From the NCBI GenBank assembly GCA_003166865.1, contig PMUP01000044.1, forward strand, positions 1-64,000: a DNA stretch of 64,000 bases. The letters run 5' to 3'. Under the pieces are notes generated by a model. The model was not told the DNA's origin. It saw nothing but the letters and a program-made list of their open reading frames with translations, and searched no databases. Of this stretch, positions 1-64,000 are shown one piece after another. Origin of the DNA: Bryobacterales bacterium (GTDB lineage Bacteria; Acidobacteriota; Terriglobia; Bryobacterales; Bryobacteraceae). Position numbers and translations under genes: made by a program. Position 1 is the first letter of the stretch. Each line of letters begins with the position of its first letter.

Positions 1-108
1 TATCGCAGTGGACGCACGGTGCGTGAGGTGGCGCGCGAAACAAGCGGCATCCCCGAGGAGCGTCTCAACGCGTTGCTCGATCCGCGCAGCCAGACCGGCG
101 CCGACTAG
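1..108 (+). CDS. Fumarase/aspartase superfamily enzyme, C-terminal fragment
   Basis: The window opens inside an open frame read from base 1 to a TAG at 106-108, leaving 35 residues. The tail contains SGRTVREVARE and ends LLDPRSQTG, which resembles the short C-terminal helical domain of class II fumarate hydratase and aspartate ammonia-lyase. Those enzymes add water or ammonia across fumarate in the cytoplasm. The catalytic loop lies upstream of the window, so the substrate cannot be decided. Its stop overlaps the stop of the convergent SRPBCC gene (shared CTAG, 105-108). Confidence 0.68.
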   Translation, partial: YRSGRTVREVARETSGIPEERLNALLDPRSQTGAD

Positions 109-512
109 AACCGCTCTGCCAGCTTCGATAGGACCCAGGTCCAGCCTTGCTCGTGCCGGCGTCCCATTTCATCGTCCGGCACACCAGAGTGGCGCAAAGT
201 GACGTCGGTCTGGTCGCCACGCGGCTCGAACGTCACGGCCACGACGGATTCGACACCTTGGGTTCCTTCAGACACCCACGTGTACTCCACTCGGTGCGGG
301 CGTTCGATCCGCACGAAGCGCCCATAATGCGGCCACGTTCGCCCTTCGTGTTTCACTGCCAGATAGAAGAGCCCGTCCACGATCGGGTTCAGGATGACGC
401 GCTCCGCGCCGAACCACGGCCCCCCGGGACTCTTCGGGTCCATCCATACTTCAAATACTTTCTCGGCGGACGCGGGAATCGCGCGGGTGACGGTTATTTC
501 GGTGAGCTTCAT
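105..512 (-). CDS. SRPBCC / AHSA1-like domain protein
   Basis: A 135-residue single-domain protein. The N-terminal strand (TEITVTRAIPASAEKVFEVW), the WFGAERV segment and the C-terminal helix beginning HEQGWTWVLSKL fit the AHSA1 (activator of Hsp90 ATPase-like) branch of the SRPBCC ligand-binding fold. Such proteins bind a hydrophobic ligand in a deep cavity; the ligand here is unknown. It starts at ATG 512, overlapping the ArsR stop by four bases (ATGA), so the two genes are very probably translationally coupled. ArsR plus AHSA1 is a common bacterial pair. Length is normal for the family. Confidence 0.85.
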   Translation of the reverse strand: MKLTEITVTRAIPASAEKVFEVWMDPKSPGGPWFGAERVILNPIVDGLFYLAVKHEGRTWPHYGRFVRIERPHRVEYTWVSEGTQGVESVVAVTFEPRGDQTDVTLRHSGVPDDEMGRRHEQGWTWVLSKLAERF

Positions 513-838
513 TGTGATTTTTCCTGTTTTGCGGCGAAGAACCCCGCGAGTCGATCGAGGCGTGCATTCCAGAAGCGCTCATATCTCGAGATCCACCGAG
601 CTACATCGCGCAGGGGCTCGGCGGATAATTCGAGCGTGTTCTCGCGCCCCTGACGGGTACGTTGCACCAGCCCGGCGCGCTCCAGGACCCTGACGTGCTT
701 GCAGAAACCGGTGAGCGACATCGAGAACGGTCGCGCGACGTCGGAGATGCGGGCCGGTCCACGCGCGAGCCGGCCGATGATCGCCCGCCGCGTCGGATCA
801 GAAATCGCCAGCATGACATGATCCAGGTTGCTCGCCAT
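509..838 (-). CDS. ArsR-family winged-helix transcriptional regulator
   Basis: A 109-residue protein with the ArsR/SmtB winged helix-turn-helix: a first helix with SDPTRRAIIGRLARGPARI, a recognition helix around SMSLTGFCKHVRVLERAGLV, and a wing with RQGRENTLEL. It lacks the CVC metal-binding box of arsenic sensors, as is usual for the branch paired with AHSA1 proteins, so the signal is probably not a metal. It is the first gene of a two-gene operon. The palindrome just upstream (859-874) is a plausible autoregulatory operator. Confidence 0.88.
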   Translation of the reverse strand: MASNLDHVMLAISDPTRRAIIGRLARGPARISDVARPFSMSLTGFCKHVRVLERAGLVQRTRQGRENTLELSAEPLRDVARWISRYERFWNARLDRLAGFFAAKQEKSQ

Positions 839-841
839 GAG

Positions 842-874
842 TGAACCTAAAGAGATACTGAACCTATCGGTTCA
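842..874 (-). promoter_or_regulatory. Candidate ArsR operator: perfect palindrome with an extra half-site
   Basis: A perfect inverted repeat TGAACC-TATC-GGTTCA lies at 859-874, 21 bases upstream of the regulator start, with a third copy of TGAACC(T) at 842-848. On the minus strand a TTGACA hexamer (897-902) stands just upstream, so the palindrome would overlap the core promoter and leader. This arrangement is typical for autorepression by an ArsR protein. The binding itself is inferred. Confidence 0.5.
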
Positions 875-913
875 CTGTCGCACTTGGCAAGCCGCCTGTC
901 AACTATCGAGCTA

Positions 914-1675
914 TCAGAGCGTTCGCACCATGCCTCCGTCTACAAGCAAATTTTGTCCCGTCAAGTAAGAGGCTTCTGGAGACAAAAGGAAGGCCACGAC
1001 CTTTCCGATTTCCTCCACGTCCCCGTATCGCGCCATCGGGATATCGCTTGCAAGGATCGCCGACGCCGACGGCGGCCCCGTTTGGATAAATCCCGGCAAG
1101 ACCGAGTTCACCCGGATGCCATGGGGCGCACAGTACTCGGCGAAAACGCGCGTCCAGGCCGAAAGGCCAGCCCGGAAGACAGCCGACACGGGACGCTCCA
1201 ACTCCGGGCGGACGGCGGCATAGCTGGACAGATTCACTATGCAGCCGCTTCCCTGCTCGCGCATGATCGGTGTGACAAGCCGCGCCATCTGAATCACGCT
1301 CCGAATAATGAGTTCAAATCCCTCCTGCCATTGCTCGTCAGTCAGAGCCAGCAGTTCTCCCTTTGCAGGATGTCCTGTGTTGTTCACGACACCATCGATT
1401 CGACCGTAGGCCGCCATGGTCTGTTCGACCAGTCTCTTCAGGTCATCGCCTTCCTGCACCGAACCGACCGTCGCGATTCCACCCAGCTCGCGCGCCAACT
1501 CGGTGACCGCGCTAGATCGCGCCAGAAGCGAAACGCGATATCCGCGAGTAGCCAGCAAGCGGGCGACGCCTGCGCCGATACCCTTGCTGGCGGCGGTTAC
1601 AAGAGCAACCGGGCCATTTATTTCCTTCGCGTCCACTGTTATAGAATACAGGTCTATCGTCATCCGGGATTCCAT
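914..1675 (-). CDS. SDR-family oxidoreductase with degenerate active site
   Basis: A Rossmann-fold short-chain dehydrogenase/reductase of 253 residues from ATG 1675 (an in-frame ATG at 1663 is the alternative). The cofactor loop (VTAASKGIG), the NNTG element, the catalytic-serine strand (IVNLSS) and the C-terminal PGF motif are present. The expected tyrosine and lysine of YxxxK, 13 and 17 residues after the second serine, are serine and arginine (segment PVSAVFRAGL). Some SDR subgroups carry such replacements, so reduced or different catalysis is possible. The gene is divergent from the MFS gene and the two 5' ends touch at base 1675. Confidence 0.85.
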   Translation of the reverse strand: MESRMTIDLYSITVDAKEINGPVALVTAASKGIGAGVARLLATRGYRVSLLARSSAVTELARELGGIATVGSVQEGDDLKRLVEQTMAAYGRIDGVVNNTGHPAKGELLALTDEQWQEGFELIIRSVIQMARLVTPIMREQGSGCIVNLSSYAAVRPELERPVSAVFRAGLSAWTRVFAEYCAPHGIRVNSVLPGFIQTGPPSASAILASDIPMARYGDVEEIGKVVAFLLSPEASYLTGQNLLVDGGMVRTL

Positions 1676-2937
1676 TGAGCTCTGATACTTCGAGAAACGA
1701 CTCGCAAGGCTGGCCGGCACTGGGCGGCGGCTGTCTTATGAACATTGCGCTCGGCACTTACTATGCGTGGAGCGTATTCGTCCCCGCGCTCGAGCGCGAA
1801 TTCGGATGGAGCCGCACACAAACGTCGCTGGTGCCTACCATCGACATGGTGATGGTCGCCTCGATGTTTTTGGTGGCAGGGTTTCTGCAGCGCCGAATTG
1901 GGCCGCGACCTATCGCTGCGATCGGGGGCGCCCTGTACGCTGGCGGGCTGCTGCTTGCAAGCTGGACACAGTCCCTGCCGATGCTTTATCTCACGTGGGG
2001 CGTGATGGTGGGCGCCGGTATCGGCTTTGGCTACCTGGTGCCGATCACCGTTATCTCGAAATGGTTTCCCCACCATCGGGGCCTCGCCAACGGCTTGGCG
2101 ATAGGAATTTTCGCCGCGGGCTCCGGCCTCTTCGGCCCTCTTGCGGGCCTGCTGGTGGAGCGTATCGGCTGGCGCGCGACCTTTCAGATTCTAGCCGGAA
2201 TCTTCTTCGTGTTTACAATGGCCGGCGCTTACCTGCTGAAGGATCCGCCTCCGGGATACACGGGCCCGGCCAGAAAATCTACCGGTGCGGGACACCCTGG
2301 CGCGCATCACGTTGACGTACCAACCGCGCAGGTGCTTCGAAGCCCGATTTTTCTGGCGCTGTGGGTCGCATACGCGCTGGGCACCACTGCTGGCACCATG
2401 GTTATCAGCCAGCTGGTTCCTTTCGCGCGATCGGCGGGTTTGACCGCGAAGACCGCCGCATTCGCCATCACAATCGGCGCCATCGGGAGCGCATCGGGAA
2501 GGTTCTTTTCGGGCTGGTTCTCCGACCACCTCGGCCGCCTGCATACCTTGCGTGCCGTCATCATGACCTCCATGGTTGTCACGCCGATGCTGTATGTCTG
2601 GCGCGAGGACATACTCGCGTTTTATGTGCTGCTGTTTTTCGTGTACTACTGCTACGGCACGCAGTTATCCGTCTATACTGCCTTGGCGGGGGACTTCTGG
2701 GGCACCAAGTATCTGGCGACGAACTATGGATTGCTCTTGCTGGCGTGGGGCTTTGCCGGGGTGATGGGGCCGGTGCTCGGCGCGCGCGTCTTCGTAAGCA
2801 CGGGCGCGTATCAATACGCGTTCTTCGTTTCAGCCGGACTGGCGTGTGCAGCGCTCATCATCCTCAGCATTGTCCGCACACCGCAACCCGCGGCAATTGC
2901 GCAGACTCCTGCCATGGCCACTGGGAATGTGAGCTAG
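1675..2937 (+). CDS. MFS transporter, oxalate/formate antiporter (OFA)-like
   Basis: A 420-residue, twelve-helix inner-membrane carrier. The first helix carries LGTYYAWSVF and is followed by FGWSRTQTSLV, both characteristic of the OFA branch of the major facilitator superfamily, which exchanges or co-transports small carboxylates. The loop between helices 2 and 3 has QRRIGPRP and the second half has SGRFFSGWFSDHLGR. A TTG at 1675 is taken as start because the ATG at 1738 would cut helix 1 in half. The 3' end overlaps the next, convergent gene by four bases. The substrate is not determined by the sequence. Confidence 0.85.
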   Translation: MSSDTSRNDSQGWPALGGGCLMNIALGTYYAWSVFVPALEREFGWSRTQTSLVPTIDMVMVASMFLVAGFLQRRIGPRPIAAIGGALYAGGLLLASWTQSLPMLYLTWGVMVGAGIGFGYLVPITVISKWFPHHRGLANGLAIGIFAAGSGLFGPLAGLLVERIGWRATFQILAGIFFVFTMAGAYLLKDPPPGYTGPARKSTGAGHPGAHHVDVPTAQVLRSPIFLALWVAYALGTTAGTMVISQLVPFARSAGLTAKTAAFAITIGAIGSASGRFFSGWFSDHLGRLHTLRAVIMTSMVVTPMLYVWREDILAFYVLLFFVYYCYGTQLSVYTALAGDFWGTKYLATNYGLLLLAWGFAGVMGPVLGARVFVSTGAYQYAFFVSAGLACAALIILSIVRTPQPAAIAQTPAMATGNVS

Positions 2938-3725
2938 AAACGCGGCAAGCGCCGCAAGAAACCGTAGCTGGGGCCATAGCCCGCGAGATCCACCGCATGC
3001 GCGGGACGCCAGTTCCAATCCATCGCTCCAATGTATCGCACATCCGCGCGATGGCGTCCCATCAAAATCACGTACAACTTGCGTTGCGGATAAGCGAGCA
3101 ATTCGTATTGCTCGGCTGATTGCGCACCCGAGCCGGAGCGCCAGCGCTCGGCCTGCGGCGGTCCCAATACGCGCACTACCGCCGAGTAGTCGTCATCCGG
3201 CGTAAACGGCAAATCCGCCTGACTCAGTGGCTCATAGAATGCCCGCGTTGCGATCACACCACCGTGAAACAAGCTGATCGCCAAGACGCACCCCGCTACC
3301 CCGATTGCGACGCCGCCCAGCACCAGCTTTCCGACGCGCGAGCTGCTGTCGCTCTCCAATCGGATTCCAACCACGACCGCGCCATCCGCGGGTGGCCGCG
3401 CTAGACGCGGGCGCGGAACATCGTTCACCGCGCGCGGCATTTCGATCACGCGGCGTTCAGCCGGCCAGACTGCCCCCGATCGATACTCCAGCTCCGCCAG
3501 CAGACCCACGATCATCACCGGCGCGTCCACGCGCGAGATCTCGCCCACATAGCGGCGCGGCACCGAAACTTCCTCGTTCGTTTTCGTGTTGCGGACCAGC
3601 ACCTCCGACCAAGTGGCGCTGCGATAGATCCATTCGTTGTGGCCCGCATTCAGGATGGCCGGGTAAAACGAGAACGGCCGGCCGCCCAGCTGCGCGAGAG
3701 GCGACGGGATCGGCGGAACAGCCAT
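2934..3725 (-). CDS. Conserved acidobacterial protein with one membrane segment
   Basis: A 263-residue protein. The N-terminal third contains FYPAILNAGHNEWIYRSATW and SEVLVRNTKTNEEVSVPRRYVGEISRVD, a block I associate with acidobacterial hypotheticals. One hydrophobic helix lies near residues 132-155 (VLGGVAIGVAGCVLAISLF), and the rest should lie on one side of the inner membrane. The C-terminal part has YELLAYPQRKLYVILMGR, a likely beta-rich domain. No catalytic motif was recognised. It is convergent with the MFS gene and tandem with the following minus-strand gene. Confidence 0.7.
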   Translation of the reverse strand: MAVPPIPSPLAQLGGRPFSFYPAILNAGHNEWIYRSATWSEVLVRNTKTNEEVSVPRRYVGEISRVDAPVMIVGLLAELEYRSGAVWPAERRVIEMPRAVNDVPRPRLARPPADGAVVVGIRLESDSSSRVGKLVLGGVAIGVAGCVLAISLFHGGVIATRAFYEPLSQADLPFTPDDDYSAVVRVLGPPQAERWRSGSGAQSAEQYELLAYPQRKLYVILMGRHRADVRYIGAMDWNWRPAHAVDLAGYGPSYGFLRRLPRF

Positions 3726-3751
3726 TGGTTCTATCTTAATCCCAGTGTTCC

Positions 3752-4552
3752 TTACGGCGAGGGAGGCGGGGTGCGGGGCTTATGGTGGAAAAACTTCTCG
3801 TGAATGTCGGGCCAGAATTCCGGCAAAAGATTGGTAAGCGCGGTGGCCGCCGCGCTGGTCGCAAATCGATAGCCCACCTCACCGGCGCTCACGCTGCTGT
3901 CCGGATAATAGGCGTTTGACAGCGCGATGCCCATGCCCATTCCGAGGACCCCCGAAAAATTAAATCTGCCCTTTCCCGCGTCCGTGCGCGTGACCACCAC
4001 GCGGCTCAATGCGTAGCCCACGCGGTACCAGACACCGAACTCGGGCCCCCTCCGGAAATAGCGCGGGTCTTCGTGGAACAGAGATGCGAACACAGCGTCC
4101 TGAAAGAAATTCTGCGTGGTGACATCGGCCACCGCCGCTCCGAACCGCTCCCCATACGGGCCAGCACCCTCGCCATACTTCGGATTTTGATTGTCCACCT
4201 GCGAGAGCGCGGCTCCGGCGGCCGCGGAACCAACCGTGAACGGATCGAACGTCTCCTTGGCGAACAGCCGGAACTTCTGTTTCACGGTGAGAGGCGACAC
4301 CTTCTCCGTCGGGTCCTCCACCGTCAAGTAATTCGGAATCAGGCCAAGAATCCGGTCGTGGTTGATGGAGTCATCGGTGGCGAGCGGGATATCGACGGCG
4401 GCCGTGGCATCGCCGGACGCCGAAGTATCACTGGACGCCGAGGGGGCCGGCTGTGCCGGAGTTTGCGCGACTGCGCCAGAAGCAAGGATTAAAAAGAAGG
4501 GAAGGAACGCTGCGGCAGTTGCGCGTCTTGAATGTTCAGGGCAAAGTTTCAA
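3752..4552 (-). CDS. Secreted acidobacterial hypothetical protein
   Basis: About 266 residues with a clear signal peptide (hydrophobic AAAFLPFFLILASGAVA, cleavage near AVAQT). A TTG at 4552 is preferred because it follows a GGAGG on the minus strand and gives a short basic signal-peptide n-region; the upstream ATG at 4591 would add 13 residues without a ribosome binding site. The mature part starts with an Ala/Ser-rich linker, then KQKFRLFAKETFDPF and FHEDPRYFRRG. A glycine-rich stretch and alternating hydrophobic segments follow, which suggests an outer-membrane-associated beta protein. No enzyme motif is visible. Confidence 0.65.
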   Translation of the reverse strand: MKLCPEHSRRATAAAFLPFFLILASGAVAQTPAQPAPSASSDTSASGDATAAVDIPLATDDSINHDRILGLIPNYLTVEDPTEKVSPLTVKQKFRLFAKETFDPFTVGSAAAGAALSQVDNQNPKYGEGAGPYGERFGAAVADVTTQNFFQDAVFASLFHEDPRYFRRGPEFGVWYRVGYALSRVVVTRTDAGKGRFNFSGVLGMGMGIALSNAYYPDSSVSAGEVGYRFATSAAATALTNLLPEFWPDIHEKFFHHKPRTPPPSP

Positions 4553-4645
4553 ACATCCTCCACCGCCAGAATCCCGTGCACCATTGTACATGGAACGATG
4601 GCGGCTCTTCGCGCGGTTACACGGAAAGTAATAGAATAAGCAGTC

Positions 4646-5872
4646 ATGATCGCAACGCCCGCTTCGCCGTCTTTGGAACGGCAGTTACGAAATCGGCGCA
4701 ACTTTCTCAAGTTTCTCGCGGCCAGCCCACTGTTCGCTGCGATGCCGGCCGGCGCTTGGCAGACCCATACTCTCGATGAAGTGCTGGCCAATCCAAAAGA
4801 CGCGTTGGACGTGATGGATTTCGAAGCCGCCGCTCACAAAGCGCTGCCGCCCGCGCACTGGGGTTACATGGCCTCGGGCGTGGACGACAACGTGACGCGC
4901 GACGCCAACCACGAAGCTTACAAACATATACAACTCCGCCCGCGCAAGCTGGTGGATGTCTCCAAGATCGACACGCGCGTGGAACTCTTCGGAACCACCT
5001 GGGACAGTCCCATCTTCTTTTGTCCGGTGGGTGGGCAAGGGATGTTTAACGTGGACGGCGAGCTTAGCACGGCTCGCGCCGCTCAAGCCAAGAGAACTTT
5101 GCAGATTCTCTCGACGGCTAGTTCGCACAGTGTCGAAGATGTGATCAAGGCACGCGGCGGACCGGTTTGGTATCAGCTCTACGCGGTTTCAAACTGGGGA
5201 CTGACGGAGAAAGTGGCCAAGCGAGCCGAAGATGCCGGCTGTCCCGTGATGGCGTGGACCATCGATCTGCTGGCCGGCCGAAACACCGAGACAGCCTCCC
5301 GTTTGCGGCGCATCGACACCAGGGAGTGCGCCTCTTGTCACGGCGAACCGTTCAACTCTCACCGGCCGATGTACGATGCCATCGATATGAAAGGCGTCAC
5401 CATGAATTCCCCGGCGTTCACCTGGGAGCACGTGGATCGCTTGAAGAAAGCCACGCGCATGAAGTTGGTGCTGAAAGGCATCGAGACCCGCGAAGACGCC
5501 CGGCTGTGCGTCGAACATGGCGTCGACGGCATCCTGGTATCGAATCACGGCGGACGCGCCACCGAAACCTATCGCGCCACCATCGAGTGCCTGCCCGAAG
5601 TGGTGGACGGCGTAGCCGGCCGCATTCCGGTGATGGTGGATGGAGGCATCCGCCGCGGAACCGATGTTTACAAAGCTCTGGCGTTCGGCGCGCGCGCCGT
5701 GGGCATCGGGCGTCCCTATATCTGGGGGCTATCGGCGTTCGGGCAGCCGGGCGTGGAACGTGTGATCGATATTCTGCGCGGCGAGTTCGAGCTCACCATG
5801 AAGCAGTGCGGTGCGCGGTCGCTGGTAGAGATTACGCGATCGAGCGTGATGTACCGCGAAAACGCCTCTTGA
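4646..5872 (+). CDS. Tat-exported FMN-dependent alpha-hydroxy-acid oxidase/dehydrogenase with CxxCH motif
   Basis: A 408-residue member of the FMN-dependent alpha-hydroxy-acid oxidase family (lactate/glycolate/mandelate oxidases). A twin-arginine signal is visible at residues 17-22 (RRNFLK), so the folded enzyme is probably exported. The TIM barrel shows K277 and the catalytic SNHGGR block with H301 and R304, followed by the phosphate-binding VDGGIRRG and GRPYIWG. Residues 228-232 are CASCH, inside the segment corresponding to the mobile active-site lid, and read as a cytochrome c type heme-attachment motif. This would allow electron transfer to a cytochrome instead of oxygen. Substrate and heme attachment are inference. 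Confidence 0.85.
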   Translation: MIATPASPSLERQLRNRRNFLKFLAASPLFAAMPAGAWQTHTLDEVLANPKDALDVMDFEAAAHKALPPAHWGYMASGVDDNVTRDANHEAYKHIQLRPRKLVDVSKIDTRVELFGTTWDSPIFFCPVGGQGMFNVDGELSTARAAQAKRTLQILSTASSHSVEDVIKARGGPVWYQLYAVSNWGLTEKVAKRAEDAGCPVMAWTIDLLAGRNTETASRLRRIDTRECASCHGEPFNSHRPMYDAIDMKGVTMNSPAFTWEHVDRLKKATRMKLVLKGIETREDARLCVEHGVDGILVSNHGGRATETYRATIECLPEVVDGVAGRIPVMVDGGIRRGTDVYKALAFGARAVGIGRPYIWGLSAFGQPGVERVIDILRGEFELTMKQCGARSLVEITRSSVMYRENAS

Positions 5873-6566
5873 TAAAGACGATCCCGAGGAGGAAAAGACC
5901 GCCGGTCGCAATAGAGATAGATCCGGGCTCCGGCACGGGATTCACCTCAATCGAGACCGAATCCACCGACGCTGAATCAACGGGATCGGCCGCGAGGGTA
6001 ATCAGATATGGGTCGGTCGAGTTGGGGTTGAAGCCCAGAGACGACGAAAGAAAACTGAACGACAGATTCTCGGAATTTTGAAATCCGTCATCTGTCGATA
6101 AGTTCCTCGTGGATGTCTCGGCGCCGGAAGCAGCACCTGACCAGTATGAGTTGTCGGGTAGGAGCGTTGCTGGGTCGAAGGTAACCGTCGCGGCCGTCAC
6201 CTGATTAGTAATGGTGAGGGAATACGTGTACGCTGATAACGAATCGGTTCCAGTATATACCGAGAAGCTGAAATCCCACAGCGCGTCGCCTCCGCTAGTA
6301 CCCAGTGGAACGGTGTAGTCGTTGCTGCTCGGGGTTATCGGGCCCACGAAACGCTGGATTGCGCTCAGCCCAAGCTCCAAAGAGCTCCCATCGCTGTTGG
6401 TTGCATTGAGAACTGTAAAGCCTGCATTGACTCCACCTGTCCCGTTGTAGAAGCCCCCCGGAGAGCTAAGCGGAGCATCAAAGGACAAAGTAGATGCCGA
6501 CACGGGAGCGAGGGCACCGACGCAAACACCGGCGGAAAGTACTGCCAAGCACGCGAACTGCTTCAT
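5832..6566 (-). CDS. PEP-CTERM sorting-domain protein
   Basis: A 244-residue secreted protein from ATG 6566, where a signal peptide begins (MKQFACLAVLSAGVCVGALA, cleavage near VSAST); a longer frame to 6638 would bury it. The C-terminus carries VPEPGS, a hydrophobic helix (IATGGLFLLGIVFI) and an arginine cluster, the hallmark of proteins processed by an exosortase. The body is Ser/Thr/Asn-rich and beta-rich with no enzymatic motif. No exosortase gene is in the window. The last 41 bases overlap the convergent hydroxy-acid oxidase gene. Confidence 0.85.
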   Translation of the reverse strand: MKQFACLAVLSAGVCVGALAPVSASTLSFDAPLSSPGGFYNGTGGVNAGFTVLNATNSDGSSLELGLSAIQRFVGPITPSSNDYTVPLGTSGGDALWDFSFSVYTGTDSLSAYTYSLTITNQVTAATVTFDPATLLPDNSYWSGAASGAETSTRNLSTDDGFQNSENLSFSFLSSSLGFNPNSTDPYLITLAADPVDSASVDSVSIEVNPVPEPGSISIATGGLFLLGIVFIKRRFRGTSRSIA

Positions 6567-6676
6567 GGTAGCTACAACCTTTTCTGCCCCAAATGGAGGA
6601 ACCACGTGACGCTCCTCGATGGTAGCATCATGCGACACCCGTCAGACATATTCATCAGACTCGGTAGAATGAGGGA

Positions 6677-6916
6677 ATGCCCGAAGAGAAGCCCGCGGCC
6701 AGCTTCGAGACTGGACTCCAGCAGCTCGAACTGATCGTCAAAGAAATGGAGAGCGGGGAGCTGCCGCTCGAGCGCGCCCTCGAGCTGTTCGAAAAAGGAA
6801 TGCAACTGAGCGAAACCTGCCGCAAGCAATTGGAAGAGGCCGAGACGCGCATCGAGCTGCTGATCCGCAAGGGCGACAAGGTCCAAGCGGAACCGTTCCG
6901 GCCCGACAAAGCATGA
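6677..6916 (+). CDS. xseB: Exodeoxyribonuclease VII small subunit
   Basis: A 79-residue helical protein with the XseB signature: SFETGLQQLELIVKEMESG, then LPLERALELFEKGMQLSETC and a charged C-terminal helix. XseB packs along the XseA large subunit to form exonuclease VII, which degrades single-stranded DNA. xseA is not in the window. It starts at ATG 6677 immediately after GAGGGA. It begins a plus-strand run (xseB, prenyl synthase, tlyA, nadK), a common bacterial order in which xseB precedes the prenyl synthase. Confidence 0.93.
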   Translation: MPEEKPAASFETGLQQLELIVKEMESGELPLERALELFEKGMQLSETCRKQLEEAETRIELLIRKGDKVQAEPFRPDKA

Positions 6917-6926
6917 AGGTCAATGC

Positions 6927-7829
<903 letters not shown>

Positions 7830-7839
7830 GGCCTTTTCA

Positions 7840-8568
7840 ATGAAAGTCCGACAGCGCCTCGATCTGCTGGTCGTCGAGCGCGGCCTCGCCGAATCGCGCG
7901 AGAAAGCGCGGGCGCTGATTCTGGCCGGGCATGTGCTCGTCAACGGGCAAAAGGCAGACAAGGCCGGCGCCAACGTCGACACCGGCGCCAAAATCGAAAT
8001 GCTCGCGCAACCGCGCTATGTCGGCCGAGGCGGATTGAAACTGGAAGCCGCGCTCGATCACTTCGGAATTGCGGTGGCCGGCAAAGTCTGCCTGGACGTT
8101 GGCTCTTCCACCGGCGGATTCACCGATTGCCTGCTGCAACGCGGCGCCGCGCGCGTCTATGCGATCGACGCCGGCACCGGACAACTCGACTGGAAATTGC
8201 GCAACGACCCGCGCGTGATTGTTCACGAACAGGTGAACGCCCGGTATCTCAACCGATCCCAAGTGCCGGAGCCCATCGATCTAGCGGTTTGCGATGTGAG
8301 TTTCATCTCCATCACAATGATCTTACCGGCCCTGGCCGGCCTTCTCGCCAGCCACGCGGAAATGGTTATTCTGGTGAAGCCTCAATTCGAGCTGGAACGG
8401 CATCAAGTAGGCAAGGGAGGAATTATTCGCGATCCCGCTTTGCACCTTCAGGCCTGCCGGCGCGTGGAACAGGCCGTTCAGACGCTGGGCTTTCACGCAC
8501 AAATCATTCCCTCGCCCGTGCTGGGAGCGGAAGGCAATAAGGAGTTCCTTTTGCATGCCAGACATTAA
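7840..8568 (+). CDS. tlyA: TlyA-family rRNA (cytidine-2'-O)-methyltransferase / hemolysin A family
   Basis: A 242-residue protein starting at ATG 7840, ten bases after ispA; the open frame reaches further upstream but that part is the antisense-like shadow of ispA. Residues 1-60 form an S4 RNA-binding domain (RLDLLVVERGLAESREKARALI). A Rossmann methyltransferase domain follows with LDVGSSTGGFTDCLL for S-adenosylmethionine and VCDVSFISI downstream. The family 2'-O-methylates cytidines in 16S and 23S rRNA. The 3' end overlaps nadK by 14 bases. Confidence 0.9.
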   Translation: MKVRQRLDLLVVERGLAESREKARALILAGHVLVNGQKADKAGANVDTGAKIEMLAQPRYVGRGGLKLEAALDHFGIAVAGKVCLDVGSSTGGFTDCLLQRGAARVYAIDAGTGQLDWKLRNDPRVIVHEQVNARYLNRSQVPEPIDLAVCDVSFISITMILPALAGLLASHAEMVILVKPQFELERHQVGKGGIIRDPALHLQACRRVEQAVQTLGFHAQIIPSPVLGAEGNKEFLLHARH

Positions 8569-9418
8569 AGCAGTGGGCGTCATTGCCAAGCCGGGAATTC
8601 CGCGCGCGTCCGCGATCGTGTCGGGTTTAGTCGCCTGGTGGCGCGAGCGTGGAGTCGCGACGCGGCTCGATCACGAGGCCGCGCGATACATCGGCAGCCC
8701 GAACGGGCTCGCGCGAGAGGATGTCCCCGAGGGAACGCAACTGGTGATCGTCTTGGGCGGCGACGGAACGCTGCTGGCCGCGGCGCGCGCGATCGCCGGC
8801 CGCGAGATCCCGCTATTTCCTGTAAATCTCGGCGGCTTGGGCTTCCTGACCGCTATCACTCTCGAGCAACTCTATCCCGAGTTGGAATGCGCGATTTGCG
8901 GCGAGCATCGCGTGGTTCCAAGACGCATGCTGCATGGCGAAGTGGTGCGCAATGGCAAGACTGTAGGGTCGTATGAAGCGCTCAACGATATCGTAGTCGG
9001 CAAAACACAAATTGCCCGCATGATCGATCTCGAGACTTATGTGGATTCGCAGTTCGTCAGCACTTTCAAAGCGGACGGACTGATTATCTCCACGCCCACC
9101 GGCTCCACGGCCTATTCGCTCTCGGCCGGCGGACCTATCTTGTTTCCAGCCGTGGCCGCGATCTGCATTACGCCCGTGTGCCCTCACACGCTCACCAACC
9201 GGCCCGTTGTGGTCCCTGACACCAGCGTCATCGAGATTATTTCCAAGGCTCCGGGCAAGGAAGCCTATCTCACAGTGGATGGACAGGTCGGCGAACCGCT
9301 CATCGAAGACGATCGCGTGGTGTGCCGCAGCTCCGAGCACAAGATTTACCTGATCCGGCCGCCCAAAATGTTCTTCTTCGATGTCCTGCGCGAGAAGCTC
9401 AAGTGGGGAGAAAGGTGA
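8555..9418 (+). CDS. nadK: NAD kinase
   Basis: A 287-residue NAD kinase that phosphorylates NAD to NADP with ATP or polyphosphate. The GGDGT motif is at residues 68-72 in VLGGDGTLLAAARAI, followed by NLGGLGFLTAI and the NAD-binding TPTGSTAYSLSAGGPI. The C-terminal beta domain (VDGQVGEPL) is complete. It starts inside the end of tlyA and overlaps the symporter start by four bases, so the run is translationally coupled. This is the only NADP-forming enzyme seen in the window. Confidence 0.94.
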   Translation: MPDIKAVGVIAKPGIPRASAIVSGLVAWWRERGVATRLDHEAARYIGSPNGLAREDVPEGTQLVIVLGGDGTLLAAARAIAGREIPLFPVNLGGLGFLTAITLEQLYPELECAICGEHRVVPRRMLHGEVVRNGKTVGSYEALNDIVVGKTQIARMIDLETYVDSQFVSTFKADGLIISTPTGSTAYSLSAGGPILFPAVAAICITPVCPHTLTNRPVVVPDTSVIEIISKAPGKEAYLTVDGQVGEPLIEDDRVVCRSSEHKIYLIRPPKMFFFDVLREKLKWGER

Positions 9419-10656
9419 AGCGGCCTTCGCTGACAGCTTGGATTTTCCTCGCCATGCTGCTGGGAGTGACGGTGGGCGCCCTCTTCCCGAACGTTGGCAA
9501 AGCGGATTGGATGGCCGCGCTCGCCAACGTGTTCCTGCGCCTGATCAAGTCGATCATCGCGCCGCTGATCTTCGGCACCCTGGTCTACGGCATCGCCGGC
9601 ACTGGCAGCGTCAAGACCATGGGCCGCATCGGCATCAAAGCCATCGTATATTTCGAAGTGCTCACCACCATCGCCTTGGTGTTGGGATTGGGCGCCGTTA
9701 ACCTGGTGCGGCCGGGCGCGGGCATGACGCTCGAACGGTCGGCGGGCGAAGTCGGAGTATCGCAGGCGGGACCCACATTTCAGGGCACGCTCGAGCATAC
9801 CTTTCCGGCCAGCGTCATCGACGCCATGGCCAAAGGCGACGTCCTGCAGATCGTGGTGTTCTCATTCTTATTCGGCGCGGCCTGCGCGGCCATTGGATCG
9901 AAAGCGGCTCCCGTGGTGACGTTTTGCAAATCGCTTTCCGAGGTGATGTTCCGCTACACCAAGTACGTCATGTACCTCGCGCCCATCGGCGTCGGCGCAG
10001 CCATGGCGAGCACTATTGGAAGCAAGGGCCTGGGCGTGCTGTTGGGACTCGGCAAGTTGGTGCTCACGTTATACGGCACGCTGCTGATCTTCATCTTTGT
10101 AGTTCTGGGCGCAGTGGCGCTGATCGCGCGGATCCCGCTTGGGCCTTTCGTTCGCGCCGTCCGTGAGCCGTTCATCATCGCTTTTTCCACCGCCTCCAGC
10201 GAAGCCGCGCTGCCCCTCGCGCTCGAAAACATGGAACTGATGGGCGTTCCCGCGCACATCGTCGCGTTCGTTTTGCCGACCGGTTACAGCTTCAATCTGG
10301 ATGGCAGCACATTGTATCTTTCGATGGCATCGCTGTTCGTAGCGCAGGCTGCGGGCGTTCACATGGCGCTCAGCCAGCAACTGATGATGATGCTGACGTT
10401 GATGCTCACGAGCAAAGGAGTGGCCGCCGTGCCGCGCGCGTCGCTGGTGATTTTGGCCGGAACCCTCGCGACGTTCGGTCTGCCGCTCTCGGGCGTCGCG
10501 CTGTTGCTGGGCGCGGACGCGGTGATGGATATGGCGCGCACTTCGGTGAACCTGCTTGGCAACTGCATGGCCACCGCAGTGGTCGCGCGATGGGAAGGCG
10601 TAGAGCTTTCGACGACGGCGCATTCGGAACAACCGGCTGCCCAGGTTTCAAGTTAA
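9415..10656 (+). CDS. Dicarboxylate/amino acid:cation symporter (DAACS family)
   Basis: A 413-residue sodium- or proton-coupled symporter of the GltP/DctA type. A GTG at 9415 fused to the nadK stop (GTGA), directly behind GGGGAGAAAG, is taken as start. Upstream helices are followed by the diagnostic serine-rich re-entrant hairpin FSTASSEAALPLALENMELMG, then PTGYSFNLDGSTLYL in helix 7, MLTSKGVAAVPRASLVIL in the second hairpin and helix 8 with NLLGNCMATAVVARWEG. These elements bind acidic substrates such as glutamate, aspartate, succinate or malate; the exact substrate is open. Confidence 0.9.
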   Translation: MKRPSLTAWIFLAMLLGVTVGALFPNVGKADWMAALANVFLRLIKSIIAPLIFGTLVYGIAGTGSVKTMGRIGIKAIVYFEVLTTIALVLGLGAVNLVRPGAGMTLERSAGEVGVSQAGPTFQGTLEHTFPASVIDAMAKGDVLQIVVFSFLFGAACAAIGSKAAPVVTFCKSLSEVMFRYTKYVMYLAPIGVGAAMASTIGSKGLGVLLGLGKLVLTLYGTLLIFIFVVLGAVALIARIPLGPFVRAVREPFIIAFSTASSEAALPLALENMELMGVPAHIVAFVLPTGYSFNLDGSTLYLSMASLFVAQAAGVHMALSQQLMMMLTLMLTSKGVAAVPRASLVILAGTLATFGLPLSGVALLLGADAVMDMARTSVNLLGNCMATAVVARWEGVELSTTAHSEQPAAQVSS

Positions 10657-10712
10657 CTGCGCATTCGCTGGTGTTCCAAGCGGAAACCTGGAATCATGGT
10701 TGCAAGGTCGGT

Positions 10713-10949
10713 ATGACTACGAAAGAAAAGATCGACTGGTCGGAATGCCCGTTAGTCGAAATCAAGCCGGAGGTGCAGAGCGGCGCCCCCGTGCTGCGCG
10801 GTACACGGTTACCGGTCAGTGCGATCGTGGATAATTTCGACTATGGCGTGAGCACTGCCGAAATCGCGGAGCAGTTTGAATTTGCGCAGGACTCCGTCGA
10901 GACGATCTTGGCCTACGCCAAAAGTCACCGCGTTGCGCATCCTGTTTGA
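10713..10949 (+). CDS. DUF433 antitoxin-like DNA-binding protein
   Basis: A 78-residue DUF433 protein, the usual antitoxin partner of DUF5615 PIN-like toxins. Diagnostic blocks are GAPVLRGTRLPV, a turn with DNFDYGVSTAEIAEQF and the final helix SVETILAYAKSH. ATG 10713 is chosen over upstream in-frame starts because the family begins here. Immediately downstream, overlapping by 17 bases, is a decayed toxin gene (10933-11163), so this antitoxin appears to be orphaned. Confidence 0.87.
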   Translation: MTTKEKIDWSECPLVEIKPEVQSGAPVLRGTRLPVSAIVDNFDYGVSTAEIAEQFEFAQDSVETILAYAKSHRVAHPV

Positions 10950-11163
10950 CAAGAATGTTCCGGTCGGTGTGCGCCGCTTCTTGTCGAAGCACGAGGTGCA
11001 CACCGTCGTGGATCTGAAGTGGCATCCATAGCTCGAAAACGTGCTTGGCTCGAACATCTGGCCCATCGTGCAAAAGCATCGCGACACAATCGCAGCCAAG
11101 GTAGACCCGGCAACGCCCGGAAGCTACGATTTCATCGAAATGCCGCTTCCGCCTAAACCTTAG
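10933..11163 (+). pseudogene. Decayed DUF5615 (PIN-like) toxin
   Basis: The frame starting TTG 10933 gives LRILFDKNVPVGVRRFLSKH and EVHTVVDLKWHP, the N-terminus of a DUF5615 toxin. A TAG at 11029-11031 interrupts it where the family has glutamine. After LEN the frame jumps to VLGSNIWPIVQKHRDTIA and ends VDPATPGSYDFIEMPLPP at a TAG (11161-11163), which is the family's C-terminal block. The central part with the catalytic aspartates is missing, about 35 codons by comparison with family memory. A nonsense change plus internal deletion makes a working toxin very unlikely. Confidence 0.75.
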
Positions 11164-11168
11164 TAGCC

Positions 11169-12164
11169 TCAAGCCGCCTTCGCGCTCCACGGCTTCGCTG
11201 TCTTGATCGCCCCATTCACGGCTTCGATATTCTTCACGCCCTCGGTGGAGAGCCAATCCTCCAGCGCCTTCACGCCTTGCTTGCCGTAAATCGGAATGCC
11301 ATCCTTCCACGTCGCGCGCCCGCACAGAACGCCTGAGTAATCTGTGCCAGCCTCAGCAGCCATGTGCAACTCCTCGACGAACTGTGCATTGCCCACGCCG
11401 GCGCTCAAGTAGATGAACGGCTTCTTGGCCACGCCCGAGGCCTTCCGAAACAAATCCAGCGCCTCGCTCCGCGAATAGGCTTTCTGCCCCTTATAAACAC
11501 TACTGCCTTCCACGTAGTTCGCGTTGATGGGGACTTCTACCTTCAGAATGTCCACCTTGTATTGCGGCTTCGAGAATTCTTCCATGCTCCCGATCACCAC
11601 CTTGGGTTTCAGCTTGGCGAACTCCAGGCCTTTTTCGTCGCCGCCCTTGGGATCGTAACCGACGAACTCACAAAAGAACGGAATGTCAATGCTCTCGCAC
11701 TCTGCGCCGACGCGTTCGATGAACGCGTGCTTGATGTCGTTCACCTGCGGGTCGTCGAAGGGCGAATAATAAAGCAGAATCTTCACCGCGTTGGCGCCCC
11801 AATCCGCGATGCGCTTGGCGGATACGTGCGGCAGAAGGTCGGGCAAACGGCCGGGCTTGGTGTTGTCGTAGCCGCTTTCTTCATAGGCCAGCAGCAGGCC
11901 GGCATTGGAGGAGCGCGCCTTGGCCGCGGGAAGACCGTATTCGGGATCCAGCAGGATCGCGCTCGCGTGCGGCGTCAAAATCTTCGACACCGCGATCTTG
12001 AATTCACTCATCATCTCGACCGTCACCTGATCCTGCGCGATGCCTTTCGCCCCTGCGATGGCCTTTTGCAAACTGCCCCGCTGATCCATCGCGGCTGCCG
12101 CGATGATCCCTTCTTTGTTCGACAGCGCCTTCAGATGGCGCAGTTTTCCTTCCGATAAACTCAT
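11169..12164 (-). CDS. Tagatose-bisphosphate aldolase-like class I aldolase (LacD family)
   Basis: A 331-residue TIM-barrel aldolase of the LacD/DeoC superfamily starting at ATG 12164 behind AGGAGA. Diagnostic blocks are AAAMDQRGSLQKAI near the N-terminus, LLDPEYGLPAA, a KILLYYSPFDD strand, PFFCEFVGYD, IKVEVP-like VDILKVEVPINANYV with the expected Schiff-base lysine strand, and the phosphate-binding end SAGVGNAQFVEEL and GVLCGRATWKDGI. Such enzymes cleave tagatose- or fructose-type bisphosphates to dihydroxyacetone phosphate and glyceraldehyde 3-phosphate. No tagatose pathway genes are nearby, so a general sugar-phosphate role is possible. Confidence 0.87.
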   Translation of the reverse strand: MSLSEGKLRHLKALSNKEGIIAAAAMDQRGSLQKAIAGAKGIAQDQVTVEMMSEFKIAVSKILTPHASAILLDPEYGLPAAKARSSNAGLLLAYEESGYDNTKPGRLPDLLPHVSAKRIADWGANAVKILLYYSPFDDPQVNDIKHAFIERVGAECESIDIPFFCEFVGYDPKGGDEKGLEFAKLKPKVVIGSMEEFSKPQYKVDILKVEVPINANYVEGSSVYKGQKAYSRSEALDLFRKASGVAKKPFIYLSAGVGNAQFVEELHMAAEAGTDYSGVLCGRATWKDGIPIYGKQGVKALEDWLSTEGVKNIEAVNGAIKTAKPWSAKAA

Positions 12165-12205
12165 GGGCCTGGCTTCTCCTTCTCTCGATTCTCGCGCATT
12201 CGGCT

Positions 12206-13174
12206 TCAACGCGCCGGAGCCGCGGCTTCGGGTAGTCTGCGAAAGTACGTTTGCGCGCGACCGACATCCCGCAGGATCTGCGCCTTCAGCGCTTCCGGAT
12301 TCTCGAACTTTCGCTCGTCGCGCACCCGCCTCAGGAACTCCACTGAAATCTCCTCGGGCGGCGCGCCGTCCAGCGCGGAAAGCAAGTACGTTTCAATGGT
12401 GCGGTGTTGCCCGTCGAACGTTGGCCGATAACCGACGTTAGTGATCGACGGCCACTCGCGCTGGCCTCCACATTCGCGCGTCCGCGTGACGTACACGCCG
12501 TTCCCAGGCACAACTTCCGCCTTGGTATCGAGGTTCAACGTGGGAACCGTCTGCTTCGACCCGATTCCTTCTCCGCGCACCACGGTGCCTTCGAGTGAGT
12601 GCGGCCGGCTCAGCATCCGGCAAGCCGTGGACACGTTACCGGCTCCGATCAACCGCCGGATTTCGCTGCTCGATATTACGCGCTTACGCCAGACCACCGG
12701 CGCGAGGATATCGGTCTCAAAGCTGTACCGCTCGCCCAGTTGCTCCAGCGTCCCGGCATCGCCGGCGGCGCGTTTGCCGAAATGAAAGTTCGCGCCCACC
12801 AACACGGCCCGCGCACCCAGCTTGTCTACCAAAAGCTCGCGAACAAATTCCTCCGGCGTGAGCGCGGCCACCTCCAGCGTGAAGGGCAGGATCAGGATCT
12901 GGTCGATTCCCTGCTCCAGCATCATCCGCGTCCGCTGATCCAGGGTGGTGAGCAACCGGGGCGCAGTGGCCGGCGCAAGCAATTTGGATGGATGCGGATC
13001 GAACGTGAGCGCAGCCGCCTTCCAGCCCTCCTCGCGCGCCAGAGCCGCCACGCGGCGCAGAATCTTGCGGTGTCCCGCGTGTACTCCGTCAAAATTGCCG
13101 ATCGTGATGGCGCACGGACCAAAATCCCGTGGCGTCTCCGCCAGGCTCTTGTAGATAGCGCCGCGGTGGATCAT
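12206..13174 (-). CDS. ribF: Bifunctional riboflavin kinase / FAD synthetase
   Basis: A 322-residue RibF that makes FMN from riboflavin and FAD from FMN. The N-terminal adenylyltransferase domain shows ITIGNFDGVHAGHRKIL with the nucleotide-binding HxGH at residues 32-35, and VLVGANFHFGKRAAGD. The C-terminal kinase domain has a variant of the PTANL motif (VPTLNLD), followed by GVYVTRT and TNVGYRPTFDG. The start overlaps the stop of the upstream hydrolase gene by four bases. It supplies flavin cofactors for the FMN and FAD enzymes of this window. Confidence 0.95.
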   Translation of the reverse strand: MIHRGAIYKSLAETPRDFGPCAITIGNFDGVHAGHRKILRRVAALAREEGWKAAALTFDPHPSKLLAPATAPRLLTTLDQRTRMMLEQGIDQILILPFTLEVAALTPEEFVRELLVDKLGARAVLVGANFHFGKRAAGDAGTLEQLGERYSFETDILAPVVWRKRVISSSEIRRLIGAGNVSTACRMLSRPHSLEGTVVRGEGIGSKQTVPTLNLDTKAEVVPGNGVYVTRTRECGGQREWPSITNVGYRPTFDGQHRTIETYLLSALDGAPPEEISVEFLRRVRDERKFENPEALKAQILRDVGRAQTYFRRLPEAAAPAR

Positions 13175-13959
13175 GCCGCGCCCTCCACTTCAATCTCCAG
13201 CCCGTCGTAAGCCAAACGGACGTGCGGAGGCAAACTCTCTTCGGTACGCGCGTGCCCGAGATCGTGGCAGATGTGCGTGAAGAAGGCCCGGCGCGGCCCG
13301 AGCTTCTGAACCGATTCGAGTGAGCGCTCAACGGTGGAATGGGTGGGATGCGGGCGATGCCGCAGGGCATCCAAAAACAACACATCCAGCCCGCACAGCA
13401 ACTCCATGGATTCCTCGGGAATGTCGCTGTGATCGGTCAGATAGGCCGCGCGTCCGAACCGGAAACCATATACGGTGCCCTTGCCGTGACGCAGCCGGAT
13501 GGGCCTGAATTCCACGCCGAACAGATCGATGGGCGCGCTGTCGAAGACGTGTGTCACCAGGCGCGGCCGTGAAGACTCGGTGAACTGCTCGTCGAAAATA
13601 TAGGGGAACGATCTGCGGATCGCGCTGATGGTTTCTTCCGACCCGTGCACCGGGATCACGCCGCCCTGCTGGTAGTTGAATGGGCGGACATCGTCCAGCC
13701 CCATCACGTGATCGGCGTGAGAGTGCGTGAACAGAATCGCGTCCACGCGTTCGATTTGCGAGCGCAATGCCTGGTAACGGAAATCGGGCGTGGTGTCAAT
13801 CAGCACGCCGCGATCGCCATAGCGAATGTGTACCGACGGCCGCAGCCGCTGGTCGCGCGGGTCCTGGGAGCTGCACACCGCGCAATGGCAGCCGATCATA
13901 GGGACGCCTACGCTGGTGCCCGAGCCGAGCACCGTGATCTTGAGTGACTCTGCGGACAT
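13171..13959 (-). CDS. PhnP-like metallo-beta-lactamase fold hydrolase
   Basis: A 262-residue metallo-beta-lactamase fold protein of the PhnP/PqqB-like group. The N-terminus has LGSGTSVGVPMIGCHCAVC, where three cysteines (24, 26, 29) form the extra structural zinc knuckle of PhnP. The active-site HxHxDH is HSHADH at residues 79-84, followed by GLDDVRPF, with later metal ligands in YLTDHSDIP and FFTHICHD. PhnP hydrolyses phosphoribosyl cyclic phosphate, but many homologs lie outside phosphonate operons. Phosphonate genes are absent here, so a general phosphodiesterase role is inferred. Coupled with ribF. Confidence 0.87.
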   Translation of the reverse strand: MSAESLKITVLGSGTSVGVPMIGCHCAVCSSQDPRDQRLRPSVHIRYGDRGVLIDTTPDFRYQALRSQIERVDAILFTHSHADHVMGLDDVRPFNYQQGGVIPVHGSEETISAIRRSFPYIFDEQFTESSRPRLVTHVFDSAPIDLFGVEFRPIRLRHGKGTVYGFRFGRAAYLTDHSDIPEESMELLCGLDVLFLDALRHRPHPTHSTVERSLESVQKLGPRRAFFTHICHDLGHARTEESLPPHVRLAYDGLEIEVEGAA

Positions 13960-14319
13960 CTACCCGCCGGCCTGCTCGTCGGTCTTGCTTTCGACTTCCG
14001 GGACCGCCGCTTCGGGCACTGCCGGGTCGGGAACTGCCTTCGTTTCCTTGTGCTCCATCGCCTGCACGAAGCGGAATCGCAGCTCCGTCAGCGCATTGTC
14101 CACCAAGCGCTGCTCTTCCATGCTCACGTTGCCGCGCGTCTTTTCCTGCAGCATCGCCAGCAGATCGATGGTGTGGCGCGCAATGCGGAAGTCGGGATCG
14201 GGCCGGTCCTTCTCCTCGCCAAAATGATACATACCGAGATGCATCTCGGTCTGCGCCTTCAGCGAGAGGATCAAGAATTCAAAAGTTGCCGGGGGAAGCG
14301 GATATTCCTGGTCGCTCAT
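13960..14319 (-). CDS. DUF1844 domain protein
   Basis: A 119-residue protein matching DUF1844, a short family widespread in Acidobacteria and related phyla. The core is FEFLILSLKAQTEMHLGM followed by ARHTIDLLAMLQEKT and a long helix, KGNV-like RGNVSMEEQRLVDNALTELRFRFV. The C-terminal 30 residues are Pro/Ala/Glu-rich and disordered. No function is established. It ends directly before the PhnP-like gene, and the order DUF1844-hydrolase-ribF suggests one operon. Confidence 0.88.
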   Translation of the reverse strand: MSDQEYPLPPATFEFLILSLKAQTEMHLGMYHFGEEKDRPDPDFRIARHTIDLLAMLQEKTRGNVSMEEQRLVDNALTELRFRFVQAMEHKETKAVPDPAVPEAAVPEVESKTDEQAGG

Positions 14320-14592
14320 CTATCTCATTCTAACCGGCTCATTCTAACCAGTGAAACACCCTATATTGCATGCATACAAAATATTGATTGGACCGGCGGG
14401 CGCTTTTCGCCTACTCTCGAATTGTAAGACTTGCCCCGTGAGCGCAGGCTTGCTCCGTGGGTTTCAGCAGCAGTCCTCGAAGACATCTCTTTATTCCTCG
14501 GTGAAGTTTTCCTGACGCGGCGCCGCCGTTGTGCGCGCTCAGCGCTCAGGCCACCAACATAACCAAATCACGACTTAAAAGGAGTCTACAAC

Positions 14593-14976
14593 ATGAATAC
14601 TCGATTTCTGAATATAGCGTGCCTGCTGGGCGCGCTGGGTGTGTTTGCCCTCGCGGCCGACGCGCAGTCCGCGGTCGCCAAGGCCACTGTCCCGTTTGAA
14701 TTCGCGGCCGGCGGCGCAATGCTGCCGCCCGGTGAGTACACGGTCGATGTCCCGGTTTCGGGCGCCATCGTGCTGCATGGATCCACGGGGAACTCGGTCG
14801 TGCTGCTCACGTTCTCCGCCGACCTGGCGCCGCTTTCCAGCACCGCCAAGCTGCTGTTCGAGCGCCGTGACGGCATGACATTTCTCTCGGGCGTGGAGTG
14901 GCCCAATCAAAGCGTGCGGCTGACGTCGCCATTCATGCGCATCGTCAGAGGAGCCGCCTCCGCTTCACTGCGCTAA
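14593..14976 (+). CDS. Secreted acidobacterial hypothetical protein
   Basis: A 127-residue protein with a standard signal peptide (NIACLLGALGVFALAADA, cleavage before QSAVA). The mature part begins ATVPFEFAAGGAMLPPGEYTV, a block frequent in small acidobacterial envelope proteins. It continues as a beta-rich domain (IVLHGSTGNSVVLLTF, LLFERRDGMTFL). No enzymatic residue set is visible. A good AAGGAG ribosome binding site lies at 14579-14584. The gene appears monocistronic because a terminator follows at once. Confidence 0.75.
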   Translation: MNTRFLNIACLLGALGVFALAADAQSAVAKATVPFEFAAGGAMLPPGEYTVDVPVSGAIVLHGSTGNSVVLLTFSADLAPLSSTAKLLFERRDGMTFLSGVEWPNQSVRLTSPFMRIVRGAASASLR

Positions 14977-14984
14977 TTTGAAAC

Positions 14985-15022
14985 GCCGGGCCTCGCGATC
15001 GAGGTCCGGCCCCTCTTTGTTT
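14985..15022 (+). terminator. Intrinsic terminator after the 14593 gene
   Basis: An 11-bp stem (14985-14995 against 15000-15010, one G-U pair) with a four-base CGAT loop is followed by a T-rich tail (CCCTCTTTGTTT). It begins nine bases past the stop codon at 14974-14976. The stem is strongly GC-rich, as expected for a rho-independent terminator. It separates the secreted protein from the mazG operon. Confidence 0.75.
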
Positions 15023-15067
15023 CCGAGCTGCGACCGCTGCTAGACTGAGGTTTCCACCTCCGCCGGA

Positions 15068-15886
15068 ATGCCACAGGATCCAAGCACAACTGGGGAACGC
15101 TTTGAACGACTGGTCGGGATCATGGCCCGCTTGCGCGCGCCTAGCGGCTGCCCTTGGGATCGCGAACAAACATTCGACACCATCAAGCCGTATCTGCTCG
15201 AAGAAACCTACGAAGTTTTCGAGGCCATCGACCAGCGCGATTGGCCGGGGCTGGCCGAAGAGCTCGGAGACCTGATGCTGCAGGCCGTCTTCTTTGCTCA
15301 GATGGCTTCCGAAGAGGGAACATTCCGCATCGACGATTCACTCAACGCCATCGCGGAGAAACTCATCCGGCGCCATCCGCACGTCTTCGGAGATGGCACG
15401 GCGAATACGTCCGACGATGTAAAGCGCCGCTGGGACGAGATCAAGGCGGACGAGAAGAAAGCAAGAGGCAAGCCTCAGCACGGCCGCCTGGATTCGGTGC
15501 CGCGCAATCTCCCGGCCCTTGTGGAAGCGCAGCAGATCAGTTCCAAAGCGGCGGCCGTTGGCTTCGATTGGGAGCATCCAGGCCAGGTGCTCGAAAAACT
15601 GGATGAAGAGCTTCGCGAGCTCGCTGTCGCACGCGAAAACGGTGCACGAGTGGAAGTCGAGGGCGAGGTCGGCGATCTCCTGTTCGTCTTGGTGAACCTG
15701 GCGCGATTGCTCAAAGTGGATCCCGAACAGGCCCTGCGAAAGACCAACGCGAAGTTTCGCAAACGCTTCGCCCATGTCGAAAAGCATGCCGCACTGACGG
15801 GCGCGACGCTCGCTGAGATGGAGGCGCTGTGGCAGGAGGCCAAGGCGGATAATGGCCAAGCTACGCGCGGCCCAGACAAACCATGA
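15068..15886 (+). CDS. mazG: Nucleoside triphosphate pyrophosphohydrolase MazG
   Basis: A 272-residue all-helical enzyme that hydrolyses NTPs and dNTPs to monophosphates, clearing damaged nucleotides. Two MazG domains are seen. The first has LRAPSGCPWDREQTFDTIKP, the metal-binding EExYE (LLEETYEVFEAI) and ELGDLMLQAVFFAQMA. The second has DELRELAV and VEGEVGDLLFVLVNLARLL with the paired EExxD/ExxD acids. Length matches two-domain MazG of E. coli. It starts at ATG 15068 and overlaps the acetyltransferase start by four bases. Confidence 0.94.
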   Translation: MPQDPSTTGERFERLVGIMARLRAPSGCPWDREQTFDTIKPYLLEETYEVFEAIDQRDWPGLAEELGDLMLQAVFFAQMASEEGTFRIDDSLNAIAEKLIRRHPHVFGDGTANTSDDVKRRWDEIKADEKKARGKPQHGRLDSVPRNLPALVEAQQISSKAAAVGFDWEHPGQVLEKLDEELRELAVARENGARVEVEGEVGDLLFVLVNLARLLKVDPEQALRKTNAKFRKRFAHVEKHAALTGATLAEMEALWQEAKADNGQATRGPDKP

Positions 15887-16617
15887 TCGACATTCGCCCG
15901 CTCACTGAGCGCGAAGATCTCAACACGGTAGTGCGGCTGCAACGCCAAATCTGGGGCTTCCAGGACGTCGATCTCATCCCGCTGCGGCTCTTCGTGGTCG
16001 CCTCAAAAATCGGCGGCCAAGTCTATGGCGCCTTCGACGGCCCGCAAATGGTCGGCTTCTGCATGGCCATTCCCGGGCTCAAAGCCGGCGGCAAAACCTA
16101 CCTGCACAGCCATATGCTTGGCGTGCTGCCGGATTACCGGAATTCGGGCGTCGGCCGCACACTCAAGCTGACCCAGCGTGAGGACGCGCTCGGGCGCGGC
16201 ATCAGCCTCATCGAGTGGACTTTCGATCCGCTCGAAATCAAGAACGCCTTTTTCAACATGGAACGGCTCGGAGCGATTGTGCGCCGCTACGTGCCCAACC
16301 AATATGGGACAACCAGCAGCCCGCTGCATGGCGGTCTGCCGACCGACCGCTGCATCGCCGAGTGGTGGATTGCGAGCCCGCGCGTGAACGCGATCATCGC
16401 AGGCCAACCATTTGAACGCAACCCGGTGGAAGCGCGTGTCGCGATCCCGTCGGACATCGCGGCCATTCGCGCAAAGGACTTCGGCTGCGCCAGAGACATC
16501 CAGCAAAAAGCGAGCGAGCAGTTTCGCGGCGCCTTCGATCGCGGCCTCGCGGTGATCGCCTTTGAGAAATCCGAGCAAGCCGGTACTTACTTACTAGGAA
16601 AATGGGAATCCGTTTAG
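15883..16617 (+). CDS. GNAT-like N-acetyltransferase (COG3375-type)
   Basis: A 244-residue protein with an N-terminal GNAT fold: IRPLTEREDLNTVVRLQ, then HSHMLGVLPDYRNSGVGRTLK, where GVGRTLK stands in the acetyl-CoA pyrophosphate loop. WTFDPLEIKNAFFNMERLG and YVPNQYGTTSSPLHGGLPTDR are characteristic of a conserved group with a C-terminal extension. Substrate unknown. It lies directly upstream of menC and overlaps it by 16 bases; in many bacteria this group sits beside menC, which suggests a role tied to the menC product or to muconate-type amino acid derivatives. Confidence 0.85.
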   Translation: MIDIRPLTEREDLNTVVRLQRQIWGFQDVDLIPLRLFVVASKIGGQVYGAFDGPQMVGFCMAIPGLKAGGKTYLHSHMLGVLPDYRNSGVGRTLKLTQREDALGRGISLIEWTFDPLEIKNAFFNMERLGAIVRRYVPNQYGTTSSPLHGGLPTDRCIAEWWIASPRVNAIIAGQPFERNPVEARVAIPSDIAAIRAKDFGCARDIQQKASEQFRGAFDRGLAVIAFEKSEQAGTYLLGKWESV

Positions 16618-17729
16618 AACAAATCACGCTACGCGAAATCGGAATGCCGCTGGTGCATTTCTTTGAGACCAGCTTCGGCCGCACCACCGAGCGCCGCATC
16701 GTCCTGGTGGAAGTCCAGAGCGGCGGAGTTTCGGGCTGGGGCGAAGTCACCGCCGGCGAGAATCCGTTCTACAACGAAGAGTGGACCGAATCGGCGTGGC
16801 TGATTCTGCGCGATTTCGTTGCGCCGCGCGTTCTCCGGCACGACTTCGCTAGCGCGTCGGATGTTGCGGCCCGAAGCGCCCATATCCGCGGACATCTGAT
16901 GGCCCGCGGCGGACTGGAGGCGGCGGTCTGGGATCTTGAAGCGCGCATGCTTGGGAAGCCGCTCTACCAGCACATCGGCCAGGGGGCCCAAGGGGCCGCG
17001 CACCGCGAAATCCCGTGCGGAGTCTCCATCGGAATCCAGGATTCGGTCCCGCAGCTTCTCCAGAAAATCGAAGCGGAGCTCGCCGCCGGCTACCAGCGCA
17101 TCAAGATGAAGATCAAGCCCGGCTGGGACGTGGACGTGATCCGCGAAGTGCGCCGCCGCTTTCCGGATATTCTACTGATGGCCGACGCTAACTCGGCCTA
17201 CACGCTGGCCGATGCGCCACTGCTCCAGCGCCTGGACGAATTCAACCTGATGATGATCGAGCAGCCGCTGGCGCATGATGAAATCATCGACCACGCCAAG
17301 CTGCAAGCCCAACTGAAAACGCCCATCTGTCTGGATGAATGCATCCGCTCAGCGCATCAGGCCGAACAAGCCATCGCGATGGACGCGGGTCGAATCATCA
17401 ATATCAAACTCGGCCGCGTGGGAGGTTTCGCCGAAGCCAAGCGCGTACACGATGTCGCGCAATCGGCTGGCATCCCGGTGTGGTGCGGCGGCATGCTGGA
17501 GGCGGGCATTGGCCGCGCGCACAACATCGCGCTCGCCACGCTCCCCAATTTCACGCTACCGGGCGACGTCTCGGCGAGCAAACGCTACTGGGCGCGCGAC
17601 ATTATTCATCCGCCTGTGGAGGTGACTTCGCAGGGAACCATCGCTGTGCGGGACGAGCCAGGATTCGGCTACGAACTCGACCGCGAGTTTCTGGATTCAA
17701 TCACCGTCCGGCGGGAATCCGTTATATAA
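16602..17729 (+). CDS. menC: o-Succinylbenzoate synthase / N-acylamino acid racemase-like enolase
   Basis: A 375-residue enolase-superfamily enzyme. The barrel shows KMKIKPGWD with the catalytic KxK lysine pair, the metal ligands in LMADANSAY, MIEQPLAHDEI and CLDECIRSA, and the second lysine in NIKLGRVGG. The C-terminal CGGMLEAGIGRAHN is typical of the o-succinylbenzoate synthase/N-acylamino acid racemase group. It dehydrates SHCHC to o-succinylbenzoate in menaquinone synthesis; several homologs racemise N-acylamino acids. The coupled acetyltransferase upstream makes the racemase activity possible. Starts behind TAGGAAA. Confidence 0.88.
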   Translation: MGIRLEQITLREIGMPLVHFFETSFGRTTERRIVLVEVQSGGVSGWGEVTAGENPFYNEEWTESAWLILRDFVAPRVLRHDFASASDVAARSAHIRGHLMARGGLEAAVWDLEARMLGKPLYQHIGQGAQGAAHREIPCGVSIGIQDSVPQLLQKIEAELAAGYQRIKMKIKPGWDVDVIREVRRRFPDILLMADANSAYTLADAPLLQRLDEFNLMMIEQPLAHDEIIDHAKLQAQLKTPICLDECIRSAHQAEQAIAMDAGRIINIKLGRVGGFAEAKRVHDVAQSAGIPVWCGGMLEAGIGRAHNIALATLPNFTLPGDVSASKRYWARDIIHPPVEVTSQGTIAVRDEPGFGYELDREFLDSITVRRESVI

Positions 17730-19025
17730 ATGGCCGAGTTTCTCGATCTGCTGAAAGCGAACAGAAATTATCGCTGGACATGGAGTGGCCAAGTAGTCAG
17801 CGAGATCGGCGATCATTTCAATAACGTCGCCGTCTTCAGTCTGGCGCTGGCGAACACGCGCTCCGGACTGGTAGTCACCGGAATCATGCTCTCGCGAGCG
17901 ATTCCCGCGATACTGGCCGGGCCCGTCGCGGGCGTGGTGCTCGACCGGCTGGATCGCAAACGCATCATGATCGCGAGCGACCTGATCCGCGCCGTCGTGG
18001 CCATCGGATTCATTCTCGCGATTCCGCGCTCGGACACCTGGCTGCTATATTTGCTCAGCGCGCTGCTGATGTTCGCTTCGCCGTTCTTCACCAGCGGCCG
18101 GTCGGCCATTCTCCCTACCATCGCGAATAAGGAAGAGTTGCACTCGGCTAATTCGCTCACTCAGACCACACAGTGGATGACACTGACCATCGGGGCCTTT
18201 CTTGGCGGCACAACGGTCATGCAGTTCGGCTACAAATGGGCGTTTACGTTCAATGCACTCTCGTTTCTATTTTCGGCAGCCTGCATTTCGCGGCTGCGCG
18301 TCGAACGCGGCGGTTTCCGCGCGGAGCGAACCGCCCTCGCCGAGGACAAGGTGGTGCGGCCCTGGCACGAATACACCGAAGGCCTGCGCTACATGCGCTC
18401 TTCGCCGCTGATCCTGGGGATCGCGCTGCTCGTGGTCGGATGGGCCTCCGGAGGTGGCGCGGCGCAGATCCTGTTCAGCCTATTTGGCGAATTGGTGTTC
18501 AATCGCGGACCGGCGGGCATCGGTTATCTTTGGGCCGCGGCCGGCGTCGGATTGCTCGCCGGCGGAACGTTCGCGCACTGGCTCGGCAAGCGGATTTCGT
18601 TCGGCGCTTACAAGCGCACCATCAGCATCTGCTACGTAGTTCACGGCGGCTCATACGTGATCTTCAGCCAGATGCGCAGTTTCCAAATGGCGCTGTTGTT
18701 TCTCGCGATATCGCGCTCGGCCATCGCGGTCAGCTCGATACTCAACACCTCGCAGCTGCTGCGGCACGTCTCGAACGAATTTCGTGGCCGCGTGTTTGCG
18801 ACCATGGAAACGATGTCCTGGTCGACGATGATGCTTTCGATGGCGGGCGCCGGAGTCGCGTCCGAGAGTTGGAGTCCGCGCGCGATCGGCGTGGTTTCCG
18901 GATTGCTCAGCTCCAGCACCGCGTTCTTCTGGCTATGGGCCAACTGGACCGGACGATTGCCGGAGCCGGCTCGCGAGGGAGTAGAGCCCGAAGAAATCGA
19001 AGTGCATGGCGACCCGGTGGTCTAA
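17730..19025 (+). CDS. MFS transporter (MFS_3 / EntS-like exporter)
   Basis: A 431-residue, twelve-helix permease beginning at the base after the menC stop. Typical features are LKANRNYRWTWSGQVVSEIGDHFNNVAVF, read as successive short N-terminal motifs, GVVLDRLDRKRIMIASD in the helix 2-3 loop, and NSLTQTTQWMTLTIGAFLG. These fit the MFS_3 group that includes the enterobactin exporter EntS and macrolide efflux proteins. The C-terminal tail is acidic. Substrate unknown; likely outward transport of a small molecule. Part of the mazG-menC run. Confidence 0.84.
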   Translation: MAEFLDLLKANRNYRWTWSGQVVSEIGDHFNNVAVFSLALANTRSGLVVTGIMLSRAIPAILAGPVAGVVLDRLDRKRIMIASDLIRAVVAIGFILAIPRSDTWLLYLLSALLMFASPFFTSGRSAILPTIANKEELHSANSLTQTTQWMTLTIGAFLGGTTVMQFGYKWAFTFNALSFLFSAACISRLRVERGGFRAERTALAEDKVVRPWHEYTEGLRYMRSSPLILGIALLVVGWASGGGAAQILFSLFGELVFNRGPAGIGYLWAAAGVGLLAGGTFAHWLGKRISFGAYKRTISICYVVHGGSYVIFSQMRSFQMALLFLAISRSAIAVSSILNTSQLLRHVSNEFRGRVFATMETMSWSTMMLSMAGAGVASESWSPRAIGVVSGLLSSSTAFFWLWANWTGRLPEPAREGVEPEEIEVHGDPVV

Positions 19026-19039
19026 GAGAGACGAGCCGA

Positions 19040-19753
19040 ATGGAAGGCAAACCAATCGTATTAGTCACTGGCGCGGCCAAGCGCATCGGGCGCGCGATTG
19101 CGCTGGTGCTCCATCAATCGGGCTATCGCGTAGCGATTCACTATGGGACCTCGGAGAAGGACGCGCGCGCGACGGCCGAGGAATGCGGATCTGCGCCAAT
19201 TTTCCAAGCCGATCTCGAAAAGGTCGACGAGATCAAGCGCATGTTTCGCGAAGTGGAACAGCAGCTCGGATCGTTGTACGGGCTGGTGAACAACGCCGCG
19301 CGCTTTCGGCGCCGCGATGCATTCGAGATCACCGAAGCCGATTGGGATTTCATCCACAGCATAAATCTCAAAGCGACCTTTTTCTGCTGCCAACAGGGAG
19401 CGTTGTTGATGAAGAAAACCGGCGCGGGACGCATCGTGAACCTGAGCTCGCTGGGTGGCATCCGGCCTTGGGACATGTACGCGCACTATTGCGCATCGAA
19501 GGCCGGCGTGATCATGCTGACGCGGGCGCTAGCCAAGGCGTTCGCGCCCGAGATCACGGTGAACTCGGTGGCGCCGGGCGTAATTCTTGCCTCAGACCAA
19601 GATCCTCGCGCGCAAGAGCTGATCGCGGCGACTCCGGCGAAACGCTCGGGCACCCCGGAAGAGATTGCGGACGCCGTGCTGTACTTTTTGAACGCGTCAA
19701 ATTTCGTCACCGGCCAAGTACTGGCGATCGACGGCGGCTTGAGCCAGCGCTAG
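19040..19753 (+). CDS. SDR-family oxidoreductase (pteridine reductase/FabG-like)
   Basis: A 237-residue classical SDR. It has TGAAKRIGRAIA for NADP binding (the KR of this loop is typical of pteridine reductase-like and FolM-type members), NNAARF, SSLGGIRPWDMYAHYCASKAGV with an intact Ser-Tyr-Lys set, and VAPGVI. ATG 19040 is chosen, 14 bases after the MFS stop; the longer open frame upstream is a shadow of the MFS gene. Substrate is open: a dihydropteridine or an acyl carrier are the usual alternatives. Convergent with the next gene by four bases. Confidence 0.88.
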   Translation: MEGKPIVLVTGAAKRIGRAIALVLHQSGYRVAIHYGTSEKDARATAEECGSAPIFQADLEKVDEIKRMFREVEQQLGSLYGLVNNAARFRRRDAFEITEADWDFIHSINLKATFFCCQQGALLMKKTGAGRIVNLSSLGGIRPWDMYAHYCASKAGVIMLTRALAKAFAPEITVNSVAPGVILASDQDPRAQELIAATPAKRSGTPEEIADAVLYFLNASNFVTGQVLAIDGGLSQR

Positions 19754-20277
19754 TCCGCCGGCGCGGCTGCGGGCGCGGGCTGAAACTTTTCACGCAGCAG
19801 CTTGGCGATGTGCTTGGCGAGATCGTTGGTGACACCGAGATTCTCGCCGAAGAAATGCACTCTGCCCGAAAGGTTCTGACTAAAAAGCACGTTGCCATCG
19901 CGTCCCTCGATGGTCGCCGTAACGTCCAAGCTGGTCCAACCGAAGAGATCGAGCAGTTCGCGCAGCAATTGGTTGCCTTCCTTGAATCGGGAAACCTTGG
20001 TGCGAAGGACCACCAGGTCAGGGAAGCCATTGGCATCGCGATCGCCGCTGCGAAAGACTTTTTGGAATTCGCCATCGTGGCGCACACGCTCGATCATGCG
20101 TTCATAGCCGGTGAAAAGAAACTCGGCGGGAATGCTGACGCTTCCAGCTTCAGGCGGCTCAATTTGAATGTGCGTGCTGGAAAGCTTCGGCGACTTGTCC
20201 TGCGCCATGGCAAGCACAGGGATCAACGCAATGCAAAATGCCGCAACACGTATCACTCCTTTGTAAATGCCACTCAT
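19750..20277 (-). CDS. Secreted hypothetical protein
   Basis: A 175-residue protein with a signal peptide (VIRVAAFCIALIPVLAMA, cleavage before QDKSP). Mature features include IPAEFLFTGYERMIERVRHDGEFQKVFRSG, broken here only for description, and FPDLVVLRTKVSRFKEGN, then a helix ending in HIAKLLREKFQPAPAAA. The DLVVLRTKV segment and size suggest a beta-rich periplasmic domain. No known family recognised. Overlaps the upstream minus-strand gene by four bases, so it is cotranscribed with the gene at 20274. Confidence 0.72.
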   Translation of the reverse strand: MSGIYKGVIRVAAFCIALIPVLAMAQDKSPKLSSTHIQIEPPEAGSVSIPAEFLFTGYERMIERVRHDGEFQKVFRSGDRDANGFPDLVVLRTKVSRFKEGNQLLRELLDLFGWTSLDVTATIEGRDGNVLFSQNLSGRVHFFGENLGVTNDLAKHIAKLLREKFQPAPAAAPAD

Positions 20278-20795
20278 GGCTTCGTTTCCTTCTGAGCTTG
20301 TTCAACCGGGTCGGTGGCGTGCGCGCCAGCAGCGATCAATTGTGTCCGTATACCGGCAGCCTGTCCTTGCGGTACTTCGAAAACCGCGCTGTGGACGCCG
20401 CCCTTCTCGTCCCGGTACAAGACGGTGAGGATGTCCACCTTGGTCCACATCAAGACGCTGAGGAATCGGCCGCTCTCGTAAGGCGCGGCCATCGCGGCGA
20501 CCTTGAATACTTTTCCGGCCGTCCCGCCAGACTGGGTGGTTTCAGATCCCAGGAGGATGTCATCAATCGCGGAGATGGCAACTTTGGCCTGTGATTTGTG
20601 GGAATCGAACAATAATGCGTCGCTCTGCACGCTTAGTTTCCCGCCGCTCTGGGATTTGACGTTCTGCAATCCAATGACGCAGCGGACTGATATTGGCGCA
20701 TCGGCGGAAGCTGCTGCCGCGGACAAGGTTTGCGGCGCCAGGGCTGATAATGTCGCAATCGCCAGGACAGCCCCCGACAGGCTATTCGACGGCAA
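20274..20795 (-). CDS. Secreted hypothetical protein
   Basis: A 173-residue protein with a signal-peptide-like N-terminus (GAVLAIATLSALAPQTLSA). The mature part reads SVRCVIGLQNVKSQSGGKL, LFDSHKSQAKVAISAID, then SVLMWTKVDILTVLYRDEKGG and ends in a polar tail. The SAIDDILLGSET and LTVLYRDEKGG segments point to a PH-like or bacterial lipocalin-like beta domain, but I do not recognise the family. Its start overlaps the small CxxC gene by 14 bases, forming a three-gene run downstream of ArsA. Confidence 0.7.
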   Translation of the reverse strand: MPSNSLSGAVLAIATLSALAPQTLSAAAASADAPISVRCVIGLQNVKSQSGGKLSVQSDALLFDSHKSQAKVAISAIDDILLGSETTQSGGTAGKVFKVAAMAAPYESGRFLSVLMWTKVDILTVLYRDEKGGVHSAVFEVPQGQAAGIRTQLIAAGAHATDPVEQAQKETKP

Positions 20796-21009
20796 CTTTG
20801 GTGCCCTTCCGATCTTGTTTCGCCAGGTGTTCGATGCGCGCGTCCAGCATGCTCCGCATACCCTTGAGCATTTCGATTCGGGCGTTACGAAAATGGTCGC
20901 GCGTGTTTTCCGGCCAGACGTGATCCAGGAATGCCTCGATCTGGGGGCCGGCGATGTCGCAGAAGAAACAGCCGTGCGGGTGCTGAGAGGTGCTTTGTTG
21001 TTCGTCCAT
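20782..21009 (-). CDS. Small CxxC-containing protein next to ArsA
   Basis: A 75-residue protein starting at ATG 21009 behind AGGAAGG; an in-frame start at 21024 is less likely. Features are HPHGCFFCDIAGPQIEAFLDHVW, summarised as a CxxC near the N-terminus, and a charged amphipathic helix with RNARIEMLKGMRSMLDARIEHL. The CxxC could bind a metal or a redox partner; this is inference. It is 30 bases downstream of the ArsA gene and overlaps the next gene, so it is part of the same transcript. Family not recognised. Confidence 0.68.
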   Translation of the reverse strand: MDEQQSTSQHPHGCFFCDIAGPQIEAFLDHVWPENTRDHFRNARIEMLKGMRSMLDARIEHLAKQDRKGTKVAVE

Positions 21010-21039
21010 GTGACCTTCCTTCAACTAGGCCTTTGACTA

Positions 21040-22224
21040 TCAGGCTTCCTTCATCTCTACTGTTAATATCTTATTCTGTAACGACGCTCGCGTGGGTGTG
21101 AGCGCGGCCATGGAGGTTGGGAGTCCGATGTGGCGGCGCAACGTCCCGATCTCCACCACCAGCTCGTCCCCCTTTTTGAACAGCCCCACCTCGCCCTTCA
21201 TCGCAAACGGCAGCCGCAGCCGGACTTCATAGTGCGAGTTGCGTTTCTCAAAGGTGTACGGCGCTTCGGTCCGAACCACCAGCGCCGGATCTTCCTCGCC
21301 GTACAGAACGTTGGCGAGCTCGATCAGGCGTTCGCGGCCCAGCACTTCATGCGTGAACAATGGAACGCGCTTCATCGCCACCGGCTGGAAGTACTCCTCG
21401 ATTTCGTCCAGAATCTTGGATTGCGAGGCCCGCCACTGATCGAACCAGGTGTCGGTGACCGCTTCGGGCAGCACGCGATTGACGATGATGCCGTCCACGG
21501 TGAGACCGTGCAACGAAAAATACACGAACGCGCGCTGGGTCTCTCGCAAGACCATCTTCTCCGGATTGGTCACCAGGCGGACACTCGTAATTGTGGGATT
21601 CTCGAGCAGCTCCGCTATGCCGTCCAGCCGGCCGAACAAATTCTGGATGTTGGCGAAGTAGCTGTCGGGGGGCAGTTCCACCGGCGAAATCCGATTCGCC
21701 ACGGGCCGTACGGCTTTCATCAATCCGCGCTGGAATGGGAACACGTGCTTCATGTACCATTCGAGCGTAGTCGGCATGCTGACGAAGCGCATCGACTCGG
21801 CCGTCGGCGCGCAATCGAGCACGATCACCTGGTAGTGCCCCTCGCGCCGGTACTGATTGACGTACATCATCGCGCTCAGCTCTTCCATGCCGGGCAGAAT
21901 GGCCAGCTCTTCGGCCTCGACGTCGCTGATGCCGGTGGTCCGCAACACCGAGACGACGTAGGTGGAGATCTCGCGCCAGTGCCGCTTGATTTCCTTCTGG
22001 ATGTTGACCTCCTGGATGGAGAGATGATCGTCGATAGGAAGCGGATCGTTGGCTCGGTCCTGGAAGAGGCTGGTTTCTAGATCGAAGGCGTCGGCAAGGC
22101 TGTGGGCCGGATCGACGCTCATGACCAGGGTGCGGTAGCCGAGACGAGAGAGCTGGAGTCCGGTGGCTGCGGCAATGCTAGTCTTGCCCACGCCTCCCTT
22201 GCCGCTGAAGAGCAGGATGCGCAT
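21040..22224 (-). CDS. ArsA-family ATPase with C-terminal Hsp20-like domain
   Basis: A 394-residue ArsA/GET3-type ATPase. The deviant Walker A is FSGKGGVGKTSIAAATG, switch I is MSVDPAHSLADAFD, and switch II DCAPTAESMRFV with APTAE. The C-terminal 70 residues (RLRLPFAMKGEVGLFKKGD to the end) match the ArsA_HSP20 beta domain found in bacterial ArsA homologs of Acidobacteria, Chlorobi and Cyanobacteria. Arsenite-binding cysteines and arsB are not seen, so a role closer to membrane protein targeting or stress handling is more likely than arsenite export. Heads a minus-strand operon. Confidence 0.9.
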   Translation of the reverse strand: MRILLFSGKGGVGKTSIAAATGLQLSRLGYRTLVMSVDPAHSLADAFDLETSLFQDRANDPLPIDDHLSIQEVNIQKEIKRHWREISTYVVSVLRTTGISDVEAEELAILPGMEELSAMMYVNQYRREGHYQVIVLDCAPTAESMRFVSMPTTLEWYMKHVFPFQRGLMKAVRPVANRISPVELPPDSYFANIQNLFGRLDGIAELLENPTITSVRLVTNPEKMVLRETQRAFVYFSLHGLTVDGIIVNRVLPEAVTDTWFDQWRASQSKILDEIEEYFQPVAMKRVPLFTHEVLGRERLIELANVLYGEEDPALVVRTEAPYTFEKRNSHYEVRLRLPFAMKGEVGLFKKGDELVVEIGTLRRHIGLPTSMAALTPTRASLQNKILTVEMKEA

Positions 22225-22257
22225 GCTTCCAGTGTAAGCGAGTCGCCAAACTGCAAG

Positions 22258-22695
22258 TCACAATTTAGGTGTCTTCGACCCAAAAACGTCGCGGAAGTGT
22301 GTGACCGCCGGCGGATTGGTCGCGAACACCACGTTCACGACGTCAAATCGAACCTTTTGCCATGGCACTTCGGCCTGCCGGGCATATTGGCGGGCGGTAC
22401 GAATCAGGCTGGATTGTTTTTGAGCCCCGATGGCGCGGTCGGGCGAACCGTGTTCGTCAGTCTGCCGCGACTTGACTTCGACGAAAACCAGCGTATCGCC
22501 TTCCCAGCCAACCAGATCCACCTCACCGGCGCCCGACGCCAAGCGGTAATTGCAATCCACGACAATAATTCCGGCGCGTTGCAGAAACCGTTGGGCAAGG
22601 TCCTCGCCGCGCCGGCCGAGGGCGTGGTCCTCAGTCATGTGCCTCCTGCGCGCATGCTGCCGGAGGAGGTCCGCGAATTCATAGAGGCCCTTCAT
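22258..22695 (-). CDS. YraN / UPF0102 family protein (putative endonuclease fold)
   Basis: A 145-residue UPF0102 protein with a restriction-endonuclease-like fold. ALGRRGEDLAQRFLQRAG is followed by the core VDCNYRLASGAGEVDLVGWEGDTLVFVEVKSR, where the D-(x)n-ExK pattern would bind a metal. Function in cells is not settled. The start at 22695 includes a conserved N-terminal stretch; an alternative ATG at 22638 has a better ribosome binding site (AGGAGG) and gives 126 residues. Located upstream of the ArsA gene, same strand. Confidence 0.9.
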   Translation of the reverse strand: MKGLYEFADLLRQHARRRHMTEDHALGRRGEDLAQRFLQRAGIIVVDCNYRLASGAGEVDLVGWEGDTLVFVEVKSRQTDEHGSPDRAIGAQKQSSLIRTARQYARQAEVPWQKVRFDVVNVVFATNPPAVTHFRDVFGSKTPKL

Positions 22696-22779
22696 CGCGT
22701 GATCTGGAAGTGCCGTTTCGCGCCAAAAGCTCTCATCAGATCGTGGCGCTAAGCCAGGGCGCTAAGATAGAGGTTACAG

Positions 22780-23058
22780 ATGGGCGATATTCAGATCCTT
22801 ACCATCGCTTTGGCCGCCGTGCCGAATATGCTCGCAGTCCTGGTGGGCATCCGGATCAACAACTCTAGACTTAGCGATACAAATGCGCGCATCGGTGACA
22901 CCAATGCGAACATCCGAGAGTTACGCGGCCACATGGATACGCGGTTCAATGACGTCGATCGGCGCTTCGACGAAATGCGCGATCTCTGGCGGTCCGAGCC
23001 TTATCGTGTCGAGCAAGTGATCGACGCCCGGCTGAAGCATCTCGAGGAACGCGGCTGA
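22780..23058 (+). CDS. Small membrane/coiled-coil protein, RFDEMRDLWR family
   Basis: A 92-residue protein with an N-terminal hydrophobic helix (LTIALAAVPNMLAVLVGI), an Asn/Asp-rich stretch with repeated pattern (DTNARIGDTNANI) and a long charged helix RFDEMRDLWRSEPYRVEQV, DARLKHLEERG. The C-terminal block recurs nearly unchanged at 41034-41243. It looks like a small inner-membrane protein with a cytoplasmic coiled coil, possibly oligomeric. Function unknown. The stop overlaps the start of a truncated paralog (TGATG), so this is a tandem copy. Confidence 0.7.
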   Translation: MGDIQILTIALAAVPNMLAVLVGIRINNSRLSDTNARIGDTNANIRELRGHMDTRFNDVDRRFDEMRDLWRSEPYRVEQVIDARLKHLEERG

Positions 23059-23240
23059 TGAGCGATACCGAATTGCTAAAGGCTATGGCCGTGGCCTCGG
23101 CGCTAAACACGCTTTCCGTGGTGGTTGGGATTCTGATCAACGATGCAAAGCTGCGTGAATTGCGAGCCAATATTGAGGCCATGTTTGATCGATCAGATTC
23201 ACGGTTTGACGAGATGCGCGATCGGTCCCGACTTACTTGA
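23058..23240 (+). pseudogene. Truncated tandem paralog of the 22780 protein
   Basis: A 60-residue frame that starts in the stop of the preceding paralog. It keeps the N-terminal helix (ASALNTLSVVVGILIND) and reaches SDSRFDEMRD, then stops after RSRLT instead of continuing LWRSE. The last bases overlap the end of the convergent methyltransferase gene by eight bases. Compared with the full copies it lacks the C-terminal 25 or so residues. It may be a degraded duplicate or a short functional variant; degraded is more likely. Confidence 0.5.
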
Positions 23241-23793
23241 TCGCCTCGAACTCGAATTCCATCACTTTCCCGCGCACCACGTAGCACAGATAATACTCCC
23301 AAAACTTCCGGAAGCGCAGGAAGTGGTTCACCAGAAACTCGAAGCCTAGCCAACGCCATAGCGCCAGCAATCTCACGTGAACCTTCACCTCCCGAAATCG
23401 CGCCGAGCTGTAGTAGCCGAAGCCGCCGTGGTTCTCGCCAAAATAGCGGAACGAGAAACTGTTCAGGTGCCAGCGGTGTGTAGGATCGCAAAACGAGCTG
23501 AAGTCGGTGTAGTGCGGCGTCACGAGGTACACCCGGCCGCCCGGCACAACCACGCGATGGAACTCCTCCATGGCGCGAATCACGTCGGAAACGTGCTCGA
23601 TCACATGCACCGCGCGCAGCTCACCGAAGGAGCTGTCGCGAAATGGGTAAGGAAAACGGTCCAGGTCGCACAGCACGTCGGCGCGGGTGTTCGGGTTGCG
23701 ATCCACGCCGATGGCGCCGGGATATTTGTTGATGCCGCATCCGACGTCGAGAATGCGCTTGGAGGCGGCGCTTACACCGCCAGCTTTAAGCAT
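23233..23793 (-). CDS. Class I SAM-dependent methyltransferase
   Basis: A 186-residue methyltransferase starting at ATG 23793 inside the end of the aminotransferase gene (22 bases overlap). Motif I is ILDVGCGINKYPGAIGVD, then DLDRFPYPFRDSSF in motif II, AVHVIEHVSDVIRAMEEFHRVV and PGGRVYLVTPHYT. It fits the Methyltransf_11 group that acts on small molecules or lipids. The longer upstream open frame is discarded as an aminotransferase shadow. The adjacent aminotransferase suggests cotranscription, but the substrate cannot be read off. Confidence 0.87.
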   Translation of the reverse strand: MLKAGGVSAASKRILDVGCGINKYPGAIGVDRNPNTRADVLCDLDRFPYPFRDSSFGELRAVHVIEHVSDVIRAMEEFHRVVVPGGRVYLVTPHYTDFSSFCDPTHRWHLNSFSFRYFGENHGGFGYYSSARFREVKVHVRLLALWRWLGFEFLVNHFLRFRKFWEYYLCYVVRGKVMEFEFEAIK

Positions 23794-25115
23794 TCCTCCA
23801 GTGTATCTACAGCGAAATCGGCTTGATCGCGGGTGATCACCAGCGGAGGACAAAGGCGAATCGCGTTGCGTCCGGCGCCGAGCACCAGCAGACCGCGCTC
23901 GAAGGCCAGCGATTGAACGCGCTCTCGCATCTCGTGCGCGCGCTCCTTGCTCTTTTGATCGAGGACGAGCTCGAAACCGATCATCAGTCCCAAGCCCCGA
24001 ACGTCGCCGACATTGCGGAAACGTTTGGGCCAATGGCGAAGGCGATCGAGAATATGGCCGCCGATTGTGGCCGCGTTCGCGATCAGTTCACTTTCGAGCA
24101 GGTCGATGGTTGCCAGCGCCGCCGCCACGGCCACTGGATTTCCGCCGAACGTGGAAGCGTGCGCACCGGGTGGCCAGTCCATAATTTCCGCGCGCGCGAT
24201 CATCGCGCTCAACGGCAATCCGCTCGCGATGCCTTTGGCAGTGGTGAAGATGTCGGGCGCGACGCCGAAGTGCTCCGCGGCCCACATCTTGCCGGTCCGT
24301 CCCATGCCGCATTGGACCTCATCGAAGATCAGCAGGATGCCATGCCGGTCGGCCAAGCGCCGCAGCTCTTCGTGGAAAGCCTTGGGTGGGACCAAGTAGC
24401 CGCCTTCGCCCTGGATGGGCTCGACGACGATACCAGCGACTTCTTCGGCGGGAAGGATGGTGCGGAACAGCTCGTCCTCGATGAAGCGCACGCAGCTCAC
24501 CGCGTGGTCGTCCGCGGTGACGCTATTGGGCCGGCGGTAGGGATCGGGAAATTGCGCGTGATATACGCCTGGAACCAGCGGTCCAAAGCCTCGGCGCTGG
24601 GTCACCTTACTTGCGGTGAGCGACAGCGCGCCCATCGTTCGTCCGTGAAAAGAGCCGGTGAACGCGATGAATTTGTCGCGGCCCGTATGATAGCGAGCCA
24701 GTTTCATGGCGGCCTCGGTGGCTTCGGTTCCCGAGTTCCCGAAGTACACGCGATGCGCGCCGCCGCCAGGTGCGATCGAGGCCAGCTTCTCGGCCAACTG
24801 CACCATGTTTTCGTAATAGAAATCGGTGCCCGACATGTGGATCAGCCGGTTGGCTTGCTGTTCAATCGCAGCGACCACCTTGGGATGACAGTGGCCGGTG
24901 GAGGCGACCGCGATCCCCGCGTTGAAATCGAGGAAGCGGTTTCCATCGACATCTTCGATGATTGCGCCTTCACCGCGCGCGGCAACCAGCGGATAACAGC
25001 GGGTGTAGGACGGCGACAGGACGCGGGCGTCGCGCTCGATGACAGCCGTGGCGCGGGGGCCCGGCAGGGCGGTCAAAAGATGTGGAAGATCCAAACGGAT
25101 TTCTTGAGCAAGCAT
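23772..25115 (-). CDS. Class III PLP-dependent aminotransferase (acetylornithine/GABA-type)
   Basis: A 447-residue fold-type I class III aminotransferase. Visible are FLDFNAGIAVASTGHCHP, GNSGTEATEAAMKLAR, FHGRT in the substrate loop, E-P-I-Q-G-E-G-G at VVEPIQGEGG, D265 in LLIFDEVQCGMGRTG and the Schiff-base lysine K294 in TTAKGIASGLPL. It transfers an amino group from an omega-amine such as acetylornithine or 4-aminobutyrate to 2-oxoglutarate; amino acid racemases of archaea share this fold. No arginine genes are near, so the substrate is open. A GAGGAG lies upstream of ATG 25115. Confidence 0.88.
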   Translation of the reverse strand: MLAQEIRLDLPHLLTALPGPRATAVIERDARVLSPSYTRCYPLVAARGEGAIIEDVDGNRFLDFNAGIAVASTGHCHPKVVAAIEQQANRLIHMSGTDFYYENMVQLAEKLASIAPGGGAHRVYFGNSGTEATEAAMKLARYHTGRDKFIAFTGSFHGRTMGALSLTASKVTQRRGFGPLVPGVYHAQFPDPYRRPNSVTADDHAVSCVRFIEDELFRTILPAEEVAGIVVEPIQGEGGYLVPPKAFHEELRRLADRHGILLIFDEVQCGMGRTGKMWAAEHFGVAPDIFTTAKGIASGLPLSAMIARAEIMDWPPGAHASTFGGNPVAVAAALATIDLLESELIANAATIGGHILDRLRHWPKRFRNVGDVRGLGLMIGFELVLDQKSKERAHEMRERVQSLAFERGLLVLGAGRNAIRLCPPLVITRDQADFAVDTLEECLKLAV

Positions 25116-25243
25116 TGCAGTCTCCTCTGTCTACTGTTAGTAAGCGGGGCTGAACAGCAGGAAGGAAACTAGTCGGAGCCGAACAAGCTAGGGCGGGATG
25201 TTGCCGGTCGCGACATAATGGTACTAATAATTGTAGCATCTTA

Positions 25244-25258
25244 ATCTCAGATTGAGAT
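25244..25258 (+). promoter_or_regulatory. Perfect inverted repeat upstream of the Lys-rich protein gene
   Basis: ATCTCA-GAT-TGAGAT is a perfect 6-3-6 palindrome, 45 bases before GTG 25304. It sits in an AT-rich stretch, unlike the GC-rich surroundings, and is placed where a regulator could bind. It has no T-run so it is not a terminator. No regulator can be named. Confidence 0.3.
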
Positions 25259-25303
25259 CGAAAAAGTTACTTAGCCGTGTCTAACAGAGGAGGAACACCA
25301 ATT

Positions 25304-25549
25304 GTGAGAAAAACTTTGATTGCGTTGATGATAAGCGGCTTGACCGGCTTTGCAGCTTGGGGCCAGGACACCGCGAAGGACGACCTCAAGAAGTCCGGCC
25401 AAGACGTGAAGAAGGCGGGCAAGGACACCGGGAAGGCCGCGAAGGATGCGGGCAAGGGCCTCAAGAAAGGCACAAAGAAGGGTGTCAATAAGACCGCCAA
25501 GGCAACCGAGAAGGGCGCCAAGAAGGTGGACGACAAGACCAAGCAATAG
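25304..25549 (+). CDS. Secreted lysine-rich repetitive protein
   Basis: An 81-residue protein starting at GTG 25304 behind an AGAGGAGGAA ribosome binding site. The first 22 residues are a signal peptide (VRKTLIALMISGLTGFAAWG, cleavage before QDTAK). The mature part is Lys/Gly/Ala-rich with a loose repeat of KKAGKDTGKAAKDAGK and KGTKKGVNKTAKATEK type. This gives a strongly basic helix-forming chain, resembling histone H1 tails or LEA proteins in composition only. Function unknown; possible binding to acidic envelope polymers or DNA outside the membrane. Confidence 0.7.
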   Translation: MRKTLIALMISGLTGFAAWGQDTAKDDLKKSGQDVKKAGKDTGKAAKDAGKGLKKGTKKGVNKTAKATEKGAKKVDDKTKQ

Positions 25550-25595
25550 GCGCGGCGCGTCCGGGCGGCGCGCGCTACAATTGAGGTTCCCGCCC

Positions 25596-26372
25596 ATGGT
25601 GAAGGCACTCCCGGACATCCTGGCTCAAATTGTCGAGCAGAAAAAGCTTGAGCTGGCGTCCCGCGAGCCTGGGGTAGAGGGGAGAGCTGAGCGGTCGATT
25701 TCCGAGCGGCGGGATTTTCTGGCTGCGCTGTCCGGCCCGGCGCCGGCGGTTATCGCGGAAGTGAAGAAGGCGTCTCCGAGCAAAGGCGTGCTGGCCACGG
25801 AGTTCGATCCGGCGTCGATCGCGCGATCGTATGAAGAGGGCGGCGCGGCGGCGTTGTCGGTGTTGACCGACGAAAAACATTTTCTGGGTAGTTTGTCGCA
25901 CTTGGAATCGGCCCGCGCGGCGGTGCGGCTTCCGGTCTTGCGAAAAGATTTCACCATCGACACATACCACGTGCATGAGGCGGCGGCCCATGGCGCGGAT
26001 GCGATCCTGTTGATCGCCGCTATTCTCTCGGAGCGCCGGATGCGCGACTTCCGCGAATTGGCCGAACGTTATCGCATGGCGGCCTTGGTGGAAGTGCATG
26101 ATGAAGAGGAATTGGGGCCGGCGGTTGCATCGGGCGCGCGCTTGATCGGGGTCAACAATCGGAATTTACACACGTTCGAAGTCAAGCTGGAGACCGCGCT
26201 GAGATTGGCAGAGAAGATTCCGGCGGGCGTGGTGCGAGTGGCCGAGAGCGGGATCCATTCTTCAGCCGACGTCGAACTGCTTCGCGCGGCCGGTTACCAG
26301 GCGTTCCTGGTGGGCGAGCACCTGATGAAATCCGGCGATCCGGCGGGCGCGTTGCGAGCGCTACTTGCATGA
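25596..26372 (+). CDS. trpC: Indole-3-glycerol-phosphate synthase
   Basis: A 258-residue TIM-barrel enzyme that closes the indole ring by decarboxylating CdRP. Motifs are AEVKKASPSKGVLATEFDP, LSVLTDEKHFLGSLSHL, VLRKDFTIDTYHV, LIGVNNRNL and VAESGIHSSADVELL, in the expected order. ATG 25596 is chosen because the frame upstream has no family similarity. It begins the tryptophan run and overlaps trpF by four bases. trpE, trpG and trpD are not in the window, so the pathway's first steps are elsewhere. Confidence 0.95.
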   Translation: MVKALPDILAQIVEQKKLELASREPGVEGRAERSISERRDFLAALSGPAPAVIAEVKKASPSKGVLATEFDPASIARSYEEGGAAALSVLTDEKHFLGSLSHLESARAAVRLPVLRKDFTIDTYHVHEAAAHGADAILLIAAILSERRMRDFRELAERYRMAALVEVHDEEELGPAVASGARLIGVNNRNLHTFEVKLETALRLAEKIPAGVVRVAESGIHSSADVELLRAAGYQAFLVGEHLMKSGDPAGALRALLA

Positions 26373-26953
26373 TGGTGAAAATTTGTGGGATCACGAATCG
26401 TGAAGATGCGCTGGCGGCGGTCGAGGCCGGCGCTTCCGCTATTGGCTTCAACTTCTACCGCGAGAGCCCACGCTACATTTCGCACACCGGCGCGGCGATG
26501 ATCGCCGAGAAGATTCCAGCGAACGTGTGGAAAGTGGGCGTGTTCGTCAATGAGTCGCCCGAGACGATCGCTAAGACCGTCATTGAAGCGGGACTGGACG
26601 TCGCGCAGCTTCACGGTACGTCGGAGGCGCGAGGGATTCGGATTTGGCGCGGTTGCCAGACCAACGAGCCGGTGCTCGAGTACGTGGACGACAATGCGGT
26701 GGAGGCGTTGCTAGTCGACACACCATCCTCGGAGCTTTACGGAGGGACCGGCCGGACATTCGCCTGGTCGCTGGTGAAGGGCCTCCCGAAAAAAATCGTG
26801 ATTGCCGGGGGACTCGACGCGGACAACGTTCGCGCCGCCATCGAACAGGGGCAGCCTTGGGGCGTGGACGCTTGCTCGCGCATCGAAAAATCGCCCGGCT
26901 TGAAGGATCACGACAAAATGCGCAAATTTGTGAAAGCCGCTCTCGAATCGTGA
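26369..26953 (+). CDS. trpF: Phosphoribosylanthranilate isomerase
   Basis: A 194-residue TIM barrel that isomerises PRA to CdRP. The catalytic cysteine is C6 in VKICGITN, and D117 in LLVDTP is the general acid/base, followed by [11 protein letters not shown] for the phosphate and [15 protein letters not shown] at the end. The start ATGATG overlaps the trpC stop, and the stop overlaps trpB (TGATG). Complete, normal length. Confidence 0.95.
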
Positions 26954-28161
26954 TGACGCCACTGCCTGATGCCGGCGGCCACTTCGGTCCGTATGGCGGC
27001 CGCTACGTTCCGGAAGTGCTGATGGCGCCCCTGGAGGAACTCGAGCAAGCTTATCTTGAAGCGCGGCACGATCCGGCCTTTCAAGCTGAGTTGAAAGATC
27101 TGCTGGCCAATTATGCGGGCCGCCCCACGGCTCTGTACCACGCCAAGCGGCTGAGCGAAGCGTACGGAGGCGCGCAGATTTACATCAAGCGCGAGGATCT
27201 GCTGCATACCGGCGCGCACAAGATCAACAATTGCCTGGGGCAGGGGCTGCTCGCGCGGTGCATGGGCAAGAAGCGCATCATCGCCGAAACGGGGGCCGGC
27301 CAGCATGGCGTGGCAACCGCGACTGTGTGCGCTCTGTTTGGACTCGAATGCATCGTCTACATGGGCGAAGAAGACATGCGGCGGCAGCGCCTGAATGTCT
27401 TTCGCATGCGATTGCTCGGCGCGAAAGTGGTGAGCGTTTCGAGCGGCAGCCGAACATTGAAGGACGCCATCAGCGAGGCCATGCGCGACTGGGTGACCAA
27501 CGTTCATTCCACGCATTACCTGCTCGGCTCGGCGCTGGGCGCGCATCCTTACCCGATGATGGTTCGCGATTTTCATAGCGTGATCGGCGAGGAGACCCGC
27601 CGCCAAATCCTGGAGCGCGAAAAGCGGCTGCCGGATTCGATATTCGCTTGTGTCGGCGGTGGAAGCAACGCGATCGGGATGTTTCACGCGTTCCTGGCGG
27701 ACGAGGGCGTGCGCTTGATTGGCGTGGAGGCGGGCGGGCGCGGTGCGGAGTTGGGTACGCATGCGGCGCGCTTCTCGGGTGGATCGCCCGGCGTGCTGCA
27801 CGGCGCGCATAGTTATCTCCTGCAAGACGCCGATGGGCAAGTGGCGCTGACGCATTCGATCTCGGCAGGCCTGGATTACGCGTTGGTGGGGCCCGAGCAT
27901 GCCTGGCTGCATGACAAGAAGCGCGCCGAGTATTGCTCGGTCACCGATCAGCAAGCGCTCGACGCCGCGCGCACGCTGGCCCGCACGGAGGGAATCATTC
28001 CCGCGCTTGAATCCGCGCATGCCGTGGCCGAAGCCCTGCGCCGCGCGCCCGCCGCCAAGGGCGAGATGTTCGTCATCAATTTATCGGGACGCGGCGACAA
28101 GGACACCGATATCTATCGCGAAAATCTGAGAGAGCTGGATGAGCCAGACCAGAGTCGATGA
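26953..28161 (+). CDS. trpB: Tryptophan synthase beta chain
   Basis: A 402-residue PLP enzyme that condenses indole with serine. The N-terminus [17 protein letters not shown] is classic TrpB1, the Schiff-base lysine is K90 in HTGAHKINN, and the PLP phosphate loop is [23 protein letters not shown] and the [16 protein letters not shown] block of the alpha-beta interface are intact. ATG 26953 overlaps the trpF stop by one base; the longer upstream frame is rejected. It overlaps trpA by four bases. Confidence 0.96.
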
Positions 28162-28970
28162 TCCAGACCAGAATCGTCCGGCTCTTTGATCGGCTGCGGG
28201 CCGAGCCGCGTCCAGCGCTGATCGCCTACATCACCGCCGGCGACCCATCGCCCGCCGCGACCCCCGATCTGGTGGCTGCTCTCGAACGAGGCGGCGCGGA
28301 CCTGATCGAGCTCGGCGTGCCTTTTTCCGACCCGATCGCCGATGGCCCGGTGATCCAGCGCGGCAGCGAGCGCGCGCTGAAGGCTGGAACGAAACTCAGC
28401 ACCGTGCTCGACATCGCAGCCGAGATCCGCAAACAGTCTGAGATTCCACTGCTCCTATTCACGTACATGAATCCGGTGCTGCGGTACGGTTTGGAACCGC
28501 TGGCCAAGGCGGCGGTGGCCAGCGGAATCGACGGCTGCCTGCTCACGGACTTGAGCGTCGAAGAAGCCGAGCCATACATTCATGTCATGCGCCGAGCTGG
28601 CCTCGACACTGTGTTCCTGGCCGCGCCCACCAGCAGCCGGCGGCGTCTGGAACTGGTTGCGAAGTACTCCACTGGATTCGTCTATCTGGTTTCGCGAACG
28701 GGCGTGACGGGCGAGCGAGCCAGCGTCTCCGACAGCGCAGCGCCGCTGGTACTCGCCATGCGCGGCGTGACCGAGCTTCCGCTGGCGGTCGGTTTCGGCA
28801 TTTCCACGGCAGACCATGTTCGGGCGATCGGCGCGATTGCCGACGGCGTGGTAGTGGGCAGCGCCTTTGAACGGGTTATAGAACAGAACGCAACCAGTCC
28901 CCAACTTCCCGCCAAGATCGAGGCTCTGGCTCGGGAGCTCGCCAGTGGTTTACTATCGAAGAACCCATGA
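28158..28970 (+). CDS. trpA: Tryptophan synthase alpha chain
   Basis: A 270-residue TIM barrel that releases indole from indole-3-glycerol phosphate. The catalytic glutamate is E51 in [16 protein letters not shown] and the aspartate is D62. [54 protein letters not shown] and [11 protein letters not shown] mark the later strands and phosphate site. Coupled with trpB by ATGA. Indole is channelled to the beta chain in the alpha2beta2 complex. Confidence 0.95.
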
Positions 28971-28982
28971 GCCTGAAAGACA

Positions 28983-29258
28983 ATGAGCACTGACAAGCTC
29001 GCGGATTGCCGCCTGCAAATCGACCAACTGGACGTCAAGATCGTCGAGCTGCTCAACGCGCGCACCGAAATCGTGCATGAAATCGGCCGCATCAAACGGC
29101 AGCTCTCTTTACCCATCTACGAGCCCAAGCGCGAGGATCAGGTCTTTCAAAACGTCACCGGCCACAACCCCGGGCCGCTGACCCCGGAGGCGCTCAAGCG
29201 CATCTTCGAACGCATCATCGACGAGATGCGGACCATCCAGCAAAAGAAGATGAGCTAG
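28983..29258 (+). CDS. Chorismate mutase (AroQ class)
   Basis: A 91-residue all-helical AroQ-type chorismate mutase. CRLQIDQLDVKIVELLNARTEIVHEIGRIK is read as helix 1 with the catalytic arginine in the ARTE segment, followed by IYEPKREDQVFQNV and the second-helix LKRIFERIIDEMRTIQ. It converts chorismate to prephenate, the branch towards phenylalanine and tyrosine. It lies 12 bases past trpA, so the tryptophan and Phe/Tyr branch genes are likely cotranscribed. No fused prephenate dehydratase domain. Confidence 0.92.
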   Translation: MSTDKLADCRLQIDQLDVKIVELLNARTEIVHEIGRIKRQLSLPIYEPKREDQVFQNVTGHNPGPLTPEALKRIFERIIDEMRTIQQKKMS

Positions 29259-29301
29259 CGGGCTGAGAGGATTCGGCCTTGCGCAGTACAATGGAGCATA
29301 G

Positions 29302-29496
29302 ATGAGTAACCTTCAGATCTATACTTGGATCGGGGTGCCGGCCCTGACTGTTCTCATCGGGATAAAGAACCTGCTGGACGTTTTGCATTACAAAGCCCTT
29401 AAGGCCAGATTCGACCGCTTCGACGCCTGGCGCGACAGGGTCGACTCGCAGCTTGAGCAGCCGCTCGGCAAGACGACTGAGCTCGACATCCGATAG
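29302..29496 (+). CDS. Small membrane/coiled-coil protein
   Basis: A 64-residue protein with one hydrophobic N-terminal helix (YTWIGVPALTVLIGI) and a charged helix (KALKARFDRFDAWRDRVDSQLEQ). The overall plan (membrane helix, RFDxxD-type turn, charged helix) resembles the proteins at 22780 and 41034 and it may be a distant member, but the diagnostic MRDLWR block is only weakly present. Family not recognised. Located 43 bases past the chorismate mutase gene. Confidence 0.55.
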   Translation: MSNLQIYTWIGVPALTVLIGIKNLLDVLHYKALKARFDRFDAWRDRVDSQLEQPLGKTTELDIR

Positions 29497-29595
29497 CCCC
29501 CACCACCCGGTGGCCTGCATGGTAAAACTGTGTCTATGAAGCGCCTCGATCGCCAATTCCGGTATAAGGAAATTGGGCCCCTGGAGGGAATGTAG

Positions 29596-29841
29596 ATGGT
29601 CAACTGTCCAAACTGCGATGCCATGATCGACGTGGACGAGGACGACTTGGATGAAGGTGACACGCTGACCTGCGAGGAGTGCAGCGCCGATCTCAGCGTC
29701 ACCGGGTTGAGTCCTCTGGAACTCGAAACTCAAGAGGACGAAGACGAGGAGGACGAAGAAGAAGAGGAAGACCTGCATTACGACGAGGACGCAGACGAGG
29801 ATGAGGATGAAGAAGAAGAGGAAGAAGAGGATTGGCACTAG
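29596..29841 (+). CDS. LysW-like zinc-ribbon protein with long acidic tail
   Basis: An 81-residue protein. Residues 1-30 form a zinc ribbon with CPNC at 4-7 and CEEC at 26-29, the pattern of LysW/ArgW amino-group carriers. Residues 47-79 are almost only Asp and Glu, and the end is EDWH, close to the EDW(GE) end of LysW. LysW carries its substrate on a C-terminal glutamate; here the last residue is histidine, and no lysX/argX ligase is nearby, so that role is doubtful. GGAGGGA precedes ATG 29596. The last 41 bases also encode the start of the next gene. Confidence 0.75.
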   Translation: MVNCPNCDAMIDVDEDDLDEGDTLTCEECSADLSVTGLSPLELETQEDEDEEDEEEEEDLHYDEDADEDEDEEEEEEEDWH

Positions 29842-30214
29842 CCTGATTGGAACTAGCGTTTTGCTGCTGCTAGCCGCCTTTGTTCCAGTTGCGGCCGCCG
29901 CCAAGAAGAAACCGGCGCTCGACACTTATGCCGTGATCAGCGGCAGCGTCTTTCAAGAGAGCGGTTATGCGCTGGCTGACGCCGCTGTAACTTTGGTAGC
30001 GGAGCCTGCGTCCGGGGGCGCAGCTGTGAAAGAGCAAAAAATGGAGGCGGTCTCGGACGCCCGAGGCGAGTTCATTTTTCGTGTCCCGCCCGGCCCCATG
30101 AACTACGCCATCGTGGTTGCGGCCAAAGGCTATCAAAGCCTGCGGAAATCCGTCGCTGTAGAAGGCCAGGAGCGTGTCGAGGTAACTTTCCAACTGGAAC
30201 GCGAGTCAAAATAA
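29801..30214 (+). CDS. Secreted carboxypeptidase-regulatory-like (CarboxypepD_reg) domain protein
   Basis: A 137-residue protein: basic start (MRMKKKRKKR), hydrophobic signal segment (VLLLLAAFVPVAAAA), then a beta-sandwich with ISGSVFQESGYALADAAVTL, ARGEFIFRVPPGPMNYAIVV and AKGYQSLRKSVAVEGQE, which is the CarboxypepD_reg/TonB-plug-associated prealbumin-like fold. It is probably an envelope protein with no catalysis. The first 14 codons lie in the shifted frame of the acidic-tail gene, so basic residues here and acidic residues there share the same purine-rich DNA. An alternative start (ATG 29807) would shorten it by two codons. Confidence 0.8.
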   Translation: MRMKKKRKKRIGTSLIGTSVLLLLAAFVPVAAAAKKKPALDTYAVISGSVFQESGYALADAAVTLVAEPASGGAAVKEQKMEAVSDARGEFIFRVPPGPMNYAIVVAAKGYQSLRKSVAVEGQERVEVTFQLERESK

Positions 30215-30217
30215 GTC

Positions 30218-30574
30218 GTGACGACCAAGCCCCTCCGCGGCGCGTGCATCGCAATCGTGTTGCTAAGTGGTGGTCTGGCTGCGCAACGGAAGAACCAAGA
30301 CACGACCACGCGCAATCTAGCGGGCGTGGTGACAGACGCCGCCGGACAGCACGCCGCCAAAGCCGTGGTGCAGTTGAAGAACACCAAGAATCTGCAGATC
30401 CGCTCCTTCATCACCCAGGAGGACGGTAGCTATCACTTCATGGGGCTTAGCGCGGACGTCGAATATCAAGTGAAAGCCGAGCGCGACGGCGCGACCAGTT
30501 CCTGGAAGAGCCTCAGCGTGTTCAATAGCAAGAAGAGCCCGGTCATCAACCTGAAGTTGAAGGTGAAGAAGTAG
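30218..30574 (+). CDS. Secreted CarboxypepD_reg-like domain protein
   Basis: A 118-residue protein starting at GTG 30218, four bases after the previous stop. It has a signal peptide (GACIAIVLLSGGLAA, cleavage before QRKNQ) and one beta-sandwich domain with RNLAGVVTDAAGQHAAKAVV, QLKNTKNLQIRSFITQEDG and YHFMGLSADVEYQVKA, a CarboxypepD_reg/prealbumin-like repeat as in TonB-dependent receptor N-termini. No TonB box seen. Same operon as the preceding gene, and similar in plan. Confidence 0.78.
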   Translation: MTTKPLRGACIAIVLLSGGLAAQRKNQDTTTRNLAGVVTDAAGQHAAKAVVQLKNTKNLQIRSFITQEDGSYHFMGLSADVEYQVKAERDGATSSWKSLSVFNSKKSPVINLKLKVKK

Positions 30575-30600
30575 CATCGAAGAAATAGGATGGAGGCTTC

Positions 30601-31176
30601 ATGAGGAAAATTCTCGTAATCGCACTTGCGCTGTCAGCGGCGATCCTGAGCGCGCAGGAATTCAAGGCTGGTTCGCCGGTCGCCGATTTTCAGGTGCGCG
30701 ATCTGGATGGGAAGGCCGTGTCGTTCTCATCGCTCAAAGGCCCCGTTACAGTGGTCACCTTCATCGCCACCCAGTGCCCGGTGTCGAATTCCTACAACCA
30801 GCGCATGATCGAGCTTTACAAGGACTACACGCCGAAAAACGTGAAGTTCATCTTCGTGAACGCCAATCGGTCCGAACCGGCCAGCGAAGTCCGCGAGCAC
30901 GCCAGGCGCGTTGGGTTTTCTTTCCCCGTTTACAAGGATCCGGACAACGTTGTGGCGGACCGCTTCGATGCGCAGGTGACGCCGGAAAGCTACGTCATCG
31001 ACAACTCAGGCATCCTGCGCTATCACGGCTCCATTGACGACGACATGAACGTATCGCGCGTGCATACCCAGCGGCTGCGCCTCGCTCTGGATGCGCTGCT
31101 GGCGGGAAAGCTGGTGCCGGCGACGGAAACCAAGGCATTCGGGTGCACCATCAAGCGCGTTCACAAGGTGTCCTAA
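30601..31176 (+). CDS. Secreted redoxin / thioredoxin-fold protein
   Basis: A 191-residue protein with a signal peptide (ILVIALALSAAILSA) and an AhpC/TSA-redoxin fold: FQVRDLDGKAVSFSSLKGP, VTFIATQCPVSNSYNQRM, FVNANRS and VTPESYVIDNSGILRYHGSID. The usual CxxC is replaced by a single cysteine in TQCPVSN, as in redoxins that contain a peroxidatic-like cysteine. A second cysteine occurs near the C-terminus (FGCTIKR), which could resolve it. Probably periplasmic thiol chemistry. Two bases separate it from the TlpA-like gene. Confidence 0.83.
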   Translation: MRKILVIALALSAAILSAQEFKAGSPVADFQVRDLDGKAVSFSSLKGPVTVVTFIATQCPVSNSYNQRMIELYKDYTPKNVKFIFVNANRSEPASEVREHARRVGFSFPVYKDPDNVVADRFDAQVTPESYVIDNSGILRYHGSIDDDMNVSRVHTQRLRLALDALLAGKLVPATETKAFGCTIKRVHKVS

Positions 31177-31178
31177 TC

Positions 31179-31661
31179 ATGCTGAAGCGCGTGATCGCAT
31201 TTGCCTTCTGCCTGCCGCTATTCGCCACGGGCCCGCTGCCTATCACGCTCGTACCGGTGGATGAAGCGGGCTTCCAAAAACTCGTCAATTCGCACAAAGG
31301 CAAAGTCGCCGTGTACGATTTCTGGGCCACCTGGTGCGCGCCCTGCCGCGCCGAGCTTCCACAACTCGTCAAGCTGGGAGCCAAACTGCGATCCCAAGGA
31401 GTGGAAGTGATCACCATCTCCGCGGACGAACCCGAGCAGAAGGCCGCCGCCGAGAAGTTCATTCAGAAATTCGGGGTGCGCGGGCCGGCGTACCTCAAGC
31501 AGGCCGCCGACGATGACCATTTCATCAACGCCATCGATCCGAAATGGAGCGGCGCGCTTCCGGCCCTGTTTGTATACGACAAATCGGGGCACAAGGTCCG
31601 CTCATTCATCGGCGAAACCGATATGGCGGCGCTGGAAGCCGCAATTCACAAGCTGCTGTAA
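31179..31661 (+). CDS. TlpA-like thioredoxin-fold protein
   Basis: A 160-residue thioredoxin-fold protein starting at ATG 31179, directly after the redoxin stop. A short N-terminal signal (VIAFAFCLPLFATG) is followed by VAVYDFWATWCAPCRAELPQLVKLG with the WCAPC redox motif, EVITISADE and PALFVYDKSGHKVRSF. TlpA-like proteins reduce disulfides in cytochrome c apoproteins or envelope proteins. Coupled with the redoxin at 30601, the two probably act as an electron pair in the envelope. Confidence 0.87.
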   Translation: MLKRVIAFAFCLPLFATGPLPITLVPVDEAGFQKLVNSHKGKVAVYDFWATWCAPCRAELPQLVKLGAKLRSQGVEVITISADEPEQKAAAEKFIQKFGVRGPAYLKQAADDDHFINAIDPKWSGALPALFVYDKSGHKVRSFIGETDMAALEAAIHKLL

Positions 31662-31828
31662 ACCGCATTGTGTAGCCACATTTGACATCGTTGTAACAGC
31701 GTGATACCTTCGGCGCTTAGTGGTATATCAGTCGCGGATCTCTCCCGAAAGGTGTTCGCGGGATCGACGCCCGGCGGCCAGCCCACGAAACGATTTGCAA
31801 GCACTATAATCATTTGAGAGGTGCAACG

Positions 31829-32233
31829 ATGAGAGCTAAGTTTTATGTTTTCGTGGCCGGCCTTGGATTGCTCGCCACCGCCGCGCCGATCATGGCGCAC
31901 CATTCGTTCACGGCTGAGTATGACGCCACCAAGCCAATCACACTCACCGGAGCGGTAACCAAAGTGGAGTGGATGAATCCGCACGCACGGTTCTACATCG
32001 ACGTGAAGGACGATTCAGGCACGGTCACCAACTGGGAGTTAGAGCTGGGAAGCCCGAATGCGCTCATGCGCCTCGGCTGGACTCGCAATTCACTGAAGCA
32101 GGGCGAAGTGGTTACGGTGGAAGGCTCGCTCGCAAAAGACGGCTCGAAGCTCGCCAACGCGCGTAAGGTTACGCTCGCGGACGGGCGCAAGGTCTTCGCC
32201 GGATCAGCGGCGGATAGCGACACCAAGCAATAG
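31829..32233 (+). CDS. DUF6152 secreted protein, copy 1
   Basis: A 134-residue secreted protein starting at ATG 31829 behind GAGAGGTG; an upstream TTG is not used. After the signal peptide (FVAGLGLLATAAPIMA) the mature protein begins HHSFTAEYDATKPITLTGAV, the DUF6152 signature, and continues VEWMNPHARFYIDVKDD and VTVEGSLAKDGSKLANAR, an OB-like beta barrel. The N-terminal His-His could bind a metal; this is inference. A TATAAT hexamer at 31805-31810 lies in the 167-base gap upstream, but with a poor -35. Confidence 0.85.
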   Translation: MRAKFYVFVAGLGLLATAAPIMAHHSFTAEYDATKPITLTGAVTKVEWMNPHARFYIDVKDDSGTVTNWELELGSPNALMRLGWTRNSLKQGEVVTVEGSLAKDGSKLANARKVTLADGRKVFAGSAADSDTKQ

Positions 32234-32251
32234 ACGGATTGGAGTCCAACC

Positions 32252-32674
32252 ATGCGCGTAACACAAGCTGTCCTCGCTGCCGGCATTGGTTTGCTCGCGG
32301 CTACACTGCCGCTGGTAGCGCACCACTCGTTCGCCGCGGAATTTGACTCCGCGAAACCCGTCTCGGTGCAAGGCGTGGTGACCAAACTTGACTGGATGAA
32401 TCCGCATATTTGGATCTATCTGGACACCAAGGACGACACCGGCACCGTCGCCCACTGGCAGTGTGAAGGCGGGCCGCCGAACGCGCTGACGCGCCAAGGT
32501 TGGAGCAAAGATGCGCTTAAAATGGGCGACCTAGTTACCATCGATGGCTTTCGCGCCAAGGACGGCACCAACACCTGCAACGCGCGATCGGTGAAGCTGC
32601 CGAACGGCAAGAGCGTATTCGCAGGCTCGGCCGAGGATGGCGGACCCTCCAAGCGCGCCCCCGCGCAGCAGTAA
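32252..32674 (+). CDS. DUF6152 secreted protein, copy 2
   Basis: A 140-residue paralog of the preceding gene, 18 bases downstream. Signal peptide (VLAAGIGLLAATLPLVA), then HHSFAAEFDSAKPVSVQGVV, LDWMNPHIWIYLDTKDD and VTIDGFRAKDGTNTCNAR. The two copies share the NH2-terminal HHSF, the TK(L/V)(D/E)WMNPH block and the NARxVxLxxG C-terminal strand, and differ by one cysteine in copy 2 (TCNAR). Probably a recent tandem duplication. Role unknown. Confidence 0.85.
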   Translation: MRVTQAVLAAGIGLLAATLPLVAHHSFAAEFDSAKPVSVQGVVTKLDWMNPHIWIYLDTKDDTGTVAHWQCEGGPPNALTRQGWSKDALKMGDLVTIDGFRAKDGTNTCNARSVKLPNGKSVFAGSAEDGGPSKRAPAQQ

Positions 32675-32689
32675 CCAGCGGCGTCACCT

Positions 32690-33463
32690 ATGTCGACTCG
32701 CATTCTCAGCTTCATCACCAGCGTTGCGCTCACGCTGGCTGTCGCGTCTTTGATCCCAGCGCGTTGCCTGGCGCAAGTGGCCGGAGTCCCAGAAACAATT
32801 CCTAAGTCCACCAGTGGCCCGGCGCCTCGCACTCCCGACGGCAAGCCCGATTTCAGTGGACTTTGGCAACGCCCCTACGTCCCCGACATGAGCAAGACCA
32901 CGAAGGACCAGCAGGGCACTGCCGACCTTCCGTTCACCGAAGCCGGATTGAAAGCCTGGAAAAGCTACGACGCCGCCAATGGCGACTACACCGGTAGCTG
33001 CCTGCCTTTCGGCTTGATGCGCTCCATGAACTCGCCCGATCCAATCCAGATCATGCAGAACCCCAAGTATGTCGCGCTGCTCTATGAGCAGAACACCTGG
33101 TTTCATCTGATCCCCATCGATAAACAGCACGGCAACGGCGTCCCTACCTGGTTTGGCGACTCGGTGGGACACTGGGAGGGCGACACGCTGGTGGTGGACA
33201 CCATCAACTTCAACGGACGAACGCGCCTGGACACCATCGGCCATCCGCATAGCGACGCGCTGCATGTGGTCGAGCGCTTCACACGAACCGACGCCAACCA
33301 CATGGCGTACGAAGTGACCATCGACGATCCCAAGATTTTCACCAAACCGTGGACCAACAAGCGAACCTTCACGCTGCGGACGGATTGGGAAATCATGGAA
33401 TATTCGTGCGAAGAGAATAACAAGGATCTGTACGACGGGCACCTTAAGCCGCCTCCGCGCTAG
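32690..33463 (+). CDS. Secreted acidobacterial protein, SGxW family
   Basis: A 257-residue secreted protein. Signal peptide to about residue 29 (SVALTLAVASLIPARCLA), then TPDGKPDFSGLWQRPYVPD, the 'DGKPDxSGxW' block of a large acidobacterial family. Further on come SCLPFGLMRSMNSPDPIQI, QNPKYVALLYEQNTWFHLI, VGHWEGDTLVVDTINFNG and a PHSDALHVVERFTR segment, then the end with DPKIFTKPW. The last blocks suggest a beta-rich lipocalin-like or lectin-like domain. Paralogs occur at 38487, 60849 and 61571. Coupled to the DUF6152 pair by position. Confidence 0.72.
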   Translation: MSTRILSFITSVALTLAVASLIPARCLAQVAGVPETIPKSTSGPAPRTPDGKPDFSGLWQRPYVPDMSKTTKDQQGTADLPFTEAGLKAWKSYDAANGDYTGSCLPFGLMRSMNSPDPIQIMQNPKYVALLYEQNTWFHLIPIDKQHGNGVPTWFGDSVGHWEGDTLVVDTINFNGRTRLDTIGHPHSDALHVVERFTRTDANHMAYEVTIDDPKIFTKPWTNKRTFTLRTDWEIMEYSCEENNKDLYDGHLKPPPR

Positions 33464-33477
33464 GGGTGTGCTGAAGT

Positions 33478-34902
33478 TTATCCCGGCTGCTGAGCGGCGA
33501 TGAGCAGGCCGTCGGCGGACTCAGTTGCCGCCAGCGCCTCGCGCCCAAGAATGCGGCGATGCATGCGGCCGACAATATAGATGCAGACCGCCATCACCGC
33601 CGGACACACGGCCAGCACGGCGAAGACGTCGCGTACCGGAAGAGTAGTCGACAGCACGATTCCGCCCAGGATGGGCCCCGCCACCGAACCAATTTTAGCA
33701 ATCGAAGTCGCCCAGCCCGCGCCGTTCGCGCGATAGGCGCTCGGATAAAAGATGCCGCAGATGCTGTGCATCCCGAAGTGGCCTCCAATCAGGAATCCAC
33801 CGGTTGCCGCGCTGAGCACCAGGAAGGCGATATGGCCCATGCCGACAAAAGTTGCGGTGAGCAATAGCAGAGCGGTCATGATGGGCATGATCGTGATGGC
33901 GATCGCGCCGCGCTTATCGGTGAAGCGCATCAGCAACAGTCCGCCCACCGCGCCCATGGCCGAATAGAGCGACGCCGCCGCGGCAGCTTCCTTGCGGCTG
34001 TACTTCAGCGCTTCGAAAACCACCGGCGTCCAGTTCACGATGAAGAACACCGCCAGCGAGCTCGCGATATAGGCGATCCAGATCAGCGGAGTGATGAGGC
34101 GCAGCTCACCGCGAAAGAGCAGCGACGGTTTGAAGTCCTTGTTCTGTTGGTTTTCATCGCTGACGACGAACCGCGCGGCCGCGGGAACCGATTGACCGGA
34201 GGCGATGCGCCGCACAATAGGTGCAATGCGATCGGCGCCCAACCCCTTGCTCGCCAGGAAGCGGATCGATTCCGGGAGGATCACGAACAACACGCCCGCG
34301 CAGATGAGCGAGAACGCGCCACCAAATATGAATACCGATTTCCAACCGAACTTCGGGATCAGCCAGATGGCGATGGGCCCGCCCAGCGCGGTGCCCAGCG
34401 AGTAACCCATCATGATCACCGTCACGATGGTCGCGCGATAGCGCTTGGGCGCATATTCAATGTTGAGGGCCCAGGCCAGTGGCAGCATTCCACCCAGCGG
34501 CAATCCGTCGATGAAGCGCAGCGAGAGCAGCGACCAGTAGCTGTTCGCCAGCGCGAAGCACATGGTCAAGATCCCGAACAGAGCGGTGGCGAAGATCACG
34601 GCTGGCCGCCGGCCGATGCGGTCACCGAAATAGCCGAGGGCGAAGCCGCCGACCATGGTCCCGAACAGCCCCATGCTGAAGATGTTGCCGAGCTGGATCT
34701 TGCTCAGGTGATATTGGGCGCCGAAATACGGCGCGGCGAAGCTGATGAGATTGCTGTCCAGGCCATCGAAGAACGTGATGATCCAGGAGACCAGCACCAA
34801 TCCGATCAGAAACCGGCCCAGCTTTTGCTGCTCGATGATCGCGGAAATGTCGATCGCAGAAATGTCGATCGCGGAAACGTCGATGGTGTTCCGTTCAGCC
34901 AA
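33478..34902 (-). CDS. MFS transporter, aromatic acid:H+ symporter (AAHS)-like
   Basis: A 474-residue twelve-helix permease. FFDGLDSNLISFAAPYFGAQY in helix 1 and GYFGDRIGRRPAVIFATALFG in the helix 2-3 loop are AAHS hallmarks (4-hydroxybenzoate, gallate or protocatechuate uptake). The loop between helices 8 and 9 (LRLITPLIWIAY and MGAVGGLLLMRFTDKRG) and helix 11 with GGHFGMHSICGIFYPSAYRANG also fit. The first 25 residues carry an AIDIS repeat (see 34837-34881). Substrate inferred to be an organic acid. Confidence 0.86.
   Translation of the reverse strand: MAERNTIDVSAIDISAIDISAIIEQQKLGRFLIGLVLVSWIITFFDGLDSNLISFAAPYFGAQYHLSKIQLGNIFSMGLFGTMVGGFALGYFGDRIGRRPAVIFATALFGILTMCFALANSYWSLLSLRFIDGLPLGGMLPLAWALNIEYAPKRYRATIVTVIMMGYSLGTALGGPIAIWLIPKFGWKSVFIFGGAFSLICAGVLFVILPESIRFLASKGLGADRIAPIVRRIASGQSVPAAARFVVSDENQQNKDFKPSLLFRGELRLITPLIWIAYIASSLAVFFIVNWTPVVFEALKYSRKEAAAAASLYSAMGAVGGLLLMRFTDKRGAIAITIMPIMTALLLLTATFVGMGHIAFLVLSAATGGFLIGGHFGMHSICGIFYPSAYRANGAGWATSIAKIGSVAGPILGGIVLSTTLPVRDVFAVLAVCPAVMAVCIYIVGRMHRRILGREALAATESADGLLIAAQQPG
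34837..34881 (-). repeat. Triple 15-bp tandem repeat in the MFS N-terminal coding region
   Basis: Three consecutive 15-bp units, GATCGCGGAAATGTC, GATCGCAGAAATGTC and GATCGCGGAAACGTC (plus-strand reading), lie in frame and encode the DIS-AID-AIDIS repeat at the start of the permease. One or two mismatches separate the units. Such a repeat can vary in number by slippage without changing the frame. Confidence 0.9.
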
Positions 34903-34932
34903 CCTACATACGATATCAAACGTGTGCGGCCG

Positions 34933-35925
34933 CTACGGAACGGTGATCACAACTTTGCCGACCTGCTGATTGGATTCGAGGTACTGATACGCCTGGACGG
35001 TTTGCGCGAGCGGAAATGTCTTGGCGATTTTGGGCACGAAACGCCCATCGGCAAGCCGATCGACAACGTACTTCGTCGCTTTGGCGAGCACTTGGGGATC
35101 TCGCGACACTTCGCCCAAATTGTAACCGCGCACGCTCAACGCGTTGCCCAGCGCGCTCCTCAGCGGGAATGGCGTGGGCTCGCCCGACAGCAGGCCATAT
35201 ATGAAGATGATGCCGCCATTGGCAGAAGCCGCCGCGAGCTTCTCGACAAACGAGCCGGCCACGGGATCGAAGGTCAGCCGCGCGCCCTTGCCGCCGGTGA
35301 TTTCTTTTACGCGCGCCACGTAGTCTTCCTCCGCGGTGGCAATCACGTGATCCGCGCCGAGGGCCAGTAATTCGGCCCGCTTCTTGTAACTTCGCGTGAC
35401 TGCAATCGCCGTTGCGCCTTCGACTTTCACAATCTGAATCGCGGCTAGGCCGACACTGCTGGATGCCGCTGGTATGGAGACAAAGTCGCTTGGCTTTAAA
35501 CTGCCAGCCGTCACAAGCGCGCCGTAGGCCGTCAAATATTGCATCCAGATGGCCGACGCTTCGACGGCCGAAAGCTTCGCTGGATATTCGCCTAACGCAG
35601 TCACGGGCACGATCGCTTCTTCGCCCAGCGTGCCGTAGCGATTTTGGGAGAAGCCGGGTATGGTCGCCACCTTTTTCCCCACCCAGTTTTTGTCGACCCC
35701 TTCGCCCACCGCTTCAACCACACCGGCAACCTCATAACCGACACGCGAAGGCAGTTGTGGCTGCTCCATATACATGCCGCGGTAGTACATGGACTCCGCC
35801 CGATTCAGGCCCGCGGCGTGGACGCGCAACTTCACCTCGCCTTTGCCCGGCTGTGCCGATGGCGCATCTTCGAGCTTCAGGTTTTCAGGACCGCCAATTT
35901 GATGGAAGCGAATAATTTTAGGCAT
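34933..35925 (-). CDS. Zinc-independent quinone oxidoreductase-like MDR protein
   Basis: A 330-residue medium-chain dehydrogenase/reductase. It has LRVHAAGLNRAESMYYRGM, SRVGYEVAGVVEAVGEGV and SIPAASSSVGLAAIQIVK for NADPH binding, but not the zinc-ligand cysteine set, so it fits the quinone oxidoreductase branch that reduces quinones or alpha,beta-unsaturated carbonyls. ATG 35925 is preferred; the annotation to 35928 would use a TTG. It follows the MFS gene on the same strand and may act on the imported compound. Confidence 0.85.
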   Translation of the reverse strand: MPKIIRFHQIGGPENLKLEDAPSAQPGKGEVKLRVHAAGLNRAESMYYRGMYMEQPQLPSRVGYEVAGVVEAVGEGVDKNWVGKKVATIPGFSQNRYGTLGEEAIVPVTALGEYPAKLSAVEASAIWMQYLTAYGALVTAGSLKPSDFVSIPAASSSVGLAAIQIVKVEGATAIAVTRSYKKRAELLALGADHVIATAEEDYVARVKEITGGKGARLTFDPVAGSFVEKLAAASANGGIIFIYGLLSGEPTPFPLRSALGNALSVRGYNLGEVSRDPQVLAKATKYVVDRLADGRFVPKIAKTFPLAQTVQAYQYLESNQQVGKVVITVP

Positions 35926-35982
35926 CAAGGTTCAGGCGAGTGGATTGCCCTACTGCGGCTATTATAAACTAGGCATTTCGTC

Positions 35983-38124
35983 ATGGAACTCAGGAAGAAA
36001 CTGCAACGAATATTCATTCCAGCTGTGTTCAGCGCGATCTCGCTGCCTGGTCACGCCCAGACTTTCACGGCTGCTCAGGCTACCGAAGGCCAGTCGGGCT
36101 ACAGCCAAAACTGCGCTGGATGCCACGGCGGCAGCCTGGACGACGGGGAATTTGCGCCGCCCCTCAAAGGCACGGCCTTCTCACAACAATGGGGCGGCAA
36201 GAGTGTGGGCGACCTGTTCACCTACATCCGCACCAAAATGCCACCCAGCAACGCAGGCGGGCTGGGTGAACCGGCCTATCTTCAGATCACGGCTTTCATA
36301 CTTCAGTCGAACAATGTGTCGCTGACTGCAACGACGCTTCCGGGGGGCGCGCCCAGCGCAACCAGAGGCAGATCGCGCGCGCCCGCTCGTCCCTCGCCCG
36401 GCGGCGGGCTCTCGCCGTACGCCAGCCTGATTCCGGCGCCGCCCAAGCCCAATCCGCTCGACAAACTTACTCCCGTCACCGACGCGGAACTGCAAAACCC
36501 GCCGGCTGGCGAGTGGCTCACTTGGCGGCGCACCTATGATGACCAGGGCTTCAGTCCGCTCAAGCAGATCAACAAATCGAATGTCGCGCAATTGCGCTCC
36601 ACCTGGACTTGGTCGCTGCCACCGGGCGCCAACGAAGCGACGCCGCTGGTCCACGACGGCATCATTTTCGTACACAGCTCCGGCGACCACGTCCAAGCTC
36701 TGGATGCAGCCACGGGCGACCTGCTCTGGGAGTATTCGCGAGAACTGCCGACGCCAAAGACTGGCTTCCTCAATCTGGTAAAACGCAACATCGCCATCTA
36801 CGGCAATCACATCATCTTTGACACCTCTGACCTGCACGTGGTGGCGCTCGACACGAAAACCGGTGATGTCGCCTGGGAACACGAGGTTCTGGATCTCGAC
36901 AAGAATCCGCGTTTCGGGCTGACCGGCGGCCCGATCGTCGCCAAAGGCAAGGTGATCATCGGAACCGAAGGCCAAGGGCCGGGCGGCAATATGATCGTCG
37001 CTCTGGATGCCGCCACCGGCAAGGAAGCCTGGCGCTTCTACACCATCGCGCGCCCCGGCGAGCCCGGCGGAAATAGTTGGAACGGGCTCCCGCTCGATAA
37101 ACGCAGCGGCGCTTCGGTGTGGACCGCCGGCAGCTACGATCCCGCGCTGAACCTGGTCTTCTTCGGAACCGCGCAAACGTACGACACCGGGCCGCTGGTG
37201 CATCCGTCGACCGAACCCGGCGTTACCAACGATGGCCTGTACACCGACACCACGCTCGCGTTCGATCCCGACACCGGCAAGCTGGTCTGGCACTTCCAGC
37301 ACGTCCAAAACGATCAGTGGGATCTCGACTGGGCCTTCGAACGCCAGTTGGTGCACCTCAAAATCAATGGGGAGGATAATAAGCTGGTGGTCACGTCCGG
37401 CAAGGAAGCCTACTACGACGCCCTGGATGCGGCCACCGGCAAATATGCTTTCTCCATGGATCTCGGCATCCAAAACGTAATCGCGTCAGTCGATCCAGTT
37501 ACCGGCGCAAAGACCATCAACCATCAAGTTGTAATCGGCGACGGCGAGACCAAGACCGTGTGCCCGCACGCGGGCGGCGCCAAGAGCTGGATCCCTGGCT
37601 CGTTCAATCCCGAAACCAAGATCCTTTACGTGCCGCTCGTGGAGTCCTGCATGGATCTGATTCCGGTGGCAAAGGGCGAACGCGGAGGTCTGTCCTCCGG
37701 CGTGCGGTTCACGATTCGGCCACGCCTGGATGGCGACGGTAAGTACGGCCGCTTTGAAGCGATCAATCTCGAAACGCGCAAGCCGGTTTGGATCGATCGC
37801 CAGCGTGCGCCGCAGACTACCGGCGCGCTCGCGACCGCCGGCGGCATCGTATTCGACGGTTCGCTCGACCGCTATATTCGCGCTTACGACGACGCCAACG
37901 GCAAAGTGCTGTGGGAGACGCGCCTGAACGATGTTCCGAGTTCGTGCCCGATCACCTACAGCGTGAATGGCAGGCAATATGTTGCGGTGGTGGTGGGCAA
38001 TGGAGGCGCGCACGCCATCACCTGGCCGCCGCTGGTGCCGGAGATCCAGAATCCGCCCGGCGGCGGAGCGGAGCTGTGGGTGTTCGAGCTGCCGGAGAAG
38101 CCAGCTAATCAAAAAAGCCCCTGA
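35983..38124 (+). CDS. PQQ-dependent alcohol/aldehyde dehydrogenase with N-terminal cytochrome c
   Basis: A 713-residue quinohemoprotein. A signal peptide ends near GHAQT; the first domain is cytochrome c with CAGCHG (C44, C47, H48) and a likely axial methionine at KMPPSNAG (M86). Then a Pro-rich linker and an eight-bladed PQQ propeller follow (LDKLTPVTDAEL, WLTWRRTYDDQGFSPLKQI, HVQALDAATGDLLWEY, HVVALDTKTGDVAWEH, PHAGGAKSWIPGSFNPETK). Electrons would pass from PQQ to heme in the same chain. Substrate unknown. The heme-first order is less usual than a C-terminal cytochrome. Confidence 0.88.
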   Translation: MELRKKLQRIFIPAVFSAISLPGHAQTFTAAQATEGQSGYSQNCAGCHGGSLDDGEFAPPLKGTAFSQQWGGKSVGDLFTYIRTKMPPSNAGGLGEPAYLQITAFILQSNNVSLTATTLPGGAPSATRGRSRAPARPSPGGGLSPYASLIPAPPKPNPLDKLTPVTDAELQNPPAGEWLTWRRTYDDQGFSPLKQINKSNVAQLRSTWTWSLPPGANEATPLVHDGIIFVHSSGDHVQALDAATGDLLWEYSRELPTPKTGFLNLVKRNIAIYGNHIIFDTSDLHVVALDTKTGDVAWEHEVLDLDKNPRFGLTGGPIVAKGKVIIGTEGQGPGGNMIVALDAATGKEAWRFYTIARPGEPGGNSWNGLPLDKRSGASVWTAGSYDPALNLVFFGTAQTYDTGPLVHPSTEPGVTNDGLYTDTTLAFDPDTGKLVWHFQHVQNDQWDLDWAFERQLVHLKINGEDNKLVVTSGKEAYYDALDAATGKYAFSMDLGIQNVIASVDPVTGAKTINHQVVIGDGETKTVCPHAGGAKSWIPGSFNPETKILYVPLVESCMDLIPVAKGERGGLSSGVRFTIRPRLDGDGKYGRFEAINLETRKPVWIDRQRAPQTTGALATAGGIVFDGSLDRYIRAYDDANGKVLWETRLNDVPSSCPITYSVNGRQYVAVVVGNGGAHAITWPPLVPEIQNPPGGGAELWVFELPEKPANQKSP

Positions 38125-38209
38125 CCAAGGATTCGGCGCGTCAGACATAAGCATGAGCAAGGCGATCGTTAGGCTCGCGTGCCTTGGCTTACAAAGCCAC
38201 GAGGCTCGA

Positions 38210-38314
38210 ATGCGGGAATTCTTCAAGAACCTCAGGAAGAATCTCGCTAACGACAATCCCAAGATCGAGGATCAAATGGTGGATGAATTCCGAGGTCTGA
38301 TTCTCGGTCACTGA
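38210..38314 (+). CDS. Very small ORF (possible remnant)
   Basis: A 34-residue open frame from ATG 38210: MREFFKNLRKNLANDNP, then a helix ending DEFRGLILGH. The charged, helix-rich composition and the three-base gap to the following frame suggest a former two-gene unit. No family recognised. Without a ribosome binding site and with only 34 codons, it may be non-coding. Confidence 0.3.
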   Translation: MREFFKNLRKNLANDNPKIEDQMVDEFRGLILGH

Positions 38315-38317
38315 CGA

Positions 38318-38425
38318 ATGCCGAAGCTCCAATGGGAGCGGCTTCCCCGCGAAAAGTGGACGCATCTCCGCCAGCGCGCCAAGGAACGTAAGATTTCCTG
38401 GGAAGACCTCCTCGCACTCGAGCGG
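38318..38425 (+). pseudogene. N-terminal remnant of a small protein
   Basis: The frame starting ATG 38318 reads LPREKWTHLRQRAKERKISW and EDLLALER, which looks like the start of a small helical protein. After about codon 36 the frame turns into arbitrary, low-hydrophobicity, Arg/Ser-rich sequence (continuing open to 38719), which overlaps the start of the 38487 gene. This is best explained by truncation, when the SGxW gene arrived or when the rest was lost. Confidence 0.35.
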
Positions 38426-38486
38426 GCGTATCATAGACGAAACGCCATCCGAATCAACGACAGCCCTGACCGGCTGGGAGGCACAC

Positions 38487-39323
38487 ATGCGAGTTCACAG
38501 TCTCTGGATCTTGATCGCACTCATCGGCGCGCCGCCGGGCGCTCGCGCTCAGTGGCTGAACCATCCCACACCTGGAACGCCTCGCACTGCCGATGGCAAA
38601 CCGAAGCTTACCGCGCCCACGCCTCGGGCATCCAACGGAAAGCCCGACCTCTCAGGAATCTGGCAGGCGGAGAGCACCCCAGTTGCAGAACTAATGCGGG
38701 CGCTTCCCGGCGGCATTGACGTTTTAGGAGAAGGGGTGCCATCGAAGTACCTCATCAACATTCTTACCGACGTCAAACCCGAAGATTCGCCCTTGCAGCC
38801 CGCGGCCGCTGAGTCGTACCGTCAGCGGATGCAATCGGCCGGGCGAGATTTCCCGACCTCTCGCTGCTTGCCGGCAGGCATTCCAGCAGCGAACCTGTTG
38901 GCCATTCCGTTCAAATTGATCCAAACGCCAAATGAGATTGTGCTGCTGTACGAGTACGACACCACCTTCCGCCAAATCTTCACCGATGGAAGAAAACTTC
39001 CGGATGATCCTCAGCCGGCGTGGCTGGGCTATTCGGTTGGCAAGTGGGAGAATGACTGGTTGGTCATCGACACCATCGGATTCAACGATCAGGCTTGGCT
39101 CGACGCTCTCGGCCACACCCACAGTGATGCGCTGCACGTGACGGAACGCTTTCATCGCCGCGACTTCGGCCACATTGAAGAGGAGGTCAGGATCGACGAT
39201 CCCAAGACTTTCACCAAGCCCTTTAGCATCCGATTCAACCTGCGCCTGATTCCCGACACCGAGCTACTGGAAACGTTCTGTTCGGAAAGCGAGAAGGACC
39301 GGGTCCACCTGACGGCAAAGTAA
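38487..39323 (+). CDS. Secreted acidobacterial protein, SGxW family
   Basis: A 278-residue secreted protein with a signal peptide (ILIALIGAPPGARA) and the DGKPDLSGIWQAES block shared with 32690. Later blocks line up as well: TSRCLPAGIPAANLLAIPF, VLLYEYDTTFRQIF, YSVGKWENDWLVIDTIGFN and HSDALHVTERFHR with FTKPF. An extra Pro/Thr-rich insert (TPRASNGKPDL) precedes the family block. It precedes the convergent aconitase X small subunit and overlaps its end by 89 bases. Confidence 0.72.
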   Translation: MRVHSLWILIALIGAPPGARAQWLNHPTPGTPRTADGKPKLTAPTPRASNGKPDLSGIWQAESTPVAELMRALPGGIDVLGEGVPSKYLINILTDVKPEDSPLQPAAAESYRQRMQSAGRDFPTSRCLPAGIPAANLLAIPFKLIQTPNEIVLLYEYDTTFRQIFTDGRKLPDDPQPAWLGYSVGKWENDWLVIDTIGFNDQAWLDALGHTHSDALHVTERFHRRDFGHIEEEVRIDDPKTFTKPFSIRFNLRLIPDTELLETFCSESEKDRVHLTAK

Positions 39324-39735
39324 CCTCGCGCTTCTTGATCACTTCCACCACGCCACGATCGCCATCTACCTTCACCCAATCGCCAGTCTCGATCACTTTG
39401 AGCGGATCCTGATCGAGTTCGGTCACCGCCGGCACTCGCGTCACCACCGCGCCCAATGCGATCTTGGTGGTCATTTGATTGAAAATCATCGCGAGCGGCG
39501 CCGACTTGGTCAGCCGCGTCATGTGAAACGCATTCGACCATCCCGATGATCCCTTGGCGCCCGGAAACACCAGGACTTTATCTTTGAAGCTCTGCCCGCG
39601 CAGCTCGTGCCGCGTTTCAATAATGGTTCCGGTCATCGGATCGATGCCGCCCCATCCCGAAATCGTCTCGCGCGTCACCAGCGCTTCACCCTCCGCGCAA
39701 CCGCCGACGATGCCGCGCCCGCGCAGGATAATCAC
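39235..39735 (-). CDS. Aconitase X swivel-domain subunit (DUF126)
   Basis: A 166-residue protein starting at GTG 39735, overlapping the large subunit stop by GTGA. IILRGRGIVGGCAEGEALV, FPGAKGSSGWSNAFHMTRL and ALGAVVTRVPAVTELDQDPL are the DUF126 swivel-domain blocks; GAKGSSGWSNAF is the signature loop. The family is about 135-145 residues, so the last 22 residues (after VDGDRGVVEVIKK) form an unusual tail that runs 89 bases across the convergent SGxW gene. Aconitase X enzymes dehydrate hydroxyprolines or phosphomevalonate; the substrate here is unknown. Confidence 0.88.
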   Translation of the reverse strand: MIILRGRGIVGGCAEGEALVTRETISGWGGIDPMTGTIIETRHELRGQSFKDKVLVFPGAKGSSGWSNAFHMTRLTKSAPLAMIFNQMTTKIALGAVVTRVPAVTELDQDPLKVIETGDWVKVDGDRGVVEVIKKREVTLPSGGPGPSRFPNRTFPVARCRESGAG

Positions 39736-41021
39736 CGCAGTTCCCCGGTCCAGCGCCCGGTCTGCGCGGCGTTGATGCAGTCTTCCGTTGTGCCGAACCA
39801 CGCCTCCACGCCGACCATCGCCGGCAGGTAGTGGACCTGCTTCGCCGAATCGAGCGCGACTACCTTGGTTCCTTTGGGTACCGCGCGCGCGATGGCCGAG
39901 CAAGTGTCGGTCATCACCAGCCCGCCCGCGTCCTCGATCTTCTTGGTGAACCCGCTCATATCCGCAACCGTCTTCACGGCGCGCGACGTGAACATCCATA
40001 GATGCGTCTTGATCTTCTTGCCTTCGAGCAGCCGCGCAACCTCACGAAACTGATCGATCGACGCATGCGGGCAACCGAGCATCACATAATCCACATACGG
40101 ATCACGCCCATTCGCGTTCAGCGTCTCGTACACCCTGCGGCGTTCCTCGGCGCCATATTTGATCGTCGCCGCCGGCTTGCGCGAACCGAGCGCCATCTCC
40201 AAGGTCGCGGCCTCCGGCGTCACGCCGACGATGTGATACATCTCGACTCCGCCCGACGACGCCGCGGCAGCGCCGAAATGTTTGTGGCGCAGCGGATCGG
40301 CCCGCCGAATCGCGCCAGTCACTACCGGAATGTTCTCCTCTACGGTGCCGCCGATGAAATAGCCGAGCATGCCCCAATCCATCACGCTCTCCACCGGCGT
40401 CGTTTCCACGTGGACGAGGTGCGTCCCGCGGCGGTATTCGTCGCGATGCAGGCCCCAGTCGGGGATCTTGCCAGTGAGGATGGCGGCGCTGGTGCTCTCG
40501 CGGCCCTCCGTATTGGTGCGCGCGCCGATCACCGAATTGCAGTACACCACGGCGGAGGACTCCATCCAGGCGCAATGCTCGCCCTGCACCGGCAGGTTGC
40601 CCGCCAGATACGGCGTACACGTCTTCATGATCCGGACTCCGTGCCGCGCCAACTCAGTTTCGTCTTCTCGTTGGTGCTCGAGCGCCTCACGGCTCATCCC
40701 CAGATCGGCCCAATGCTCCAGATCCATCCCGCCCTGCAAATGGCAGCAGTTCCCTGCCGCCTTCGGCACGGACATCACTTCGGCCGCATCCAGATCGTAG
40801 AGCGAAAAGACAGCTTCGAAGCTCCCATCGCCCGCGTGTTCTTCGAAATACTTTTGGAGGAATAGCGTCGAGGATCCGGGCACACCCGCGATATTGTTGG
40901 TGTCGACCAATCGCTCGGCTCCCAAGGCTTCGGCATAGCGAACCAACAATTCCATGGCCTTTTGTTTCGCGACGCCGCCAGCGCCATCCAGCATGGCCTT
41001 TTCGTCGTCAGCCAGGATCAT
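39732..41021 (-). CDS. Aconitase X catalytic subunit (DUF521)
   Basis: A 429-residue protein with the aconitase X catalytic domain. DNA at the start reads MILADDEKAMLDG; conserved features are TNNIAGVPGSST, NCCHLQGGMDLEHW with cysteines for an iron-sulfur centre or mononuclear iron, CTPYLAGNLPVQGEHCAWMESSAVVYCNSVIGARTNTEG, broken here for length, MLGCPHAS and TDTCSAIAR. It pairs with the swivel subunit. In bacteria such pairs act as cis-3-hydroxyproline dehydratase; none of the usual proline-catabolic genes is near. Confidence 0.88.
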   Translation of the reverse strand: MILADDEKAMLDGAGGVAKQKAMELLVRYAEALGAERLVDTNNIAGVPGSSTLFLQKYFEEHAGDGSFEAVFSLYDLDAAEVMSVPKAAGNCCHLQGGMDLEHWADLGMSREALEHQREDETELARHGVRIMKTCTPYLAGNLPVQGEHCAWMESSAVVYCNSVIGARTNTEGRESTSAAILTGKIPDWGLHRDEYRRGTHLVHVETTPVESVMDWGMLGYFIGGTVEENIPVVTGAIRRADPLRHKHFGAAAASSGGVEMYHIVGVTPEAATLEMALGSRKPAATIKYGAEERRRVYETLNANGRDPYVDYVMLGCPHASIDQFREVARLLEGKKIKTHLWMFTSRAVKTVADMSGFTKKIEDAGGLVMTDTCSAIARAVPKGTKVVALDSAKQVHYLPAMVGVEAWFGTTEDCINAAQTGRWTGELR

Positions 41022-41033
41022 GGCTTCGGGTGA

Positions 41034-41243
41034 CTAACCGCGCTCTTCGATGTGCTTCAATCGCGCATCGAGCACTTCTTCCACGCGCCGCAGCTCCGCG
41101 CGCCACAGATCGCGCATGTCGTCGAAGCGCTTGTCGATGCCGTCAAATCTGGTCTTAAAAAGGGCAATGACGAGCCCGATCAAGGCGGCGTTGAACAATA
41201 TTGGGATGCCGATGGTGAGATAGAGCTGTTCGTTGGTCACCAA
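41034..41243 (-). CDS. Small membrane/coiled-coil protein, RFDDMRDLWR family
   Basis: A 69-residue protein starting TTG 41243 (or GTG 41240). One hydrophobic helix (LTIGIPILFNAALIGLVIALF) then RFDGIDKRFDDMRDLWRAEL and RRVEEVLDARLKHIEERG. It is the fullest copy of the family also seen at 22780, and the C-terminal block is nearly identical. It lies between the FAD oxidoreductase group and the aconitase X large subunit, 12 bases before the latter, so it is part of the same minus-strand operon. Function unknown. Confidence 0.68.
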   Translation of the reverse strand: MVTNEQLYLTIGIPILFNAALIGLVIALFKTRFDGIDKRFDDMRDLWRAELRRVEEVLDARLKHIEERG

Positions 41244-41296
41244 ATGAAGTGCGCTCCGCCTGGGACTATTCTCGCACAGGGCGTTAGTCCTCGATA

Positions 41297-41320
41297 TTCG
41301 TCTTCAGCCAGGATCATCAT
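41297..41320 (-). repeat. Duplicated start of the aconitase X gene
   Basis: The 24 bases at 41297-41320 match 41001-41024, the start of the aconitase X large subunit, at about 20 of 24 positions, including the ATG. Read on the minus strand the copy gives MILAEDEY against MILADDEK in the real gene. The copy frame closes after a further 18 codons. It lies between the two small membrane protein copies, so a tandem duplication of the 'small protein plus aconitase start' junction is the simplest explanation. Confidence 0.55.
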
Positions 41321-41522
41321 TCGCTTCCGGCCCTGCTCCCTGTGCCACCGGGTACATTTTGTCCCCTCCGAAATTCGGCTCTGCGGCGATTTCGACCCTC
41401 GATAAAGCGTTTGTCCCTTGCGCTGACCGTCTCTCTATAAACGCGAAGCCTAGCGCCCATAAAAGCGCGTTCCACAGCACCGGAATGCTGGCCATAAGGA
41501 AAAGCTGTTCGTTGGTCACCAT
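41304..41522 (-). CDS. Degenerate small membrane protein paralog
   Basis: A 72-residue frame starting ATG 41522 (TGATG overlap with the FAD oxidoreductase stop). The first 30 residues, MVTNEQLFLMASIPVLWNAL and LWALGFAFIERRS, match the N-terminus of the 41034 copy; both begin VTNEQL with nearly the same DNA. After that the RFDDMRDLWR block is absent and the sequence becomes unrelated (AEPNFGGDKMYPVAQG). Probably a decayed duplicate, though the frame is still open. Confidence 0.55.
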   Translation of the reverse strand: MVTNEQLFLMASIPVLWNALLWALGFAFIERRSAQGTNALSRVEIAAEPNFGGDKMYPVAQGAGPEANDDPG

Positions 41523-42817
41523 CAATCCTCCACGTTCGCCGCCAGCCGCTTCCGAAGCGCCGCCAAGTCGACCTCATGCACGCTGCCCTTCCCCGCCAAA
41601 TCTAGCGCATTTGCCGCCGCCGCGCCCATCGCGATGCACGGGCCCATCACGCGCACGCTCGACAATGCCGTGGCGTCGCCGTCAATGCAGCGCCCCGCGG
41701 CCACCAGATTATCCACCGCCGGCGGCGTCAAACTCCCCAGCGGCACGTAATGCACGTGGTCCGCGTCGAACGGCTCCCACACATACCCCTCCGCGTTGTG
41801 ATGCTGCTCCAGCGGCCACGCCGTCCGCGCGATGCTGTCGGGAAACTTCACACCACGCCGAACCTCGTCCACCGTGAGATGATGCCGCCCCGCAATCCAG
41901 CGCGTCTGCCGGATGCCGGGCAGCCCGTACGAGCGCACGCGCGCCTCACCGAACGCCGCCGGAAACTCCGACCGCAAAAACGTCATCGTCAGATCTGCTT
42001 GTTCTTTACCTTCCAGACCTGTTTTCGAAGCACCAAAAGGATCCATCGGATTCTCGATATGCGTCATGTTCACCACCGCGGTAGCGCGTCCTGGAAAGCT
42101 CATGGCAAACCCGTCGCGGCGGATCATCCCGTACTGCGCGCCGCGCTCGCGAATGCGCTCCGACATTTCCGCGCGGCTGGGCTTGTGAGCCTCCTCGAAA
42201 TTCTCGATCACGATCATCTGCGACCCGTAAATCACGCCTTCGGCCGGCTCGCGGCACTCGAGGCCCGCCCCCCACACCACCGCCGCATCGCCCGTCGCAT
42301 CCACGAAGCCATCCGCCCGCACCATCACATCGCCATAGCGCGTCGCGAGTTCCAGCGCAGTGATCCTGCGCCCCTCGCGTTGCACGCTCCGCAAAATGGC
42401 GCCCAGCAGCGGCGTCACCTCCAGCTCCAGAACCTTCCGTTCCACCCACCGCCCCAGCGCGACCTCGTTATACAACGCGTTCAGCGACACACCGCCCATC
42501 ACCAGGTGCAAATCGCCCGTGGCGCTCAAATCGCGAATGATATCGTCGGCGATCCCGTGCGTCAGTTGTTTGTTCTTCGGCGGATTGCCGAACAGCCCCA
42601 CGATCATTCCGATGATGGAGTTCACCGCCTGGCCGCCGAGCGCCGGCAAGCCATCGATCAGGATGACCTGGCGCCCCAATCGCGCTGCTTCGATCGCCGC
42701 GGAAACGCCCGAGATACCCGCACCCACCACGCAAATATCCGCCGAGTGCTCCCGCAACGGCGGCGCGCCATTGCGCCGGACGACGCGCGTCTCAGGGCGA
42801 AAAGGTTTGTCGAGCAT
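41522..42817 (-). CDS. FAD-dependent oxidoreductase (FAD_oxidored family)
   Basis: A 431-residue flavoprotein. The N-terminal Rossmann motif is CVVGAGISGVSAAIEAARLGR followed by LIDGLPALGGQAVNSI; the fingerprint continues with RADGFVDATGDAAVVWGAG and ends VDNLVAAGRCIDGDATALSSVR with GAAAANAL. Such enzymes oxidise hydroxyl or amino substrates with FAD. It is upstream of the small membrane proteins and the aconitase X pair on the same strand, so it may be the step before or after the dehydratase. Substrate unknown. Confidence 0.85.
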   Translation of the reverse strand: MLDKPFRPETRVVRRNGAPPLREHSADICVVGAGISGVSAAIEAARLGRQVILIDGLPALGGQAVNSIIGMIVGLFGNPPKNKQLTHGIADDIIRDLSATGDLHLVMGGVSLNALYNEVALGRWVERKVLELEVTPLLGAILRSVQREGRRITALELATRYGDVMVRADGFVDATGDAAVVWGAGLECREPAEGVIYGSQMIVIENFEEAHKPSRAEMSERIRERGAQYGMIRRDGFAMSFPGRATAVVNMTHIENPMDPFGASKTGLEGKEQADLTMTFLRSEFPAAFGEARVRSYGLPGIRQTRWIAGRHHLTVDEVRRGVKFPDSIARTAWPLEQHHNAEGYVWEPFDADHVHYVPLGSLTPPAVDNLVAAGRCIDGDATALSSVRVMGPCIAMGAAAANALDLAGKGSVHEVDLAALRKRLAANVED

Positions 42818-42835
42818 CCGTCACGAGCCCGTGAT

Positions 42836-44950
42836 CTATGTGCCCATCTTGAGGGCGCTCTTCAGGAACGTGTAGCGATCCGCCCACTCGTCGATCTGCT
42901 TCGTGGTCGGCTTCCCCGCCCCATGCCCCGCGCGCGTCTCGATGCGAATCAGAATCGGCGCCGGACCCTCCTGCGCCTGCTGCAGCGTCGCCGCGTACTT
43001 CAAGCTATGTCCCGGCATCACGCGATCGTCGTGATCCGACGTCGTGATTAGCGTCGGCGGAAACTCCACGCCCTTGCGAATGTTATGCAGCGGCGAATAC
43101 GCCCGCAGCACTTTGAAGTCCTCGGGATTCGCCGACGATCCATACTCGCCCACCCACTGCGTCCCGAACCCGAAGTTCTGGAAGCGCAGCATATCCATCA
43201 CGCCCACCGCCGGCATCGCCGCGCCAAACAAATCCGGCCGCTGGTTCAGCACCGCGCCGATCAGCAATCCGCCATTGCTCCCGCCAAAGATCGCCAGCTT
43301 CGGTGTCGAAGTATACTTGCTTGCGATCAGCCACTCGCCCGCCGCGATGAAATCGTCGAACACATTCTGCTTCTTGGCTCGCATGCCGGCCTGGTGCCAG
43401 GCTTCGCCATACTCGGATCCTCCGCGGATGTTCGCCACCGCATATACGCCGCCCATCTGCATCCATTCCACGGTAGACGGCCGGAAGTTTGGCGTCTCCG
43501 CGATGTCGAAGCCACCGTACGCGTAAAGCAATGTTGGATTCTGCCCATCCAGTTTCAGACCTTTCTTGTAACTCAGAAACATCGGAACGCGCGTGCCATC
43601 TTTGCTCGAATAGAAAATCTGCCGAGTCTCATACAACGACAAATCCACCGCCACTTTGCTCTGCCGGAGCACCGTGCTCTTTGCCGTCTCCAAATCCAAA
43701 CGGCAAATGGCCGGCGCAATGGTGAACCCTTCGAACCGGTAGAACATTCCCTTGTCCTGCAGCCGCGCGCCCGACCATGCGGCCGTCCCAATCCCCGGCA
43801 TGGCGATCTCCGCGACAGTCTTGCCATCCAGCGTCAGCAGCCGCGCCACCGAATGCGCGTCCTTCATATACGACACCAGCAGCTTGCCATCCGCCATCTG
43901 CGCGCTATCCAGCGTCTCGGCGCGCTCCGCAACAATCTCCTTCCAGTTCGCTCGCTCGGGATGCTCCAGGTCCATCGCGATCACTCGGCCGCGCTGCGCG
44001 CCGTCATTGGTCTGCAAATACAAAGTCGACCCGATCACGGCGATCGGAGTGTAGCCGTAATCGGCTGACGGAATCAGCATCACTGTGTGCGGATTCGCAG
44101 CCCGCAGGTCTTGATAAGCCAGTAGATTCTTTCCCGGCACGCCGGTGTAAATATTGAGCAGCAGATACCGGCCGCCCTCCATCACCAGCGGATCGAGGCC
44201 CCAGTTGGGATGGTCCGGCCGCTCGTAAATCGGCTTGTCCGCCGATTGCGGATCGCCCAGCTTATGGAAGTAGACCTTCTCGTCCAGCGCCGCTACGGTG
44301 AGCAGCTTCTCCGGAGGTGGCTCGGCATAGCGCGAATAGTAGAAACCGCGATCATCCGCGGCCCACGAAATGACGCTCCCTTTGGTCCACTGGATCAGGT
44401 CGGACGCATCCTTGCCCGTTGCCACATCGCGGACGTGCCACTCCGCCCAATCCGAGCCGGCCTGCGCGACAGCGTACCCATACAACTTCCCGTTCCAGCT
44501 CGGCGCCGCACCCGCCAGCGCCGTTGTTCCGTCTTTTCTATACGTGTTCGGATCCAGAAGCTCTCGCGCCGGACCGTTCAACGAATCCATGACGTACAGC
44601 ACGGACTGGTTCTGCAGCCCCGCATTGTGGAAATAGAAATAATGATTCCCGGCCTTGGAGAAACCTGAGAATTTCTCGTAATTCCAGAGCTCGGTGAGCT
44701 GCTTCTTAATGGCCTCGCGCCCCGGAAGTTTCGCCAGATAGGAGAACGTCAACTCGTTTTCCTGCTCCACCCACTTTTGCGTCGCCGCGGCGTCGGCATA
44801 CTCCAATCCGCGATATGGATCGGCGATCTTGGCGCCATGATAATCGTCCACCTGATCGCCCTTGGGAGCAACTGGATAATTGAGCTTGGCAGTGTTGTCA
44901 GCGCCTAAAAATAGCGCCACGCTGGCGAGCAGCAGCAGAGTAGGTTTCAT
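42836..44950 (-). CDS. Prolyl oligopeptidase (S9A family)
   Basis: A 704-residue serine peptidase starting at ATG 44950 (a longer frame to 45019 lacks similarity). A signal peptide is likely (KPTLLLLASVALFLGA), so it acts outside the cytoplasm. Beta-propeller domain residues 75-440, then the alpha/beta hydrolase. The catalytic serine is S558 in IFGGSNGGLL, the aspartate lies in SDHDDRVMPGH (641/642), and the histidine is H676 in TRAGHGAGKP. It cleaves short peptides after proline. Complete length. Confidence 0.92.
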   Translation of the reverse strand: MKPTLLLLASVALFLGADNTAKLNYPVAPKGDQVDDYHGAKIADPYRGLEYADAAATQKWVEQENELTFSYLAKLPGREAIKKQLTELWNYEKFSGFSKAGNHYFYFHNAGLQNQSVLYVMDSLNGPARELLDPNTYRKDGTTALAGAAPSWNGKLYGYAVAQAGSDWAEWHVRDVATGKDASDLIQWTKGSVISWAADDRGFYYSRYAEPPPEKLLTVAALDEKVYFHKLGDPQSADKPIYERPDHPNWGLDPLVMEGGRYLLLNIYTGVPGKNLLAYQDLRAANPHTVMLIPSADYGYTPIAVIGSTLYLQTNDGAQRGRVIAMDLEHPERANWKEIVAERAETLDSAQMADGKLLVSYMKDAHSVARLLTLDGKTVAEIAMPGIGTAAWSGARLQDKGMFYRFEGFTIAPAICRLDLETAKSTVLRQSKVAVDLSLYETRQIFYSSKDGTRVPMFLSYKKGLKLDGQNPTLLYAYGGFDIAETPNFRPSTVEWMQMGGVYAVANIRGGSEYGEAWHQAGMRAKKQNVFDDFIAAGEWLIASKYTSTPKLAIFGGSNGGLLIGAVLNQRPDLFGAAMPAVGVMDMLRFQNFGFGTQWVGEYGSSANPEDFKVLRAYSPLHNIRKGVEFPPTLITTSDHDDRVMPGHSLKYAATLQQAQEGPAPILIRIETRAGHGAGKPTTKQIDEWADRYTFLKSALKMGT

Positions 44951-45019
44951 AGCGGGCCTTTCGGCTCCATTGTCGCAAAGTTGCCAGTTGCAGCGGCCTG
45001 CGGGCCCGGCTCGGCTCAA

Positions 45020-45766
45020 TCAGCCGGATCCCGCAGGCGACGCCACGAACCGGTAACCTACGCCGCGGACGGTCAGCAAGTGCCGTGGACGGGTGGGATC
45101 GTCCTCGATGTAGCGCCGCAACCGCACGATAAAGTTGTCGATGGCGCGGGTGTCGGTATCCTCGTGCAGTCCCCACACCTTGGCGAGCATCGCCTTCCGC
45201 GATACACGCTGGCCCTCGTGCTCGATGAGATACCGAAGAACGTTGGCCTCCATCAGGGTCAGCGGAAACACCTGCTCGCGCACGTGCAATTCCAGCAGGT
45301 CGAAATGAACCGACTTATCGCCAAACGTGAAAACGTGTTTCGATCCGTCAGGTTCCGCGGGCGAACCCGCTGGCACTGCTGGCGCGGCACGCAGCCACTC
45401 TCGGCGGCGCAGCAGGCCTCGAATGCGGGCAATCAGGATTGAAAGGTCGAACGGCTTGGCCAGATAGTCATCGGCGCCGGCCGCGAAACCTCGCAGAACA
45501 TCGTCGGGATAGCCGCGCGCTGTCAGGATCAGAGTCGGTACAAACTGACCGGACTCGCGCATCTGGGAAACCACGCCAAACCCATCGATGCCAGGCAACA
45601 TAACATCCAGAATTACCACGTCGAACGCGGGCGATTCCGCCGTCAGCTTTTCGAGCGCGGCTTCGCCCGTATCGACCAGTTGCACCTGGTAGCCTTCGGC
45701 TTCGAGGTTAAATCGTAGCCCTTCGGCGAGATGCTGCTCGTCTTCCACTACTAATACGCGGCTCAT
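45020..45766 (-). CDS. OmpR-family response regulator
   Basis: A 248-residue response regulator starting at ATG 45766. The receiver domain has LVVEDEQHLAEGLRFNLE, the phosphoacceptor aspartate in FDVVILDVMLPGIDGFG, TLILTARG and DYLAKPFDLSILIARIRG. The C-terminal winged helix (LTLMEANVLRYLIEHEGQRVS, VWGLHEDTDTRAIDNFIVRLR, TVRGVGYRFV) binds DNA. It is 14 bases downstream of the sensor kinase gene. Target genes are not known; the desaturase gene on the same strand is a candidate. Confidence 0.93.
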   Translation of the reverse strand: MSRVLVVEDEQHLAEGLRFNLEAEGYQVQLVDTGEAALEKLTAESPAFDVVILDVMLPGIDGFGVVSQMRESGQFVPTLILTARGYPDDVLRGFAAGADDYLAKPFDLSILIARIRGLLRRREWLRAAPAVPAGSPAEPDGSKHVFTFGDKSVHFDLLELHVREQVFPLTLMEANVLRYLIEHEGQRVSRKAMLAKVWGLHEDTDTRAIDNFIVRLRRYIEDDPTRPRHLLTVRGVGYRFVASPAGSG

Positions 45767-45780
45767 CTTGTCATCTTGGC

Positions 45781-46686
45781 TTATTTGGTCAACTTCACGA
45801 TCGGGAGCTGCAATATGAACGTGCTCCCCAGGCCGGGACCTTCGCTCTCGGCCCACGCGCGCCCTCCGTGCCGTTTGGCGACGGATCGAACGATGTAGAG
45901 CCCGAGCCCGGTGCCCTTCACGCGCGTCGCCAGCGGTCCCGGCACTCGGTAGAAGCGTTTGAAAATCTGTTTGAGCTCCATCTTGGGGATGCCCGGGCCT
46001 TGATCTCGCACCCGGAGGGACACGAACTTGTCCGCCACGGCTTCGGTCTCGACCAGGACTTTCACCGCGCTTCCAGAATACTTCACCGCGTTGTCGATGA
46101 GGTTCGATACGGCGGCGCGCACCTCGTCCGGGTCGCCCATGACGGTGACTACGGGACCTGGCACGTACTCGATCGACTCAGGCCCCAGCCGGTGCAAAGT
46201 ACGCGTCCGCACCAGGCACTCCTCGATCACGCTGTTCAGGTCGATGGGGATCAGGTGCAGCTTCCGGCGGCTGCTGGATCCGATGCGTCCGGTGCGCAGC
46301 ACTTGCTCGATCGTTGCAAGGAGCCGGTCGCTGTCGTCCACCATGGTGCGATAGAACTCCCGGCGTTTGATCTCGTCCACTGGGCGGGTTTGCAGCGTTT
46401 CCAGGTAGAGGCGAATGGACGCGACCGGCGTCTTCAGCTCGTGCGTGACGGCGTTAATGAAGGCGTCGTGCTGTTCGTTGCGCCGGATCTCGCGGACCAG
46501 AAACGTGGTGTTGAGGACCACGCCGACAATGATCGTTAGAAACAGCAGCGAGCCCAGGAAAAGCAGGATGCCGGTGTGCCAGCGCAGCAGCACCCAGCCG
46601 ATGTACAGCAGAACGATGACCGAGATGAGCCCAACGCCGAGCGCGATGAAGAAGGCGATCGACCTGCGGCGTCCCGCTACTACCAT
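45781..46686 (-). CDS. Membrane sensor histidine kinase
   Basis: A 301-residue kinase with two membrane helices near residues 10-34 and 40-64 and almost no periplasmic loop, so it probably senses the membrane or lipids, not a solute. No HAMP domain. The phosphoacceptor is H82 in NAVTHELKTPVASIRLYLETL. The ATP-binding domain has SNLIDNAVKYSGSA, VRDQGPGIPKMELKQIFKRF and KGTGLGLYIVRSVAKRHGG. Forms a two-component system with the regulator at 45020. The adjacent acyl-desaturase makes a membrane-fluidity role possible. Confidence 0.92.
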   Translation of the reverse strand: MVVAGRRRSIAFFIALGVGLISVIVLLYIGWVLLRWHTGILLFLGSLLFLTIIVGVVLNTTFLVREIRRNEQHDAFINAVTHELKTPVASIRLYLETLQTRPVDEIKRREFYRTMVDDSDRLLATIEQVLRTGRIGSSSRRKLHLIPIDLNSVIEECLVRTRTLHRLGPESIEYVPGPVVTVMGDPDEVRAAVSNLIDNAVKYSGSAVKVLVETEAVADKFVSLRVRDQGPGIPKMELKQIFKRFYRVPGPLATRVKGTGLGLYIVRSVAKRHGGRAWAESEGPGLGSTFILQLPIVKLTK

Positions 46687-46706
46687 GCTTCCAGGGTAAC
46701 TGAAGC

Positions 46707-46734
46707 GAATTCTGAATTCTGAATTCTGGATTCT
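46707..46734. repeat. 7-bp tandem repeat GAATTCT
   Basis: Three perfect copies of GAATTCT (46707-46727) and one GGATTCT copy (46728-46734) lie in the short gap between the kinase start and the desaturase stop. It is AT-rich and noncoding. It may be a slippage tract; no known element is recognised. Confidence 0.85.
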
Positions 46735-46741
46735 TGGCTAA

Positions 46742-47596
46742 CTAGGCCGCTTCGCGTTCGGGAATCGCCGTATGCACCTTCGCGACGCGCACTGCCTTGG
46801 CGATGCCCAGGAACTTCAGGATCGAAATCTGAATCCAGGAGAAATCGATCTCATACCACGCCAAGCCATGCCGCGCCGAGGTGGGATGGGCATGGTGGTT
46901 GTTGTGCCAGCCTTCGCCGAAGGTGAGCAGCGCGATCAGCACGTTGTTGCGGGAATCGTCGCGTGTATTGAAGCGCCGGTGGCCCCACATGTGCGTGACG
47001 GAGTTCACCGTCCAGGTCGCATGCAAGCCAAAGACCAGACGCATGCAGGTGCCCCACAGCAGCAAAGGCAGCCCGCCGAACAGAAGCAGCAGCACGGACA
47101 CCACCACGATCGGAATCCAATGGTACGTGTTCAAGATTGCGTAGAACGGATCCTTCGCCAGGTCGGGCGCGTACTTCGCCATCAGCTTGGTGTTGTTGTG
47201 TTTGGATTCGCCCACCAGCAGCCAGCCGATGTGCGACCACCAGGGGCCGTCGTGAGGCGAATGCGGATCGCCGGGCTTGTCGGAGTACTGATGATGGATG
47301 CGGTGCGTCGCCACCCAGAAGATCGGTCCGCCTTCCAGCGACAAAGTCCCGCAGAAGGCCAGGAAATACTCCAGCGCCCGGGGAAGCTTGTAGGAACGAT
47401 GCGTGTGCAGCCGATGGTAGCCCATGCTGATGCCCAGCCCGACGCTGACCCAATAGAGCAGCACCGATATCAGAAAGGCGCGCCAGCTGAACATAAACAA
47501 TGCCGCAAAGGCGCCCACGTGCAAGATGACCAGAACGCTGACGATGCCCCAGTTCAGGTTCCGGTTCTCATAGATACTTTGAATGTCGGTGCTCAC
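46742..47596 (-). CDS. Acyl-CoA/fatty-acid desaturase, membrane-bound
   Basis: A 284-residue diiron membrane desaturase starting at GTG 47596 behind GGGAG. The three histidine boxes are HRLHTHRSYK (H-x4-H), HRIHHQYSDKPGDPH (HxxHH) and HNNHHAHPTSARHG (HxxHH). Hydrophobic segments before and between them span the membrane four times. It introduces a cis double bond, usually delta-9, into acyl-CoA or lipid-bound chains with oxygen. It is downstream of the two-component system, so cold or fluidity control is a reasonable guess. Confidence 0.92.
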   Translation of the reverse strand: MSTDIQSIYENRNLNWGIVSVLVILHVGAFAALFMFSWRAFLISVLLYWVSVGLGISMGYHRLHTHRSYKLPRALEYFLAFCGTLSLEGGPIFWVATHRIHHQYSDKPGDPHSPHDGPWWSHIGWLLVGESKHNNTKLMAKYAPDLAKDPFYAILNTYHWIPIVVVSVLLLLFGGLPLLLWGTCMRLVFGLHATWTVNSVTHMWGHRRFNTRDDSRNNVLIALLTFGEGWHNNHHAHPTSARHGLAWYEIDFSWIQISILKFLGIAKAVRVAKVHTAIPEREAA

Positions 47597-47733
47597 GAAG
47601 TCTCCCGTCCCTTAAGTTCAACCGTATCAGGGAACTCTCTCATCGTTTGTAAGACTTGTGTAATATCGCTTTCAGGGAAGCGGGCGCCCTACCCAGCTCA
47701 GCTTTTTCCCTTAGGAGCGGCAAAGTGTATTAG

Positions 47734-48246
47734 ATGGGGCATAATCAAGAGATGCCCGTCTCGGTCGACACCCTCCGATTGCAGCTCGATTACTCCGCCT
47801 GGGCCAGCCAGCGTCTGTTGGACGCCGCCGCCAAGCTCTCGCCCGAAGAACTCACGCGCGACTTCAAGACCGCCGACAAGTCCGTGCTGGACACGTTGGT
47901 CCACGTCTACGCGGCCGACCGCATTTGGCTGGCCCGCGTTCTCGCCGAGCCGCGGGCCACGTTCAGCGATCCCGAGGATCGCGATCTAACCCTGCTCCAA
48001 ACGGACTGGCCTGCCCTGCATCAGCGCTGGAAGCTCTGGCTGCGGGATTTCAGCGATGACGACGTGCTACGGGTGATCTCCTACCAGGACACCAAGGGAC
48101 GTCCCTATTCCCAGCCGGCCTGGCAGATTCTCCTGCACCTGGTGAACCATGGAACCCACCATCGGGGCCAGGTCTCGGGCTTCCTGCGCGCCATGGGGCA
48201 TACGCCTCCGCCGCTGGACCTGATCGCGTACTACCGGTCGCTGTAA
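47734..48246 (+). CDS. DinB-family protein
   Basis: A 170-residue four-helix DinB-family protein (an in-frame ATG at 47752 is equally possible). LQLDYSAWASQRLLDAAAKL is helix 1, followed by VLDTLVHVYAADRIWLARVL with the first metal-binding histidine, then a loop and QILLHLVNHGTHHRGQVSGFL with the two-histidine helix typical of the family. DinB proteins bind a metal and often act as thiol transferases or hydrolases. Substrate unknown. Divergent from the desaturase gene. Confidence 0.86.
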   Translation: MGHNQEMPVSVDTLRLQLDYSAWASQRLLDAAAKLSPEELTRDFKTADKSVLDTLVHVYAADRIWLARVLAEPRATFSDPEDRDLTLLQTDWPALHQRWKLWLRDFSDDDVLRVISYQDTKGRPYSQPAWQILLHLVNHGTHHRGQVSGFLRAMGHTPPPLDLIAYYRSL

Positions 48247-48270
48247 GGCCCGCTAGATCACGCGCGCGGT

Positions 48271-49236
48271 TCAGCTCTTGGCTTTCTTGACTTCGGCGAC
48301 GAGGGCGGGGACGACTTCGAACAAATCACCCACGATTCCGTAGTCGGCCACTTCAAAGATGGGGGCGTTGGCATCCTTGTTGATGGCCACGATGGTTTTC
48401 GCGCCCTTCATACCCACCAGATGCTGGATCGCGCCCGAGATTCCCACCGCCAGATACATCTTGGGCGAGACCGTTTGACCCGAGCTGCCCACCTGGCGCT
48501 CCATCGGGAGCCAGCCGTTGTCGCAGATCGGCCGCGACGCCGCCAGCTCGGCGCCAAGCGCTTTGGCCAACTCCTCGACGATCGGGATATTGTCCTTTTC
48601 CTTAATTCCGCGGCCCACCGAGACGATGATCTCGGCCGACGTAAGATCCACCGCGCGCGCCGATTCGCGGAACGGCTCCAGCGGCTTGGCGCGAATCTTG
48701 TCGGCGGTCAATTCCGGCGTGAACTGCTCCACCTGAGACGTTCCCGCTTCCACCTGATCGGCGCGAAATGCCCCGGCCTGGATCGACACGAAGTGGGGTT
48801 CGCCTCCACCGGGCTTCACGTCCGCATTCAACTTGCCTTGGAAGAGCTGCCGAACAAAGATCGGAGCGCCCGATTCCACCCGCAGACCCACGGTATCGCT
48901 GACCAGGACCTTATCGAACCTGGTGGCGAGCTTGGGCGCGAAATCCCGCACTTGATAGGTGTGCGGGAAAAGCACGATCGAGGGACTGATCTTCCGGATG
49001 AGTTGCTCCAAGGCGGCCGTGAATCCGTCAGCGGTGTACGCCGCAAGCAACTCGTGCTCCACGACGTAGACGCGATCGAGCTTCTTGCCGGCAAGTTCCC
49101 CCGCCTGACCAACGACGGCCGCCGATACGGTTTGCCCGATCAGCGCAGCCAATTGCTGTCCCGCCGCCAGCGTCTCCCAGGACATGCGATGCCAAACGCC
49201 CGCCCGCTGCTCGGTCACCACCAAAACCCCACTCAT
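48271..49236 (-). CDS. etfA: Electron transfer flavoprotein alpha subunit
   Basis: A 321-residue EtfA, which binds FAD and relays electrons from acyl-CoA dehydrogenases. N-terminal domain [23 protein letters not shown] domain FSDTVGL-like [42 protein letters not shown], and the end [43 protein letters not shown] 49236 overlaps the etfB stop (ATGA). Complete. With etfB it follows fabF in one operon. Confidence 0.93.
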
Positions 49237-50003
49237 ATGACCCTCGCCTCGAACCGCAGCTTCTCCACCAGCTTCGCCGCGGCTTCCTTCGGGCTGCCTT
49301 CGATCATTTGCGTCTGTTTGCTGCGCTGCGGCAGGTAAACTCGTTCAATCAACGTCGCCGGCGTCACCGAAACGCCCAATTCCGCGGCCGTCAGCCGCTT
49401 GATTTCTTTTGTCTTGGCCTTCTTGATGCCCATCAGCGTCGCGTACCGCAGTTTATTGATGCCGGATTGGATCGTCAGCACCGCCGGGAGCGGCATCTCG
49501 ACGTTTTGAAACCAGCCGTCTTCGAGCTCGCGCTTCACGCGAATGCCCGCGTCGATTTTTTCGACGGCCATGATGATAGTCGCGTGCGGCAGCCCCAGAA
49601 GTTCGGCCATGATGACACCGGTTTGCCCGTATCCCAAATCGTCGGATTGTAGCCCGGTGAGGATCAAGTCCGGTTGCTCGGTGGCAGCGGCCTTAGCCAG
49701 CAATTTGGCGACACCCAGCGTGTCGAAGGCGGCCAAGTTGTCTTCTTCGATATGAATGGCGCGGTCGGCGCCCTTGGCTAGCGCTTCGCGGATGGTTTGT
49801 GAGACCCGCGCTGGCCCGGCACAAAGCGCGACCACCTCGCCCGAGTGCTGCTCCTTCAGCCGCAGCGCCTCCTCCAGCGCGAACGCATCCGGTTCATTAG
49901 TTTCGAAGCTGAGATCGCTTTCCTGAATCCAACGGCCGCTCGAGTCGATGCGAAGCTGCGAGTCGCGAGCCGGGACCTGCTTGATGGAGACCAGGATTTT
50001 CAC
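49233..50003 (-). CDS. etfB: Electron transfer flavoprotein beta subunit
   Basis: A 256-residue EtfB starting GTG 50003, which overlaps the fabF stop by four bases (GTGA). Start KILVSIKQVPARDSQLRID, then TNEPDAFALEEALRLKEQ, LAKGADRAIHI and LLAKAAATEQPDLILTGLQSDD with the NADH or AMP-binding region, and the adaptor helix near RYATLMGIKKAKTKEI that docks dehydrogenases. The longer frame upstream of 50003 is rejected. Forms a heterodimer with EtfA. Confidence 0.93.
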   Translation of the reverse strand: MKILVSIKQVPARDSQLRIDSSGRWIQESDLSFETNEPDAFALEEALRLKEQHSGEVVALCAGPARVSQTIREALAKGADRAIHIEEDNLAAFDTLGVAKLLAKAAATEQPDLILTGLQSDDLGYGQTGVIMAELLGLPHATIIMAVEKIDAGIRVKRELEDGWFQNVEMPLPAVLTIQSGINKLRYATLMGIKKAKTKEIKRLTAAELGVSVTPATLIERVYLPQRSKQTQMIEGSPKEAAAKLVEKLRFEARVI

Positions 50004-51241
50004 TGAATGTACCGCTTGAAGATCAGGCAGCCGTTGGTGCCGCCGAAGCCGAACGAATTCGACAATGCGTAGTCGATTTTCATGGGCCGGGCCTGGTGGG
50101 GCACATAGTCCAAGTCGCACCCTTCGCCGGGAACATCCAGGTTGATGGTCGGCGGAGCGATCTGATCGCGCAGGGCAAGTACCGTAATCCCGGCCTCTAG
50201 ACCGCCTGCGCCGCCAAGCAAATGGCCGGTCATGGATTTGGTAGAGCTGACGGCCAGCTTATAGGCGTGATCGCAGAAAACACGCTTCAGTGCGGTGGTT
50301 TCGATCCGATCGCCCACCTCGGTGGAAGTGCCGTGAGCGTTCACGTAGTCGATCTGCTCGGGCTCAATGCCCGCGTCTTTAATGGCCAGCCGCATTACGC
50401 GGAAAGCTCCGTCGCCATCTTCCGAGGGGCTGGTGATGTGATAGGCGTCCCCGCTCATGCCGTAGCCCACGATTTCGGCCAAAATGTTCGCGCCTCGCCG
50501 CTGGGCATGCGCAAGCTCCTCCAGGATCAAAATGCCGGAGCCTTCGCCCACCACAAATCCGTCGCGCTCGGCGTCCCAAGGACGGGAGGCCTTCTCAGGC
50601 TCATCGTTGCGCTGCGAGAGCGCGCGCATGGCCGCGAAGCCACCGATGCCCATGGGAGTAATGCACGCCTCGGCTCCGCCGCAAATCATCACGTCCGCGT
50701 CGTTGCGTTGAATAATCTTGAAGGAATCGCCGATGGAATGCGCGCTGGTGGTGCAAGCTGTGGCGGTAGCGGAGTTCGGGCCCTTGGCGCCGGTGCGGAT
50801 GGAAACATAGCCGGAAGCCAGATTGATGATGGTAGCCGGAATGAAGAACGGCGAGATGCGGCTGGGACCTTTTTCGAGCAAGATCCGGTGCTCGCGCTCG
50901 ATCACCTCGAATCCGCCGATGCCGCTCCCTATGACAACGCCTACCCGTTCGGCATTCTGCGCATCCACCTTCAGGCCGGACTGGACCAGCGCGAATTCCG
51001 AGGCCGCGATGCCGAACTGAATGAAGCGGCCCATTTTCTTGATCTCTTTGCGCTCGATGAAACGCGCGGGATCGAAATTCTTGACCTCTCCGGCGATCCG
51101 GCAAGTAAAGGCCGCGGCGTCGAATTGTTCAATTCTGGAAATCCCGTTCCGCGCCTCGCGGATGGCCTTCCAGCTCTCGTCGGTGCCAATGCCAAGCGGG
51201 CTCAGCAAGCCGACTCCTGTAACTACTACTCTGCGCGACAA
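50000..51241 (-). CDS. fabF: 3-Oxoacyl-[acyl-carrier-protein] synthase II
   Basis: A 413-residue condensing enzyme for fatty acid elongation. Nucleophile C163 in ATACTTSAHSI; H303 in VNAHGTSTEVGD and H340 in KSMTGHLLGGAGGLEAG, with K335, complete the active site. The N-terminus RVVVTGVGLLSPLG and the end NSFGFGGTNGCLIFKRY are typical. It condenses malonyl-ACP with acyl-ACP. acpP precedes it by 28 bases and etfB overlaps its stop, so the four genes are one operon. Confidence 0.96.
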   Translation of the reverse strand: MSRRVVVTGVGLLSPLGIGTDESWKAIREARNGISRIEQFDAAAFTCRIAGEVKNFDPARFIERKEIKKMGRFIQFGIAASEFALVQSGLKVDAQNAERVGVVIGSGIGGFEVIEREHRILLEKGPSRISPFFIPATIINLASGYVSIRTGAKGPNSATATACTTSAHSIGDSFKIIQRNDADVMICGGAEACITPMGIGGFAAMRALSQRNDEPEKASRPWDAERDGFVVGEGSGILILEELAHAQRRGANILAEIVGYGMSGDAYHITSPSEDGDGAFRVMRLAIKDAGIEPEQIDYVNAHGTSTEVGDRIETTALKRVFCDHAYKLAVSSTKSMTGHLLGGAGGLEAGITVLALRDQIAPPTINLDVPGEGCDLDYVPHQARPMKIDYALSNSFGFGGTNGCLIFKRYIQ

Positions 51242-51269
51242 CGATGGCTCCAGACGGGCTCCCGGCGGC

Positions 51270-51506
51270 TTACTTCTTCTTCTTGTTCTCGATGTAATCG
51301 ATGGCGTCTTTTACGGTTGCGATCTTCTCGGCGTCCTCATCAGGGATATCAATGTCGAACGCTTCTTCAAACGCCATCACCAACTCGACGATATCGAGCG
51401 AGTCCGCGCCAAGATCATCCACGAACGAGGCGTTGTTGTCCACTTGGCCTTCGTCCACCCCCAGCTGCTCAACGATGATCTGCTTCACTCTCTGTTCAAC
51501 CGACAT
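51270..51506 (-). CDS. acpP: Acyl carrier protein
   Basis: A 78-residue acidic ACP. The 4'-phosphopantetheine attachment serine is S36 in [14 protein letters not shown]; the rest ([31 protein letters not shown]) is standard. A GGGGAGG ribosome binding site lies just upstream of ATG 51506. First gene of the acpP-fabF-etfB-etfA run. Confidence 0.96.
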
Positions 51507-51707
51507 GAATCCTCCCCACGAATATCAACCAAAGATGTCTGCAAACTCATTGATTCTAGCGATGGTAGCGGCTGGCCGCAACTACGCCGGCCGCAACTGT
51601 GCCGATCAGATCAAGAACGCAGGGTTTCCTGCCTCCACAATTGTAGCCCAGTCCGTTTGCCGGCACCGAGCCTTGCGTCTGGCAGTGGAGGCGGGCGAAA
51701 CTGAGCC

Positions 51708-52184
51708 ATGACCATTGCCCATGGGCTTGCGGCGCTGTTCTCGCGCGACCTGACCAGACTTATTCAGGAGCTGAAGGAGTTCCCGAACGATGAGACTTTG
51801 TGGGCGCGCGCGCCGGGAGTGAAGAATTCGGCGGGCAACCTGGTGCTCCACCTGGAGGGCAATTTGCGCGAGTACATCGGGCGGCAGTTGGGGCGCGTCG
51901 ATTACAGCCGCGTTCGCGATCAGGAGTTCGCGCTGGCCGGCATTTCGCGCGATGACCTGGTTCAACGCATGGAAGACGTTAAGAGGCTGGTTACCAAGGT
52001 TGTATCCGAGCTCAACGACGGTCAACTGGCGGCGCCATATCCGGAGCGTGTTTTGGAGGCCACGCTTTCTTCGCATGATTTCTTGGTTCACCTGCACGGG
52101 CACCTCAACTTTCACCTCGGGCAGATCGACTACCTGCGGCGAATTCTGACCGAAGGCTCGGCGGTCGCCTTCGCGGGCCTGTAG
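51708..52184 (+). CDS. DinB-family protein (DUF1572-like)
   Basis: A 158-residue four-helix DinB superfamily protein. AALFSRDLTRLIQELKEFP, then NSAGNLVLHLEGNLREYIG with the first metal histidine and LVHLHGHLNFHLGQIDYLRR with the two later histidines. Probably metal-dependent; a role in thiol chemistry or detoxification is suggested by relatives. It follows a gap of 201 bases after acpP (divergent) that holds a short direct repeat, GGCCGCAACT, at 51571 and 51588 approximately. Ten bases precede the esterase gene. Confidence 0.8.
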   Translation: MTIAHGLAALFSRDLTRLIQELKEFPNDETLWARAPGVKNSAGNLVLHLEGNLREYIGRQLGRVDYSRVRDQEFALAGISRDDLVQRMEDVKRLVTKVVSELNDGQLAAPYPERVLEATLSSHDFLVHLHGHLNFHLGQIDYLRRILTEGSAVAFAGL

Positions 52185-52194
52185 CAACACACGA

Positions 52195-52878
52195 ATGCCC
52201 CGGTTCATCTATCTGCACGGCTTTGCGAGCAGTCCCGGCTCGCGCAAGGCTCGTTTCTTCGCCGAGCGCTTCCGCGAACTAGGCATGGGCCTCGAAATCC
52301 CCGACCTGGCCGAAGGCAACTTCAGGAACCTCACGCTCACCGCGCAATTGAATGTGATTGCGCGAGTGTCCCGTAATGAGCCGGTATCGCTGATCGGTTC
52401 CAGCATGGGCGGATATCTGGCGGCGTTATACGCGGCGCGGCACCCTAGCCAGATCGAAAAGCTGGTATTGTTAGCTCCGGCGTTTTCCTTCGCCTCGCGC
52501 TGGCCCGAGACTTTGGGTGAGCCCACCATGGCGGAATGGAAGCGCACCAACACGCTGAAGGTGTTTCACTACAGTGAAGGACGCGAAGTGGAACTGGGCT
52601 ACCAATTGGTGGAAGACGCCCGGCAGTACGAAGCCTATCCAGATGTCGGGCAGCCGGTGCTGATCTTTCATGGCCGGAACGACACCGTTGTTCCGCCCGA
52701 GTACTCAGTGAGCTTCGCCGAGCGCCATCCCGCTGAACGGCATCCCAATGTCCGCTTGCGCCTGCTCGATTCCGATCATGAACTGGGCAACGTGCTGGAT
52801 ACGATGTGGATCGAGACCGAAGAGTTCCTATTCGGCAGGAAACTCGATTCGCTCGTAGATGGCGGCCAGCGGCACTGA
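52195..52878 (+). CDS. YqiA/UPF0227-like alpha/beta-hydrolase (esterase)
   Basis: A 227-residue alpha/beta-hydrolase. YLHGFASSPGSRKARFFAERF is the YqiA start; the nucleophile serine is in LIGSSMGGYLAALYA, the aspartate in FHGRNDTVVPPEYS and the histidine in LDSDHELGNVLD. It hydrolyses short acyl esters. The end overlaps the convergent Uma2 pseudogene by 51 bases. Complete. Confidence 0.88.
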   Translation: MPRFIYLHGFASSPGSRKARFFAERFRELGMGLEIPDLAEGNFRNLTLTAQLNVIARVSRNEPVSLIGSSMGGYLAALYAARHPSQIEKLVLLAPAFSFASRWPETLGEPTMAEWKRTNTLKVFHYSEGREVELGYQLVEDARQYEAYPDVGQPVLIFHGRNDTVVPPEYSVSFAERHPAERHPNVRLRLLDSDHELGNVLDTMWIETEEFLFGRKLDSLVDGGQRH

Positions 52879-53402
52879 AACTCCGATCGACGCGATCGTC
52901 AGGACGTCTTCCGCGTGTAGAGAATCACGCAGGGTCCAAGTGTTGGCGTCTCCTCGGGTGTATTGCTCGATGCGGATTTGGTCCTGAGCCACCAGGATGT
53001 AATCCTGGAGCGACTGGACCTCCCGGTAGTGCTGAAACTTTACGCCGCGATCGTAGTATTCGGTGGAGGGGGAGAGGACTTCGAAGATGACGGCGGGATT
53101 CAGCAGAATATCCCCGCGGTCATCGGCCAGCAATGGCTGTCCACACACGGCCGTGACATCTGGGTATGTGTACACGCGAGAGGACACCCGAACACGGAAG
53201 TCAGAGGTGAACGTTCTGCACTGGGTTTTCCTTAGGCCGCGCGTACCTCACCGATTAGGTTTGCGCCCAATTCCGAGTGGCGCATACTTCCGCCCGACAT
53301 AGCGATGATCTCGCCATCCAGGAACTCGCTGCGGAACTCCGCCGCTCGATCCAGCGCCAGGTACTCCTCGGCGGTCACCTTTGTGATCGGATTTGACGCC
53401 AT
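52828..53402 (-). pseudogene. Frameshifted Uma2-family restriction-endonuclease-like gene
   Basis: From ATG 53402 the first frame reads ITKVTAEEYLALDRAAEFRS, LDGEIIAMSGGSMRHSELGAN and LIGEVR before a TAA. A second frame continues with RKTQCRTFTSDFRVRVSSRVY, PAVIFEVLSPSTEYYDRG and DYILVAQDQIRIEQY to a TAG at 52828. The two join near 53236-53245 by a one-base shift. Uma2 proteins are PD-(D/E)xK-fold nucleases of unknown role, frequent in multicopy. The catalytic region (PAVIFEVLSPS...) is in the second part. A single sequencing error would look the same. Confidence 0.78.
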
Positions 53403-53430
53403 TACCTACCTAATCGCAGTTTAACACCCA

Positions 53431-54573
53431 TCAAACCTCCACCCATCCCTGCTTCTTCGAGCTTTCCGCCACCTTCTCGAGCAACCGCATCCCCAGCAGG
53501 CCATCCTCGAAGGTCGGATATTCCACCGGCGCCGCCGCATCCGCCACGCGCGCATAGAAACGCTTGAAAACCTGTTTGTGGGTGTCATCATAGCCCTCAC
53601 TGTGGCCACCCGGAAGATCGGCATAAGCGGCCGCCCGCGGATACATCAGCGCCGGATCTTTCACCAGTATCCCATTCGGTCTGTCACGCTCGCCGATCCA
53701 CATCTCGTCCGGCCGCTCCTGGTTCCACGCCACCCCCGCCTTGGTTCCGTAGATTTCCACAGTGAACATATTCTTCCTGCCCGCCGACATCTGGCTCACG
53801 GTAAATGCGCCACGCGCGCGATCGCCCAAGCGCAGCAGCACGGATCCAAAATCTTCGGTGTCGATTGGCACGCTATCGTAATCGCCCGGCTTCAACGTCT
53901 TACCCGCGAATGTCTCAACCGGCCCTTTGGGCTTCCGGCGTGTTTTGTGAAAGGTCGCGAGATCGGCGCACAACGCCGTAACGCCCAGACCCGTCAAGTG
54001 CTGGATCAGGTCCATCCAATGTGACCCGATATCGCCCATGGCTCGCAGCGCCCCGTTGTCGGTCGAATCCACGCGCCAGTTCCAGTCGGTTTCATACAGC
54101 AGCCAGTCCTGCGAATAAGTCCCTTGCACGATCAGGATTTCCCCCAGATCGCCGGCTTCGATCATGCAGCGCATCTGTTGAACCACCGGATAGTAACGAA
54201 GATTATGCTGGATGCAATTCGCATGAGAAGTTTGGGCGGCAAGTTCCACTAACTCTCGAGCTTCTTGCACCAGGATCGTGAAAGGCTTCTCACACAAGAC
54301 GTGCTTGCCTGCTTCGAGAGCCGCGCGACAGATCGGGTAATGCAGCGCGTTGGGTGTCAGAACGTGTACTGCGTCGATCGTCGAATCTTCCAGCAGTTCC
54401 TGATAATTTCCGGTGGCGCGATTGACTCCAATGCTGTTACCGAATTGTCTCGCCCGTTCATCACTAGAGCCAGCGACCGCGGCCACCTCCACTTCAGGCA
54501 GACGGCGAAGATTTTCTGCATGCACCCTTCCCATGAACCCCGTCCCGATAATCGCTGTCCTCAGTTTTTTCAT
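53431..54573 (-). CDS. Gfo/Idh/MocA-family oxidoreductase
   Basis: A 380-residue NAD(P)-dependent sugar or inositol dehydrogenase-like enzyme. The Rossmann motif is IIGTGFMGRVHAENLRRLPEV, followed by VLTPNALHYPICRAALEAGKHVLCEKPFTI with the catalytic EKP lysine, and the C-terminal mixed beta domain with MGDIGSHWMDLIQHLTG (the conserved D-x-x-H). It oxidises a sugar hydroxyl. ATG 54573; no nearby sugar operon tells the substrate. Confidence 0.9.
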   Translation of the reverse strand: MKKLRTAIIGTGFMGRVHAENLRRLPEVEVAAVAGSSDERARQFGNSIGVNRATGNYQELLEDSTIDAVHVLTPNALHYPICRAALEAGKHVLCEKPFTILVQEARELVELAAQTSHANCIQHNLRYYPVVQQMRCMIEAGDLGEILIVQGTYSQDWLLYETDWNWRVDSTDNGALRAMGDIGSHWMDLIQHLTGLGVTALCADLATFHKTRRKPKGPVETFAGKTLKPGDYDSVPIDTEDFGSVLLRLGDRARGAFTVSQMSAGRKNMFTVEIYGTKAGVAWNQERPDEMWIGERDRPNGILVKDPALMYPRAAAYADLPGGHSEGYDDTHKQVFKRFYARVADAAAPVEYPTFEDGLLGMRLLEKVAESSKKQGWVEV

Positions 54574-54668
54574 AAAAAAATTCGTCGAATGTGTCGATAT
54601 AAGCGTAAACTGAGATTCTAGCGGACCGTTGACGTGAATGGAGTCAGTGGTCGTAAGGTCTTTTGTGA

Positions 54669-54998
54669 ATGGTAGTAAGGATACAACTTAGTTCCGGGGC
54701 TCGGGTGCGGCAGAAACGCCGCAAGAATCAGCACGTTGCGTTAGCAATGGCCTCCTTGCTAACACCTGCCGCCGTGATGGCGTGCGTGCTCACTCTGTGG
54801 CGGTTGGCCGCGGATCTCAGCGTCACCGGGCAATTCCCCATTTCGGATGGACTGTTCTCGCACTGGCAAGTGTGGCTCACGGTCGCCGCCACGCTGCAGT
54901 TCTCTGCGATTCTGCTCAACCGCTATGGAAAAACAGAGGCGGCTCTACCGGAAACCGTAGACAGCGCGGATCGCAAACTAGCCAGCTCCAGATACTGA
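54669..54998 (+). CDS. Two-helix membrane protein, HWQVW pair copy 1
   Basis: A 109-residue protein with two membrane helices: ALAMASLLTPAAVMACVLTL, then WRLAADLSVTGQFPISDGLF, then SHWQVWLTVAATLQFSAILLN. The loop with the FPISDGLFSHWQVW block is also in the next gene (55196). The C-terminus is polar. It looks like a small inner-membrane protein of unknown function. Basic N-terminus (KRRKNQH) suggests the inside. Confidence 0.65.
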   Translation: MVVRIQLSSGARVRQKRRKNQHVALAMASLLTPAAVMACVLTLWRLAADLSVTGQFPISDGLFSHWQVWLTVAATLQFSAILLNRYGKTEAALPETVDSADRKLASSRY

Positions 54999-55195
54999 TC
55001 AACAATCGCACAAGTTTCAAGTACCGGCTTGTGGCGGCGCGCCACACCCGGTGCACCCGCCGAACGCAGTTCGGCTTCTCGTGGAATCCAACCGCCTCTG
55101 CTAAACGATAGTCGCTGCAAAGCCGCACTGCTTCAGATCAAATCGCGAAACTTTGGCCGACCTCGTGCATCAGATGGGACAGAGGCGGTAGTGAC

Positions 55196-55588
55196 ATGGG
55201 AGCTTTCACGGTTGAGACTGCACCGCGGCCCGCGGCGGCAGAGGTTCAGTCTGTTCTTGCGAGAGCAGCTTCGGCGACAATCGGCTCGAAGGCTGCGACT
55301 AAACTGGAGATCCGTTTAGCGGGCGCTCTCGCCACTCCCGCGCTGGCGCTCATCCGACAACTCCCCAACATCGTTGTCGCATTGTTGACACCTGCCGCAC
55401 TCGTGGCGCTCGCGATGGGCCTATGGCGCGTTAGCGCGGATCTCGACTGGGCCGGTGCGTTTCCAATCACCGGAGGGTTTTTCTCGCACTGGCAAGTCTG
55501 GATCGGGCTATCGGCTGCGTTGAAGATGCTATCGTCCGCGCTGCTGGCGTGGGACGATCGAACCCGCAAGATTACGGAACAAAACTGA
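55196..55588 (+). CDS. Two-helix membrane protein, HWQVW pair copy 2
   Basis: A 130-residue paralog of the 54669 protein: an Ala-rich N-terminal region (residues 1-50), then LIRQLPNIVVALLTPAALVA, LAMGLWRVSADLDWAGAFPI and GFFSHWQVWIGLSAALKMLS. Shared with copy 1 are LLTPAAxxA, the LWRxxADL block, FPIxxGxFSHWQVW and an Ala-Ala-x-L second helix. It precedes the rhomboid protease gene by 42 bases. Possibly a substrate or partner of the protease; that is inference only. Confidence 0.65.
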   Translation: MGAFTVETAPRPAAAEVQSVLARAASATIGSKAATKLEIRLAGALATPALALIRQLPNIVVALLTPAALVALAMGLWRVSADLDWAGAFPITGGFFSHWQVWIGLSAALKMLSSALLAWDDRTRKITEQN

Positions 55589-55630
55589 ACGATGTTCTGA
55601 TATTCTGAGTCTTAGGCGGGTCTTCGGGTC

Positions 55631-56398
55631 ATGTCCTTCCGCAGTCGAACGCGAGTCACTGGCGCTTTCTATATCCCGGGCTTCCCGAAGGGCGTGAAGT
55701 GGCTGCTGATCAGCAATGTCGTCATCTTCATCCTCAATTTCTTCGCCGATCGCGCTGGGGTCTCGGGCCCCCTCATTTTTCTCAAGCTCATCCCGGTCGC
55801 GGTGGTCAAGGACTTCTTCGTATGGCAATTGGCGACCTATGCCTTTTTGCACGGCGGTTTCGGTCACATCATTTGGAACATGCTGGCGCTCTGGATGTTC
55901 GGCGCCGACATTGAACGGGTCTGGGGAACTCGCCGGTTCGTGCAATTCTACTTCTTCTGCGCCGTGGGTGCAGGCATCTGCGTAGTCATCGCCAATTACA
56001 TTTTGCCTTGGGGCAATCCGAACATCCCTACCATCGGAAGCTCCGGCGCTATTTTCGGCATCCTGCTGGTCTACGCCATGCTGTTCCCCGACCGCGAGAT
56101 CCTGTGGGGATTCCTGATACCCATCAAAGTGAAGTACTTCGTGGCGATCATTGGCGCCGTGGCGTTTCTCAGCTCTTTCGGAGAGAATACAGGCGTCAGC
56201 AATTTCGCGCATCTGGGCGGATTGCTGTTCGGCTATCTGTTCCTCAAGACGCCGCGCCTGCAATTCGATCCGATAGAACCCGTCCGGCACCAGTATCGGG
56301 AATGGAAACTGCAGCGCGCAAAGAAAAAGTTTCAAGTGTATCTTCGCAAGCAAGGATCCGGGAAGCCGGGATCCGGCCGCGGACCAACGGTGAACTAG
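55631..56398 (+). CDS. Rhomboid-family intramembrane serine protease
   Basis: A 255-residue six-helix membrane protease. HGGFGHIIWNMLALWMFGADIERVWG is the helix 1-2 block, the nucleophile is S138 in PTIGSSGAIFGILL and the base is H194 in SNFAHLGGLLFGYL. Such proteases cut helices within the membrane, often signalling or quality-control substrates. The hydrophobic helices are at about 23-41, 65-90, 103-124, 137-156, 165-185 and 193-206. C-terminal tail basic. Complete. Confidence 0.93.
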   Translation: MSFRSRTRVTGAFYIPGFPKGVKWLLISNVVIFILNFFADRAGVSGPLIFLKLIPVAVVKDFFVWQLATYAFLHGGFGHIIWNMLALWMFGADIERVWGTRRFVQFYFFCAVGAGICVVIANYILPWGNPNIPTIGSSGAIFGILLVYAMLFPDREILWGFLIPIKVKYFVAIIGAVAFLSSFGENTGVSNFAHLGGLLFGYLFLKTPRLQFDPIEPVRHQYREWKLQRAKKKFQVYLRKQGSGKPGSGRGPTVN

Positions 56399-56486
56399 GG
56401 TTTAGAATAGATGAGTAGGCGGCGGAAAGCCGCAAAGCGGAAAGCCGCAAATACGTCGTTTTGATCTGTTTTCCGGCGGTGATGTT

Positions 56487-57719
56487 ATGAAAAACTTCAG
56501 ATTGGTTGTGGCGGGCGCGGTTGCCGCCGGTTTGATTGTGATCGCCCTCCCCTTTGCGATCGCACAGCAGGGACCAACACCCGATTCTTCGGAAACCGTC
56601 GCCAAGCCTCGGAAGAAGGACCCGCCCGCGCCACCCGCCGACGTCATCGACTCCACTACCAACGACTCCAGCAACACCACAAATTCCCCTTCCAACGCGA
56701 CCATTCCGCCTTCCACTGACTCCACCGACTCTACCGATGAGCCGAAGATCCCCTCCAAGTTCAGCAAGAAGGACAAGCCCGACGTTCCCGAAGGCGCTCC
56801 CACCTTCCACAGCGACGTAACCACCATACAGTTGGACGTCGCCGTCCTCGACAACAAGGGCCATTTTCTTCCCGGCGTCCCACGCGAGAAGTTCCGTGTG
56901 CTGGAAGACAACGTTCCGCAGAAGATCACCACCTTCAACGTCAATAGCGAAGCGCCGATGACGATTGCGATGGTGATCGAATTCAGCAATCTCTTCCAGA
57001 GATACTACTCGCAAGGCTGGTATGAGACGTTGGTGGCTTCCTACGGATTCGTGCAGACGCTCAAGCCGGAGGACTACGTAGCTATCGTCGCTTACGATCT
57101 TCGGACTGAAATCTTGTGTGATTTCACCACGGACCGGGGCAAAGTTCAACAAGCAATGCAGCGTTTGCGGATCCCCGGATTTTCCGAGGCGAACCTGTTC
57201 GACGCGTTGGCCGACACCGCGCAGCGCATGAGCAACATTGAGGGCCGCAAAGCGATTCTGCTGATCGCCTCCGGGAGGGATACCTTTAGCAAGCTCACAT
57301 ACGACAAGGCCCGCAAGGCCGTGCAGGAAGCCGGCGTGCCCATCTACGCGGTCAGCATGCTACAGGCCATGCGCATCATGGCTGAACAGAACATGGGCGC
57401 CATCCAGCAGCTCGATTTTTTGCAAGCCGACAACGAGATGAAAACATTTGCGGCCGAGACCGGCGGCCAGGCGTACTTCCCCCGCTTCTTTGGCGAGTTC
57501 CCCAACATCTATCAAAGCGTTTCGGGCGCTTTGAGAAATCAGTACTCGCTCTCCTATCAGCCCTCCAATCAAGCCAAGGACGGCAAGTTTCGCAAAATCA
57601 AAGTGGAGCTGGTCGATCCCCAAACCGGCGACGCGCTCAGGATCAGCGAGAATGGCAAGCCGGTGAAATATTCGGTGATCACCAAAGCCGGATACACTGC
57701 GCCGCGCGACGTGGAGTGA
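56487..57719 (+). CDS. VWFA-related secreted acidobacterial protein (TIGR03436-like)
   Basis: A 410-residue secreted protein. Signal peptide (VVAGAVAAGLIVIALPFAIA), a Ser/Thr/Pro-rich linker (NDSSNTTNSPSNATIPPST and similar), then the family block TIQLDVAVLDNKGHFLPGVP, REKFRVLEDNVPQKITTFNV and a von Willebrand A-like domain with TIAMVIEFSNLFQRYY, LLIASGRDTFSKLTY and FPNIYQSVSGALRNQYSLSY. The MIDAS metal site is only partly conserved. Thought to be an envelope interaction protein. Very common in acidobacterial genomes. Confidence 0.88.
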   Translation: MKNFRLVVAGAVAAGLIVIALPFAIAQQGPTPDSSETVAKPRKKDPPAPPADVIDSTTNDSSNTTNSPSNATIPPSTDSTDSTDEPKIPSKFSKKDKPDVPEGAPTFHSDVTTIQLDVAVLDNKGHFLPGVPREKFRVLEDNVPQKITTFNVNSEAPMTIAMVIEFSNLFQRYYSQGWYETLVASYGFVQTLKPEDYVAIVAYDLRTEILCDFTTDRGKVQQAMQRLRIPGFSEANLFDALADTAQRMSNIEGRKAILLIASGRDTFSKLTYDKARKAVQEAGVPIYAVSMLQAMRIMAEQNMGAIQQLDFLQADNEMKTFAAETGGQAYFPRFFGEFPNIYQSVSGALRNQYSLSYQPSNQAKDGKFRKIKVELVDPQTGDALRISENGKPVKYSVITKAGYTAPRDVE

Positions 57720-57834
57720 TCTGCGCGATAGCGCATCGCCCCTCTCGCATCTCCATTCAACTCTCGCGCACTTCCATTCAACTCTCGTAAGTCAAGGTCT
57801 CGATCTTTCGACTTTCCAATCCGATAGAAATTCG

Positions 57835-57863
57835 TTGACACTACCATTACTCCTCTGTTAACT
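57835..57863 (+). promoter_or_regulatory. Candidate sigma-70-type promoter of the response regulator gene
   Basis: TTGACA at 57835-57840 is separated by 17 bases from TTAACT at 57858-57863, 17 bases before ATG 57880. The -35 is perfect and the -10 matches three of six bases. The 160-base gap also has a direct repeat of TCCATTCAACTCTCG (about 57752-57766 and 57775-57789). Spacing to the start leaves a short leader. Confidence 0.4.
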
Positions 57864-57879
57864 TCGTTGGGTCCTCTCG

Positions 57880-58344
57880 ATGGCAAATCCTTCTTCTCCG
57901 AATCCGCGCGGGCGGATTCTCCTGGTCGACGACAACTCATTGGGCCTCGCCGCTCGCCGTAGCGTGCTGGAAGAATTGGGTCACAAAGTGCAGACATCGG
58001 GCACACCCGCCGAGGCGCTCGATCTGTGCGGCAAGCAACGCTTTGATGTGGTGGTCACCGACTACAAGATGCCGAAGATGGATGGCGTCGAGTTTATCGG
58101 CCGCCTCAGGAAGCTGCATCCGGCGAGCGCGGTCATCCTCATTTCCGGCTTCACCGACACCCTGGGCCTCACCGAGGCCAACACTGGCGCCGACGTCGTC
58201 ATTCAGAAGAGCAATCACGAGGTCACCCACCTGGTTCGCTCCGTGAATCGGCTGCTTCGCAGGCAACAACAACCCCGCAGGAAGCCGCCGTCTTCGCAAG
58301 GCGCTCCCAACTTGGATAAGCGCCCGGGTAAGAAGACGCGCTAG
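57880..58344 (+). CDS. Stand-alone response-regulator receiver domain protein
   Basis: A 154-residue CheY-like protein without an output domain. It has LLVDDNSLGLAARRSVLEELG, the phosphoacceptor aspartate in VVVTDYKMPKMDGVEF, SAVILISGFTD for the Thr/Ser switch and TGADVVIQKSNHEVT for the lysine. The C-terminal 30 residues are Arg/Pro/Lys-rich and probably bind a partner. No histidine kinase is adjacent; the one at 45781 is more distant. Confidence 0.88.
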   Translation: MANPSSPNPRGRILLVDDNSLGLAARRSVLEELGHKVQTSGTPAEALDLCGKQRFDVVVTDYKMPKMDGVEFIGRLRKLHPASAVILISGFTDTLGLTEANTGADVVIQKSNHEVTHLVRSVNRLLRRQQQPRRKPPSSQGAPNLDKRPGKKTR

Positions 58345-58426
58345 ACACCCGCGTTACAGAACCGCGACCGTAAGGGAGCCGGTTTCGCGAGAGCTAAGTG
58401 ATTCGGTGAGTATGCGGGAGGCATAA

Positions 58427-58789
58427 ATGAATCGAGACGTGGCTCTGAAGATCGTGCTGGCCTTGGTAGGCTTGCTTTTTTTGCTGTTAGCTTATCCCTT
58501 GATCTTCTTCGCGCGGCAAGACCCTGCGTTGTCGATGATGTTCAGCCTTTACGTCACGCTCGGCATTTTTCTGCTTCTCGCAATCCGCAACCCATTGGCC
58601 TATCGCAGCCTGATCGCTTTTACAGCCTGGTCGAGCTTCGCGCATGCCGCCCTCATGGGCACTCAGGCATGGCGGAACATAGTTTCACGTGACGAGTTGT
58701 GGGGTGTTTTGGCCCTCGTCGTCATCGGCGTAGCCCTGATCGCGCTCGCGCCGGCCAAGCAGCGTGCCGCCGCTTATCAACCCGGTTGA
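58427..58789 (+). CDS. Four-helix membrane protein (DUF6632-like)
   Basis: A 120-residue protein made of four membrane helices: LKIVLALVGLLFLLLAYPLIFF, SMMFSLYVTLGIFLLLAI, YRSLIAFTAWSSFAHAALM and LWGVLALVVIGVALIAL. The NPLAYRSLIAFTAWSSFAHA block fits a small uncharacterised family, most likely DUF6632, but I am not sure. Function unknown. It starts at ATG 58427 behind GGGAGGC. Confidence 0.68.
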   Translation: MNRDVALKIVLALVGLLFLLLAYPLIFFARQDPALSMMFSLYVTLGIFLLLAIRNPLAYRSLIAFTAWSSFAHAALMGTQAWRNIVSRDELWGVLALVVIGVALIALAPAKQRAAAYQPG

Positions 58790-58882
58790 ACGGTGCGGTC
58801 CAGCGGGATCGGCCACCAGCCTGATGTCCGATTCGCGCGCGCGTTTGCTTGCTGCGGTATGCGGTACTCTGGCTGGAGAGTC

Positions 58883-59887
58883 ATGGCCCAAAAAGAAACC
58901 GAAGACCTCACCCGCATCCTGATCAGTGCCGCCCTCAGCCGCACGGTCGGCATAATCGCCGAGCTATGTGTTGCCGATCTCGTCCAAGCCGGCCAGCCGC
59001 AGCCGGTGGAACATCTGGCTCGCGCCAGCAAAACCCATGAGCCATCGCTCTATAGAATTCTCCGCTTCATGGCCGGCTACGGCATTTTTCAGGAAACCGA
59101 GAATCGCCACTTCGACCACACGCCGCTTTCCGCGGCTTTGCGCACCGACGCTACCGGCTCATTACGCGCGGGCGCGCAACTGTTCCACCAAATATGTGCC
59201 GGCTGGGACGGCTTGGATCACACCATTCAAACTGGCGAACCCGCTTTCAACAAAGTTTTTGGCGCGCCCATTTTCGACTACATTCAGGCGCACCCGGAAC
59301 TGGGCCCGCTCTTCGACGCGGGCATGACATCCCTGAATAGTTATGAAACCCCCACCATGTTGGACGCCTACGATTTCAGCGGCATCGGCGTCCTGGCCGA
59401 TATCGGCGGAGGGAACGGCTCGCTCTTCTCCGCCTTGCTCCCGCGCTATCCCAACATGCAGGGGATCTTGTTCGACCTGGGCCACGTTGTGGGACGGGCC
59501 AAGGAGAACTTGAAGACCGCGGGCCTGGCTGGCCGCTGCCGCGTCATCGAAGGCAGTTTTTTCGAGAGCGTTCCGGCTGGCGCCGACGCATACCTTTTCC
59601 GCCACATCATTCATGACTGGACCGACGAACAGTGCATCCAGATCCTGGGTAACTGCCGCAAAGTGATTCCCGCCCATGGCAAGCTGCTGATCGCCGACTC
59701 CGTGGTTCTAGCCGGCAACGCTCCGTCCCCGGCCAAGGACATGGACATGGTCATGCTAACGTTCCCCGGCGGCCAGGAACGCACGGAAGCTCAGTTCCGG
59801 TCACTGCTGAAAGCATCGGGCTTCGAACTCAAGTCCATCACGCCGACCACCACGATGATCAGCGTAGTGGAAGGGAAACCAGTCTGA
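58883..59887 (+). CDS. O-methyltransferase-family SAM-dependent methyltransferase
   Basis: A 334-residue class I methyltransferase with an N-terminal winged-helix dimerisation domain (AALSRTVGIIAELCVADLV, HEPSLYRILRFMAGYGIFQ) and a Rossmann domain with VLADIGGGNGSLFSALLPRY, ILFDLGHVV, RHIIHDWTDEQCIQIL and MLTFPGGQERTEAQFRSLL. Related enzymes methylate hydroxyls of polyketides, carotenoids or phenolics. ATG 58883, behind GGAGAG, is chosen. Downstream it overlaps the MBL gene by one base. Confidence 0.88.
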   Translation: MAQKETEDLTRILISAALSRTVGIIAELCVADLVQAGQPQPVEHLARASKTHEPSLYRILRFMAGYGIFQETENRHFDHTPLSAALRTDATGSLRAGAQLFHQICAGWDGLDHTIQTGEPAFNKVFGAPIFDYIQAHPELGPLFDAGMTSLNSYETPTMLDAYDFSGIGVLADIGGGNGSLFSALLPRYPNMQGILFDLGHVVGRAKENLKTAGLAGRCRVIEGSFFESVPAGADAYLFRHIIHDWTDEQCIQILGNCRKVIPAHGKLLIADSVVLAGNAPSPAKDMDMVMLTFPGGQERTEAQFRSLLKASGFELKSITPTTTMISVVEGKPV

Positions 59888-60852
59888 TGCCCTCTTCCAG
59901 CGGATTGTGCGCGACGCTCGCGGCCGTCGTCTTAGTCTCCATTCCTGGTTTGGCCGCGGACCTTGAGGTGCTTCAACTGCGGCCGAACTTCTATATGATT
60001 GCGGGCGCCGGCGCGAACGTCGGCTTTCAGGTGGGAGCGGACGGCGTCGTGGTTGTCGACTCAGGTTCCGCCGCGAGCGCCGATGCCGTCATCGCTGCCA
60101 TCCAGAAGGTCACGACACAACCCATCCGTTACGTGATCAACACCAGCGCCGATCCGGAGCATGTTGGAGGCAATGCCGCTGTCGCGAAAGCCGGGCAGAC
60201 AATATTTACCGGAAACGGCGGAGCCGGTCTCGCCACCAATTTCCTGGGAGGCGGAGCGTCGATACTTTCCGTGGAACAGGTCTTGACGAGAATGAGCGGG
60301 CCGAGCGGGCAGCCTTCGCCTTATCCCGTTGACGCCTGGCCGACGGAAACATTCAATCAGCCGCGCAAGTACATGTACCTCAACGGCGAGGGCATTGAAA
60401 TCTTTCATCAGCCGGCCGCGCACACCGATAGCGACGCGATTGTCTTTTTTCGCCGTTCCGACGTCGTCGTGGCTGGCGATGTCTTTGACACTCGGGCGTT
60501 CCCTGTAATCGATGTCGCCAAGGGCGGAAGCATTCAGGGCGAAATCGCAGCGTTGCAGAAGCTCGTCGATACGGCCATTCCGTCCGTGCCGATCGTATCC
60601 CGCGAGGAGGGCACGCTGATCATTCCCGGCCACGGCCGCATCTGCGATCAACTCGACGTCGTCGATTACCGCGACATGCTGACCATCATTCGCGACCGCA
60701 TCCGCGATTTGATGAAGCAGGGCCTAACGCTGGAACAAATCAAAGCAGCCTCGCCGGCCCGGGGTTACACTCGCCGCTACGGGTCCGACACGGGCCCCTG
60801 GACCACCAACGATTTCGTCGAGGCGATCTATCGCAGCATGAGCGAGAAATGA
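59887..60852 (+). CDS. Secreted MBL-fold protein with altered metal site
   Basis: A 321-residue secreted metallo-beta-lactamase-fold protein. Signal peptide (ATLAAVVLVSIPGLAADL), AGANVGFQVGADGVVVVDSG, then VINTSADPEHVGGNAAVAKA in place of the usual HxHxDH: the first two histidines are Ser and Asp and only the last His (SADPEH) remains. HTDSDAIVFFRRSDVVVAGD and IIPGHGRIC hold later metal ligands. The second-site metal may still bind. This 'SADxxH' variant recurs in secreted bacterial MBL proteins; function unknown. Confidence 0.85.
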   Translation: MPSSSGLCATLAAVVLVSIPGLAADLEVLQLRPNFYMIAGAGANVGFQVGADGVVVVDSGSAASADAVIAAIQKVTTQPIRYVINTSADPEHVGGNAAVAKAGQTIFTGNGGAGLATNFLGGGASILSVEQVLTRMSGPSGQPSPYPVDAWPTETFNQPRKYMYLNGEGIEIFHQPAAHTDSDAIVFFRRSDVVVAGDVFDTRAFPVIDVAKGGSIQGEIAALQKLVDTAIPSVPIVSREEGTLIIPGHGRICDQLDVVDYRDMLTIIRDRIRDLMKQGLTLEQIKAASPARGYTRRYGSDTGPWTTNDFVEAIYRSMSEK

Positions 60853-61574
60853 GAGCCTGCCTCATCGCGGTTTTCGTCACGCTGTCCGCGCTATCCCTAG
60901 GTGCCGCCGCTCAGCCGCCCGCGGGCACCGCAAGTACGGCAAAAGCCTCCGCGCCTATCGATATCACCGGCTATTGGGTCGCATTCGTGACCGAAGACTG
61001 GCGCTTCCGGATGATCACGCCGCGCAAAGGCGATTACCAACCCGTACCCATGACTCCAGAGGCGCGCAAGGCCGCGGATGCGTGGGACCCAGCCGCCGAC
61101 GAAGCCGCCGGCAATCAATGCAAGTCGTATGGAGCCGCTGCGATCATGCGGCTGGCTGCGCGCTTTCACATTTCGTGGCAGGACGACAATACGCTGCGGG
61201 TGGACAGCGACGCAGGCATGCAGACGCGGCTCTTCCACTTCAATGCACCACCATCATCGCTGCCGATGCCGCCGGATGCCCGCACGTGGCAAGGTTATTC
61301 CACAGCACAGTGGGAAAGACCGGCGTCGCTGAAAGTAGCGACCACCAACCTGCGCTCCGGATATTTGCGAAAGAATGGCGTTCCCTACAGCGAGAACGCT
61401 ACCGTTACGGAATATTTCGATATCGGACCAATCCCAGGTGGCGGCCAGGTGCTGTTGGTGACCGCGATCGTCGACGATCCGCAGAACCTCCGGCAACCGT
61501 TTACAACCAGTTCGCAATTCAAGAAGGAGTCGGACGGATCGAAATGGGATCCAACGCCGTGTACCGCAAAATGA
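60849..61574 (+). CDS. Secreted acidobacterial protein, SGxW-like family
   Basis: A 241-residue secreted protein: signal peptide (FVTLSALSLGAAA), then APIDITGYWVAFVTEDWRFR, the 'DxTGxW' form of the family block seen at 32690. Then CKSYGAAAIMRLAARFHISW, NTLRVDSDAGMQTRLFHF and LRKNGVPYSENATVTEYFD, with DDPQNLRQPFTTSSQF. A small secreted domain of beta-rich type. Coupled with the upstream MBL gene and with the next by ATGA overlaps. Confidence 0.7.
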   Translation: MRACLIAVFVTLSALSLGAAAQPPAGTASTAKASAPIDITGYWVAFVTEDWRFRMITPRKGDYQPVPMTPEARKAADAWDPAADEAAGNQCKSYGAAAIMRLAARFHISWQDDNTLRVDSDAGMQTRLFHFNAPPSSLPMPPDARTWQGYSTAQWERPASLKVATTNLRSGYLRKNGVPYSENATVTEYFDIGPIPGGGQVLLVTAIVDDPQNLRQPFTTSSQFKKESDGSKWDPTPCTAK

Positions 61575-62410
61575 GTTCCAGCTCTACGCCACTCGCCGCG
61601 CTCCTGTGCGTGTTCGCCTGCCAGTCCGCCTTCGCGCAGGTGGAGCTCACCGGCTCCTGGACGCCAAGAAACCATGAGTTCCTCACGGGCGACGGCCTGC
61701 CGGTGGACTTCACGGGAATCCCACTCAGCGAGGAAGGGCGGATTCGCGCACTGAGTTATTCCGAGTCGCAGCTTGAAATGGTGGAACGCCAGTGCCAAGG
61801 GTGGCCGGCCTTTTATCTCGTCCAAGGACCATTTGGTTTGAGGATCTGGAGCGAAACGGATCCGCTCAAAGGAAACGTGATCTCTTATACCATCGGCGGA
61901 TGGGAGGATCGGGCGCCGATGACGATTTGGATGGACGGCCGGACTCACCCGTCAGAATATGCCCTGCACACACGCTCCGGGTGCACCACCGGCGTGTGGG
62001 AAGGCAACACACTCGTCACCTACACCACCCACATGAAGGCCGGGTTCCTCCGAAAGACCGGCGCGCCCTCGAGCGACGAAGCAACCACGACCATGCGCTT
62101 TTACCGCCACGCCGATATCCTGACGATTCTCGAGATCATCGAGGATCCAATCTACCTTGCCGAACCGTGGATCCTGTCGAGAAGTTTTCAACTGAGCGCC
62201 ACGCCTCAGCCTCCCATCGGGCCGCCCTGTATCACCGCCTACGAGGGGAGTGTTGGGCCAACCGCTCCGCATTACTTGCCCGAGAAGAATCCCTTCATCG
62301 ATGAGATGACCACCAAATACGGCGTCCCGCGCGACGCCGCCATCGGAAAACCGGAGACGCTCTATCCGGAGTATCGGAAGAAAATTCCGCCAGCCGCTCC
62401 TGTTCAATAG
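61571..62410 (+). CDS. Secreted acidobacterial protein, SGxW-like family
   Basis: A 279-residue secreted protein. ATG 61571 (ATGA overlap) begins a signal peptide (PLAALLCVFACQSAFA); the mature part has VELTGSWTPRNHEF, VERQCQGWPAFYLVQGPFGL, SGCTTGVWEGNTLVTYTTH and MKAGFLRKTGAPSSDEATTTM, ending DPIYLAEPW with a Pro-rich tail. VWEGNTLVTYT matches HWEGDTLVVDT of the 32690 protein. Family and role as for that gene. A longer upstream frame is rejected as a shadow of the preceding gene. Confidence 0.7.
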   Translation: MSSSSTPLAALLCVFACQSAFAQVELTGSWTPRNHEFLTGDGLPVDFTGIPLSEEGRIRALSYSESQLEMVERQCQGWPAFYLVQGPFGLRIWSETDPLKGNVISYTIGGWEDRAPMTIWMDGRTHPSEYALHTRSGCTTGVWEGNTLVTYTTHMKAGFLRKTGAPSSDEATTTMRFYRHADILTILEIIEDPIYLAEPWILSRSFQLSATPQPPIGPPCITAYEGSVGPTAPHYLPEKNPFIDEMTTKYGVPRDAAIGKPETLYPEYRKKIPPAAPVQ

Positions 62411-62442
62411 AGCACCAGCTTGGCGTTTTCGTTCCGCTGGGC

Positions 62443-62472
62443 TTGACAACACTTTTGTAAGTGAACCATACT
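62443..62472 (+). promoter_or_regulatory. Candidate sigma-70-type promoter of the DUF305 gene
   Basis: TTGACA (62443-62448), spacer of 18 bases, CATACT (62467-62472) with a perfect -35 and a four-of-six -10. It is 67 bases before ATG 62540, in the gap after the 61571 gene. It suggests that the DUF305 gene and the following gene form their own transcript. No terminator is obvious before it. Confidence 0.5.
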
Positions 62473-62539
62473 AACCGAAACTCGTCTTACCGCCGCCGAT
62501 CCCCGCTGCCGATCGGTTTTGGTTTCGATTTCTAACATT

Positions 62540-63256
62540 ATGAGAGCTTGCACTCGCCTTACTTCCGCCGCGGTCCTCATCTTGAGTGCAACCATGTTAA
62601 GTGCAACTATGGCGTCGGGCCAATCGCCGTCAACCGCGCAAGAAAGCGCGCCCATTGTACAACCGGGAGCTCCGGGGCAAGACAGCAAGAGGCTCACCAA
62701 GGAGACAGCCGCGGCCCCGGTTCAGGCGCCGTCTGCGGCTGACATCAGCTTCATGCAGGGAATGATCATGCACCATTCGCAGGCGGTGACGATGACGGAC
62801 CTGCTTCGCGCCCGAACCAGCAACAAAGACCTGCGGGAACTCGGCAAGCGCATCAATATCTCGCAGGCTGACGAAATCAAATATATGAAACAGTGGCTCG
62901 CCGATCGCGGTCAACCGGCTTCTATGGAGATGGGCCATATGAATCACATGGGCGCAATGCAAGCGAGCGATCATATGGAACACATGCATATGGACTCCAT
63001 GCCCCTCATGCCGGGCATGCTGACTCCCACGCAAATGAAGGCCCTGGAACAGGCCCGCGGACCAGCTTTCGATCACCTGTTTTTGACTGGGATGATTCAG
63101 CATCATACCGGAGCTCTGGTCATGGTGCAGGATCTCTTCGATACGCCGGGAGCCGGCCAGGACGCGATCCTGTTCGATTTCGCCACCGACATCGACAACA
63201 CCCAACGCGCCGAAATTCAAATCATGCAGAACATGCTCCTCAAGGAGAAAAAATGA
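62540..63256 (+). CDS. DUF305 secreted protein with Met/His-rich insert
   Basis: A 238-residue secreted protein (ATG 62540; a TTG start at 62519 is less likely). Signal peptide (RLTSAAVLILSATMLSA), then DISFMQGMIMHHSQAVTMTDL, the DUF305 core, and a second MIQHHTGALVMVQDLFDTPG half. Between lies a Met/His-rich stretch (MEMGHMNHMGAMQASDHMEH and more), which suggests copper or other soft-metal binding. A four-helix ferritin-like fold is expected. It overlaps the next gene by four bases (ATGA). Confidence 0.88.
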   Translation: MRACTRLTSAAVLILSATMLSATMASGQSPSTAQESAPIVQPGAPGQDSKRLTKETAAAPVQAPSAADISFMQGMIMHHSQAVTMTDLLRARTSNKDLRELGKRINISQADEIKYMKQWLADRGQPASMEMGHMNHMGAMQASDHMEHMHMDSMPLMPGMLTPTQMKALEQARGPAFDHLFLTGMIQHHTGALVMVQDLFDTPGAGQDAILFDFATDIDNTQRAEIQIMQNMLLKEKK

Positions 63257-64000
63257 TTGACGAACCAGCTTCCCTGCTCCCGCGCTGTGCCCTGACTCTC
63301 GCGCTGGCAGTAGCAGCCTTATTGCCGACACTCGGATCCGGGCAAGACAAAGTCCCCGCTCCGTCCTCGGTTCCCTCCAATCCGCGAGCCTCATCCGCCG
63401 ATCCGCGCGTCGGGCTCAAGGCCGGGCTGTACGACGCTGGTGAAGCCGCTTTCGGACTGGAGAAGCTTGCTTCCCTGCCCAAGCCGCCGGGCTTCGCACC
63501 CGGCAACTTCTTTCCAAACTCGCAACCGCCGCCACCGCCGCCGCAGCCGCCGCCTCCAGGTGAGCCCGCGCGCCCACCCGCCGTTCAATACGGCTCGGCG
63601 AACTCGGATCTCGCGTTCAGCGGCAATCATGTTTTTGTCGGCAATTACAACGGCATCAATTTTTACGACATCGACAACCCGGCCGAGGTCAAGCTGACCG
63701 CTTCACTGGTCTGTCCGGGTGGTCAGGGAGATGTCTCGGTCTACGGCCATCTCCTGTTCATGTCGGCTGAAGCGGTAAACGCGCGGCTCGATTGCGGCAC
63801 TCAAGGAGTACCGCTTCCGGCTGGTTACGTGCCTCCCGCGCCTCCGCCTCCCGCGCCTCCGCCTCCCGCGCCCGTCGTGCCCGGCGTCGAACCGGAGCGC
63901 AAGCCTCGCCCGCTTCCGCCTCCCAATCCGGACCGATTCCGCGGCGTACGCATCTTCGATATCAGCAACCTTTCGAATCCAAAACAGGTCGCTGCCGTGC
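63253..64000 (+). CDS. LVIVD-repeat secreted protein, partial
   Basis: A frame from ATG 63253 that stays open to the end of the window (249 codons seen). Signal peptide (TLALAVAALLPTLGSG), a Pro-rich linker, then AFSGNHVFVGNYNGINFYDI and DNPAEVKLTASLVCPGGQGD, which are LVIVD-type beta-propeller repeats. A second Pro-rich insert precedes RGVRIFDISNLSNPKQVAAV, another repeat. Coupled with the DUF305 gene. The rest lies outside. Probably a secreted beta-propeller. Confidence 0.82.
   Translation, partial: MIDEPASLLPRCALTLALAVAALLPTLGSGQDKVPAPSSVPSNPRASSADPRVGLKAGLYDAGEAAFGLEKLASLPKPPGFAPGNFFPNSQPPPPPPQPPPPGEPARPPAVQYGSANSDLAFSGNHVFVGNYNGINFYDIDNPAEVKLTASLVCPGGQGDVSVYGHLLFMSAEAVNARLDCGTQGVPLPAGYVPPAPPPPAPPPPAPVVPGVEPERKPRPLPPPNPDRFRGVRIFDISNLSNPKQVAAV
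63832..63874 (+). repeat. 15-bp tandem repeat encoding PPAPP units
   Basis: CCTCCCGCGCCTCCG occurs at 63832-63846 and again at 63847-63861, with a third partial copy to 63874. It encodes the Pro-Ala-rich insert of the LVIVD-repeat protein. Copy number could vary by slippage. The in-frame length keeps the protein intact. Confidence 0.9.

Follow-up and report, generated by a model that had tools for sequence, protein, structure and literature searches.

The gene and its product

The window (the whole stretch of 64,000 nucleotides that was analysed) carries on its forward strand an open reading frame at positions 4646–5872 that encodes a protein of 408 amino acids. Residues 63–401 of this protein match the FMN_dh family in Pfam (PF01070; E 1.6e-114, 383 bits vs. 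a cut-off of 24.9). The features of the gene are the following.

4646..5872, forward strand: coding sequence of an FMN-dependent 2-hydroxyacid dehydrogenase of 408 amino acids with CxxCH in the lid and predicted Tat export (open reading frame; PF01070; relatives at 44–62% identity)
4694..4732, forward strand: Tat signal core R17-R18-NFLKFLAASPL (RR in 46/46 aligned N-termini; conserved RRxFLxFLAxSPL; Pfam TAT_signal sub-threshold)
4856..4858, forward strand: codon of His71, candidate distal (sixth) heme ligand (H in 47/47 CxxCH members vs. 3/42 others)
4865..4867, forward strand: codon of Tyr74, equivalent to Tyr24 of glycolate oxidase and Tyr143 of flavocytochrome b2 (Y in 46/47; alignment to 5zbm)
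5264..5266, forward strand: codon of Asp207, equivalent to Asp157 of glycolate oxidase, the residue just ahead of the lid (47/47)
5267..5422, forward strand: lid (loop 4), residues 208–259, variable (column conservation; low AlphaFold confidence)
5327..5341, forward strand: CxxCH putative heme c attachment motif C228-A-S-C231-H232 (47/47 in the group, 0/42 outside)
5474..5476, forward strand: codon of Lys277, equivalent to Lys230 of glycolate oxidase, FMN site (47/47)
5546..5557, forward strand: His301-GG-Arg304, catalytic base and Arg for the substrate carboxylate (47/47 each)

A preliminary description of this DNA had reported a CASCH motif in the active-site lid of a protein with a twin-arginine signal, and had proposed that the motif binds heme c. 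The codons of the reading frame bear out the motif (tgc gcc tct tgt cac at nucleotides 5327–5341, residues 228–232). It lies between strand beta4 (T205-x-D207, where D207 aligns with D157 of glycolate oxidase) and W260, which is loop 4, the active-site lid, as had been claimed. The N-terminus, RRNFLKFLAASPL, likewise has the Tat pattern.

Using Pfam, we found neither a cytochrome c domain (PF00034/PF13442) nor a Cyt-b5 domain (PF00173) in the 408 amino acids; the CxxCH motif stands alone, and the N-terminus consists only of the signal and a short linker. The AlphaFold2 model has a mean pLDDT of 83.9 with a confident barrel, in which most blocks exceed 90. Confidence is low in the lid (pLDDT 52–87 in the blocks covering residues 211–260), where residues 228–232 are modelled as a short helix, and modest in the segment of H71 (68–73 for residues 71–90). 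Foldseek ranks 5zbm and 1gox highest (E down to 3.4e-35), and the solved structures closest to the protein in both sequence and fold are those of glycolate oxidase, long-chain hydroxyacid oxidase and lactate oxidase.

Three further reading frames were observed in the window. A PEP-CTERM-type exported protein (VPEPGSISIATGGLFLLGIVFIKRRFRG) is encoded on the reverse strand at 5832–6638; its reading frame is convergent with the hydroxyacid dehydrogenase gene, whose final 41 bases it overlaps. On the forward strand, positions 35983–38124 encode 713 amino acids with a Sec-like leader and CAGCH near the N-terminus, which resembles an exported cytochrome c-containing enzyme. A shorter reading frame at 41052–41405 contains CSLCH.

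Conservation and origin of the CxxCH lid

We sampled homologues from related loci, from relatives ranging from genus to class, and from 396 genomes of the phylum. With one exception (locus L081), CxxCH occupies the same site in every relative that covers the lid and is matched by tblastn at E below about 1e-95, whereas weaker matches lack it. In an alignment of 89 sequences, the lid motif is present in 47/47 members of one group and in 0/42 other FMN_dh proteins, and none of these 42 has a CxxCH anywhere in its sequence. The group was defined by the motif itself, yet its members also form one side of a single branch (SH-aLRT 95) in a tree inferred without the lid, the N-terminus and column 71. 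On this tree, the presence of the motif requires one change, compared to 29.8 in shuffles. A chance occurrence of CxxCH is thus ruled out by the 47/47 against 0/42 and by the single branch, and the CxxCH lid is, as far as these sequences tell, the result of one gain. Absence of the motif from close homologues had been named as a refutation of the heme proposal; instead, it is invariant throughout a well-supported group.

The 47 members have a minimum pairwise identity of 42% (median 51%) and span four phyla: Acidobacteriota, Gemmatimonadota, Myxococcota and Pseudomonadota. The motif is therefore not restricted to Acidobacteria, a possibility that the preliminary description had suggested checking: the members, which carry an export signal (RR in 46/46), also occur in Gemmatimonadota, Myxococcota, Alpha- and Gammaproteobacteria. 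The distribution is patchy: we counted at least 22 carriers among the 396 genomes of the phylum, and the best matches from the window's own genus (the four other genomes) lack the CxxCH lid. The nearest sequence outside the group, that of L081, has the same Tat signal and neither CxxCH nor H71. A further member, with 49.6% identity, CTDCH, PPAHYGY and an RRKLL signal, is located on a megaplasmid of Methylobacterium bullatum; its gene (L110, 8001–9233) is unannotated, and this cultured genus would suit experiments.

A second subfamily was noticed at loci L075–L080 and L082 (e.g. L075, 1528–2643); its lid follows the pattern CQxCHxH...RPM and its N-termini are longer. An extra CPDCG motif between the signal and the barrel is present at two of these loci, L075 and L078.

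Four invariant residues and an intact active site

The lid is otherwise variable, and C228, C231 and H232 are its only invariant columns. From D207 to W260 it has a median length of 57 residues in the group vs. 53 in non-heme relatives, so no extra domain has been inserted; the spacing from D207 to C228 is 21 in 36/47 members. The two residues between the cysteines vary (AS, GD, VV, IK, EV and others), whereas the histidine directly after the second cysteine does not vary. At the level of sequence, this combination is a match to the heme c pattern.

Over the whole protein, C228, C231, H232 and H71 are the only residues that never vary within the group and are also rare in the other proteins. 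His71, three residues N-terminal of the catalytic Tyr74, is present in all 47 CxxCH members compared to 3/42 others. Two cysteines, His232 and His71 are the ligand set that a bis-His heme c requires, although there are no ligation data. H71 is thereby a candidate second axial ligand that adds to the evidence of the preliminary description. The association of H71 with CxxCH counts as one evolutionary event because the group has a single origin, though it has been kept in all descendants seen. The methionine of an RPM motif after CxxCH was also considered as the sixth ligand; as it is conserved in only 66% of the members and missing from those of Gemmatimonadota and Myxococcota, it cannot serve this role in general.

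The catalytic set Y74, Y179, D207, K277, H301 and R304 (Y24, Y129, D157, K230, H254 and R257 in glycolate oxidase numbering) is retained in 46–47 of the 47 members at each position. Position 129, the Ala/Gly position often associated with O2 reactivity, is a mixture of G, A and S in the group.

Predicted export, proposed heme maturation and gene neighbourhood

The twin arginine is invariant in the 46 group members with an alignable N-terminus and is followed by the conserved pattern RRxFLxFLAxSPL; the Pfam TAT_signal model remains below its threshold (14.9 vs. 22.7 bits). Based on the twin-arginine motif ahead of a hydrophobic segment, we predict that the protein is a Tat substrate. Since all readable N-termini have this signal, the CxxCH motif is expected to reach the compartment where heme c is assembled, and export by Tat implies that the barrel has taken up FMN and folded beforehand. 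An A(G/A)SPL core after the twin arginine is common to many non-heme Tat-type FMN_dh relatives (L046–L059, L081), where its conservation is above what is usual for signal peptides.

Cytochrome c assembly proteins (PF01578) were detected in 29/29 carrier genomes tested; without a set of non-carriers, this result is necessary for heme attachment but does not discriminate. The combination of Tat export and heme c is unusual, because System I maturation is described as acting on Sec-exported chains (PMC6962350). Heme attachment to an exported, folded protein is nevertheless plausible given three precedents. The purified bacterial synthase CcsBA depends on both thiols and the histidine of a CXXCH peptide and can do without the adjacent helix (PMC8112865), non-cytochrome shell proteins with a CxxCH placed on their surface received heme, albeit after Sec export (PMC6962350), and in the magnetochromes of MamP and its relatives 19–28 residues around CX2CH are enough for a mono-heme c unit (PMC3971196).

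We found no redox-partner or electron-acceptor gene conserved across the neighbourhoods of 34 loci, and the idea of a conserved redox-partner operon was thus rejected. Only at L091 (genome G028) is a cytochrome c directly adjacent: a mono-heme protein of 107 amino acids with a signal peptide and CASCHG is encoded directly upstream of the CxxCH dehydrogenase (5621–5944, forward strand) and has weak Pfam matches to PF13442/PF09098. This small cytochrome c is a possible electron acceptor of the dehydrogenase.

Proposed function and alternative explanations

We propose that the CxxCH-bearing FMN_dh proteins are single-domain flavocytochromes c, because the four group-specific invariants correspond to the two thioether cysteines, the proximal histidine and one more histidine. 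To this reading we assign a probability of about three in four. Sequence, conservation, single origin, co-conservation of H71, intact catalytic residues, fold and signal type are direct observations on which it is built, and from them we infer the heme, its ligation, the electron path, the order of maturation and the substrate class. The barrel would fold and load FMN in the cytoplasm as a TIM-barrel 2-hydroxyacid dehydrogenase and would then be exported via Tat. One heme c would then be attached to C228 and C231 in the flexible lid by the periplasmic machinery for cytochrome c maturation, with H232 as the proximal ligand. H71, in the N-terminal segment beside Tyr74, would probably act as the distal ligand and would hold the lid with its heme next to FMN. 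Oxidation of an L-2-hydroxyacid, with H301 as the base, would reduce FMN, and the electrons would leave singly through the lid heme, accepted by a periplasmic cytochrome c or by the quinone pool and not by O2. We lean only slightly towards the more detailed version, in which the mobile lid is the heme carrier, heme is added after Tat export, and closing of the lid by a bond between H71 and the iron couples turnover to electron exit.

Several points count against a single-domain flavocytochrome c. There is no spectrum or heme stain, Pfam recognizes no cytochrome c domain around the motif, a distance between H71, H232 and FMN is lacking, and the model is of low confidence in the lid as well as in the segment of H71. 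Furthermore, no acceptor gene is conserved alongside, the pairing of Tat with heme c is unusual, and the single origin reduces the link between H71 and CxxCH to one event. The main and most serious rival is a structural zinc site, where C228, C231, H232 and H71 hold the metal and staple the lid to the N-terminal segment of an ordinary oxidase or quinone-dependent dehydrogenase. Exactly two cysteines and two histidines are invariant and group-specific, which fits Cys2His2 too. However, adjacent residues such as C231 and H232 rarely bind the same zinc for steric reasons, zinc knuckles seldom have CxxC followed directly by histidine, and the Tat signal points to an oxidising periplasm, where reduced cysteine–zinc sites are uncommon; we thus consider zinc unlikely.

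A regulatory or structural disulfide between C228 and C231, tuned by His232, would suit an exported protein, in which CxxC is a typical disulfide substrate, but it does not account for H232 and H71 being just as invariant (47/47) as the cysteines, and we regard it as very improbable. Both zinc and a disulfide are thus less likely than heme, although neither is excluded. Heme c might also be present for another purpose, either O2/H2O2 chemistry, to remove H2O2 that the flavin generates, or sensing, instead of relaying electrons. Flavin oxidases of this fold do produce H2O2, and the mixed residues at position 129 do not assure low O2 reactivity; yet H71, as an invariant candidate sixth ligand, would close the open heme site that such chemistry needs, which makes this use of the heme quite unlikely. 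Overall, the interpretation given in the preliminary description is supported, with heme binding itself remaining an inference.

Comparison to known flavoenzymes and heme proteins

The protein shares its whole fold and its catalytic residues with glycolate oxidase (1gox/5zbm), lactate oxidase and long-chain hydroxyacid oxidase (1tb3). These aligned oxidases differ from it in having no CxxCH and no heme and in being reoxidised by O2. In its proposed working it is similar to flavocytochrome b2 (L-lactate:cytochrome c oxidoreductase), where an FMN barrel passes electrons through a heme relay to cytochrome c. It is not a flavocytochrome b2, however, as the latter binds heme b non-covalently in a separate N-terminal cytochrome b5-type domain (PF00173), which is missing here. 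In flavocytochrome b2, Tyr143 contacts a heme propionate of the docked heme domain, and the barrel face near Tyr74 is therefore a known meeting place of heme and FMN. The heme of flavocytochrome b2 docks at Tyr143, which corresponds to Tyr74, and H71 lies close to that place here.

Nor is the protein a classical cytochrome c, as it has no such domain. Flavocytochrome c sulfide dehydrogenase, p-cresol methylhydroxylase and fumarate reductase Fcc3 are exported and combine flavin with heme c. These classical flavocytochromes c hold the heme in a separate domain or subunit and have other flavin folds, whereas here one barrel would serve for both. Magnetochromes, though minimal heme c units, form a separate small domain in magnetosome proteins and not the lid of a flavoenzyme. 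In (S)-mandelate dehydrogenase and LldD, loop 4 is likewise the place of adaptation to the acceptor; there it is a membrane segment without a heme motif, and electrons go to quinone. Mandelate dehydrogenase is characterised by a longer loop 4, and a survey covering 122 proteins of the hydroxyacid oxidase class uses cytochrome b5 domains and a long loop 4 to tell acceptor variants apart, with no mention of CXXCH in its main text (PMC8491902). In the open full-text literature we found neither a CxxCH-bearing FMN_dh enzyme nor a CxxCH lid described; subscription papers were not covered. The enzyme belongs to the known family of FMN-dependent 2-hydroxyacid dehydrogenases, and its lid motif appears to be undescribed in that open literature.

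If heme c is present, one barrel of fewer than 400 residues does the job of the two-domain flavocytochrome b2, and an exported single-domain enzyme could feed the respiratory chain rather than make hydrogen peroxide. Electron transfer from flavin to heme would then rest on a new architecture, the barrel would offer a compact enzyme for direct electron transfer, and the case would show how an electron outlet could evolve through a few residue changes in the lid. The protein makes cytochrome c maturation on an already folded, Tat-exported protein testable, and would, if the proposal is true, be a natural case of it. In at least four phyla, genes that automatic annotation would label as hydroxy-acid oxidases would then encode respiratory dehydrogenases.

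Follow-up and report, generated by a model that had tools for sequence, protein, structure and literature searches.

In the 64,000-nt window, which is the whole stretch of DNA analysed here, the gene of a LysW-like zinc-ribbon protein and the gene of a predicted exported carboxypeptidase-regulatory-like protein, P2, share DNA in such a way that the acidic C-terminal tail of the former is, one frame over, the start codon and basic n-region of the latter. Comparison with homologous loci confirmed that this is a real, conserved arrangement, widespread among soil Acidobacteria, and not a peculiarity of one contig. What most likely accounts for it is a long, conserved phase-1 overlap where the tail provides P2 with a start codon, with an initiation site that lies open and with most of the n-region of its signal peptide, and where translation of the two genes is probably coupled. 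The features of the locus are collected in Table 1.

Table 1. Genes and shared DNA around the LysW-like/P2 junction (coordinates are those of the window)
Feature	Coordinates	Strand	Description
trpA	28158–28970	+	
Chorismate mutase gene	28983–29258	+	
Small ORF	29302–29496	+	
LysW-like zinc-ribbon gene	29596–29841	+	81 aa; CxxC...CxxC ribbon, Asp/Glu tail ending EDWH
P2	29801–30214	+	137 aa; predicted exported, CarboxypepD_reg domain
LysW-like/P2 overlap	29801–29841	+	41 bases; acidic tail versus P2 start codon and basic n-region
P3	30218–30574	+	118 aa; GTG start, second CarboxypepD_reg protein
Exported redoxin-like protein (AhpC-TSA/Redoxin)	30601–31176	+	probably same operon
Second thioredoxin/redoxin-like protein	31179–31661	+	probably same operon

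A sequence-only reading of the locus had proposed that one stretch, 29801–29842, is used in two frames offset by one and yields two opposite charges. The ORF coordinates bear out the offset and the length of 41 bases as well as the start of the stretch, while its end belongs at 29841, since 29842 lies one base beyond the LysW-like stop. The LysW-like ORF ends in ...EDEDEEEEEEEDWH before its stop codon and P2, in frame +1 relative to it, begins with MRMKKKRKKRIGTSLIGTSVLLLLAAFVPVAAAAKKKP, so that an acidic tail does face a basic P2 front. Judged by its initiation context, a second in-frame ATG, at 29807, is as plausible a P2 start; its use would give a protein of 135 aa and an overlap of 35 bases. 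The third in-frame candidate is a TTG at 29860, within the hydrophobic core, and an ordinary signal peptide therefore requires that P2 start within the overlap. With either ATG the pair is a long phase-1 overlap, defined as at least 7 bases shared on the same strand with the downstream gene in frame +1. Both frames are real genes, having Pfam matches above cutoff and homologues across genera, and the P2 N-terminus, MKKKRKKR...SVLLLLAAFVPVAAAA, reads by eye and by hydropathy as a putative signal peptide (Lys/Arg n-region, hydrophobic core, cleavage region), from which export of P2 is predicted.

The upstream protein matched Pfam Zn_ribbon_LysW (PF21344) with 32.2 bits (cutoff 27), and its four ribbon cysteines were invariant across 25 aligned relatives. 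By eye, a Shine–Dalgarno-like GGAGGG (29583–29588) precedes its gene. Its score against TIGR01206 (22.8 bits) did not reach the equivalog cutoff of 53.2, and the whole genome held only one match to this model, at 23.5 bits. LysW/ArgW carriers have an EDWGE motif and carry an amino acid on the terminal Glu (PMC10433800). The window protein ends in EDWH; a terminal WGE is absent from all 25 aligned relatives (C-termini of the other 24 include WK, WH, WR, W, Y and M), and the best TIGR02144 (LysX/ArgX) match in this genome, estimated to be 96% complete, had 58.7 bits against a cutoff of 275.6. An amino-group carrier role was rejected because EDWGE and a LysX above cutoff are both missing. A terminal DW is common among the LysW-like proteins of the Bryobacterales set, and at every locus read the LysW-like protein with its acidic tail adjoins CarboxypepD_reg genes.

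Of 41 relative genomes, 25 contained the LysW-like gene, as did 254 of 299 genomes belonging to the class. From 309 relatives confirmed in a scan of named genomes, the best 80 were retained, mostly metagenome-assembled genomes (MAGs) whose titles read Bryobacterales, Bryobacteraceae, Terriglobia or Acidobacteria. All 132 loci examined carried the LysW-like gene and collapsed to 107 distinct junctions, which are mutually related and come mostly from Bryobacterales MAGs. At each of the 107 the downstream neighbour was a CarboxypepD_reg gene, of the P2 type in 61 and directly of the P3 type in 46 (in the window, P2 and P3 matched this Pfam family with 47.7 and 44.2 bits, cutoff 32.3). One P2 locus, L031, was excluded from scoring as broken by a frame change; its P2 is divided between frame +1 and then +2, which points to a pseudogene or an assembly error. 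In the remaining 60, the start was taken as the last ATG ahead of the first hydrophobic window, a rule that yields the smallest overlap.

Among these 60 loci, P2 was in frame +1 in 50, in frame 0 in five and in frame +2 in five. The start ATG lay within the acidic tail in 46, all of them in frame +1, and in every one of the 46 it was formed by an Asp GAT codon and the next G. With GTG and TTG permitted as starts, 44 of the 60 still overlapped, a later GTG being present in L029 and L067. The overlapping starts were situated 14 to 80 bases before the tail end (median 29), or 14 to about 56 bases if two doubtful loci are set aside: L032, whose 80 bases would imply a very long n-region, and L017, where the hydropathy rule misplaced the core though an ATG at −32 is present. 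No such overlap was scored in 14 of the 60 loci. In L006, L025 and L089, P2 begins past the LysW-like stop. Another P2 gene, in L005, is intact and has no in-frame ATG, GTG or TTG ahead of its hydrophobic core; it may use a rare start codon or be expressed in some other way, or the sequence may contain an error (this genome is 62% complete). Within the genus of the window, the candidate starts were −41/−35, −44/−35/−29, −41 and −35; the start thus shifts while the overlap stays. The sequence-only reading had asked whether homologues in other Acidobacteria keep the overlap; 46 of the 60 scored P2 loci do, so it is not a one-off.

How P2 might be initiated from within another gene was suggested by the properties of the start region. 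A Shine–Dalgarno 4-mer was present at 95 of 105 starts of the LysW-like gene itself. At the overlapping P2 starts, 4-mers were found in 27 of 46, little over the tail background of 0.54–0.55, and 5-mers in 5 of 46; selection for a Shine–Dalgarno sequence at the P2 start was therefore dropped as a candidate. The median folding energy of 50 nt at the start was −4.2 kcal/mol for the 46 overlapping P2 genes compared with −12.9 for 13 separate P2 genes, −9.4 for 40 P3-first loci and −13.4 for 212 random downstream windows, the weak folding at the overlapping starts being a result of the purine-rich code. The overlap also encodes 201 of the 249 Lys and Arg residues of the n-regions, although in four loci (L027, L075, L130 and L132) it contributes none.

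We propose the following course of events. The LysW-like protein would retain its Asp/Glu-rich tail for reasons of its own. Read in frame +1, such a tail hardly allows a stop codon and yields Lys, Arg, Thr and Met; as GAT followed by G contains ATG, a synonymous Asp change from GAC to GAT suffices for a new start. The codon identity is seen directly in the loci, and from it we infer the GAC-to-GAT step. GA-rich RNA, which folds poorly by computation, would leave the P2 start open, and P2 would draw its start and most of its n-region from the tail. As the start precedes the stop by 14 to about 56 bases and its Shine–Dalgarno matches stay at background, ribosomes translating the LysW-like gene most likely aid initiation, and translational coupling of the two genes is on these sequence grounds plausible and indeed probable. 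Since the LysW-like protein would pay little beyond the start codon, the overlap could persist while the exact start moves.

The reversal of charge, by contrast, is ordinary code geometry. Together with the following G, the codons GAA, GAG, GAC and GAT read AAG, AGG, ACG and ATG in frame +1, that is, Lys, Arg, Thr and Met, and the tails of non-overlapping P3-first loci, translated in this frame, consist of 27% Arg, 27% Lys and 25% Thr. Random tails assembled from the codons of these non-overlapping loci were open in frame +1 in 93% of cases and contained an ATG in 70%, against 23% and 13% in frame +2. The code therefore leads one to expect both the opposite charge and phase +1, and neither is by itself evidence of selection. 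A stop-free frame +1 was likewise rejected as a sign of selection, because over 66 nt the controls were equally open (36 of 40 P3-first loci versus 41 of 46). The sequence-only reading had suggested that the overlap may be chance in a purine-rich run, and for the charge reversal this holds, as any Asp/Glu run would give it; for the retention of the start it does not.

These frequencies also give weight to a purely neutral reading, in which the start drifted into the tail and was kept by descent, with neither coupling nor benefit. It is quite possible, if somewhat short of an even chance, given that phase-1 starts are common, particularly in Asp-rich tails, that an excess of phase-1 overlaps has been published (PMC2542354) and that random tails so often provide the ATG and the open frame. 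The composition of the tails agrees with it in showing no tuning: tails without an overlapping gene are equally acidic, the Glu share of codons 4–11 before the stop is, if anything, lower in overlapping tails (0.64) than in P3-first controls (0.78), and the GAA share, which would reflect tuning for Lys, is 0.49 against 0.50. What argues against neutrality is the upkeep of the start. Among overlapping P2 loci, 43 of 46 have a frame +1 ATG within 50 bases of the stop, compared with 18 of 41 P3-first loci and 2 of 14 P2 loci without the overlap; as the overlapping group is partly defined by having an ATG, 43 of 46 describes this upkeep and is no independent proof of it. Furthermore, the start position moves, from 14 to about 56 bases, and the overlap remains. 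Upkeep of a start is not the same as a benefit of overlapping, and it is solely on coupling and benefit that the neutral reading departs from the explanation we prefer. The earlier suggestion that the overlap constrains both genes is accordingly supported weakly, by the kept start codon, and not by the Glu/Asp mix or the choice between GAA and GAG, which show no shift in favour of P2 relative to non-overlapping tails.

To follow the history of the arrangement, we used a quick tree of 106 loci based on the LysW core and P3. Presence of P2 required 6 changes on this tree, compared with at least 26 for shuffled labels, and the overlap state among P2 loci required 8, compared with at least 9 (mean 12.7) in 300 shuffles. 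Inheritance is thus strong for the presence of P2 and modest for the overlap, which was gained or lost several times. Other families of the class contributed 18 loci (two further stretches of this sample were 10-base placeholders), and in four of the 18 a P2-type gene came first. In three of them (L137, L147 and L150) P2 is in frame +1, and the overlap counted from the nearest plausible start, which is a GTG in L137, measures 11 to 14 bases; L144 has P2 in frame +2 with an overlap of 4 bases. The long overlap may therefore have grown from a short one.

Some P3 genes start in the tail as well. Six P3-first loci overlap nominally by our rule, two of which (L080 and L065) are doubtful because by eye the core is far from the start. 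Five were taken as tail-starting, four of them sound by eye (L040, L041, L062 and L069); on the tree the five require 4 changes and are scattered like shuffles (minimum 3, mean 4.9). L065 was grouped with these five throughout, whereas L080 belonged to neither P3 group in the tail composition test and was treated as non-overlapping P3-first in the tree, random-tail, folding, ATG-near-stop and redoxin counts. A broader and, in our view, rather unlikely idea is that exported proteins arise time and again from acidic C-terminal tails, P2 widely and perhaps, separately, the products of a few P3 genes. An Asp/Glu run would offer in frame +1 an open frame, start codons, an unfolded site and a Lys/Arg n-region, after which a hydrophobic stretch past the stop would be enough for a secretable product; the four sound P3 genes may have adopted the tail start separately. 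Speculatively, the acidic nascent chain may also destabilise the translating ribosome where P2 starts, as acidic nascent chains can do to bacterial ribosomes (PMC9718836).

It is very unlikely that the start has simply been mis-called, P2 beginning later and the overlap being an effect of annotation. All of 715 annotated same-strand overlaps longer than 60 bases were judged misannotations in work cited in PMC10666635, yet the next start in the window is the TTG within the hydrophobic core, and 44 of the 60 P2 loci contain neither ATG nor GTG nor TTG between tail and core. Least credible of all is that ribosomes slip into frame +1 within the acidic run and make a zinc-ribbon/P2 fusion, the ATGs being incidental: in most loci frame +1 stays open deep into the LysW-like gene, and L005 lacks a usual start codon, but a tail ATG precedes the core in 46 of 60 P2 loci, 10 P2 genes sit in frames 0 or +2 beyond the reach of +1 slippage, P3 genes at the same place mostly begin after the stop, and no common slippery stretch was seen by eye.

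Downstream of the overlap, P3 starts after a gap of 3 bases from the P2 stop, and the LysW-like gene, P2, P3 and the two redoxin genes form a probable operon. Of the loci compared, 62 have at least 2.2 kb of downstream sequence, and in 24 of these a redoxin gene follows on the same strand, no more than 2.6 kb away: 21 of 31 loci with P2, two of four P3-overlap loci and one of 27 other P3-first loci. That P2 travels with exported redoxins indicates a role in the cell envelope, as a lead only. Further downstream, two DUF6152 genes lie side by side (31814–32233, 108.2 bits, and 32252–32674, 107 bits), probably a tandem duplication. On the minus strand, an antisense ORF of 236 aa (29215–29925) spans the acidic tail; because the opposite strand of an Asp/Glu run reads Phe, Leu and Val, it is probably a by-product and possibly a mis-annotation.

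If the conserved, probably coupled overlap is the right explanation, the constraint that maintains an acidic tail in one frame would give the neighbouring frame the front of an exported protein, nearly free of conflict. This amounts to a testable rule, which predicts where long phase-1 overlaps and new exported proteins arise. It also means that start calls within acidic tails can be correct.

In the part of the literature searched, we found no precedent for this arrangement of acidic tail, basic start and signal peptide in overlapping genes. The wild-type calreticulin tail is acidic. In calreticulin frameshift mutants, as at our locus, a change of frame turns an acidic C-terminal stretch into a peptide that is rich in Met and positively charged (PMC10076285); there, a disease mutation replaces the tail of one protein, whereas here two genes share the DNA. 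With the LysW/ArgW carriers (TIGR01206, PF21344; PMC10433800) the upstream protein has in common the zinc-ribbon core, an acidic C-terminal segment and a conserved DW near the end; unlike them, it has a longer tail, no C-terminal Glu (EDWGE) and no LysX above cutoff in its genome. Reinitiation at short overlaps is established (PMC10666635), and the pairs coupled by termination and reinitiation resemble ours in being adjacent, co-directional, overlapping and probably co-translated. They typically overlap by 1 or 4 bases (PMC10666635), whereas the P2 start precedes the stop by 14 to about 56 bases, so that P2 is more likely initiated in RNA which the upstream ribosome has opened than by classical reinitiation at the stop. 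Close relatives are the long same-strand overlaps of bacteria, in which phase 1 outnumbers phase 2 by almost 3 to 1, an excess explained by start-codon composition (Sabath, Graur and Landan 2008, PMC2542354). Ours has the same strand, the same +1 frame and a start formed from an upstream NAT followed by GNN, and differs from those described there in its Asp/Glu tail, its occurrence in many genera of one family and its contribution to a signal-peptide n-region. A start codon and basic n-region shared with an acidic tail, repeated across a family, are thus a variant on the known long phase-1 overlaps.
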